A stretch of DNA of 33,338 nt from Thiovulum sp. ES (GTDB lineage Bacteria > Campylobacterota > Campylobacteria > Campylobacterales > Thiovulaceae): the NCBI GenBank assembly GCA_000276965.1, contig AKKQ01000017.1:1-33338 (forward strand). Reading direction: 5' to 3'. Each line of letters opens with the position of its first letter. Position 1 is the first letter of the stretch. The notes under the pieces are model-generated. The model was not told the DNA's origin and made no database searches. It saw only the letters and a list, made by a program, of their open reading frames with translations. Positions 1 through 33,338 of this stretch are shown piece by piece. The position numbers and the translations under genes are program-made.

Positions 1-51
1 ACATCTTCTCAAATTGATAAAATTTCAAAAATTGCATGGGAGGGTTTGAAT

Positions 52-267
52 TTGGAAAAAGAGGAAAACCTAGTTAAAAAAACTTGTCAAGAACTTAAAA
101 TAAATCAAAAAGAGTTGGCAAATTTGACTGGTTTTTCAGAAGATAGCATTTCAAAGTGGAATAAAGGTGGAAAAATTCCAAAAAGTGCTGAAAATTTCTT
201 TCACACTTTAATTAAATTGGATAAGCTATCTCATATTGAAAATCTGATAAATCAGATAAAAAATTGA
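52..267 (+). CDS. Small XRE/HTH-type DNA-binding protein
   Basis: About 71 residues. Residues ~15-45 look like a helix-turn-helix: a first helix, the turn motif KELANLTGFSEDSISKW, and a recognition helix ending in the W-x-K pattern common in XRE/phage-repressor-like proteins. I chose the TTG at 52 because GGGAGGG lies 7 bases upstream (38-44). The frame is open to the window edge, so a longer protein starting outside the window cannot be excluded; a TTG at 46 is also in frame. The gene lies 82 bases upstream of a phage-type Rha regulator on the same strand, so the pair may be a remnant of a mobile-element control module. The target is unknown. Confidence 0.6.
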   Translation: MEKEENLVKKTCQELKINQKELANLTGFSEDSISKWNKGGKIPKSAENFFHTLIKLDKLSHIENLINQIKN

Positions 268-349
268 CTTTATAAGCTAAATTAGATTATAATTACTCCA
301 ATCAAGTAGAAACTGGAATTTCTATTTGAAAAATCTTGATTGGAATAAC

Positions 350-1069
350 ATGCAAAAAAAGTCTAACATAAAAATCTTAGAGATTAGTGGAGAACCACGA
401 ATATCTCATCGTGTCATTGCCGATAACACTCAAAACCAACAAAAAAATGTTGCTGAACTTGTCCAGAAATATATGGAAAAACTTGAACTTTTTGGAATGG
501 TTCCGTTTGAAACGGAGGCTATCAAAAACTCTAAAAACAAGGTAAATGAGCAAAAAACTTATTTTCTTAATGAACCTCAAACCACTCTTCTTTTAACTTT
601 TTTTAGAAACAATGAAATTGTAATTAAATTCAAAGTTGATTTAGTTCAAGCTTTTTTTGAAATGCGAAATCAATTGCAAAATCTACCAGTGCAAAAAGAA
701 AAAGTTGAAAAACTCACTCCACAAAAAAGTTTAGAAATTGTTGAAACTGGAATCCAAATTTTGACAAAATTCCGTGAATTAAATCCAATCGAGCAAATCG
801 AACTTGATACTTTTCACAAAAACGAAACTTCTGAATCTCTGCTTGAAAAACTTGGCAAAAATTTTGAAAACTCATATTTTTTACCGACGGAACTCGGAAA
901 AATGACGGGACAAAGTGGTGCAGAAATCAACTTGATTTTAGAGAAAAAAGGATTGCAATTTCGAGATGAAAATGGAGTTTGGACACCGACCTCATCGGGA
1001 AAAGAGTTCTGCTTAGAAATTGGAAATCAATTCAATCAACTCAAATGGAGAATTTCCACAATTCTTTAA
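350..1069 (+). CDS. Rha-family phage regulatory protein
   Basis: About 239 residues. The N-terminal half (roughly residues 10-110) follows the Rha/phage-regulator pattern: an ISHRVIADNT helix-turn-helix-like start, a VAELVQKYMEKLELFG helix, KTYFLNEPQTTLLLTFFRN, then VIKFKVDLVQAFFEMRNQL. The C-terminal part (~180-239) resembles antirepressor-type DNA-binding tails, with YFLPTELGKMTGQSGAEIN. Rha proteins are known from lambdoid phages as regulators that affect integration and lytic control. No other phage gene is visible, so this is an orphan. I prefer the ATG at 350, with GGA about 8 bases upstream, over an in-frame TTG at 326. A GACCTCATCG site at 988-997 suggests long residence in this genome. 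A terminator follows at 1078. Confidence 0.75.
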   Translation: MQKKSNIKILEISGEPRISHRVIADNTQNQQKNVAELVQKYMEKLELFGMVPFETEAIKNSKNKVNEQKTYFLNEPQTTLLLTFFRNNEIVIKFKVDLVQAFFEMRNQLQNLPVQKEKVEKLTPQKSLEIVETGIQILTKFRELNPIEQIELDTFHKNETSESLLEKLGKNFENSYFLPTELGKMTGQSGAEINLILEKKGLQFRDENGVWTPTSSGKEFCLEIGNQFNQLKWRISTIL

Positions 1070-1077
1070 TTCTCAAA

Positions 1078-1104
1078 TTTGTCGGAACTTCTCCGACAAA
1101 AAAT
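1078..1104. terminator. Bidirectional hairpin terminator
   Basis: TTTGTCGGA (1078-1086) and TCCGACAAA (1092-1100) form a 9-bp stem with loop ACTTC, flanked by A/T runs on both sides. It lies between the convergent rha-like gene and the batA-like gene. The same stem recurs at 11174 and 27600. Confidence 0.85.
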
Positions 1105-1113
1105 CAATTTTTC

Positions 1114-2034
1114 TCAAATTAAATCACGACGATTTTTTAAAACAGTATAGATTGTAAGTGAAAGAAGCGAAATAAGGAGTGGATAGAAATAGAGATAAGT
1201 TTTTAACTCAAAATCTTCGCTTTTGATTTCCCGTTTTTCAAGTCTATCAATTTCAGCATAGATTGTTTGTAACTCATTTCCATCTCTTGCCATGAAAAAT
1301 TTTCCACCTGTTTGAATTGCGATGTCGTTTAAATCAAGTGGATTGATTTCTCCTTGTCGCCCAATTCCAATTGTGTAAATTTTAATTCCACGACCTTTTG
1401 CCAGTTCGATAGCTTTATCCCGTGGCAAAACTCCCGCCGTGTTCATTCCATCTGTAACAACAATTGCGATATTTGAGCTATTCTCTTCACTTTTCAAAAG
1501 ATTTACACTTTGACCAATTGCATCGTAAAGGGCTGTCATTTTTCCTGCCATTCCAATTTGCAAGTTTCCTAACATTGTGTCTAAAATCTTTTTGTCATAA
1601 GTGAGTGGTGCGGAAATAAAAGCATACTCTCCAAAAACAACAAGACCCAAATTATCTCTCTCTCTCTTTTGAATAAAATCTGAGACAACAGTTTTAACAA
1701 CATCGAAACGATTTACACGACGGTTGCTATTTAGGAATCCAATTGCTTTCATAGATTCGCTTGTGTCGATAACAAGAGCAATATTTAAGCCCTCTTTTGG
1801 ATCAACTGTTTCGATATATTTTTGATACGGAGATGAGATTGCCAAAAGCAGAGAGACAATTGTAATCCACTTAAGATATTTAAGATAATTTACAGATTTT
1901 AAACCAACTCCATGAAAAAATGAGACTCGTGGAAAAAGTATCGATGAGGTTCTAGGTTTGCAAAAATATGAGCAGAATATGAAGACAAAAAGGAGAATAA
2001 AAACTTCTGGATACTGAAAATGCAAATTACTCAC
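1114..2034 (-). CDS. batA: BatA-like membrane-anchored von Willebrand factor A protein
   Basis: About 306 residues. An N-terminal hydrophobic segment (YPEVFILLFVFIFCSYF) and a second one near residue 55 precede a VWA domain. The domain carries a MIDAS metal site: D-T-S-E-S in IALVIDTSESM, plus VVTDGMN. A C-terminal transmembrane helix follows (YFYPLLISLLSLTIY). BatA proteins sit in the inner membrane, expose the VWA domain to the periplasm, and usually work with a MoxR ATPase and a DUF58 protein. I place the start at the GTG at 2034 because AGAGG lies 9 bases upstream; the TTG codons at 2043 and 2040 are too close to it. The gene overlaps its upstream neighbour by 8 bases. MoxR, DUF58 and BatB partners are not in this window. 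A CGATGAGGT site lies at 1942-1950. Confidence 0.8.
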   Translation of the reverse strand: MSNLHFQYPEVFILLFVFIFCSYFCKPRTSSILFPRVSFFHGVGLKSVNYLKYLKWITIVSLLLAISSPYQKYIETVDPKEGLNIALVIDTSESMKAIGFLNSNRRVNRFDVVKTVVSDFIQKRERDNLGLVVFGEYAFISAPLTYDKKILDTMLGNLQIGMAGKMTALYDAIGQSVNLLKSEENSSNIAIVVTDGMNTAGVLPRDKAIELAKGRGIKIYTIGIGRQGEINPLDLNDIAIQTGGKFFMARDGNELQTIYAEIDRLEKREIKSEDFELKTYLYFYPLLISLLSLTIYTVLKNRRDLI

Positions 2035-2413
2035 TCTCAACAACCTCTAAAAATATATTGAATTTGTAAATAACCTCATCGCTAAAACTGGAGACCTCTT
2101 TTTTGTATTTATACTCTTCTAAAAGAGATGTAAGTTCAAAGTAGATTCTCAATTCACGATCACTTGTTGCAATTTCTCTACCAAGTTTTGTAATCAAATA
2201 AGCACTCTCTTTGCTCTTTTTTAAATCAAGAGTTTGTAATATTTTTATATTTACTTCTCTCTTATTTTCCTCTTTTTTGAAAAAACGATAAAAATAGAAA
2301 ATTGCAAAAGAGATCAGTAATAAAATCGCCCCCACAATTCCTAGAAAAATGTAAAATGAGTATGTTTCAATCGAAACTATCGGCTCAATTCCATTTGGTA
2401 AATCTCCAACCAA
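2027..2413 (-). CDS. Small single-pass membrane protein of the bat locus
   Basis: About 128 residues. A short N-terminal extracytoplasmic part (VGDLPNGIEPIVSIETYSF) is followed by one strong transmembrane helix (IFLGIVGAILLLISFAIFYFY) and a basic cytoplasmic region. This matches the DUF4381-like proteins found between DUF58 and BatA genes. I chose the TTG at 2413 because GGAGG lies 8 bases upstream; a TTG at 2443 gives ten more residues but has no ribosome binding site. The gene overlaps the batA start, so the two are probably translationally coupled. A motif copy (ACCTCATCG, 2073-2081) encodes Ser-Asp-Glu-Val near the C-terminus. Family assignment rests on context and topology. Confidence 0.65.
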   Translation of the reverse strand: MVGDLPNGIEPIVSIETYSFYIFLGIVGAILLLISFAIFYFYRFFKKEENKREVNIKILQTLDLKKSKESAYLITKLGREIATSDRELRIYFELTSLLEEYKYKKEVSSFSDEVIYKFNIFLEVVESE

Positions 2414-2492
2414 AAGTGAAAACCTCCAAATATTTTTTTCCAAAATTGTAACATTTTGAGATGTCTCTCTCTGAATAATTAAACAAAACAGC

Positions 2493-2900
2493 TCAATTGA
2501 AAATTAAATTTCCAAATTTTAAACCGACAAATGCAAAAAGAATAGTTCCAAAAAGGTTTAAACTCATATTCAAAAAAGCTCCGAAAAAATTTCCTCCTTG
2601 TAAAAGCAATAAATTTTCGTATGCAAAAGTTGAAAAAGTTGTTAATGCCCCGAGAAATCCAGTTGAGAGAAATGTTTTTATTTCTGGTGAAATCTCAAAA
2701 TTGTGAAAAATTGCAAAGAAAAATCCAATTAGGAGACTTCCAAGCAAATTTACTGAAAGTGTTCCGACTGGAATTGAGAGCAGATGAAAATTTTGGTTCG
2801 CGACTCCGTTTAAAATTAGTCGTAAGTTTGCACCAAAAAATCCACCAAATCCGACTGCTAAAATTGTTTGAATTGACAAAAGAAACCCCTTTATTTTCAC
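2493..2900 (-). CDS. crcB: CrcB/Fluc fluoride ion channel
   Basis: A 135-residue, four-helix membrane protein with the CrcB signatures: GGFFGANLR near residue 18, GTLSVNLLGSLLIGF around 46-60, and GFLGALTTFSTFAYE around 81-95. Proteins of this family assemble as antiparallel dimers and export fluoride. Length is typical (about 125-135). The start is GTG; the ribosome binding site is weak. The bat-like genes follow on the same strand after a 79-base gap, so crcB may head this transcription unit. I see no fluoride riboswitch in the short upstream region, which is shared with the divergent SRP RNA promoter. Confidence 0.93.
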   Translation of the reverse strand: MKIKGFLLSIQTILAVGFGGFFGANLRLILNGVANQNFHLLSIPVGTLSVNLLGSLLIGFFFAIFHNFEISPEIKTFLSTGFLGALTTFSTFAYENLLLLQGGNFFGAFLNMSLNLFGTILFAFVGLKFGNLIFN

Positions 2901-2925
2901 ATCAAGTCTAAAATTCTATGAGAAT

Positions 2926-2954
2926 TTGACGGATTATAAAAAATTGGTTACAAT
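2926..2954 (+). promoter_or_regulatory. Sigma70-type promoter of the SRP RNA
   Basis: TTGACG at 2926-2931 and TACAAT at 2949-2954 are separated by exactly 17 bases. This would start transcription at about 2960-2966, just before the SRP RNA fold. Confidence 0.75.
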
Positions 2955-2963
2955 TCTGCCAAT

Positions 2964-3057
2964 CTTTTCAGACCTATGCAATGATTTTGTAGGACACCGT
3001 GTCAGGATGGGAACATAGCAGCACATCTTACTTTTTCATGTGCCGTAGGTATCTGGA
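2964..3057 (+). ncRNA. ffs: Signal recognition particle RNA (4.5S, small bacterial type)
   Basis: The core matches the conserved domain IV hairpin that binds Ffh. TGT pairs with ACA around an asymmetric loop CAGG...AGCAG, then ATG pairs with CAT, and the tetraloop is GGAA (GTCAGGATGGGAACATAGCA, 3001-3020). An outer stem is formed by CAGACCTATG (2969-2978) with CGTAGG-TATCTG (3044-3055), allowing a 2-base bulge. Length is about 90-95 nt, as in other small bacterial SRP RNAs. The RNA guides inner-membrane protein insertion with Ffh and FtsY. The exact ends are inferred from the promoter and the closing stem. Confidence 0.92.
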
Positions 3058-3070
3058 GAGAGGTCTCTCC
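3055..3070 (+). terminator. Hairpin at the SRP RNA 3' end
   Basis: GGAGAG and CTCTCC form a 6-bp stem with loop AGGT immediately after the SRP RNA closing stem. There is no T-run, so it may be a processing or partial termination structure. Confidence 0.4.
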
Positions 3071-3105
3071 CATGATACAATTCAGTAAAAATTTTTGGAA
3101 ATTAA

Positions 3106-3996
3106 ATGAAACATTTAGTAAAAATTTATGATGAAAACTACGAAATGTTGGAAAGATTTATATCCAGCACACTTTTACGAATAAGCAAAAAAAAGAAAAT
3201 CGAAAATATTGATATTGAGAATATTTATAAGCTATTTCCAAGTTTAGAACTTGTTTATATGACGGATCACTCTTTTATTCAAACAACTCCAAATATTGAG
3301 AGAGGCGGAGTCAAGAAACCTGAACATGTTGGAGTCAAAAGAGATTATCTGCTTTACAATTTTGGAAAAAAAGTTGAAGATAAAATCGATATTACATGTG
3401 TAGGTGAAATTATAATTAAAGATCCTTACATTAGTGCAAATTCTGGAAATGTCTGTATCACTGTAATCCAGAAAGTTGATGAAGGATACATTCTTTTTGA
3501 TTTTAAATTACAGAGACTTCTTGAGAGATTTCACCTTTACCAAGAACACAAAATATTTGAGAGAGTTACACGATCTTTTTATGCTTTAATTTCGGTTGCA
3601 CTTTTATTAGTTTCAGTTTTTCTTGCAGGTTATGGAACTTTTACTTTTTTAGATTATGGAACTAATTCACCTGATTTAGAAGGGATGTTTAAACTCGTTG
3701 TTGCTTTAACTTTGAGTCTCGCAATTTTTGATTTGGGAAAAACTATTTTTGAACAAGAAGTTATTTCAAATGATGTTCATAGTGATACTTTTAAGCCAAA
3801 AACTCTTATGAACTTTACAGTTTCAATAATTATTGCCCTGATGATTGAGTCGCTTTTGATTGTTTTTAAAATCTCAATTACCGAGTATCAAGATTTAATT
3901 TATGCACTCTATTTAATTATCGGGACATCGATTCTCTTTGTATCTTTTTCAATTTTCTTTTTTCTCTATAAAAGAAGCTCAAAGAAAAAAAGGTAG
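3106..3996 (+). CDS. PDC/Cache-like sensor protein with four C-terminal membrane helices
   Basis: 296 residues. The first ~155 residues read as a PDC (Cache-like) sensor fold with the pattern FPSLELVYMTDHSFIQTTPN, RDYLLYNFGKK, DPYISANSGNVCITVIQKV and GYILFDFKL. About four hydrophobic helices follow: SFYALISVALLLVSVF, FKLVVALTLSLAIF, FTVSIIIALMIESLLIVF and LIYALYLIIGTSILFV. No kinase, GGDEF or methyl-accepting output domain is visible, and there is no N-terminal membrane segment, so the sensor module may be cytoplasmic. The start ATG has GGA 8 bases upstream; TACAAT at 3076-3081 is a candidate -10. The cytochrome c gene follows after 8 bases. Ligand and output are unknown. Confidence 0.65.
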   Translation: MKHLVKIYDENYEMLERFISSTLLRISKKKKIENIDIENIYKLFPSLELVYMTDHSFIQTTPNIERGGVKKPEHVGVKRDYLLYNFGKKVEDKIDITCVGEIIIKDPYISANSGNVCITVIQKVDEGYILFDFKLQRLLERFHLYQEHKIFERVTRSFYALISVALLLVSVFLAGYGTFTFLDYGTNSPDLEGMFKLVVALTLSLAIFDLGKTIFEQEVISNDVHSDTFKPKTLMNFTVSIIIALMIESLLIVFKISITEYQDLIYALYLIIGTSILFVSFSIFFFLYKRSSKKKR

Positions 3997-4004
3997 CAGA
4001 AGTT

Positions 4005-4367
4005 TTGGTTTTTTTGCTTTTCCTGTTTCCAATTTACCTTTTTTCAGATTTTATGGAGAATGATATGTTTATTACATATAAAGAGTATTCAAAGATGTTG
4101 TATCTCGAACCAAAAGGACCTTCTTGTACTGATTGCCATGGAATTGATGGCGGAATTAGTCAAAAAATAAAATATGTTTCACACAATAATAAAAGAATAC
4201 CAACAATTGAGACTATGGAAATTAAGCCAATTAACAATATGAAATATAGGGATTTTGAGAGAAAGATGAAAAGCAGATTGACATTTATGCCGTTTTACAA
4301 TTTAACAGATGGAGAGATTAAGGCACTCTACTCCTACCTAACAAGACACTCTAAAAATAAGAAATAG
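4005..4367 (+). CDS. Monohaem cytochrome c, exported
   Basis: 120 residues. A short N-terminal hydrophobic signal (VFLLFLFPIYLFS) is followed by one haem-binding C-x-x-C-H motif (CTDCH, about residues 41-45). Near the C-terminus, FMPFYNLTDGEIKALYSYL matches the class I cytochrome c pattern, with a likely axial Met and the final helix. It is therefore probably a small periplasmic electron carrier. The start is TTG, with AAAGG about 9 bases upstream at the end of the preceding gene, so the two are likely cotranscribed. The gene is convergent with the trmN6-like gene, with only five bases between stop codons and no terminator. Confidence 0.82.
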   Translation: MVFLLFLFPIYLFSDFMENDMFITYKEYSKMLYLEPKGPSCTDCHGIDGGISQKIKYVSHNNKRIPTIETMEIKPINNMKYRDFERKMKSRLTFMPFYNLTDGEIKALYSYLTRHSKNKK

Positions 4368-4372
4368 AGTTT

Positions 4373-5056
4373 TTAAAAATTCAAAGTATATGTATTTGCT
4401 TTTTTATAGATTTCTTCTACCTCATCGCTAAAATTGATTAGTGGTGGTTCGACTTTAAGAGCAGACTTTGAGCCTTTTCTAGTTTCTATCATAATAAGAG
4501 AACTGTTTTTTTCCTCTTTTGGATAAACAAAACGGATTCTCTCTATTTTTAAACGATTTTTTTCTAATTCAATTCCAAGATTTACAAACTCTTTTACATC
4601 ATAACAGAAAATAAAGCGACCTCGCTCTTTTAAAATTCTTGCAACTTTTTTAAAAAATTTATCAATTGGAAGGTGTTGGGAATATCGAGCTGTGTTTAAA
4701 ACTGTATCTTTGCTCTGAATAACTGCGGGGTTATAAAATGGTGGATTACTCACGATGAGGTCAAATTGAATTCCAAAATCTATTTCCGTAAAATCTCCGC
4801 TAAAAACTCTGTTCTCAACTCCATTTATCTCTGAATTTCTTTTTGTGAGTTCCTGAAAAATTTCCTGTTTTTCCGCTGAGTGGAGTTCTGTTTTTGGAAA
4901 ATCCCTTTTTAAAAGAACTCCTAAAACTCCACTTCCAGAACCAACATCAAGAACATTTCCAGAAACTCTACTTTTGGAAATAAAATCCCAAAGAAATAGA
5001 GTGTCTGAATTGTATCGATAGCCACTCGAGGGCTGATAAAAAACTGTTTTAGACAA
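4373..5056 (-). CDS. trmN6: TrmN6-like tRNA(Val) adenine-N6 methyltransferase
   Basis: 227 residues, a class I SAM-dependent methyltransferase. It opens with the family motif YQPSSGYRYNSDTLFL, then motif I VLDVGSGSGVLG (about residues 36-47) and the catalytic NPPF motif in FDLIVSNPPFYNP (about 105). In Escherichia coli this family (YfiC) methylates A37 of tRNA(Val). The start is TTG at 5056, overlapping the previous gene by 8 bases (TTGTCTAA). Two copies of the CGATGAGGT motif lie in it (4419-4427 and 4753-4761); the second encodes the Asp-Leu-Ile just before NPPF. Confidence 0.82.
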   Translation of the reverse strand: MSKTVFYQPSSGYRYNSDTLFLWDFISKSRVSGNVLDVGSGSGVLGVLLKRDFPKTELHSAEKQEIFQELTKRNSEINGVENRVFSGDFTEIDFGIQFDLIVSNPPFYNPAVIQSKDTVLNTARYSQHLPIDKFFKKVARILKERGRFIFCYDVKEFVNLGIELEKNRLKIERIRFVYPKEEKNSSLIMIETRKGSKSALKVEPPLINFSDEVEEIYKKANTYTLNF

Positions 5057-6671
5057 CTTTTACTTTTAACATGACTTTTGAAAGCGAACTTGCAACTTTT
5101 GCAAACTTCTCTTCTGTTGGTTTATAGTAAGCGACCTGTTTCGCATATTTTGCAACAAAACCTTTTTTCTCATCTTTTATTCTGTTGTAATCCATGCCAA
5201 GAACTTCGACAGTTTCAAGGTCTTTCTCAACCTCCGCACTACTTTCGGCATTTTTTAATATACTCTCAAGAACTTCAATTGTCTGTTCAGGATTCATATC
5301 TTTCTGAATTTTTCCATCTAAAAGAGACTTGTATTTTGTTGCAATCTGCTTAACTTTTGCAAGAACACTGTTTACTTGCTCATTAAACTTCTTGATATTT
5401 TCCTCTTGCTCCTGAACAATTGTGTATCCGTTGGCTCTTTGATTGATAATTTGCATAATTGTTACCATATTCCAAGAGTTCTCTTTTCCGCCAATAACAG
5501 GTTTTTGATAACGAACACCATTTGGACCAATTTCAACTCGACCATCATAAAAACGGAGGAAACGAGTCGCAGTCTCATCTTTTGTTCCAACAACTTCGAG
5601 GAGTTTAACTGCAAAATAGAAAAGGTATTTGTTTATGTGATTTTTTGCTATATATTCTAAAAGTCCCTCAATATGTTTATTGAGTCGTTCTCGGAATCTC
5701 GAAGCTTCAGATTGCTGGGAAACAACCATCAACTCTTCTCTTGTAAATTTCTTAACAATCTTAATAACATTATTGATAAAGTTGAAATTGTCCATTTTTT
5801 TGAAATCAATTTCAGATTGCAGAATTTTGTCTGAAATAACTTTTATAAGCTCTTCTTCAAAAAGATAATTCTTATTAATATATCCATAAATTCTCTCAAT
5901 CGCATCAACTTCGTTATCTTTTAGATCATCAAGAGAAACGCTTGTTGTGTTATCAGTCATCTTTTTAGCTGAACTCTTTTTGACTCTTAAGAAATTCAAT
6001 TCATTAAAAAGCTCGTTGTTTTCTCGACTTAAATTCTGTAAGTTTATTTTTAACATTTCAGTTTCTCGTCTTTTTTCAACAACCTCCTCTTGTAATTGAG
6101 AAATTTCATTCTCATATTTTGAGATGGCTTCTTTATGTTTTGAGAAAATTTGAGTTCGGAAATCAAGATTTTTCTTGTTTCGATTTCTCATATCTTCCAT
6201 AATATTTTTTAAAGATGAAGACAATTTTTTTCTTTCAAGAGACTTTTCAATTCTTAAATCAATTCTTGAATATAGTTCAAGATAATTTATAGGATTATAG
6301 ACAATATCAACAGCACCTCTCTCTAAAAGAGCTGTCATCTCTTGGTGATTATTTGGAGAAATCACAAAAATTACAGGAGTGTTTTTAACTTCTTCATCTT
6401 TTGAACTTTTTAAAAAATCTAAAAGCTCAAAACCGTGAATCTTCTCTGGTAAATAAGCGAAATCTTCGGTATAAACAAATTCAGAATTACTCAAAATTAA
6501 ATCTGGTCTGTAACCTTCGTCAAACTCTTCAATCGCTTCATCAATTGAAAAAACAATTTTTGTTTTATAAATTCCCGCAAAAACATACTGCATATTTTTC
6601 AGAAGTTTTTTGTTTGACTCGATAATCAAAACACTATGTTTTTGCTCTTCCTTTTGTAATAAACTACTCAT
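5049..6671 (-). CDS. Degenerate (pseudo-)receiver protein with coiled coil
   Basis: 540 residues. Residues ~12-140 follow the receiver fold: VLIIES, PDLILSN, VIFVIS, GAVDIVYNPIN. The phospho-accepting Asp is replaced by Asn62 and the conserved Lys after strand 5 by Asn126. Phosphorylation as in a normal response regulator is therefore unlikely. A coiled coil follows (~140-230), then a ~300-residue region I do not recognise (FLRFYDGRVEIGPNGVRYQK, GKENSWNMVTIMQIINQRAN). The start ATG at 6671 has AAGG close upstream. It lies between a lipoprotein gene (15 bases upstream) and the tRNA methyltransferase (8-base overlap), probably one operon. A scaffold or protein-interaction role is an inference. 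Confidence 0.7.
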   Translation of the reverse strand: MSSLLQKEEQKHSVLIIESNKKLLKNMQYVFAGIYKTKIVFSIDEAIEEFDEGYRPDLILSNSEFVYTEDFAYLPEKIHGFELLDFLKSSKDEEVKNTPVIFVISPNNHQEMTALLERGAVDIVYNPINYLELYSRIDLRIEKSLERKKLSSSLKNIMEDMRNRNKKNLDFRTQIFSKHKEAISKYENEISQLQEEVVEKRRETEMLKINLQNLSRENNELFNELNFLRVKKSSAKKMTDNTTSVSLDDLKDNEVDAIERIYGYINKNYLFEEELIKVISDKILQSEIDFKKMDNFNFINNVIKIVKKFTREELMVVSQQSEASRFRERLNKHIEGLLEYIAKNHINKYLFYFAVKLLEVVGTKDETATRFLRFYDGRVEIGPNGVRYQKPVIGGKENSWNMVTIMQIINQRANGYTIVQEQEENIKKFNEQVNSVLAKVKQIATKYKSLLDGKIQKDMNPEQTIEVLESILKNAESSAEVEKDLETVEVLGMDYNRIKDEKKGFVAKYAKQVAYYKPTEEKFAKVASSLSKVMLKVKVV

Positions 6672-6686
6672 ATACCTTCTTTAAAA

Positions 6687-7031
6687 TTAATTTCCATGGT
6701 TTTCATAAAAGATATAACTTGTTGAGTAATCACTAAATTCAAAATAGACTTTTCCATTTTTCTTCTCATTCTCATCAAGCTCTAAATCTAAATTTTCATC
6801 AATATAACCATATCCAAATCTGTAAGGTCTCGGAGTATCTCCATCAGTTGATGTAGCTGTTGTTAATTTATCAATTTTAAAAAACCGTTTTACAAGCTTC
6901 TCACCTGCATAAACTTCTAAAACACCATCTGTTCCAGTGAAGTTTTGAAATGTTCTACCAATTTTATTTTGAGTCTCTTGTGTGCAACTCGCAAAAAATA
7001 GTAGAAAAGTTCCTAAGAATAGAGTTTTCAT
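6687..7031 (-). CDS. Small lipoprotein of unknown function
   Basis: 114 residues. A signal peptide MKTLFLGTFLLFFASC ends in a lipobox (F-A-S-C), so this is an acylated envelope protein. The mature part is acidic and Tyr-rich (YRFGYGYIDENLDLELDENE); no known domain is recognised. I chose the ATG at 7031 because GGAG lies about 8 bases upstream and because it begins a clean signal peptide; an in-frame ATG at 7046 would add five residues. It is the first gene of the probable lipoprotein/pseudo-receiver/methyltransferase operon. Confidence 0.75.
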   Translation of the reverse strand: MKTLFLGTFLLFFASCTQETQNKIGRTFQNFTGTDGVLEVYAGEKLVKRFFKIDKLTTATSTDGDTPRPYRFGYGYIDENLDLELDENEKKNGKVYFEFSDYSTSYIFYENHGN

Positions 7032-7161
7032 ATAATATCTCCACAAATCTAATTTTCTTTTGTTATTTTAACAAATATGTTTTATTAAAAGATTTGACTT
7101 TACAGAAATATTAAGAAATCTTAAAATGTTAAAATATCCTTAAAACATCAAAGTATCTATT

Positions 7162-7362
7162 TTGGGACACACAAAAGTAACAGGAAAAGAGATTGCTTCA
7201 CTTCTCGGAGTAACTCAAAAAACAGTTTCAACTTGGAAAAACAGTGAAAACAATGAAGAGAGATTGAAATATCAACTTATTAAAATGGGTTTAATTGTTA
7301 GAAAACTCGGTTTGAGAGAGAAAGATCTCCACAAGCTAAAAGAGGCATCGGAAAAGAGTTGA
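7162..7362 (+). CDS. Small helix-turn-helix protein upstream of pth
   Basis: 66 residues. TGKEIASLLGVTQKTVSTWK (residues 6-25) is a clear helix-turn-helix; the rest is a basic helical tail. The start is TTG without a good ribosome binding site, so the exact N-terminus is uncertain. Its stop overlaps the pth start as TTGA, implying coupled translation. Role unknown; a small DNA-binding regulator is likely. Confidence 0.65.
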   Translation: MGHTKVTGKEIASLLGVTQKTVSTWKNSENNEERLKYQLIKMGLIVRKLGLREKDLHKLKEASEKS

Positions 7363-7913
7363 AAAATTTAGTTATTGGATTAGGCAATATTGGAGAGAGA
7401 TATGAGAACAGTAGGCACAATATTGGATTTAACCTCATCGACAAAATTTTTGATGATTTAGGAAAGGTCGAGAAAATAAAAGGCAGTTTTCGTGGAGATT
7501 TATATAAATTTGAAGAAAACATGTTTTTAAAACCTGCGACTTATATGAACTTATCAGGTGAAAGTGTTGAACTTGTTTTAAAAGATTTTGATTTTGAAAA
7601 AATAATTATTATTCATGACGATTTAGACCTCCCTTTTGGCGCTTTAAAATTTAAAATTGGCGGAGGAAACGGCGGACACAACGGACTTAAATCTATGAAT
7701 GATGAGGTTCAAAAAAACTCTATCCGAATTCGTATGGGAATTGGAAAACCTGAAAATGGTGATATTTCCGATTTTGTTCTCTCAAAATTTTCAAAAAGTG
7801 AAAGCGAGCATCTGGAAAATTGGCTAGAACTTGGAAAAGATGCAATTTTAGAAATTCTCTCTGGAGAAACTGTTGAAAAAGTTGCCTCGCTAAAAACACG
7901 AAAAAAAATCTAA
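7359..7913 (+). CDS. pth: Peptidyl-tRNA hydrolase
   Basis: 184 residues, normal length. It releases peptides from prematurely dropped peptidyl-tRNAs in the cytoplasm. Family motifs are present: VIGLGNIGERYENSRHNIG (Asn10 and the catalytic His20), PATYMNLSGE, HDDLDLPFG, GGGNGGHNGLKS and RIRMGIGKP. The usual Pro of GLGNPG is Ile here. The start is TTG, with GGAAAAGAG just upstream, and overlaps the HTH gene by 4 bases. One exact uptake-like motif (AACCTCATCG, 7431-7440) and one single-mismatch copy (7700-7709) lie inside. Confidence 0.95.
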   Translation: MKNLVIGLGNIGERYENSRHNIGFNLIDKIFDDLGKVEKIKGSFRGDLYKFEENMFLKPATYMNLSGESVELVLKDFDFEKIIIIHDDLDLPFGALKFKIGGGNGGHNGLKSMNDEVQKNSIRIRMGIGKPENGDISDFVLSKFSKSESEHLENWLELGKDAILEILSGETVEKVASLKTRKKI

Positions 7914-7999
7914 GCACAAGCTTTATGTTAATATTTTGATAAAAAGTATCAAACATTGCAATTATAAATTGTGATGTTTTGATGTAAAATGAGTTACAA

Positions 8000-8686
8000 A
8001 TGATAAAACAGATTGTTTTTTATATATTTCTTTCACTATCCCTCTTTTCACAAATTGTTGAAATTCAAAAAGTTGAAAATGAAAAAGTTTTTTTTCAACA
8101 CCAAAATGGTTTAAAAACAGGAATGACGGGTATTGTTATTCATAAAGTAAGTGAAAAATATGAGAGTATTATCGCTTATGTGTCTATTTTGGAAAACGGA
8201 GTTGGAAAAATTTTTCAATTCACAACATTGGCACAAGAAAATTTGCCACATGGTAAATGGACACCAGAATCTGGGGACAAAATAAGATTTCATGAAAACT
8301 ATGAAAGATCAGTTTTGCTGACAAGAAATTTCGATTCTTACATTAAAACAACGAGGCAAAAAGATGAGAATTGGATTCATCCAGATATTTTTGCAGTTAC
8401 ACTAAATAGTGTTGGACACAAATCACCACTTTTAGGCGATTTTCAATATTTTTGTCGAGAACACTCAATTGGAAAAATATACATTCAACTCGATACAGAA
8501 TTAAAAGTTGCTGATTGTCTTTCAATGAGAGAGATCGATTCTTTTCCACTCACTTTTAATGGTGAAACAGAGAAGCCATTTTATAGCAGAGTGAAAGAGA
8601 TTGATGCAAATTGGTTTGGTGAAGGAAAAGAGGAGATAGGAGATTTTGAAACTTATTATAAAAGTTTGCTGGAGAGAGAGCATTGA
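8000..8686 (+). CDS. Plasminogen-binding N-terminal (PGB_N) family protein
   Basis: 228 residues. A short N-terminal signal (IVFYIFLSLSLFSQ) suggests export. The body follows the PGB_N pattern known from Helicobacter PgbA/PgbB and common in free-living Campylobacterota: GLKTGMTGIVIHKV, LPHGKWTPESGDKIRF, YERSVLLTRNFDSY, and WIHPDIFAVTLNSVGHKSP. The Helicobacter name comes from binding host plasminogen. A free-living relative probably uses the domain for another envelope role, so the name should not be read as virulence. It overlaps the phosphatase gene by TTGA. Confidence 0.75.
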   Translation: MIKQIVFYIFLSLSLFSQIVEIQKVENEKVFFQHQNGLKTGMTGIVIHKVSEKYESIIAYVSILENGVGKIFQFTTLAQENLPHGKWTPESGDKIRFHENYERSVLLTRNFDSYIKTTRQKDENWIHPDIFAVTLNSVGHKSPLLGDFQYFCREHSIGKIYIQLDTELKVADCLSMREIDSFPLTFNGETEKPFYSRVKEIDANWFGEGKEEIGDFETYYKSLLEREH

Positions 8687-9831
8687 TTGAGTTTATAAAA
8701 GAGACTTTTATTCCAGATAGCACAAATAGTCATATTTTTAAAAAAATTGATGATATTTCAAAATTTACAAAAAGTATTTTAAATTGCGATGAGGTGATTG
8801 TTTGGTTTGAAAATGTCGATGATGGGAAATTTTGGAGCTACCATGATGGACATCAAATTTCAGTTGATAAGAAAAAATTCGACAAATTTTTAGATCAAAA
8901 ACTAGATCAGTATATTTATCGAAATGAAGATGAGAATTTTGTTGAAAAACTCCAAAATTTTATACAAGTTGGTTTAATAGAGAATACACTCTTTCACCAT
9001 ATTGATTGCCAATCTTGCATATACAAAACTTTTGTTCAAGTCATAAATCTTCACAATGGAGTTTTAAATATCTCAAAAAGTGTGAATGATGTTGTTGAAA
9101 TCCTCTCGTTTTTCATCTCTCAAACAGTTAAAATGGAAGATGTTTCACAAATTGCAGAATATTATAAAGAGGAGCAGGAAAAAGCATTTAACAAACAGAA
9201 AACAGTGATAAAAAACGATTTTGAAAACTCATCTATTTTTAAAACTGAAATTTTCTACCGTGCTTCTGATATTCTTTCTGGAGACAGTTACTCATTTTTA
9301 AAAGCAAAGAATGGTGATTTTATGATTTACCTCATCGATGCAATGGGACATGGAATTGCTCCATCTTTAACAGCCTATTCACTTTCGGCGATTATTCAAC
9401 AGAAAATTAAAAATAGCTCAAACTTTAGCGATATTATGGAAAACTTTCTTGACAATGCTCAATATATTCTTACTGATGAAGAGCAATTGACTTGTGGTTT
9501 TTTCTGGTTTTCGTCTGACTTAAAAAAAGTTGATTATGTCGTTGCAGGAATGTATGCACCTCTAATTCTTGATGGCGATGAGATTATCTCCGCCAAAGCA
9601 AACAATATCCCATTTATGAACTTCGCTTTTGATTTAAATATCTCAACAATTGAGTTGCAAAATTTTAAGAAAATTCTTCTTTTTAGCGATGGTCTTATTG
9701 AAGATGATGATTTGGAAATTGATCCAAAAAATATTTTAATGGATCAATCTTTAAGGCAAGATGTTTTTAAAAATTTGGAAACAACAAGCTTAGAAGATGA
9801 CACAACAATTCTACTTTTAGAAAAGAGGTAA
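8683..9831 (+). CDS. SpoIIE-type PP2C serine/threonine phosphatase
   Basis: 382 residues. The N-terminal ~180 residues look like a GAF-type sensory region followed by a helix. Residues ~187-382 are a SpoIIE/PP2C phosphatase domain with the metal-binding aspartates: LSGDSYS (Asp201), LIDAMGHGIAPSL (Asp219), LLFSDGLIE (Asp336) and EDDTTILLL (Asp372/373). Such proteins usually dephosphorylate an anti-sigma-factor antagonist in a partner switch; no such partner is in this window. The start is TTG, with GGAG 8 bases upstream, coupled to the PGB_N gene. Two motif copies lie at 8787-8795 and 9329-9337, in opposite orientation. Confidence 0.87.
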   Translation: MIEFIKETFIPDSTNSHIFKKIDDISKFTKSILNCDEVIVWFENVDDGKFWSYHDGHQISVDKKKFDKFLDQKLDQYIYRNEDENFVEKLQNFIQVGLIENTLFHHIDCQSCIYKTFVQVINLHNGVLNISKSVNDVVEILSFFISQTVKMEDVSQIAEYYKEEQEKAFNKQKTVIKNDFENSSIFKTEIFYRASDILSGDSYSFLKAKNGDFMIYLIDAMGHGIAPSLTAYSLSAIIQQKIKNSSNFSDIMENFLDNAQYILTDEEQLTCGFFWFSSDLKKVDYVVAGMYAPLILDGDEIISAKANNIPFMNFAFDLNISTIELQNFKKILLFSDGLIEDDDLEIDPKNILMDQSLRQDVFKNLETTSLEDDTTILLLEKR

Positions 9832-9833
9832 AA

Positions 9834-10358
9834 TTGCTTTACAAACAGGATATAACTTTTACAGATTTTTCTGAATTTAAAGAGATAGTTGATATTTTTT
9901 CTGATAGAAATCGTGCAAATGAAAAAAAAGAACTCTTTTTAAACGGAATTACTTATACGGGTCAAAATGTTATTGCGAATGAGAATGGAAGAATTCTTTA
10001 TGAATTCTCTTACGAAAATAATACTCACCCAGTTGTTGTTTATGTTAGCTACCAAAAAGTGAAAGGTGAAAGAGTAAGAACATCTGACATCAATCCAGAA
10101 TATTTAAATAGATACCACTTTTACAACTGCGAACATATCGAAAATATTTTAAGAAATGGATACGATTTAACAATTTCTGGAAATACAGATCACGGTTTTC
10201 CTTACCAAATCCAGAATCAATACGGAGACACAATTCACTATAAAAAAGATATGGAACTCTACCCTTGTGAAAGATGTTTAGATATTTTTAATCATCAAAA
10301 TAAAACACATATTAGAAAAGAGGAGTTTCAAAAAAGCTATCTCTTTTCGGAAAAATAG
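9834..10358 (+). CDS. Uncharacterised protein with a possible His/Cys zinc site
   Basis: 174 residues, not recognised as a named family. The C-terminal half has RYHFYNCEHIENIL (His95, Cys99) and ELYPCERCLDIF (Cys145, Cys148), a spacing that could hold one zinc ion. The start is TTG, with AGAGG 5 bases upstream and only two bases after the phosphatase stop. The CitE-like gene follows after 7 bases, so it sits inside the pth-to-citE run. No signal peptide or membrane segment is seen. Zinc binding is an inference. Confidence 0.6.
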   Translation: MLYKQDITFTDFSEFKEIVDIFSDRNRANEKKELFLNGITYTGQNVIANENGRILYEFSYENNTHPVVVYVSYQKVKGERVRTSDINPEYLNRYHFYNCEHIENILRNGYDLTISGNTDHGFPYQIQNQYGDTIHYKKDMELYPCERCLDIFNHQNKTHIRKEEFQKSYLFSEK

Positions 10359-10365
10359 GAAAAAA

Positions 10366-11172
10366 ATGAGTTTTAAACCAATTGCTCCACTGATGATCTC
10401 AACGGATAACGAAAAGCATATTTCAAAAATTGAAAAAATGGAGACAGATTCCATAATTTTAAATTTGGAAGATGGAGTTTCTGATAAGAAAAAAGCACTT
10501 GAAAACTGCAAAACAATTTTAAAAGATTTTCCAAGAAAGCAAAAATTTATTGTTCGTGTAAATGCACTTGGTGAAAATGGTGATTCTGAAATTTCAGAAA
10601 TCCAGAAATTCAAACCTGATGCTATTCGAGTTCCAAAAATTAGAAACAGCGATGAGGTTCAAAAAATTGAGAATTTGATTTTTGAAAAAATCGATATTCA
10701 TCTCTCAATTGAGACAAAAGAGGCTCTTTTAAATTTAGCAACTCTCAGAACTTCAAATCGTATCTCTGTCTTCTATTTAGGAATTCTTGACCTCATCGCT
10801 GATTTAGAACTCTCTCAAGATAAATTAGAACCAACAAATCCAATGGTTGGATATCTTCTTTCCCAATTTTTGGTAACTTCTAAAGCTCTCGGAGTTCATC
10901 CAGTCGCACCAGTTTTTCAGGATTACAAAAATGAAAAGCTTTTTCACGAATGGTTGGAGCTTGAAAAGAGAATTGGTTTTTCTGCAAAAGGTGTGATTTC
11001 TCCAACTCAAGCAAAAATTGTTACAGAGTTTTTTAGAAAAGAGGAGAGTGAAATTGAAAAAGCTCGTGAAATTGTTCAGCTTTTTCAAAAAAATGGAAGT
11101 TTTGCACATGATAAATATGGGTATATTGATGAACCAATTTACAAAGGTGCTTTGGCAATTTTAAATAAGTGA
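10366..11172 (+). CDS. HpcH/HpaI aldolase / CitE-like lyase family protein (copy 1)
   Basis: 268 residues with the TIM-barrel CitE-like pattern: DSIILNLEDGVSDKKKAL near the N-terminus (acidic metal and substrate region), FIVRVNALG, DAIRVPKI, IHLSIETKEALLNL and a late GVISPTQAKIVTEFF. Relatives cleave or form malyl/citryl-CoA-type C-C bonds. No citrate lyase partners (CitD, CitF) are nearby, so this is a stand-alone CitE-like enzyme of unknown substrate. The ATG has AGGA upstream. Motif copies lie at 10650-10658 and 10790-10798, 139 bases apart and inverted. It ends at a bidirectional terminator. Confidence 0.8.
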   Translation: MSFKPIAPLMISTDNEKHISKIEKMETDSIILNLEDGVSDKKKALENCKTILKDFPRKQKFIVRVNALGENGDSEISEIQKFKPDAIRVPKIRNSDEVQKIENLIFEKIDIHLSIETKEALLNLATLRTSNRISVFYLGILDLIADLELSQDKLEPTNPMVGYLLSQFLVTSKALGVHPVAPVFQDYKNEKLFHEWLELEKRIGFSAKGVISPTQAKIVTEFFRKEESEIEKAREIVQLFQKNGSFAHDKYGYIDEPIYKGALAILNK

Positions 11173-11173
11173 G

Positions 11174-11196
11174 TTTGTCGGAGAATTCCGACAAAA
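11174..11196. terminator. Bidirectional hairpin terminator
   Basis: TTTGTCGGA (11174-11182) and TCCGACAAA (11187-11195) form a 9-bp stem with loop GAAT, followed by an A-rich run that reads as T-rich on the other strand. It separates the convergent CitE-like and serA genes. The stem is identical to the one at 1078. Confidence 0.85.
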
Positions 11197-11199
11197 AAT

Positions 11200-12792
11200 T
11201 TAAACTATTGTAATAGTTGAGACAGAGTGGCAAGTTTTCAATTTTGAAAGTTCTGAAATCAATTCGGCAGTCGCTTTTTGATCTGAATTGATAACAGCAA
11301 GTGCTTGATTCTCATTTCGTCCAAGTCGGAAATCTGAAATGTTGATTTTGTGTTTTGCAAAAATTGAGCCAACTTCACCAATTACTCCAGGAACATCGCT
11401 ATTTTTGAAAAGTGTAATATTTCCCTCTGGTTTTACATCCAATTCAAATCCATTCACTTCGACAATTCTCTGTTCGTTTTCACCAAAAATTGTTCCCGCA
11501 ACTTGAATGATGTCATCGCCAGTTGTTAATTTAACACCAACTCGATTTTTAAATCCGCTTTTTGTCGAGAAAGTAGCCGTTTCAATTGAAACTCCTCTCT
11601 CTTCTGCAAGAGGTAAAGCATTGACATAATTGATTTTTTCACCAAGACTCTCTCTCATCGCACCAACAACTGCAAAAGTTTTTAGTGATTCGATGTATTT
11701 GCTGACCTCATCGCCCTCAACATAAACTTTGATTGATTTTAAGTTGCTTTTGTTCAATTGTGCTGAAATAAACCCAATTTTTTGAATCAAGTTAAGATAT
11801 TTTTTCACACTTTCTGAAACATCTTCTTCACGAATTGGTAAGTTGAAAGCATTTGGATACGAACTACCTTTTGCGGCTTGAATTGCTTGTTGTGCTGCTT
11901 GAGTTCCAATATTGTATTGAGACTCATAAGTATTTGCTCCAAGATGTGGTGTTACCGTAACATTATCCAAATCTAAAAGTGGGTGATCTGTTGCAGGTTC
12001 TTTTTTAAATACATCAATTCCCGCACTTCTAATTTTTCCACTTTTTAATCCGTCAAAAAGTGCCTCTTCGTTGTAAAGACCACCACGAGCAACATTTATT
12101 AAAACAACTCCGTCTTTCATTTTTGCAATCTCTTCAGCACCAATCATATCAATTGTTTCGCTGTTTTTTGGTGTATGAATTGTAATGATGTTGCATTGAA
12201 GAATTTCATTAAAATCTTTTGTGTATTTCACACCTAAATCAGTAGCTTTTGAAGAATCAATATATGGATCGTATGTAACAATATCCATTTCAAAAGCTTT
12301 TGCACGAATTCCAACTCGACTACCGATATTTCCAAAACCGATAATCCCTAATTTTTTACCTTTTAATTCGTGTCCATACCACTTTTCTCGCTTCCAAATT
12401 CTCTCTTCTTTTAGGTGATTATGTGCATATGGAAAAAATCTCATGTTGCTTAAAATGTGTGTCATTGTCAATTCAACCGCAGCGATTGTGTTTGCCGTTG
12501 GAACATTCATAACAATTACACCATATTTGCTACAACTATCAATATCAACATTATCAACACCAACACCCGCACGAACAATTGCTTTTAACTGCTTTGCACT
12601 CTGTAAAAATTTTTCATCAACATCAGTCGAGCTTCTTGTAATTGCAACATCAACATCATGAAGAGCATTGTAAAACTCTTCACCTTTTCCTAAATCTGCG
12701 ATATTTAAATAATTGATTTCACTCTCATTTTGCAACATTTCCAAACCACTTTTATGGATGTGGTCGCAAACAGCTACTTTATATTTTTCCAA
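11200..12792 (-). CDS. serA: D-3-phosphoglycerate dehydrogenase
   Basis: 530 residues, the long SerA type. It oxidises 3-phosphoglycerate, the first step of serine synthesis. The NAD-binding Rossmann motif is GIIGFGNIGSRVG (149-161). The catalytic residues are visible as Arg236 (NVARGG), Glu265 and His283 (TPHLGA). An intervening domain and a C-terminal ACT domain (about 450-530, VPGVIGEVGSIFAKHKINI) follow, the latter usually serine-sensing. The start is TTG with AGGA 7 bases upstream; TAAAAT (12822-12827 on the minus strand) is a plausible -10. A motif copy at 11705-11713 encodes Asp-Glu-Val. Confidence 0.97.
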   Translation of the reverse strand: MEKYKVAVCDHIHKSGLEMLQNESEINYLNIADLGKGEEFYNALHDVDVAITRSSTDVDEKFLQSAKQLKAIVRAGVGVDNVDIDSCSKYGVIVMNVPTANTIAAVELTMTHILSNMRFFPYAHNHLKEERIWKREKWYGHELKGKKLGIIGFGNIGSRVGIRAKAFEMDIVTYDPYIDSSKATDLGVKYTKDFNEILQCNIITIHTPKNSETIDMIGAEEIAKMKDGVVLINVARGGLYNEEALFDGLKSGKIRSAGIDVFKKEPATDHPLLDLDNVTVTPHLGANTYESQYNIGTQAAQQAIQAAKGSSYPNAFNLPIREEDVSESVKKYLNLIQKIGFISAQLNKSNLKSIKVYVEGDEVSKYIESLKTFAVVGAMRESLGEKINYVNALPLAEERGVSIETATFSTKSGFKNRVGVKLTTGDDIIQVAGTIFGENEQRIVEVNGFELDVKPEGNITLFKNSDVPGVIGEVGSIFAKHKINISDFRLGRNENQALAVINSDQKATAELISELSKLKTCHSVSTITIV

Positions 12793-12872
12793 AGATTTTC
12801 CTATTTTTTCATATTAAAAGTATTTTATCAGAATCGTTTTTTCTGAAATTTAAATTTGAGTTATTTTGGAGA

Positions 12873-12892
12873 TTTCGGGAGAGTTCCCGAAA
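12873..12892 (-). terminator. Hairpin after clpP
   Basis: TTTCGGGA and TCCCGAAA form an 8-bp stem with a 4-base loop, 8 bases past the clpP stop. There is no strong T-run on the minus strand, so it may act partly by RNA stabilisation. Confidence 0.6.
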
Positions 12893-12899
12893 TAAGTTT

Positions 12900-13493
12900 T
12901 TAAAATTCTATTTTGTGTCGAGAAAGAACTTTATCGATAAGTCCATATTGTGCAGACTCTTCAGCACTCATAAATTTATCTCGTTCTGTATCTCTTTCAA
13001 TAGTTTCGATACTTTGTCCTGTGTTTTCAGAAAGAATTTTGTTTAAATCTCTCTTCATTCGCAGAATCTCTTCAGCTTGAATTTGAATATCAGTAGCCTG
13101 ACCTTTTGCACCACCGAGAGGTTGGTGAATCATAATTCGAGCATTTGGAAGAGCATATCTTTTTCCCTTTTCACCCGCAGAGAGTAAAAAAGCACCCATA
13201 GAAGCAGCTTGACCAATACAAATTGTTGAAACTTGAGGTTTGATGTAATTCATAGTGTCGTAAATGCTCATTCCACTTGTAATTACTCCACCTGGAGAAT
13301 TGATGTAGAAATAGATGTCTTTTTCAGGGTCTTCTGCCTCTAAAAAGAGGAGTTGAGCAACAATTGAAGAAGCAACAGCATCATTCACTTCACCACTCAA
13401 CATAACAATCCTATCTTTAAGAAGTCGAGAATAGATGTCGTAAGACCGTTCGCCTCGACCACTTTTTTCAACTACATAAGGAATATAGCTCAT
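12900..13493 (-). CDS. clpP: ATP-dependent Clp protease proteolytic subunit
   Basis: 197 residues, full length. It is the serine protease ring of the ClpXP/ClpAP machines. The catalytic triad is present: Ser98 in GQAASMGA, His123 in IMIHQP and Asp172 in [11 protein letters not shown]. The N-terminal loop ([21 protein letters not shown]) is also conserved. Its ATG overlaps the tig stop by one base (TAATG), giving the common tig-clpP order. Confidence 0.98.
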
Positions 13494-14803
13494 TAGTTAG
13501 CCATTTTCTTTTCAAGAATTTTTGTAAGAACTTTGTCCTCAAGAATTGACATTTTAATAAGTGGTAAATATCCAGACTCTTCATATTTTTTCATTGTTTC
13601 AACTGGGTCTTGACCACTCATCATAGCTTCGTAACCGATGATTTGCTGAAGCTCTTGATCAGAAACTGAAATTCCTTCAGCTGTTCCAAGTGCATCAATA
13701 ACAAAAGTAGCTCGAACACTTTTTTCTGCTTCTGGAGAAACTTGATTTCGGATTTCGATAATTTTGTCTTTATTATCTTTCAGTTCTTCTAATTGCTCTT
13801 TTGTGTAATCTCGGAGAAGATTATTTGCTCTCTGCTCGATTTCTTGTTCAACAACAGCTCTTGGTAAATCAAAAGAGTAGCTATCTGAAAGAGTTTCTCG
13901 AAGTGCTGGTTTAGTCTCTTCATTGTAAATTTTAGAGAGTTTTTCGTTTTCGATTTGCTCTTTTAAAGTTCGTCGAAGAGCATCAACTTGAGTTTCACCC
14001 TCTTTTGGCTCTTCACCAGAAGTATTTAATTTAGAAGCAGTATCTTCATTTAATTCAAATTCCTCTTTTTGCTCAACTTTTACAGCTTTACATTTAAAAG
14101 TAGCTTCTTTTCCTGCAAGATTATCAGCTTGGTAATTTTCAGGGAAAGTAACAACAACATCTTTTTCATCACCTTTTTTGAGTCCGATAAGTTGATCTTC
14201 AAAACCAGGAATGAAATTTCCGCTACCAATTTTTAGCGAATATGCTTCAGCTTTTCCACCATCAAAAGGTTTTCCATCAACAAAACCTTCAAAGTCAAAA
14301 ACAAGAGTATCACCATTTTCAACAGCTTTATCAACTTCTACAAAGTTAGAAACTCTATCAGACATTTCAACAATTCTACTTTCGACCTCATCGCTAGTTA
14401 CTTCAGGTTTTTCAACAGTTGGAACATGAGTCATGTAGTCGCCAAGTTCGAAAACTGGTCGTAGAGAAACTTCAATTTCAACATCAAGATTGCCGTTTTC
14501 GTCTTCATCAAATTTAGAAAAATGTGGCTCTGTAATAATCTGACTAGATTCAACACCCGCTTCTTTTTGTCCATCTTCAAGAAGTTTTCTTAAATTTTCA
14601 CCTTTTGCATCTTCAACAAGTCTATCACCATAATATCTTTTAACAGCATTTACAGGTGTTTTACCTTTTCTAAATCCAGGGATATTTGCTTGTTTTGAAA
14701 GGTCTTTTGCAATTTTCTCAAGTGCAGAATCAATTTCAGCTTTTGTAATTTTTCCAGAAATAATTACATTAGCTGAATTTACTTTATTTACACTAATTTC
14801 CAT
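13493..14803 (-). CDS. tig: Trigger factor, ribosome-associated chaperone/PPIase
   Basis: 436 residues, full length. The N-terminal ribosome-binding domain carries the signature GFRKGKTP (about residues 43-50). An FKBP-like PPIase domain (~150-245, [34 protein letters not shown]) and a helical C-terminal chaperone domain follow. The ATG has GAGGA about ten bases upstream; TACAAT on the minus strand (14887-14892) is the likely -10. It is the first gene of tig-clpP. A motif copy at 14385-14393 encodes Ser-Asp-Glu-Val. Confidence 0.97.
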
Positions 14804-14886
14804 ATATTTTATGTCCTCAAGTTTTTAGTTGTTTGAAAAATTTTTTGTAGTTTTGAATTTCTCCAAACTCTTTTGTAGTAACTGAA

Positions 14887-14892
14887 ATTGTA
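14887..14892 (-). promoter_or_regulatory. -10 element for tig-clpP
   Basis: On the minus strand the sequence reads TGTGATACAATTTCAG, with TACAAT as the -10. The GATACAATT(T)CAG context also occurs before the gene at 3106 and resembles the SRP RNA promoter. No clear -35 is seen, as is common in Campylobacterota. Confidence 0.5.
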
Positions 14893-14907
14893 TCACAACG
14901 ACGAATT

Positions 14908-16050
14908 TTACCAGTCGGCAAGTTTTCCAATTTCATTTTTTGGAAGTTCAGTTCCATATTCAATTCGAGTTGGTCTTTCAGAAGATTCTAAATTTTCAAA
15001 AAGCCATTTTTGCAACTCTTCTTTGTCAGTTTCATTTTTCAAGATTGCAAACATTTTTAAGCGATCACCATCAAGTCGTAAAACTAAATCTTGTAATAAT
15101 TCACTTCTTAAAATTCGCTCTTTTGTCTCTTCCAAATTGACATTATTTCCTGCAATTTGAATCACAGAATCGAATCGACCAAGAATTTTAAATCTATTTT
15201 CTCCTCTTATTGAATCATAAAACCACTCAATCTGATCAGGAAAAACATCTTCTTCTAAAAAAGGAAGTTGTAAAAAGCCTTCGCTGTTGTCATTTTTCCA
15301 ACCAATTCCAGAAGTCTCTGTTGATCCGTAGATTTCAAAAATATTTTGCAGTCCCATTTGCAACCCTCGTTCTCTAGTTTCAGAAGAGAGTGGAGCAGTA
15401 GAACAGACCGCACTAACACCAAAGGGAAATTTAAAATTAAAGTCAGCAAAAAGTTCTATCAAATATGGTGTCATAACGATGAGGTCGCCCTCTTCTAATG
15501 CAAATTTGAGTCTTGGTGTTGGAATTGGGTCTTTAAATTCACGAGAAACTCCAGCAACTTTTGGAACTAAAATTGCGAAAATAAATCCGTAAATATGATG
15601 TTGTGGAACAAGTGAAATTACTCTTTTTGGCTGAATTTTTTCAACCCAAAATTTCGCCTCTTTCTCTAGTTTTTCCAATTTGTGAGAAGTTCCTTCTGGA
15701 TTTCCAGTTGTTCCTGAAGAGAAAAAAGATAAATTTTCTTGATTTGCTTTTTGAATAATTTGAATCCAGTCGCCAATTTTTCGTTCTGAGAGAAGAAGTT
15801 CTTCTATTCCGCCAGTTTTATGGAGTTCAAAAAATAGATTTGTTCGTGTCGCAACTGTTACGAGTTCAAGGGAATCAAGTCGCAAAATATTTCCATTCAT
15901 TGAGGCATTGTAGCCCCAACTTTTTGTTTTTGCTATTGTCAAATGCTCTTTTCGTAAAAGTGAAATCTCCTTTTGAAGAATCGAGATTAAAACATCGTAA
16001 ATCTCTTTTTCTCCCAAAATATCATTTATAGTCTTTTTACGAAAATCCAA
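14908..16050 (-). CDS. AMP-forming ligase with N-terminal acyl-carrier-like domain; probable p-coumarate activation for PYP
   Basis: 380 residues. Residues ~15-102 look like an acyl carrier protein: a first helix, then LRLDSLELVTVATRTNLFFE with Ser60 in the D-S-L site for phosphopantetheine, and a last helix IGDWIQIIQKA. Residues ~105-380 are an AMP-binding (ANL) enzyme: P-loop SSGTTGNPEG (111-120, Glu for the usual Lys), YGSTET (241-246), GRFD (291-294) and the C-terminal catalytic Lys in PKNEIGKL (Lys376). It is short for this superfamily. The TTG start has AAGGA upstream within the chemoreceptor-PYP gene, which it overlaps by 25 bases. PYP needs p-coumarate activated by such a ligase, so this is the likely enzyme; the substrate is inferred. 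A motif copy lies at 15477-15485. Confidence 0.8.
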   Translation of the reverse strand: MDFRKKTINDILGEKEIYDVLISILQKEISLLRKEHLTIAKTKSWGYNASMNGNILRLDSLELVTVATRTNLFFELHKTGGIEELLLSERKIGDWIQIIQKANQENLSFFSSGTTGNPEGTSHKLEKLEKEAKFWVEKIQPKRVISLVPQHHIYGFIFAILVPKVAGVSREFKDPIPTPRLKFALEEGDLIVMTPYLIELFADFNFKFPFGVSAVCSTAPLSSETRERGLQMGLQNIFEIYGSTETSGIGWKNDNSEGFLQLPFLEEDVFPDQIEWFYDSIRGENRFKILGRFDSVIQIAGNNVNLEETKERILRSELLQDLVLRLDGDRLKMFAILKNETDKEELQKWLFENLESSERPTRIEYGTELPKNEIGKLADW

Positions 16051-17570
16051 TATGTTTTATCCTTATCTGCTTCTTCTTCAGCATTTTTCATCTGAATCTT
16101 AACTTTTGTCGGTGCCATGTTGTAGTCAAATGTATAATCAAACATAACATTAAGGTCATCTTTATTAACACCATCGTTAAATTTACCGTAGAAAACTGGA
16201 GATTTTGTACAAGGAGCGACTTCGTTAAAGAAACTTTTCCCAACAACCTCTCTAGGGTCTCGACCTGTAATATCACCTTCCGCACTGTTGTATTTAACAA
16301 TGTTTCCATCTTTATCAAGTTCAACAACACCAAATGACATATTGTCGAGCTGTTCCTGACTCATTGAGTTCATTGCACCCTCAAGTTCTTTGGGATCAAA
16401 TTTAACAACTTCTAATTTTTTAGCTGTTTTGTTTTTGTCGTATTTTCCATCAATTGCATCAGCGAAAGTTTTTGAGAGTTCAGCAACTTCAGTCGCAATT
16501 GTGTCTGTATCACCAGCAACATCAAGAGTTTCTATTGTGATTTCATAAATTTCGTGCATAGATTTATCAACTTTATTAACTGACTCTTCTACTTTGTGGA
16601 TTTTTGAGTTAATTGCAACAACATCAACATTTAGTGCATCGATTGTTTTATCAACAATTTCTAGCGATTCCATTGTCTTTTCAGCGAGTTTTCTAACCTC
16701 ATCGGCAACAACTGCAAATCCTCTACCGTGGATACCAGCTCTAGCAGCCTCAATTGATGTATTGAGTGAAATAAGTTGTGTCTGATCTGCAATATAGTTG
16801 ATCATATGCACAACCTCTTTAATTTCTCTCGATTTTTTTGCAATCTCATCAGAATCTTCAGCAATTTGATGAACTTCGCCCCGAATATTTTCAACTGATT
16901 TTGTTGTGTGTTGAATTGTTGTTGATTGTTTATTTACAGCTGTACTAAGTTTTGTAACACCTTTATCAAGCGAATCTGCATTTTCTTGGAGAATGTTTCC
17001 ATTTTCAAGTAGATATTTTCTATCATCTACCAAACCTTGAACCATCTCATTAAAATCTCTTGTTACATCATCAAATTTAAATCCGTAATGCACATCCATT
17101 CTGTAATCAAGGTTTGAATCTTTTATCTCTCTAAAAGACTCCATTAAAACTGTCATGTATGAATTGTAGTTACTAATAGCTTCATTGAATGCACTCTTAA
17201 CTGCTTCAATATCTTTAGTATATTTTCCAGTCATATATTTATTAAATTGACCACTTCTTGCAAGTTCTGCAATTTCCACCATTTCCGTGATAAAAGCTTT
17301 GTACTCCTCTTCTCTCCCTTGAATTCTCTCAAGTTCTCGTGTATTGTAGTTTGCTCTGTCAAGAAGTGTTGGCAACTCCTCTTTTGACTGTGTTTGCAGT
17401 GATTTTAATTTCATCTCTGCATAATCAAACTCTCTAATAAGAGACCATTGATAAGCAACGGATAAAATAACACCTAGTGCAAAAAGAGGGTATCCAATAT
17501 ATTGAAACCCAACTATTCCAAGAGCAAAGCCTGTTAAAATTATAAACAATATACCTATCTGTTTAACCAT
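16026..17570 (-). CDS. Chemoreceptor (MCP) fused to a C-terminal photoactive yellow protein domain
   Basis: 514 residues. Two adjacent hydrophobic segments (~5-40) have almost no periplasmic loop; HAMP-like/coiled-coil helices follow (~85-190). An MCP signalling hairpin comes next, with the tip around 260-298 (ISLNTSIEAARAGIHGRGFA, VADEVRKLAEKT). Residues ~391-514 align nearly gap-free with Halorhodospira PYP: EGDITGRDP, VAPCT, YGKF, FDYTFDY and WIFVKRL. The chromophore pocket is intact: Tyr427 (Tyr42), Glu431 (Glu46), Thr435 (Thr50), Arg437 (Arg52), Cys454 (Cys69), Tyr483 (Tyr98) and Met485 (Met100), PYP numbers in brackets. It has one four-residue insertion near the end. This predicts blue-light control of CheA from inside the cell. 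The ATG has AAGGG upstream. Confidence 0.93.
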   Translation of the reverse strand: MVKQIGILFIILTGFALGIVGFQYIGYPLFALGVILSVAYQWSLIREFDYAEMKLKSLQTQSKEELPTLLDRANYNTRELERIQGREEEYKAFITEMVEIAELARSGQFNKYMTGKYTKDIEAVKSAFNEAISNYNSYMTVLMESFREIKDSNLDYRMDVHYGFKFDDVTRDFNEMVQGLVDDRKYLLENGNILQENADSLDKGVTKLSTAVNKQSTTIQHTTKSVENIRGEVHQIAEDSDEIAKKSREIKEVVHMINYIADQTQLISLNTSIEAARAGIHGRGFAVVADEVRKLAEKTMESLEIVDKTIDALNVDVVAINSKIHKVEESVNKVDKSMHEIYEITIETLDVAGDTDTIATEVAELSKTFADAIDGKYDKNKTAKKLEVVKFDPKELEGAMNSMSQEQLDNMSFGVVELDKDGNIVKYNSAEGDITGRDPREVVGKSFFNEVAPCTKSPVFYGKFNDGVNKDDLNVMFDYTFDYNMAPTKVKIQMKNAEEEADKDKTYWIFVKRL

Positions 17571-17634
17571 TTTAAATCCCTTTTAACTTTTCTCTTGTAA
17601 TGATATATTATTATCCTCTATTTTAAGTTGAATT

Positions 17635-18294
17635 TTATTTTATATAGAAGGTTTCGTATATTGTTTCATGAAAACATGTTTCTAAATCATCTCGAAGTGT
17701 ATAATCCTCAACTTCGCAATCTCGGTCAAAAACATAAACATCACCTAAATCTTTTGCATAATATACTTTTGCAATATCATGCTCTTCACTATAACTACAA
17801 ACTTCACTAATTATAATTTCAACTTCTAACACATTTTCAAAAGTCTGATTTCCATCTTCTGGAGTCTCAAAAGTTTTTGTCGAATAGAATTGAATAACTC
17901 TAAGCTCTTCACTCTTATTACAATCGTCTTCGGTAACTGAATTTAGGGAGTATTCACCAACAGAAAGGTATCTATCATGATAAGTATCTTCATCTAAATC
18001 TTTTACAGAATCTTCTGTAATTTCTAAGTTCCAATTTTCTGTTGAACGAAAATTTCCATTGACCGAAAACTGAATATTTTCCGTTCCATCATAATTGTTG
18101 TTTAAATAGTGTTTGTAATTTTTTGAAACTGTTTCGCTCGGAAAAATATATTCAGATAAATCATAAATAGTAGATGTTACGATTGGATTTGTATCCATAT
18201 TTTCTGTGTTGGAATCAGAATCGCTCTCTCCACAACCTGAAAATGTTGAAATTGCCAAAGCTGAAACTATTAAAAAAGATGATGTTTTATTCAA
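17635..18294 (-). CDS. Acidic, Cys-containing lipoprotein of unknown function
   Basis: 219 residues. The signal peptide ends in a lipobox (STFSGC), with lipid attachment at Cys21. The mature part is strongly acidic and has four further Cys (DDCNK, EVCSY, RDCEV, ETCFH), enough for two disulfides in the periplasm or at the outer membrane. No domain is recognised. The TTG start has AAGG 8-9 bases upstream. It lies 64 bases upstream of the chemoreceptor-PYP gene on the same strand without a visible terminator, so cotranscription is possible, although that gap contains AT-rich -10-like sequence. Confidence 0.7.
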   Translation of the reverse strand: MNKTSSFLIVSALAISTFSGCGESDSDSNTENMDTNPIVTSTIYDLSEYIFPSETVSKNYKHYLNNNYDGTENIQFSVNGNFRSTENWNLEITEDSVKDLDEDTYHDRYLSVGEYSLNSVTEDDCNKSEELRVIQFYSTKTFETPEDGNQTFENVLEVEIIISEVCSYSEEHDIAKVYYAKDLGDVYVFDRDCEVEDYTLRDDLETCFHETIYETFYIK

Positions 18295-18393
18295 AATAAT
18301 GCCTTTTTATGGAAAATTTTTATTACATCGAAATTATTGCAAAAGTTTTTCATTTTTTTATTAACAGAGTTAAAACAGGAGTTTAAATATCGA

Positions 18394-18399
18394 TATAAT
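18394..18399 (+). promoter_or_regulatory. -10 element for the phosphohexomutase gene
   Basis: A perfect TATAAT in the context CGATATAATC lies 19 bases before the start codon at 18418. AAGG follows as ribosome binding site (18409-18412). Confidence 0.65.
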
Positions 18400-18417
18400 C
18401 GTTAAAAAAGGCAAATT

Positions 18418-19785
18418 ATGAAATCTATTTTTAGAGAATATGATATTCGTGGAATATTTCAAAAAGAGTTAAATAATGAAACTTTGCATTGGATTGGAGT
18501 TCATTTAGGTTCGGAAATTAAGAAAATTGGAGACACTGTTGCAGTTGGATTTGATGCAAGAACTCACTCGGAACAAATTTTTCAGTTTCTATCAAATGGT
18601 TTAGCGGAAAATGGTTTGCGAATTTTAAATATGGGACTTGTTCCGACACCAAACAACTATTTTTCAAATTTTGTAGAGATTGCTGGAGAAAATCCGTCCG
18701 CTTCAATCATGATTACAGGTTCTCACAATCCGCCAGAATATAATGGTTTGAAAATTACAATTGATAAAAAGCCTTTTTTTGGTGAAGATATTTATTCACT
18801 TGGTGAAAAAGTGATTTCAGCTTTAGGAAAAGAGTTCCCAAATAATTCACCAAAAATTGTAGATTTTCCTGCAAAAGAGAGCTACATTGATTTTCTTGTA
18901 AAAGAGTTTTCACATTTAAAAGGTTTTCAAAATGTGGTTTATGACTGCGGAAATGGTGCGGGAGGAGTTGTATTTTCTGAAGTTTTAGAGAAATTGGAAA
19001 TCGGAAACAAGGGACTTTTTGTAGAACCAGATGGAACTTTTCCAAATCACCACCCCGATCCATCAGAAGAAGAAAATTTAACAGATTTAAAAAATGAGTT
19101 AGAAAATGGAGATTTTGAAATCGGTTTTGCTTTCGATGGAGATGCTGATCGAATTGCTGTTTTGACAAAACACGGAAATATCAAAGGTGATATTTTGGCG
19201 ACAATTTTTGCAAAACAGATGAAAAATCCAACAGTTGTCGGTGAAGTGAAATGTTCCCAAGTGATGTATGATGAAATTGACCTCATCGGCAAAGCTATTA
19301 TGTATAAAACTGGACACAGCAATTTGAAAGTGAAAATGAGAGAAGTGAATGCCGACTTAGGTGCTGAAGTGAGCGGACACATTTTTTTCAAAGACCGATA
19401 TTTTGGTTTTGATGATGCAATTTACACAGCTTTACGAGTTTTGGAACTTTTACAAAATGGAATCAATCTTCACGATGAGGTCGAAAAATTACCAAAAACA
19501 ATCTCAACCGACGAAATCAAAATTCAAACAACTGAAGATAAGAAATTCAAAATTATGAAAGAGTTGAAAGAAAAATTAAAAAATCCTCCAGAAAATTTCC
19601 CAAAAATCCTAGATATTGTTGATGTTGATGGAGTTCGTTGCAAACTCGAAAATGGCTGGGCCTTAGTTCGGGCAAGTAATACTACTCCTGTTCTTGTTAC
19701 CCGTTTTGAAGTTGTCTCAAATGAAAATGATTTAAATTTTTACATGGAGAGCTTCCGAAATCTTTTGAGAGAACTAGGGGTTTGA
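18418..19785 (+). CDS. Phosphomannomutase/phosphoglucomutase
   Basis: 455 residues, full-length alpha-D-phosphohexomutase. It interconverts hexose 1- and 6-phosphates for surface polysaccharide precursors. The N-terminal REYDIRG motif, the phosphoserine loop TGSHNPP (Ser102), the Mg-binding FDGDADR (Asp240, 242, 244), the sugar-binding GAEVSGH and the phosphate-binding RASNTTP are all present. The paired motifs (19280-19288 and 19473-19481) are inverted, 194 bases apart. Its 3' end overlaps the convergent HEPN gene by 12 bases. Confidence 0.94.
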   Translation: MKSIFREYDIRGIFQKELNNETLHWIGVHLGSEIKKIGDTVAVGFDARTHSEQIFQFLSNGLAENGLRILNMGLVPTPNNYFSNFVEIAGENPSASIMITGSHNPPEYNGLKITIDKKPFFGEDIYSLGEKVISALGKEFPNNSPKIVDFPAKESYIDFLVKEFSHLKGFQNVVYDCGNGAGGVVFSEVLEKLEIGNKGLFVEPDGTFPNHHPDPSEEENLTDLKNELENGDFEIGFAFDGDADRIAVLTKHGNIKGDILATIFAKQMKNPTVVGEVKCSQVMYDEIDLIGKAIMYKTGHSNLKVKMREVNADLGAEVSGHIFFKDRYFGFDDAIYTALRVLELLQNGINLHDEVEKLPKTISTDEIKIQTTEDKKFKIMKELKEKLKNPPENFPKILDIVDVDGVRCKLENGWALVRASNTTPVLVTRFEVVSNENDLNFYMESFRNLLRELGV

Positions 19786-21240
19786 TTTTTTTGAATTCTT
19801 TTTTATTTGTAAAATATCTTTTTGCAAACAGATAAATTCATACTCTTTTAATGAGTTGGAATAGTCTTTTAAAATGTGCGACAAACTCTGTTGCATATTT
19901 CCATGAGACATATTATTTCGTAGATGTCGAATCTTTTTTGCAATATGTGAAAGCTTTTTGAAAAATTCGCCATCTCCACGGTATTTTGCTGTTGTGTGAA
20001 TCTTCTGCAATTTAATTGAGATTGAGTTTAAAAAATCTTTTCCGAAAACTTCTATCAGATTTTTGTCATATTTTTTATCCTCTTCACTCTCTGGAAATTC
20101 TCGAATAAAAAAGTTTTTAAAACCCATTGAGATTTTATGCTCTTTGTCTTTCTTTTCTGCCTCGTCAATTTTTTCACCAACTTCTCTTGAAAAAGCTTTT
20201 ATAGAATCCAAAATATATTTTGTAATCGATTCATTCAAAAGAATGACAGAATTTAAAATGATTTTTCTTTCAAAAACAAAATCAGCATATTTGAAATATC
20301 TCTTAAACTCAAATTGATCAAGCGATATATTCTCAATTGTTTGTAAAATATACTGCAATTCATGGAAATCAGATTTACAATTTACCCTATTCTCAAATCT
20401 CTTTATATAATTTAAAGCATCTTGAATTGGTGATGAGGTTGTTGAAAAAATATAAAAATAGTTTGTATTTATACCTTCGCTTATTTTTTCTAAAATTTTT
20501 AAGAAATTTTGAACTTCAATGTTTGAGCTATTTGAATCAATAATTAAGAGTTTGCTATTAAAAATTTCAATATTTTTCCTCAGAATATTAGTTTCGGTAG
20601 AATTTATATTAACTTGGTTTTTAGGTTTAACAAATTTACTCTCAAAACCTCTCTCTAATTTTTCAACTCTACTTAAAATATCTAAGACAAATTCCTGTCT
20701 TTTTGCAATTTTCAAAACACTATTTTTTATCTCTGAAACAGTTAGATCTAAATTGTATATCTCATTTTTAATTTCTGAATTCTCGATTTTATCTTTGATA
20801 TTTTTCTGCTCTTCAGAAATTTTTAAAACTTCATCTTTTATATCAAAAACATTTGTTTCTAAATCAATTACACTATCTTTTATGTCAAAAACTGTATCTT
20901 CTAAATCCCCCGATGCCTCTGTTGTAAAATACTCTATATTTTCATCATTATGTTGGATCTTTTTCTCTTCTTCAATAAATTTCATAGGTTCTTTATAATC
21001 TATTTTAATAGAAGTATTTTTTACTTCTGTAATTTTTGGAACTTTATCAAGAAAGTCTTTTTCTGTTAAATTGATTTCTGGTAAATTCTCTTCAATAATT
21101 TCTTGATGTTTCTCAATTTTTATTCGCTCTTTTTCAGCTTTCTCCTCCTCTATTCTCTTTTTCTCACTTATCTCATTCCCCTTTTTTCCAGTCTCAAAAA
21201 ACTCTTTTTTGAATTTCGGGTCTTTGATTATAAAATCCAT
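19774..21240 (-). CDS. Long coiled-coil protein with a C-terminal HEPN-like domain
   Basis: 488 residues. Residues ~20-200 are charged coiled coil with 14-residue repeats. A middle alpha/beta-like segment (~225-275, SKLLIIDSNSSNIEVQNFL, NYFYIFSTTSSPIQDALNYI) is followed by a helical C-terminal domain. This has FVFERKIILNSVILLNESIT and the R-x4-H motif RNNMSH (Arg441-His446), typical of HEPN ribonucleases. The layout recalls CRISPR-associated Csx1/TM1812-type proteins with an N-terminal sensor and C-terminal HEPN, but no CRISPR or cas gene is here and the DxTHG motif is absent. The ATG has AAGGTGA upstream. It is divergent from pglE. It has no exact copy of the genome motif, only a one-mismatch version (20431-20440). 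A defence role is an inference. Confidence 0.55.
   Translation of the reverse strand: MDFIIKDPKFKKEFFETGKKGNEISEKKRIEEEKAEKERIKIEKHQEIIEENLPEINLTEKDFLDKVPKITEVKNTSIKIDYKEPMKFIEEEKKIQHNDENIEYFTTEASGDLEDTVFDIKDSVIDLETNVFDIKDEVLKISEEQKNIKDKIENSEIKNEIYNLDLTVSEIKNSVLKIAKRQEFVLDILSRVEKLERGFESKFVKPKNQVNINSTETNILRKNIEIFNSKLLIIDSNSSNIEVQNFLKILEKISEGINTNYFYIFSTTSSPIQDALNYIKRFENRVNCKSDFHELQYILQTIENISLDQFEFKRYFKYADFVFERKIILNSVILLNESITKYILDSIKAFSREVGEKIDEAEKKDKEHKISMGFKNFFIREFPESEEDKKYDKNLIEVFGKDFLNSISIKLQKIHTTAKYRGDGEFFKKLSHIAKKIRHLRNNMSHGNMQQSLSHILKDYSNSLKEYEFICLQKDILQIKKNSKKSNP
20828..20908 (-). repeat. Imperfect 42-base tandem repeat within the coiled coil
   Basis: Two units (20828-20866 and 20870-20908) begin 42 bases apart and encode VFDIKDSVIDLETN / VFDIKDEV-type 14-residue repeats, which equals two heptads. 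The unit is diverged at DNA level, so it is probably maintained as protein structure. Confidence 0.6.
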
Positions 21241-21341
21241 CTATCACCTTAGTATAAAATTAACTCTTATATTTTAAATTTTTTTAAAGTTTGTTATTTA
21301 AAGAAGTCAAGTGAAAATTATACAATTTCACAAAGGAATAG

Positions 21342-23061
<1,720 letters not shown>

Positions 23062-23065
<4 letters not shown>

Positions 23066-23943
23066 GAAGAGAGAATTTATCTTTTTTTAATTTGGGTGCT
23101 TCGCTTTACATTCCTGCAACTCACAAAAACTTGTATTCAACAATTTTTGAAAACAGATTTCCGCATCTAAAATCAATAATTATCTGTTTGGAAGATTCTA
23201 TAAATGACGATGAGCTCGAATTTGCTGAAGAGAAACTAAAAGATATTTTGCAAAAGCTTGATCGAAATCGTGATTTATTGATTTTTTTGAGACCACGAAG
23301 TTTCCGACATTTCCAAAAGTTACTTTCATTTAACCACATTGATAAAGTTGATGGATTTGTTATTCCAAAATTTAATTTAGAAGAGTTTCACCGTTGGCGA
23401 CACTACTTTTTTGAAGATTTCTACTTTATGCCAACTTTTGAAAATGAAGTTGTTTTTGATGAAATAGAGTTAAGGAAAATCCGAAACGAGCTTTTGCAAT
23501 TTAAAGACTCTATTTTGACTTTGCGAATTGGTAGCGAAGATATTGGAAAAATTCTCGGAATTAAGCGAGGTTGTCAAAAAACAATTTATGAAATTCCAAT
23601 TTTTACAAAATCTGTTACCGACCTCATCGCTATTTTTAAACCGAAAGGTTTTCATTTGTCATCACCTGTTTTTTCATGCTTCAAGGATTATGAGACTTTG
23701 CAAAGGGAAGTTCTTTCAGATTTGGAAAATGGACTTTTTAGCAAAAGTGCAATCCACCCAAAACAGGTAGAAATTATTCAAAATATATATCGTGTTTCCG
23801 AAAATGAGTTGCAAATGGCAGAAAAAGTTGTTCTTGAAGATCGAGCTATTTTTTCTCAAAATGGTCTCATGCTAGAGAAGAGAACCCACTCCGTTTGGGC
23901 GGATAATCTTCTTCGCAGAGCAAAACTCTTTGGAAAGCATTAA
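23062..23943 (+). CDS. HpcH/HpaI / CitE-like family protein (copy 2)
   Basis: 293 residues. The N-terminus ([17 protein letters not shown]) followed by [19 protein letters not shown] and LLIFLRPRS fits CitE-like proteins of the type found in tellurium-resistance (ter) biosynthetic clusters. [14 protein letters not shown] and [15 protein letters not shown] mark the later barrel strands. It shares little sequence with the copy at 10366, so it is a distinct paralogue. The TTG start overlaps trpF. No ter genes are in the window. A motif copy lies at 23621-23629. The 3' end abuts the convergent kinase gene with a 4-base overlap. Confidence 0.75.
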
Positions 23944-26252
23944 AGGTATTTTTTTAACACTCTCTCTAAATCATTTTTATCAATCGGTTTTGAGAGATAA
24001 TCATCCATTCCGTAAGAAATAAATCGCTCTTTGTCTCCTTTGATTGCATTTGCAGTCAAGGCAACAATTGGAGTGTGTGAAATAGAAGCAGAATCTTTTT
24101 CATAATCAATAATCTCTTGAGTCGCTTCAAGTCCATTCATTACTGGCATATTTATATCCATGAGAATTAAATTAAATTCATCAGTTTTAAACTTATCGAC
24201 ACCCTCTTTTCCATTTTCTGCGATTTCAACTTCAATATCCAACATTTCAAGCATAAATGAGATAAGTTGCTGGTTTATATCATTGTCTTCGACAACAAGA
24301 ATTTTCTTTCCAGCAAAATTTAAATCACTCTCATCATCTTCATCAATTTCGCTACTAGGTGAGAGTTGATCCACATACTTAACAAGTGAGTCAAAGATTT
24401 TTGAACCGTTAATTGGGTGATGAATTACTTCTGTAAAATGCTCTTCCTCTACTTCAGAAAGTTGATATTGTTTGTCAATAATAAGAATTTTAGATATATT
24501 ATTCTCTTCTAATTTCTCCATAATATCAAGATCAATAACAGTTGTTAAGAAGATAACAGCTTTTGGAAAATTATTACTATCGAGTTCTTCAACAGAACTA
24601 AAAGTTATATGACTTAATTTAAAAGCATCAAGATAATCTTTTACAAGATCTTCATAAATCTCAGTATCTGGAGAGTTATAAATTGCAATGTTCAGAGAGA
24701 CATTTTCATCAAAAGTGTGGCTGTTAGAAGTTGATTGCATGTTAAAATATAGTTCAAAGAAGAAGTTGCTACCTTGACCAATTTCAGATTCTAGTTGCAA
24801 ATCTGTATTCATAAGCGATAGAAGTTTAGTAGAAATTGCAAGACCTAAACCAGTTCCACCATATTGTCGCGAAGTACTAGTATCTGCTTGTGAGAAAGGT
24901 TTAAAAATCACATCTTGCTTCTCTTTTGGAATACCAATACCAGTGTCAATAACAGAAAAGAGAACTTTAACCTGCTTGTCTGTGCTACTAACTTTTTTAA
25001 TATCAACTCGAACAAGACCAGATTCTGGAGTAAATTTGATCGCATTTCCAATTAAGTTTATAAGGATTTGTTTGATTCTGAGTGCATCACCAAATACATT
25101 TTCAGGTAATTTGGGATCGATAAAAGATACAAGTTTTATACTTTTTTCATAAGTTTTTGCGGAGAACAACTCAACAACGGATTCAAACTCATCAAAAACA
25201 TTGAATTCAACAGATTCAATATCAAGTTTTCCGCTCTCAATTTTAGAAAAGTCAAGAATGTCATTAATAATATCCAATAGAGAAGTTGCACTTTTCGAGA
25301 TAATATTTACAAACTCTTTCTGTTGAGAATCTAAATGGCTTCTTTTTAAAACATCTGAAAAACCAATAATCCCGTTCATTGGAGTTCTGATTTCATGCGA
25401 CATATTTGCAAGAAAATCTGACTTTGCTCTGTTTGATTGCTCTGCTTGTAAAACAGCCTCTTCTAATTTTGTTACATTGTTTAAAGTAATTGAGTAATCT
25501 GCTTGATTCTCTTCTGGTAATTCGATGAGGTCAATATTAAAAGTTAGTCTCAAATTATTTCTACCAACAATCTGGACTTTTTTAATACCTTTTTTAATGA
25601 TTATATCTGCCCAACCTTCAGCATCATGCAGTTCTGGAAAATCTACAAAAAGTTCGTTAATATTTGAGTGTCTTGATTTAAAATCATAAACATCTTCAAA
25701 ATCAAATGTTTTAAAAAATTGTTTATTCATAAAGAGAATGTCATTATTTTTTGTAAATAAAACTGCAATTGCTGATTGGCTATTTAAAACAGTTTCAAAA
25801 AGATTTCTCTCTAATTCAGACTCTACTTTTCTCTCTTCAGAAATTCTTTTATTATAAAAGTTTATTGCAACTTCTTCTAATCTTAATCTAAACTTCTTCA
25901 TATCCACTGGTTTTGTAATATAATGATCTATTCCAATATCTATCGCTTGCATCAAGAAGCTTGAATCATTATAAGCTGAAGAGATGACAATTGGAACTCT
26001 AGGATTGATCTCTTTTATAGCTTTAGACATCTCCAGTCCATTCATTTCAGGCATATTAACATCTGTTAAAATTACATCAATAGACTCTTTTTTAAAAATA
26101 TCTAGACCAATTCGTCCATTTTCAGCTTGAAAAATTTTCCCGAACATTCTCTTGAGACTTCGCTCAAAAGTCATTCTAGTCATCTCTTCATCTTCAACAT
26201 AGAGAATAGTCATTCGTTTTAATTCTTGTTTTAAATCAAACTCTTCAACCAT
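23940..26252 (-). CDS. Hybrid sensor histidine kinase, REC-PAS-like-HisKA-HATPase-REC
   Basis: 770 residues with no membrane segment, hence cytoplasmic. Order: receiver 1 (~13-130, Asp64 in [13 protein letters not shown], Lys114), a PAS-like region (~150-265), HisKA (His286 in [12 protein letters not shown]), and HATPase (Asn403 in [26 protein letters not shown]). A degenerate receiver-like stretch (~515-630) and receiver 2 (~649-770, Asp699 in [13 protein letters not shown]) follow. An N-terminal receiver suggests it is itself controlled by another kinase. The ATG has AGGA 8 bases upstream. A motif copy at 25523-25531 lies in the PAS-like region. It is divergent from the MFS gene. Confidence 0.93.
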
Positions 26253-26375
26253 TATTTAATTCCTAAACAATATTTTTTTAAATATTTAGTTCTTTTTCAT
26301 ATTCTAACACAATTTCACTTGATCAAAATTTTAGTATAAAAATAATGTAGGATTTCACAAAAACTAAGGAAAAAA

Positions 26376-27596
26376 GTGGTCGATAAAAAATCATCACATA
26401 TAAAAAATGTTCTACACGGTTTTTTTCTATCGATAGGAACGACCGTAGCAGAACCATCAACAATTTTGCCTTTGATTATAAATCATTTTTCAGGTAGCTC
26501 AATTGTTGTTGGAATTTTTGCTTCACTTTTAAAAGGTGGAGCAATTTTCGTCCAAATGATCGCTGCATTTTATGCACAATCTTATAAGTATATGATGCCA
26601 TATTTAAGGATTGTATTTCTTGTTCGGTTTCTATCATGGTTTGGAATTGGAATAGCAATATCATTTTTTGGTGAAAGCAATCCAGAATTGACACTTTGGC
26701 TAATTGGAATTTTTCTATTTCTATTCTCATTTTCAGCAGGATTTGGTGCGATATATTTTAAAGATATTCAAGGAAAAATTTTCACTCACCAATTTCGTGG
26801 AAAAAGTATGGCTTATCGACAATTCTTTTCTGGACTTGGTGCAATTCTTTCAGGAACAACAGCGGGAATTTTTCTACAAAATTTTGAACCTCCAGAGAGT
26901 TTTGCACTGCTTTTTATGGTGAGTGCAATAATTATGGGGTTTGGACTCGTTGCATTTGGAACAATTGAAGAACCAGAAAAAAAGAATATTAAACAGCGAG
27001 AAGGAACTTTTGGAAATTTTTTAAAAGAGAGTCTCCTATATTTTCATAAAAGTGATGTTTTAAAGTATCAAGTTCTCTCCTATCTCTTTTCATACTCGCA
27101 CCTCATCGGACTACCATTTATAATTTTACAGATAGAAGATTCGATTGGTTTAAATGGGTATCAAGTTGGAATTTTACTTTCAGTTCAAATGCTTGGTGCA
27201 ATGTTGAGTAATATCATTTGGGGAAAACTCTCGCTCCGCGGAAAAGATAAAAATGTGGCATTTATCTCTTTCTCTCTCATGATAATCTCGTTTCTACTCT
27301 CGATATTTTTCCAAAATCTCTATATTTATGGAGTTGTATTTTTTCTAATTGGTGCTTCGATTGATGGAACTAGACTCGCTTTTGGAAATTTAATTCTTGT
27401 TATTGCACCTGAGGAAAAGCGACCACTCTATATTGCACTTCAAGCAAACATCTCATCTTTTGGTCTCTTCTTTCCGATTCTTGGCGGTGTTCTGCTCTCA
27501 ATATCAAACTATCAAATTGTCTATTCTGTTTCAATAGTTGGAGTAGTTTTTGCTTTTTATCTTCTTTGGAAAGAGAGCAAGTTGCAATTAAATTAA
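26376..27596 (+). CDS. Major facilitator superfamily transporter
   Basis: 406 residues with about 12 hydrophobic helices in two halves and a charged central loop (EEPEKKNIKQREGTFGNF). Sequence features include GTTVAEPSTILPLIINHF at the N-terminus and QVGILLSVQMLGAMLSNIIWG in the second half, an MFS-like segment. Substrate cannot be read from the sequence. The start is GTG with AAGGA just upstream; a TTGATC/AATAAT pair at 26319-26346 may be its promoter. A motif copy lies at 27100-27108. Confidence 0.85.
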   Translation: MVDKKSSHIKNVLHGFFLSIGTTVAEPSTILPLIINHFSGSSIVVGIFASLLKGGAIFVQMIAAFYAQSYKYMMPYLRIVFLVRFLSWFGIGIAISFFGESNPELTLWLIGIFLFLFSFSAGFGAIYFKDIQGKIFTHQFRGKSMAYRQFFSGLGAILSGTTAGIFLQNFEPPESFALLFMVSAIIMGFGLVAFGTIEEPEKKNIKQREGTFGNFLKESLLYFHKSDVLKYQVLSYLFSYSHLIGLPFIILQIEDSIGLNGYQVGILLSVQMLGAMLSNIIWGKLSLRGKDKNVAFISFSLMIISFLLSIFFQNLYIYGVVFFLIGASIDGTRLAFGNLILVIAPEEKRPLYIALQANISSFGLFFPILGGVLLSISNYQIVYSVSIVGVVFAFYLLWKESKLQLN

Positions 27597-27599
27597 AAA

Positions 27600-27624
27600 T
27601 TGTCGGATTTATTCCGACAAAATT
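27600..27624. terminator. Bidirectional hairpin terminator
   Basis: TTGTCGGA (27600-27607) and TCCGACAA (27613-27620) form an 8-bp stem followed by AATTTT. It sits between the convergent MFS and ruvB genes and shares its stem with the hairpins at 1078 and 11174. Confidence 0.85.
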
Positions 27625-27626
27625 TT

Positions 27627-28613
27627 CTACTCATTAAATTTTAAAACTTCATAAGTTTTTCGAGTTGCAACTCGACCCCGAGCTGTTTTTTCAATATATC
27701 CATTTGTAATTAAATATGGTTCGATAACTTCTTCAATTGTTCCAATATCTTCATTTAGAATTGCTGAAAGTGTTTTTAATCCAACCGCTTTTCCTTTTGC
27801 TTCAAGGAGTCTTTCCAAAATTTGAATGTCCATTGAGTCAAAACCGTACTCATTAATTCCAAGAGATTCTAAAGCTTCGCCTGTTCTTTCAAGTGTAATT
27901 TCGACCTCATCAGCATAGTCTGAAAAATCACGAACACGACGAAGAAGACGAAGTGCAATTCGTGGAGTTCCGCGAGATCGTTTTGCAATTTGATGTGCAG
28001 AAATCGGACTTATCTGCTTATCCATTTTTCTACTTGCAATTTCAATAATTTCAGAAAGTTCAGTTTCAGTATAAAACTCCATACGGAAATGAATTCCAAA
28101 CCTTTCACGAAGTGGAGTTGATAACATCCCTGCTCTTGTTGTCGCACCAATTAGTGTAAAAGGTGGCAAGTCGATTTGAACGGTTTGAGCTGAAGGTCCT
28201 GAACCAATAATAATATCGAGTCGAAAATCCTCCATCGCCGAATACAAAATTTCCTCAATCGCAGGTGAAAGTCTGTGAATTTCATCAATAAAAAGTATGT
28301 CATTTTCCGAAAGATTTGTAAGAAGTGCGGCAAGGTCTCCGCTCTTTTCAATCATCGGTGCAGAAGTAATTTTTAAATTACTCTCCATTTCATGCGAAAT
28401 TATAAAAGCGAGTGTAGTTTTTCCAAGTCCAGGCGAACCAAAAAGCAGTGTGTGATCAAGGGGTTCTGCCCTCTTTCGAGAAGCAGAAATAAAGACTTCT
28501 AAATTTTTACAAATTTTCTCTTGCCCAATATACTCTTGTAAGTTTTTTGGACGGAGTGATTTTTCGTAATCTCCCTCTTTGTGTTTTTGAGAAAAATCTA
28601 AACTCTCTCTCAA
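27627..28613 (-). CDS. ruvB: Holliday junction branch-migration helicase RuvB
   Basis: 328 residues, full length. An AAA+ ATPase that drives branch migration with RuvA. The N-terminal [13 protein letters not shown], Walker [10 protein letters not shown], Walker B FIDEIHRL, sensor GATTRAG and C-terminal winged-helix [18 protein letters not shown] are all present. The start is TTG and overlaps the leuC stop as TTGA. It carries a one-mismatch motif (GACCTCATCA, 27903-27912) but no exact copy. Confidence 0.98.
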
Positions 28614-29866
28614 GGTCTAGCTATCTTTCCTGCGATAGCACTTGCTGCTGCGACTGCACTATTTGAAAGATAGATTTTTGAGCTTCTTGCACCCATTCGA
28701 CCTACGAAATTTCGATTTGTTGTTGAAATTGAGACCTCATCGTCCCCAAGAATTCCCATGTATCCGCCAAGACAAGCCCCGCATGTTGGATTACTTACGA
28801 CTGCTCCAGCATCAACCAAATCTTTTATGTAGCCTTTTTGAGAAGCTTCTTCTAAAATCTTTTGTGTCGCAGGTGTTACAATCATTCTTGTGTGTCGAGC
28901 TACTTTTTTGCCTTTGACAATTTTTGAAGCAATTTCGATGTCAGAAAGTCGTCCGTTTGTGCAACTACCGATGAAAACTTGATCCACCCGAATATCATCA
29001 GCAACAGCAACAGAAAGTGAATGTCCGTTTGATGGTAAATGTGGGTATGCAATTACAGGCTCTAATTTAGAAACATCGATTTCAATTGTTTGAATATATT
29101 TCGCATCTGGGTCTGAGTAAAATTCTTTCGGCTCTCTTGCTAAATTTTTATCTTTCAAAAACTCTTTTGTGATTTCATCAACAGCGATAATTCCAGATTT
29201 TGCACCAGCTTCAATTGCCATGTTGCAAAGTGAAAATCTTGAGTCCATGTCAAGAGTCGAAATTGTGCTACCTGTAAATTCAAGAGCTTGGTATAAAGCC
29301 CCATCTACTCCAATTTGTCGAATAAGTTCTAAAATCAGATCTTTCCCTGTAACATGCTCTTGAAGTTCTCCAGAAAATACAACTTTAATTGTCTCAGGAA
29401 CTTTAAACCAATTTCCACCTGTAACCATTGCATAAGCCAAATCAGTAGAACCCATTCCCGTAGCAAAAGCACCTAAAGCTCCGTGTGTGCAAGTGTGAGA
29501 ATCCGCACCAATGACAACATCACCTGGGGAAATCAAGCCTTTTTCTGGTAAAAGTGCATGTTCAATTCCCATATCTTTTTCGTCAAAGAAATTTTTCATA
29601 TCTTGTTCAAAAGCGAACTCTCGGGAAATTTTTGCTTGGTTTGCCGATGCAATATCTTTTGCAGGAATAAAGTGATCAAGCACAATACTAAATCCGTCTG
29701 GATTTGCTAATTTTGTAGCTCCACTCTCTTTAAAAGCTCGGATTGAAATTGGAGTTGTGATGTCATTTCCAATAACCATGTCGATTGGAACTTCTACAAT
29801 ATCTCCAGCTCGAACTTCTTTTCCAGCATGTTCGCTGAAAATCTTTTCTGTAATTGTTAAACCCAT
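28610..29866 (-). CDS. leuC: 3-isopropylmalate dehydratase large subunit
   Basis: 418 residues, the shorter LeuC/homoaconitase-like type. It holds a 4Fe-4S cluster through the cysteines in IGSCTNGR and [31 protein letters not shown] is also typical. It acts with LeuD in leucine synthesis; leuD is not in the window. I chose the ATG at 29866 because the protein then starts [18 protein letters not shown], as in homologues; a TTG at 29896 would add ten residues. A motif copy lies at 28734-28742. Confidence 0.95.
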
Positions 29867-29956
29867 CTTCTCTATCTTTTTCCGTAATTCTAGCAAATAG
29901 GTGAAATTGGGTTTTTGTAGAAAAATATCAAATAGAATCTGATTTTGTGAATTGCC

Positions 29957-29962
29957 GATGTT
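29957..29962 (+). promoter_or_regulatory. Possible FliA (sigma28)-type -10 for flgL
   Basis: GCCGATGT, close to the sigma28 -10 GCCGATAA, lies about 30 bases before the flgL start. The -35 is not convincing and no sigma54 GG-N10-GC pair is seen, so this is tentative. Confidence 0.3.
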
Positions 29963-29991
29963 AAAAAAGATTTAAATATTAAAGGGATAGT

Positions 29992-31806
29992 ATGGAAATT
30001 TCATTAAATAGCAGTTTGCTGAATCAACTTACAAAAACATCAAAACAACTAACAACTGGAAAACAGATTTCCACGGGAGCAGACGACTCAATTAAATTCA
30101 CAAAAGTTATGGATTTGAGTTCAGATATTGCGATTATGGATCATTTAAAAGAGAATGCGGAAAATGCTCAAGCTTTTGTTCAATATACAGATACAACTTT
30201 AAGTTCAATGACAGAAGGACTTGAAAAATTTAAATCGCAACTTATCGCTTATGCAAATACTAGCCACTCAACAACAAGCCGTGAAGCTCTACTTGACGAA
30301 TTAACAAGTTTAAAAAACACGGTTTTAAATCTTGCAAATACAAAAGTTGATGGAAAATATCTCTTTTCTGGAACTGCAACAGGAACAAAACCGATTGGTA
30401 GCAATGGTGAATATCAGGGAAATGGCGAAAAAATGTCAATCCGAACTGATAAATTGCAAATTCAAGAATACAGCATTTCTGGTCAAGACCTCTTTCTAGG
30501 ATATGACCGAGATGTTAAAAATACAGTTTCAACAAATGTTAGAAAATTAAATGTAACGGAATTGGCTGAAGGTCGTGAAGTATATATTAATAGCGACCAC
30601 ACAATTAAAGATTTGACTGGTGAAACTGGTCAAGTTACATTTTATCTCTCAGGAACACGACCAGATGGAACAAGTTTCAACACAAAATATCAAGTTTATG
30701 ATCCTGAACAGACAACAGTTGGATTTTTAGAAGAGGAGATTAAACTCGCTTTCAACAATCAAGTTGATGTTGAAATCTCTAACAATGGTCAGTTTATCAT
30801 CACCGATAAAGAGAATGGGAATCCAAAAATGACTTTTAACATGGTTGGTTCTAATGTTGATGTTAATAATCTTTCAGATTTAGAGGGTGAAGATACTTTT
30901 GATTTTGTTATTAATGAGGGTGCTGAATCTTACACAGGTGAGACTCTGCCTTTTGAAAAGAGTGGTAATAAAATCAAAAATAACATTCAGCAATTTATTC
31001 CTGATACGATGAATTTTGCGACAACAAGCACAGCACTTTCTGAAGTTGCGGGAAAATCTTTAAATGGTGAGACTCTCGAATTTAGTGGAATAGATGTCGA
31101 GGGAAATCCTGCAACTGCAACAATCACTTTTGCTGAAGGAACTTCAAATGTTTCAATTAATGGAACAGCTTTCACTTTTGAAAAAGGTGGAGATGACTTC
31201 ACATATCAACAGATGCTTGATGTAATTTCACTAACTCTTTCGGGCGGACAAGCGGGAGATTTTATGGAAGCTCGAGATGTTGTAAAAGCGGAGTTAAACC
31301 ACAATGGTGAATTTGAAATCAAAGATTTAACCTCATCGAATACAAAAATGGAGTTGGCGATTTACGATCCAAACAGTGGAGATTTTACAACTGGTGAAGG
31401 TTCAGCAATTGCTTTTAACTCAAACCGTGCTTTATCTTTTGATTCTCCAACTATTGATCTTTTTGAAATTATCGATTCTGCAATTGAGGCAGTTGATCAA
31501 GATATTAGCCACCCGATAGATGGAAACAACAATAGAGGTGTCCATGCAAGTTTAGATGCTCTGACTCATGCAATCGACCATGTTATTAAAGAGAGAGCAA
31601 CAAGTGGTTCTCAATATCAGAGTCTCGATTACACACTTGAACGAAGCATCGCACTTAAATCAAATATGGAAGTTACTCAAAGTGAAGTAATTGCAACAGA
31701 TTTTGCAGAAGTTTCATCTTATTTCACAGCTCTTAAAACAAATTATGAAGCGATGTTGATGACGGTTTCTAAAGTTCAACAATTATCTCTTGCAAATTAT
31801 ATTTAA
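29992..31806 (+). CDS. flgL: Flagellar hook-associated protein 3
   Basis: 604 residues. The flagellin-like ends form the coiled D0/D1 core: SSLLNQLTKTSKQLTTGKQI with TVLNLANTKVDGKYLFSGT at the N-terminus, and a C-terminal helix ending MTVSKVQQLSLANYI. The middle (~180-490) is a long Thr/Asn/Gly-rich insertion, making the protein about twice the enterobacterial length, as in other Campylobacterota. It forms the hook-filament junction with FlgK and is exported by the flagellar type III system. The ATG has AAAGGG upstream. A motif copy at 31330-31338 reads as Thr-Ser-Ser. No flgK is adjacent. Confidence 0.95.
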   Translation: MEISLNSSLLNQLTKTSKQLTTGKQISTGADDSIKFTKVMDLSSDIAIMDHLKENAENAQAFVQYTDTTLSSMTEGLEKFKSQLIAYANTSHSTTSREALLDELTSLKNTVLNLANTKVDGKYLFSGTATGTKPIGSNGEYQGNGEKMSIRTDKLQIQEYSISGQDLFLGYDRDVKNTVSTNVRKLNVTELAEGREVYINSDHTIKDLTGETGQVTFYLSGTRPDGTSFNTKYQVYDPEQTTVGFLEEEIKLAFNNQVDVEISNNGQFIITDKENGNPKMTFNMVGSNVDVNNLSDLEGEDTFDFVINEGAESYTGETLPFEKSGNKIKNNIQQFIPDTMNFATTSTALSEVAGKSLNGETLEFSGIDVEGNPATATITFAEGTSNVSINGTAFTFEKGGDDFTYQQMLDVISLTLSGGQAGDFMEARDVVKAELNHNGEFEIKDLTSSNTKMELAIYDPNSGDFTTGEGSAIAFNSNRALSFDSPTIDLFEIIDSAIEAVDQDISHPIDGNNNRGVHASLDALTHAIDHVIKERATSGSQYQSLDYTLERSIALKSNMEVTQSEVIATDFAEVSSYFTALKTNYEAMLMTVSKVQQLSLANYI

Positions 31807-31814
31807 ATATTTGT

Positions 31815-31820
31815 TATAAT
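31815..31820 (+). promoter_or_regulatory. TATAAT box in the flgL-der gap
   Basis: A perfect TATAAT preceded by TTTGT lies 8 bases after the flgL stop. It could drive der or a short structured leader RNA that begins at about 31827. Confidence 0.45.
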
Positions 31821-31837
31821 ACAATTTTATAATTAAC

Positions 31838-31904
31838 TATCCTTGTTAATATATCAAGAATAGTCTTGATTTTTTAGGATACTCCGTTTTTTTGAGCGGA
31901 GTTC
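31838..31904 (+). terminator. Structured intergenic region with flgL terminator
   Basis: ATCAAGA (31853-31859) and TCTTGAT (31864-31870) form a 7-bp stem followed by TTTTT, a good intrinsic terminator for flgL. TATCCT and AGGATA flank it and can form an outer stem. A second hairpin, ACTCCG (31881-31886) with CGGAGT (31897-31902), follows. The remainder of the 150-base gap to der contains only the ribosome binding site AGGA at 31943-31948. Confidence 0.7.
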
Positions 31905-31956
31905 TTCTTAACTGGCAAGAGACAAAAATTCCCACTACAAAATAGGAAAACATAAT

Positions 31957-33312
31957 TTGAAGCAGATCGCTATTATTGGAAAGCCAAATGTTGGAAAGAG
32001 TTCGCTTTTTAACAGAATTGTGCGAGAGAGAGATGCAATTACATCAGAAAAAGCGGGAACAACTCGAGATGTAAAAAAGAGAGAGATAGAAATTGGAGAT
32101 GAAAGAGCAATTTTAATTGATACGGGTGGATTTGACACCTCATCGGAACTCTTTCAAAAAGTTACTGACGGAGCGATAAAAGTTGCTTTGGAATCAGACA
32201 TCGTTTTATATATGGTGGATGGTCGTGATTTATCAGACGAAAAAGACAAAAAAACTTTTTACAAAATTGCGAAAAAAGTGAAAAACATCGCACTTGTTGT
32301 AAATAAATTAGATAATGATAAATTAGAAGAAAAACTTTGGGAATTTTCTGATTTTGGAATTGATGATACTTTTGCAATTTCAATTTCCCACAACCGTCGA
32401 ATTAATAAATTAATTGAGTGGATTCACGAAAAAGTTGGAAATCAGAAAGTTATTGTTGATCGTTTTGACAGAATTGAGACAAAAGGAATTCAGTTAGAGA
32501 GTGAAATTTCTGTTTCAATTATTGGGCGAGTGAATGTTGGGAAAAGTTCGCTTTTAAATGCAATTACAAAATCTGACAGATCGATTGTGAGTCCAGTCGC
32601 AGGAACAACTATTGATCCTATCGATGAGGTCTTTCAAATTGACGGTCGTGAAATCAAGTTTGTCGATACCGCAGGAATTCGGCGACGGGGAAAAATTGCG
32701 GGAATTGAAAAATATGCACTCGGTCGAACTGAAAGTATGCTTGAGCGAAGTGATATTGCTCTTCTTGTTTTAGATGCTTCCGAGGGATTCCACGAATTAG
32801 ACGAAAAAATTGCTGGACTTGTTGATAAGCACCAACTTGCAACAATTATTGTTTTGAACAAATGGGACGAGCGAATTTACGAATATGAAGAAGCTGTTAG
32901 AATTATTCGGGACAAATTTAAATTTTTATATTTTGCACCAATTCTCACAATTTCTGCACTCACACATCAGAGAGTTCATAAAATTTACGAACTACTTTTT
33001 CGTGTTTATGAAAATTACACAAAACGAATGCCAACATCTCAAGTAAATGGAATTGTTGAAGAAGCTGTCCGAAAACATTCGCTACCTGCTCCAAAAGGTC
33101 GTGTTCTCAAAATTTACTACTCAACTCAATTTGGTGTTTCGCCTCCAAAAATTTCAGTTATCATGAACCGTCCAAAACTTTTACACTTTTCTTACAAGCG
33201 ATATTTGATAAATCAGTTTCGTGAAAAGTTCGATTTTGAAGGCACTCCACTTATCATTGTTTCTCGAGATAAGAAAAATGGAGATCGTGAGAAAAAAGAA
33301 GAGAGTTACTAA
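31957..33312 (+). CDS. der: Ribosome-assembly GTPase Der (EngA)
   Basis: 451 residues, full length. It has two tandem GTPase domains: G1 GKPNVGKSSLFN near the N-terminus with DTGG, and a second G1 GRVNVGKSSLLNAI (about residue 190) with DTAG and NKWD. A C-terminal KH-like domain follows. It is required for 50S subunit maturation. The start is TTG with AGGA 9 bases upstream. Two motif copies, inverted, lie at 32137-32145 (Thr-Ser-Ser) and 32622-32630 (Asp-Glu-Val). Confidence 0.97.
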   Translation: MKQIAIIGKPNVGKSSLFNRIVRERDAITSEKAGTTRDVKKREIEIGDERAILIDTGGFDTSSELFQKVTDGAIKVALESDIVLYMVDGRDLSDEKDKKTFYKIAKKVKNIALVVNKLDNDKLEEKLWEFSDFGIDDTFAISISHNRRINKLIEWIHEKVGNQKVIVDRFDRIETKGIQLESEISVSIIGRVNVGKSSLLNAITKSDRSIVSPVAGTTIDPIDEVFQIDGREIKFVDTAGIRRRGKIAGIEKYALGRTESMLERSDIALLVLDASEGFHELDEKIAGLVDKHQLATIIVLNKWDERIYEYEEAVRIIRDKFKFLYFAPILTISALTHQRVHKIYELLFRVYENYTKRMPTSQVNGIVEEAVRKHSLPAPKGRVLKIYYSTQFGVSPPKISVIMNRPKLLHFSYKRYLINQFREKFDFEGTPLIIVSRDKKNGDREKKEESY

Positions 33313-33338
33313 AACCTGCACAAATTAAACAATTTTGT

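Follow-up and report, generated by a model that had tools for sequence, protein, structure and literature searches.

How photoactive yellow protein (PYP) is connected to the flagellar motor has been an open question since phototaxis was described in Halorhodospira halophila. A locus in Thiovulum sp. ES bears directly on it. Thiovulum is a sulfur-oxidising, fast-swimming bacterium, and a reading made from the sequence only had pointed to a chemoreceptor (MCP) with a C-terminal PYP domain in a window of 33,338 nucleotides (the whole stretch of DNA analysed, i.e. contig AKKQ01000017.1). Is the fusion genuine, is its PYP domain likely to carry a chromophore, and could it reach CheA? A PYP-MCP fusion combined with chromophore genes and one CheA would be the simplest wiring for testing the link between PYP and the flagellum.

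The fusion gene and its chromophore pocket

The frame was found to run uninterrupted from ATG to TAA through 514 codons, so that the single MCP-PYP gene proposed by the sequence-only reading stands, on the minus strand (Table 1). Hydropathy placed two hydrophobic stretches in residues 1-43, of which the second is weak, in line with the two membrane helices and lack of a periplasmic sensor claimed earlier. Between the membrane and the signalling hairpin, PF00672 gave E=0.05 at residues 142-181, below its cut-off; this weakly HAMP-like stretch did not figure in the sequence-only reading. The MCPsignal family (PF00015) matched residues 232-370 with 110.5 bits against a cut-off of 34.6, and the CcaA model in a profile scan aligned positions 43-374 with the cytoplasmic half of the receptor.

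Table 1. Features of the MCP-PYP locus, numbered from the first letter of the window.
Feature	Position	Strand	Basis
MCP-PYP fusion gene, 514 aa	16026..17570	minus	ORF call and domain searches
Shine-Dalgarno-like stretch, purine-rich (aaaaggga), ahead of the ATG	17577..17584	minus	by eye alone
N-terminal transmembrane hairpin, residues ~5-43, without periplasmic domain	17442..17558	minus	hydropathy; layout shared with three homologous fusions
Degenerate HAMP-like stretch, residues ~130-181	17028..17183	minus	PF00672, below cut-off
MCP signalling hairpin, residues 201-370	16461..16970	minus	PF00015; aligned with the other fusions over 170 columns without gaps
Hairpin tip, residues 260-290, six unusual substitutions	16701..16793	minus	comparison with other Campylobacterota receptors
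Charged MCP-PYP linker, residues 371-386	16413..16460	minus	DTIA motif and PYP start separated by 31-35 aa in 4/4 fusions
PYP domain with N-terminal cap, residues 387-514	16029..16412	minus	TIGR02373; PDB PYP match; AlphaFold model
Codon of Cys454 (= Cys69), predicted p-coumaric acid thioester site	16209..16211	minus	alignment
p-Coumaryl-CoA ligase (pCL), best reading by context, overlapping or abutting the fusion gene	14908..16050	minus	TIGR02372; start TTG 16050 or TTG 16017

A predicted lipoprotein of 219 aa (recognised by eye; 17635-18294, minus strand) lies 64 bases upstream of the fusion in the same direction, and gave zero matches in Pfam and NCBIfam. Elsewhere in the window, two translations judged by eye to resemble CitE/HpcH-HpaI aldolases are found 12 kb apart (10366-11172 and 23062-23943).

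The PYP domain scored 161.5 bits with TIGR02373 (curated cut-off 143.05), and a phmmer search matched PDB PYP with E~1e-44 across residues 386/387-514. The domain had been placed at about 391-514. It is indeed complete, cap included, but begins at about residue 387 rather than 391. Pfam recognised the region as a general PAS fold. An AlphaFold model of the PYP domain had a pLDDT of 86 and a TM-score of ~0.87 to 2phy, 1uwn and other PYP structures. The full-length model, computed from one sequence, reached a pLDDT of 54 overall, with the PYP part the worst, and was not used for geometry.

Aligned with H. halophila PYP, the domain is identical at 71 of 125 positions (57%) and keeps the N-terminal cap. 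The retained pocket residues are Y427 (= Tyr42), E431 (Glu46), T435 (Thr50), R437 (Arg52), F447 (Phe62), V451, A452, P453, C454 (Cys69), F481 (Phe96), Y483 (Tyr98) and M485 (Met100). All those singled out by the sequence-only reading are thus present; the sole difference in the pocket is the conservative replacement of Ile31 by Val. Published PYPs bearing Thr50 absorb at 440-447 nm (PMC12826048).

Predicted chromophore genes and related cassettes

The product of the gene just downstream of the fusion matched nearly the full TIGR02372 model with 261.7 bits, below the curated cut-off of 334.7, while the next family reached 49.8 bits. The P-loop and YGSTE motifs were both found. With the equivalog cut-off unreached, the product is best read, by context, as pCL. 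An ATG occurs right after the fusion stop (16010-16030, minus strand), and the pCL of G859, one of the genomes described below, starts at such a position. The Thiovulum ATG is out of the pCL frame and its own frame closes after 12 codons, so that either one of the two TTG codons in Table 1 is the pCL start or the draft contains an indel.

One aromatic amino acid lyase (TAL-like) was detected in the Thiovulum genome, on contig C5 and not on the fusion contig. It matched PF00221 with 439 bits and carries the ASG (MIO) motif as GASGDL. Its best profile matches were histidine ammonia-lyase models, far below cut-off, and no lyase equivalog cut-off was reached; it has NQD where the best-matching structure, a probable histidine lyase, reads QED. 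No urocanase was found in the Thiovulum genome, so that a role in histidine catabolism, i.e. as histidine ammonia-lyase, was rejected for this gene. Compared with the TALs of three MCP-PYP cassettes in other genomes (see below), it showed 53-55% identity to two and 46% to the third, and the RFH and NQDKVSMG motifs are common to all. Since its closest kin sit inside MCP-PYP cassettes, the lyase is tied to the PYP system. Thiovulum sp. ES is the only one of five genomes in its family in which the lyase and a strong pCL match were found, and the PYP part had no visible match in the remaining four. In this small sample of five, fusion, pCL and TAL come and go together.

A search for further fusions, suggested along with the original prediction, covered 228 genomes of another Campylobacterota family and yielded three PYP domains of full length, encoded in separate ORFs of ~480-515 aa. 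All three ORFs prove to be MCP-PYP fusions, in which an N-terminal membrane hairpin is followed by a signalling hairpin and a C-terminal PYP. The signalling hairpin has 170 residues in all four fusions and ends in a D-x-D-T-I-A motif. The three additional PYP domains keep all pocket residues save for I31V throughout and Y98H in one. pCL abuts the fusion gene directly in each of the three genomes; in two of them TAL comes next after pCL, while the third has it in divergent orientation, and the cassettes of G859 and G836 are complete three-gene runs. In one of the three genomes, the contig of the cassette also carries cheA and cheW, ~2-4 kb away. The same architecture, with its own pCL and TAL, in three genomes of another family argues that the Thiovulum fusion is not an assembly artefact. 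A frameshift separating MCP and PYP, the error that had been feared at the outset, is contradicted by both the continuous frame and these homologues.

The pCLs of these three cassettes are short (354, 354 and 294 aa; L099 1055-2119, L100 7212-8276 and L101 5713-6597), and in the two that were scanned the TIGR02372 match ends ~45 positions before the model end, whereas that of the Thiovulum pCL is complete. At a further locus (L083, contig C39 of genome G350, 2885-3538), a PYP truncated by ~28 residues at its N-terminus is joined to a TAL remnant, which lies on the opposite strand and consists of the C-terminal 115 aa; pCL comes directly after this pair. Here the start of both the PYP and the TAL gene has been removed by deletion or misassembly.

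PYP above the curated cut-off was found in two of 397 sampled Campylobacterota genomes, which makes PYP an infrequent, patchily distributed trait in this phylum. In a tree of the signalling hairpin the four fusions clustered together (bootstrap 95, SH-aLRT 49; 94% of bootstrap trees), which favours, though it does not prove, a single fusion event behind the four Campylobacterota MCP-PYPs.

We have also looked for traces of the origin of the Thiovulum locus. Four relatives keep tig-clpP, and the upstream genes of the Thiovulum locus are absent there in all; no clean empty insertion site upstream of tig was found in these four. Base composition gave no sign of recent import. A rule relating the cassette to light or dark habitats was dropped, the cassette being absent from putative marine relatives as from a putative cave strain.

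Outside Campylobacterota, no evident MCP-PYP was seen in 399 drawn Pseudomonadota genomes, though these included three long ORFs that matched PYP more weakly. PYPs and PAS proteins were matched in a plasmid search, and a scan of genome contigs found PYPs in Acidisphaera and Acidobacteria, stand-alone where the reading frame was inspected. Acidisphaera sp. L21 (G419, L065-L070) has one PYP fragment and four complete PYP genes, of which two form a divergent pair. Five PYP-like domains on IMG/VR contigs filed as viral (L094-L098) keep Cys69 and Glu46 with Phe or Val at position 42, and are preceded by an N-terminal stretch with CxxC pairs that is zinc-ribbon-like.

Predicted coupling to CheA and rival explanations

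The Thiovulum genome (2.08 Mb in 206 contigs) encodes 14 receptors and three CheW-domain proteins. The latter form one cluster composed of CheV (assigned from length and position alone), a CheA that has a receiver domain at its C-terminus, and CheW. The F3 class, which in Campylobacterota is the one coupled to the flagellum, has this cheV-cheA-cheW make-up (PMC9321776). With one CheA in the genome, any control of the kinase by the receptor acts on the flagellar system. From this gene content, we infer that the fusion controls CheA. The earlier prediction of a cytoplasmic blue-light domain of the PYP type on a Campylobacterota MCP is borne out by the domains, the predicted chromophore enzymes and the single flagellar-type CheA found in the genome.

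The tip of the signalling hairpin calls for caution. Its sequence in the Thiovulum fusion, IADQTQLISLNTSIEAARAGIHGRGF, departs from the 26-residue consensus of nearly all receptors compared (a comparison that counts the Thiovulum fusion itself once, as L022). The substitutions against other Campylobacterota receptors are N265Q, L267I, A268S, A271T, A272S and E280I; in the other three fusions the tip follows the consensus. The core residues Glu274, Arg277 and Asn270 are kept, and the GRGFAVVADEV arm is intact. Coupling to CheA is thus not to be taken for granted given six unusual tip residues, though the receptor may still signal despite them.

We consider a membrane-anchored, cytoplasmic p-coumaric-acid blue-light receptor acting on the sole flagellar CheA to be the best explanation of the locus (probability of about 0.8), because of the overlapping pCL, the one TAL-like gene, the lack of a urocanase and the sole CheA in a flagellar-type operon. 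By the H. halophila pathway, TAL would convert tyrosine to p-coumaric acid and pCL would turn this into the CoA thioester, from which p-coumaric acid would be attached to Cys454 in the PYP domain. The chromophore would then be isomerised by blue light near 445-447 nm. In H. halophila PYP the N-terminal cap is freed in the signalling state. In the fusion, the signalling state may likewise loosen the cap, which is tethered to the returning MCP arm by a linker of ~30 aa that is probably flexible. The second arm of an MCP returns to the membrane-proximal end, so that a C-terminal domain comes to lie near the HAMP/adaptation region and not at the kinase tip. PYP would therefore sit beside the HAMP-like/adaptation region, where it could change receptor packing, and the signal would pass along the hairpin, reach CheW and the cell's one CheA, and so bias swimming. 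By analogy, a tethered-partner mechanism, like that of CetA/CetB or of the Leptospira PYP-receptor pairs, would fit better than a rigid continuous helix. The receptor would probably serve to avoid light or to keep position in sulfidic mats exposed to the sun, with a response of either sign; the literature searched gave no record of a light response in Thiovulum.

Three other explanations were weighed. The receptor might be photoactive and yet not drive CheA, being decoupled or dominant-negative, or acting via mixed trimers only. The six changes fall on nearly invariant tip positions and are absent from the other three fusions, and the Thiovulum fusion lies on a long branch in the receptor tree. 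However, the tip core and the GRGFAVVADEV arm survive, the hairpin arms are identical in length across the fusions, and two other receptors of the same genome (L017 and L018) also vary in the tip. We therefore regard decoupling as unlikely. That the PYP domain does without p-coumaric acid and serves as a conventional PAS sensor of redox state or a small ligand is less probable again: Pfam does see a general PAS fold, and redox sensing has been proposed for some PYP homologues (PMC9664959), but the pocket of Cys69, Tyr42 and Glu46 is complete in the four fusions and the G350 fragment, a pCL gene lies beside every one of them, and a TAL occurs in each genome with a full-length fusion.

It is hardly credible that the MCP and PYP genes were joined in a chimera of assembly or amplification. 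The Thiovulum ES genome was derived from amplified single cells, and its four family relatives lack any visible PYP match. Against this, the frame is continuous and the pCL gene comes directly after it; three independent genomes have fusions of equal hairpin length, with the DTIA motif and a similar linker length; and a like fusion has already been published elsewhere.

Returning to the blue-light receptor, a broader model would have the Campylobacterota cassette (MCP-PYP, pCL and TAL) arise by one fusion on the phylum's own receptor and move by patchy transfer between sulfur-bacterial families, with a tethered, light-released cap touching the membrane-proximal end of the hairpin and feeding the sole flagellar CheA in Thiovulum ES. 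We put this forward tentatively, the balance being tipped slightly against it in this full form.

Relation to known systems

According to Dohmen et al. (2025, PMC12826048), MCP-PYP was first noted in Methylomicrobium alcaliphilum and 12 such fusions are now reported, with and without HAMP or membrane helices. The fusion as such is therefore not novel, a point that the sequence-only reading had left undecided. Since PYP is C-terminal in all 12, the placing of the sensor behind the hairpin, first thought unusual, is the rule among the fusions described there. The same paper reports that the MCP-PYP domain of Nitrincola alkalilacustris absorbs at 447 nm with a photocycle of 0.5 s, that phototaxis was not detected in Nitrincola, and that Campylobacterota contribute <1% of the PYPs (PMC12826048). 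Its operon table has no MCP entry and gives TAL in ~5% and pCL in ~32% of pyp operons. These figures make the MCP-PYP/pCL/TAL arrangement in Campylobacterota the main addition of the present analysis. No mention of PYP together with Thiovulum was found in the literature searched. What is added, as predicted from gene content, is a set of Campylobacterota fusions, usually in a self-sufficient cassette of receptor, pCL and TAL, plus the single-CheA context. The range of MCP-PYPs is thereby widened to include members of the Campylobacterota, among them Thiovulum, which lives as a chemolithotroph rather than a phototroph. The genera named for MCP-PYP in the published survey are gammaproteobacterial.

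Both the published fusions and that of Thiovulum have PYP behind the MCP signalling domain, with a predicted input to CheA, and variants without HAMP are included among the former. The Nitrincola protein has a HAMP domain, whereas the Thiovulum receptor has a short membrane hairpin, a degenerate HAMP-like stretch and an overlapping pCL gene. In Leptospira, PYP is paired with a sensorless membrane-helix chemoreceptor as two proteins (PMC9664959), while in Thiovulum the two are found in one chain. CetA/CetB, which mediates energy taxis in Campylobacter jejuni, similarly combines a sensorless membrane receptor with a cytoplasmic PAS domain, but this is an FAD-PAS in a separate protein, unlike the fused PYP of the p-coumarate type in Thiovulum. 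The pyp-pCL-TAL operon of H. halophila likewise joins PYP to the two chromophore genes, though PYP stands alone there. Finally, Ppr of Rhodospirillum centenum, a PYP-phytochrome-kinase, binds CheW (PMC2993699). PYP would thus be directed towards chemotaxis in both systems, from the N-terminus of a histidine kinase in Ppr and from the C-terminus of an MCP in Thiovulum.

Follow-up and report, generated by a model that had tools for sequence, protein, structure and literature searches.

How does the p-coumaroyl pigment reach its cysteine in photoactive yellow protein (PYP)? For this textbook photoreceptor, the accepted account is that the pigment is loaded from p-coumaroyl-CoA: according to a review, pCL attaches p-coumaric acid (pCA) to CoA, and the p-coumaroyl-CoA then reacts with apo-PYP (PMC12826048). 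The question is raised anew by a contig of Thiovulum sp. ES (GenBank AKKQ01000017.1), of which positions 1 to 33,338, here called the window, were analyzed. In the window, a ligase gene overlaps a PYP gene, and an earlier sequence-only reading had suggested that an ACP-like domain in the ligase takes up the p-coumaroyl group and delivers it as a tethered thioester.

The ligase gene and its photoreceptor partner

The pcl-type ligase gene (14908..16050, minus strand) is an intact reading frame of 380 codons with a TTG start at 16050, and its 380-aa product consists of a carrier and an adenylation domain. A Shine-Dalgarno-like AAGGA is located 9 bases 5' of the TTG (16060..16064, minus strand), within the PYP coding sequence. 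The ORF coordinates give an overlap of exactly 25 bases between the ligase gene and the MCP-PYP gene, the same figure as in the sequence-only reading, and this overlap provides the genetic linkage to PYP by which a Pcl is recognized.

The search against TIGR02372, the model of the 4-coumarate--CoA ligase for PYP activation, revealed a match over profile positions 5-386 of 386, N-terminal region included. The score of 261.7 bits was under the curated cut-off of 334.7 bits, though the match was full length. A sample of 298 genomes from the phylum contained a full-length match to this model only in the window genome, which is of Campylobacterales type and comprises 2.08 Mb in 206 contigs. The window ligase shared at most 35% identity with its aligned relatives. 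No match was obtained when genome contigs were scanned with the single window protein as the query, or when viral contigs were scanned for relatives of the window ligase. By its sequence, the window ligase belongs to Pcl, the lineage of 4-coumarate ligases for PYP activation.

The partner gene (16026..17570, minus strand) encodes an MCP-PYP fusion of 514 aa with PYP at the C-terminus, which is the likely chromophore acceptor. Its PYP domain (16029..16412, minus strand) matched TIGR02373 with 161.5-165.9 bits (cut-off 143.05). Alignment with PYPs indicated that the fusion keeps the equivalents of Tyr42, Glu46, Thr50, Arg52, and Cys69, the last being Cys454 (codon 16209..16211, minus strand). 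This fusion in a Campylobacterota genome is likely a blue-light taxis receptor. MCP-PYP fusions and the rare PYPs of Campylobacterota are already published, and PMC12826048 lists only 12 fusions of this type; a paper on Thiovulum with photoactive yellow protein was not found among the open papers searched.

AcpS is present in one copy in the window genome. An aromatic amino-acid lyase is likewise encoded in a single copy, on another contig (L120:1420-2886, minus strand). The best matches of this lyase were pyp-cluster lyases of Idiomarinaceae, which it also resembles in its selectivity region, T-R-F-H; it scored highest on histidine ammonia-lyase models, yet below their cut-off. A role in histidine utilization is disfavored because no urocanase was found in the window genome and the lyase shares its F-H motif with pyp-cluster lyases. 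The lyase is likely the source of p-coumarate.

Adenylation and N-terminal domains of the ligase

The adenylation domain spans residues 105-380 (14911..15738, minus strand), and both profile and fold comparisons related it to ANL enzymes of the PDB. Its PF00501 match was confined to profile positions 168-329, indicating that the usual N-terminal part of an adenylation domain is absent; the AMP-binding domain is thus shortened, as the sequence-only reading had described. The ANL motifs A3, A5, A7, A8, and A10 are present with their catalytic residues. In a motif alignment of 67 sequences, G113, E245, D272, R292, and D294 were invariant, and Lys376, the catalytic lysine of motif A10 (codon 14923..14925, minus strand), was kept in 66. 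The window ligase has the motif residues that adenylation and thioester formation require, with Glu119 in place of the motif A3 Lys that 40 of the 67 sequences have.

In a tree of the A-domains, which was rooted at the midpoint and included a small outgroup, the window ligase was placed inside the Pcl clade (support 100/99) on a long branch. Three ligases from Desulfovibrionales also fell within this clade (95/91 group), and the ApeH type formed its sister group. ApeH, encoded in aryl-polyene clusters, is a short AMP-forming aryl ligase like the window enzyme, and its best NCBIfam model is TIGR02372; however, the match starts only at profile position 98, so that ApeH has a different type of N-terminal region. 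From in vitro reconstitution, ApeH is reported to adenylate 4-hydroxybenzoate and to load an ACP without a CoA intermediate (PMC8253772), and the window ligase is likened to it by the sister relation. In contrast to the window ligase, ApeH has its ACPs encoded as separate adjoining genes and supplies a polyketide synthase rather than a photoreceptor.

The N-terminal domain comprises residues 10-104 (15739..16023, minus strand). AlphaFold2 modeling of residues 1-107 with 67 relatives yielded a model with a pLDDT of 88.4 and a pTM of 0.79, containing helices at residues 14-33, 60-73, 82-88, and 92-106. The sequence-only reading had named structure prediction as the means of judging whether a carrier fold exists, and a carrier fold was predicted. 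Ser60 (codon 15871..15873, minus strand), the predicted phosphopantetheine attachment site within L-D-S-L-E, opens the second main helix (60-73) of the model, in the position at the beginning of helix II that characterizes an ACP. The best 50 Foldseek matches were ACPs or ACP-containing complexes, mostly with probabilities of 0.93-1.00 and with weak E-values of 0.03 to 0.6. The best VIA matches were carriers, with Z of 10-12 over 72-92 residues, a level below 13 that for helical bundles is not conclusive when taken alone; ApeE from Acinetobacter was among them (Z 10.5), and one designed scaffold at rank 50 was the exception.

The N-domain of the window ligase alone matched no Pfam family and did not reach the PF00550 gathering score; therefore, its carrier identity is derived from the relatives, the profile, and the fold. 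PF00550 matched 16 of the 67 N-domains of the family (best 1.1e-4), and the runner-up family matched 6. When the PDB was searched with the N-domain profile, ACPs led the matches (E 0.0014). We further ranked 6,797 ORFs from all loci examined against this profile and counted matches out to E = 5. All 42 non-ligase matches were ACPs or second copies, among them the fatty-acid ACP of the window genome, with serine aligned on serine. This unbiased ranking rules out a chance likeness between the N-domain and ACPs. Ser60 was the sole invariant N-domain column in the 67 sequences, whose mean column identity was 26%. These results strongly support the identification of residues 10-104 as an ACP domain, and the two features that the sequence-only reading had pointed out, an ACP-like domain ahead of the AMP-binding part and a D-S-L serine at position 60, are both borne out.

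Relatives with and without PYP

Relatives of the window ligase, 80 from 84,980 species genomes and 8 from plasmids, were surveyed. The serine was not selected for by the scan, because the patterns used for scanning were taken from the adenylation domain; the whole protein was used for ranking. Nearly all of the surveyed ligases adjoin a PYP gene, and the carrier serine was found in 84 of 89 rows (relatives and window). The rows without it were those of L083, L097, L109, and L111, which belong to the PYP-less Desulfovibrionales, and that of L105, an Idiomarina MAG. In L105, an in-frame stop splits the N-domain of a pcl located beside an intact pyp (L105:3815-4100, plus strand), and D-S-L-E is still readable in frame; the interruption reflects gene decay or an assembly error. 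The D-S-L serine was present in all 83 intact PYP-adjacent ligases, with the window included and L073 excluded. The architecture had been regarded by the sequence-only reading as special to this gene, but it is common to every intact PYP-adjacent relative examined. L073 (84-1253, plus strand) is a Massilia glaciei ligase at a contig edge that has the carrier serine; no PYP was found in this assembly, and L073 stays an unexplained exception.

A Halorhodospira-type pyp-pcl-tal operon encodes a Pcl of 394 aa with R-A-D-S-L-D-R-L, and the comparison with Halorhodospira pcl that the sequence-only reading had proposed thus revealed the same D-S-L serine. The PYP of this operon is 99% identical to the H. 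halophila sequence. The classic, biochemically studied operon type therefore has the carrier too, and an N-domain peculiar to the window genome is ruled out. Pcl of such operons resembles the window ligase in length, architecture, PYP neighbor, and serine, whereas it is described as a CoA ligase, and the window copy is divergent, resides in a Campylobacterota genome, and has an MCP-PYP partner. The loci also contained divergent PYP-like proteins (L035, L036, L037, L039, L065, L079, L110, and others) that adjoin GGDEF/EAL genes and are annotated as phosphonate transporter or PAS, with the pigment cysteine, Tyr, and Glu all kept; misannotation of such proteins has already been reported (PMC9664959).

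The Desulfovibrionales provided a natural control. We analyzed 150 genomes of this order, which contains the Desulfovibrio locus L083, and detected Pcl-type ligases in 30. A real PYP was found in none of these 30 genomes (best score 32.9 bits, TIGR02373 cut-off 143). Twenty-five loci were read, of which 3 had N-regions that were cut, and the carrier serine was present in none of the 22 readable N-regions. Several of these N-regions keep recognizable remnants of the domain, such as G-L-D-A-T-A-L-E and G-L-D-T-T-A-L-E. Of 20 loci examined with their flanks, 16 had stand-alone ligases, and a separate D-S-L ACP gene was located within about 4 kb in all 16. Most of the loci with ACP and ligase contained ketosynthase and chain-length-factor-like genes, as in aryl-polyene-like clusters. 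The ACP of one locus (L159) was recovered by the N-domain profile among the 6,797 ORFs. In the remaining 4 loci, the ligase was part of a fusion of about 1,330 aa in which it is joined to an ammonia-lyase.

Examples of both arrangements were recorded. The aryl-polyene-like clusters L097:361-5909 and L111:11-3459 contain genes for an acyltransferase, ACP, ketosynthase, chain-length-factor-like protein, and Pcl-type ligase. PYP-less fusions of about 1,330 aa were found at L083:3836-7801 (plus strand) and also in L158, L161, L166, and L176; the layout is a Pcl-type ligase (1-400), a middle region (400-780), and an aromatic ammonia-lyase (788-1268), and no ACP gene was seen near these fusions.

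The Desulfovibrionales enzymes thus share with the window ligase an A-domain of the Pcl clade, but differ from it in having a degenerate N-domain without serine, in being accompanied by a separate ACP or fused to an ammonia-lyase, and in lacking PYP. In this single lineage of ligases, the serine of the carrier is thus in cis where PYP is served and in trans where a polyketide-type pathway is served. This correlation is predicted by a carrier-loading ligase and not by a CoA ligase whose additional domain is ornamental. The swap to an ACP in trans in PYP-less relatives points to a carrier route for the PYP-linked ligases, and this natural control is the best support for such a route. The serine losses in Desulfovibrionales may represent one or few evolutionary events, which counts against self-loading.

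Delivery of the p-coumaroyl group

We consider it probable that the window ligase is a self-loading enzyme, in which the Ser60 arm is loaded in cis and the p-coumaroyl group reaches the PYP cysteine with no involvement of CoA. AcpS would attach phosphopantetheine to Ser60 of the N-terminal carrier domain, and tyrosine would be converted to p-coumarate, probably by the aromatic ammonia-lyase whose gene is on another contig of the genome. The adenylation domain would form p-coumaroyl-AMP, from which the acyl group would move to the tethered thiol on the Ser60 arm. The p-coumaroyl thioester would then be handed to the PYP-domain cysteine of the co-translated MCP-PYP, and the loaded MCP-PYP would serve as a blue-light chemoreceptor. 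The modification of Ser60, the loading in cis, and the direct transfer without free CoA are what we infer here, and a route of this kind would fit everything found.

Parts of this scheme have parallels. In A-PCP didomains (PA1221 and EntE-EntB fusions), adenylation and carrier domains reside on one chain and loading occurs in cis, as proposed here, whereas, in a comparison by titles, the carrier is C-terminal, the A-domain is full length, and the chemistry is that of peptides or siderophores. In LipB-type acylation, an acyl-ACP donates its group for the covalent modification of another protein; that reaction uses a separate transferase and a lysine target, in contrast to the cysteine thioester formed on a photoreceptor here. 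We know of no separate transferase for the loading of the PYP chromophore.

The principal alternative is the orthodox route, in which free p-coumaroyl-CoA acylates PYP and the ACP-derived N-domain is a structural stand-in for the missing subdomain that holds the active site together. The N-domain occupies the place of the first subdomain of ANL enzymes, most full-length structural alignments to CoA ligases begin within residues 1-6, the closest solved structures include CoA ligases, and pCL is described in the literature as CoA-forming. Published accounts present the H. halophila enzyme as a p-coumaroyl-CoA ligase and its pCL activity as demonstrated (PMC12826048), and FlxY, a ligase of a flexirubin cluster, formed 4-coumaroyl-CoA in vitro (PMC3992019), suggesting that ligases of this sort may use CoA as an alternative acceptor; both observations count against self-loading. 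However, a structural role leaves unaccounted for both the sole invariance of the attachment serine and its loss exactly where PYP is absent and an ACP in trans is present, and the serine-free degenerate N-domains of Desulfovibrionales indicate that a scaffold does not need the serine. We therefore regard the orthodox route as unlikely, though it is the strongest of the alternatives. Obtaining holo-PYP heterologously in E. coli does not tell the routes apart, because the host contributes phosphopantetheinyl transferases of its own.

Considerably less probable is a variant in which the loaded carrier gives up its acyl group to free CoA or some other acceptor, and the acylation of PYP is a secondary event. 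PYP can be loaded in vitro by diverse activated coumarates, and no sign of contact between the carrier domain and PYP was seen here; on the other hand, the presence of Ser60 tracks that of PYP, and pcl usually lies beside or overlaps pyp, suggesting a dedicated donor. Activation of another aryl acid, such as cinnamate, caffeate, or 4-hydroxybenzoate, is very improbable, because the gene overlaps one for a PYP with conserved pigment-site residues and the lyase of the genome resembles lyases within pyp clusters, even though p-coumarate is an inferred substrate, the sister enzyme ApeH uses 4-hydroxybenzoate, and that lyase, with its unusual F-H selectivity pair, obtains its highest scores, below cut-off, from the histidine ammonia-lyase models.

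The self-loading reading is also weakened by the divergence of the window ligase, seen in its sub-cut-off TIGR02372 score, the lack of a PF00550 match, and Glu119, and by L073, which has the serine in an assembly where PYP was not found. Whether the reading extends to the whole family is evenly balanced in our judgment: free p-coumaroyl-CoA would not be the physiological donor across the PYP family, and every PYP-linked pCL would be a cis-loading aryl-carrier ligase whose phosphopantetheine arm S-acylates the photoreceptor directly. As part of this wider reading, PYP-linked pCL may derive from a ligase of the aryl-polyene type combined with an ACP.

No mention of a carrier in pCL was found in a search of 5.39 million open papers; subscription papers were mostly outside this set, and an earlier description is possible. 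The PYP-linked ligases as a family have the architecture of an adenylation-carrier loading module, a known kind of module that is here put to an unexpected use. The invariant carrier serine, present exactly where PYP is present, implies a carrier-bound route that differs from the textbook one. If true, this would explain how the right cysteine is chosen without the spread of reactive coumaroyl-CoA, and would guide the efficient production of holo-PYP with a co-expressed phosphopantetheinyl transferase. It would also exemplify clearly how a loading module of the polyketide type can be redeployed to modify proteins, and would constitute a carrier-protein route for the attachment of a chromophore to a photoreceptor.
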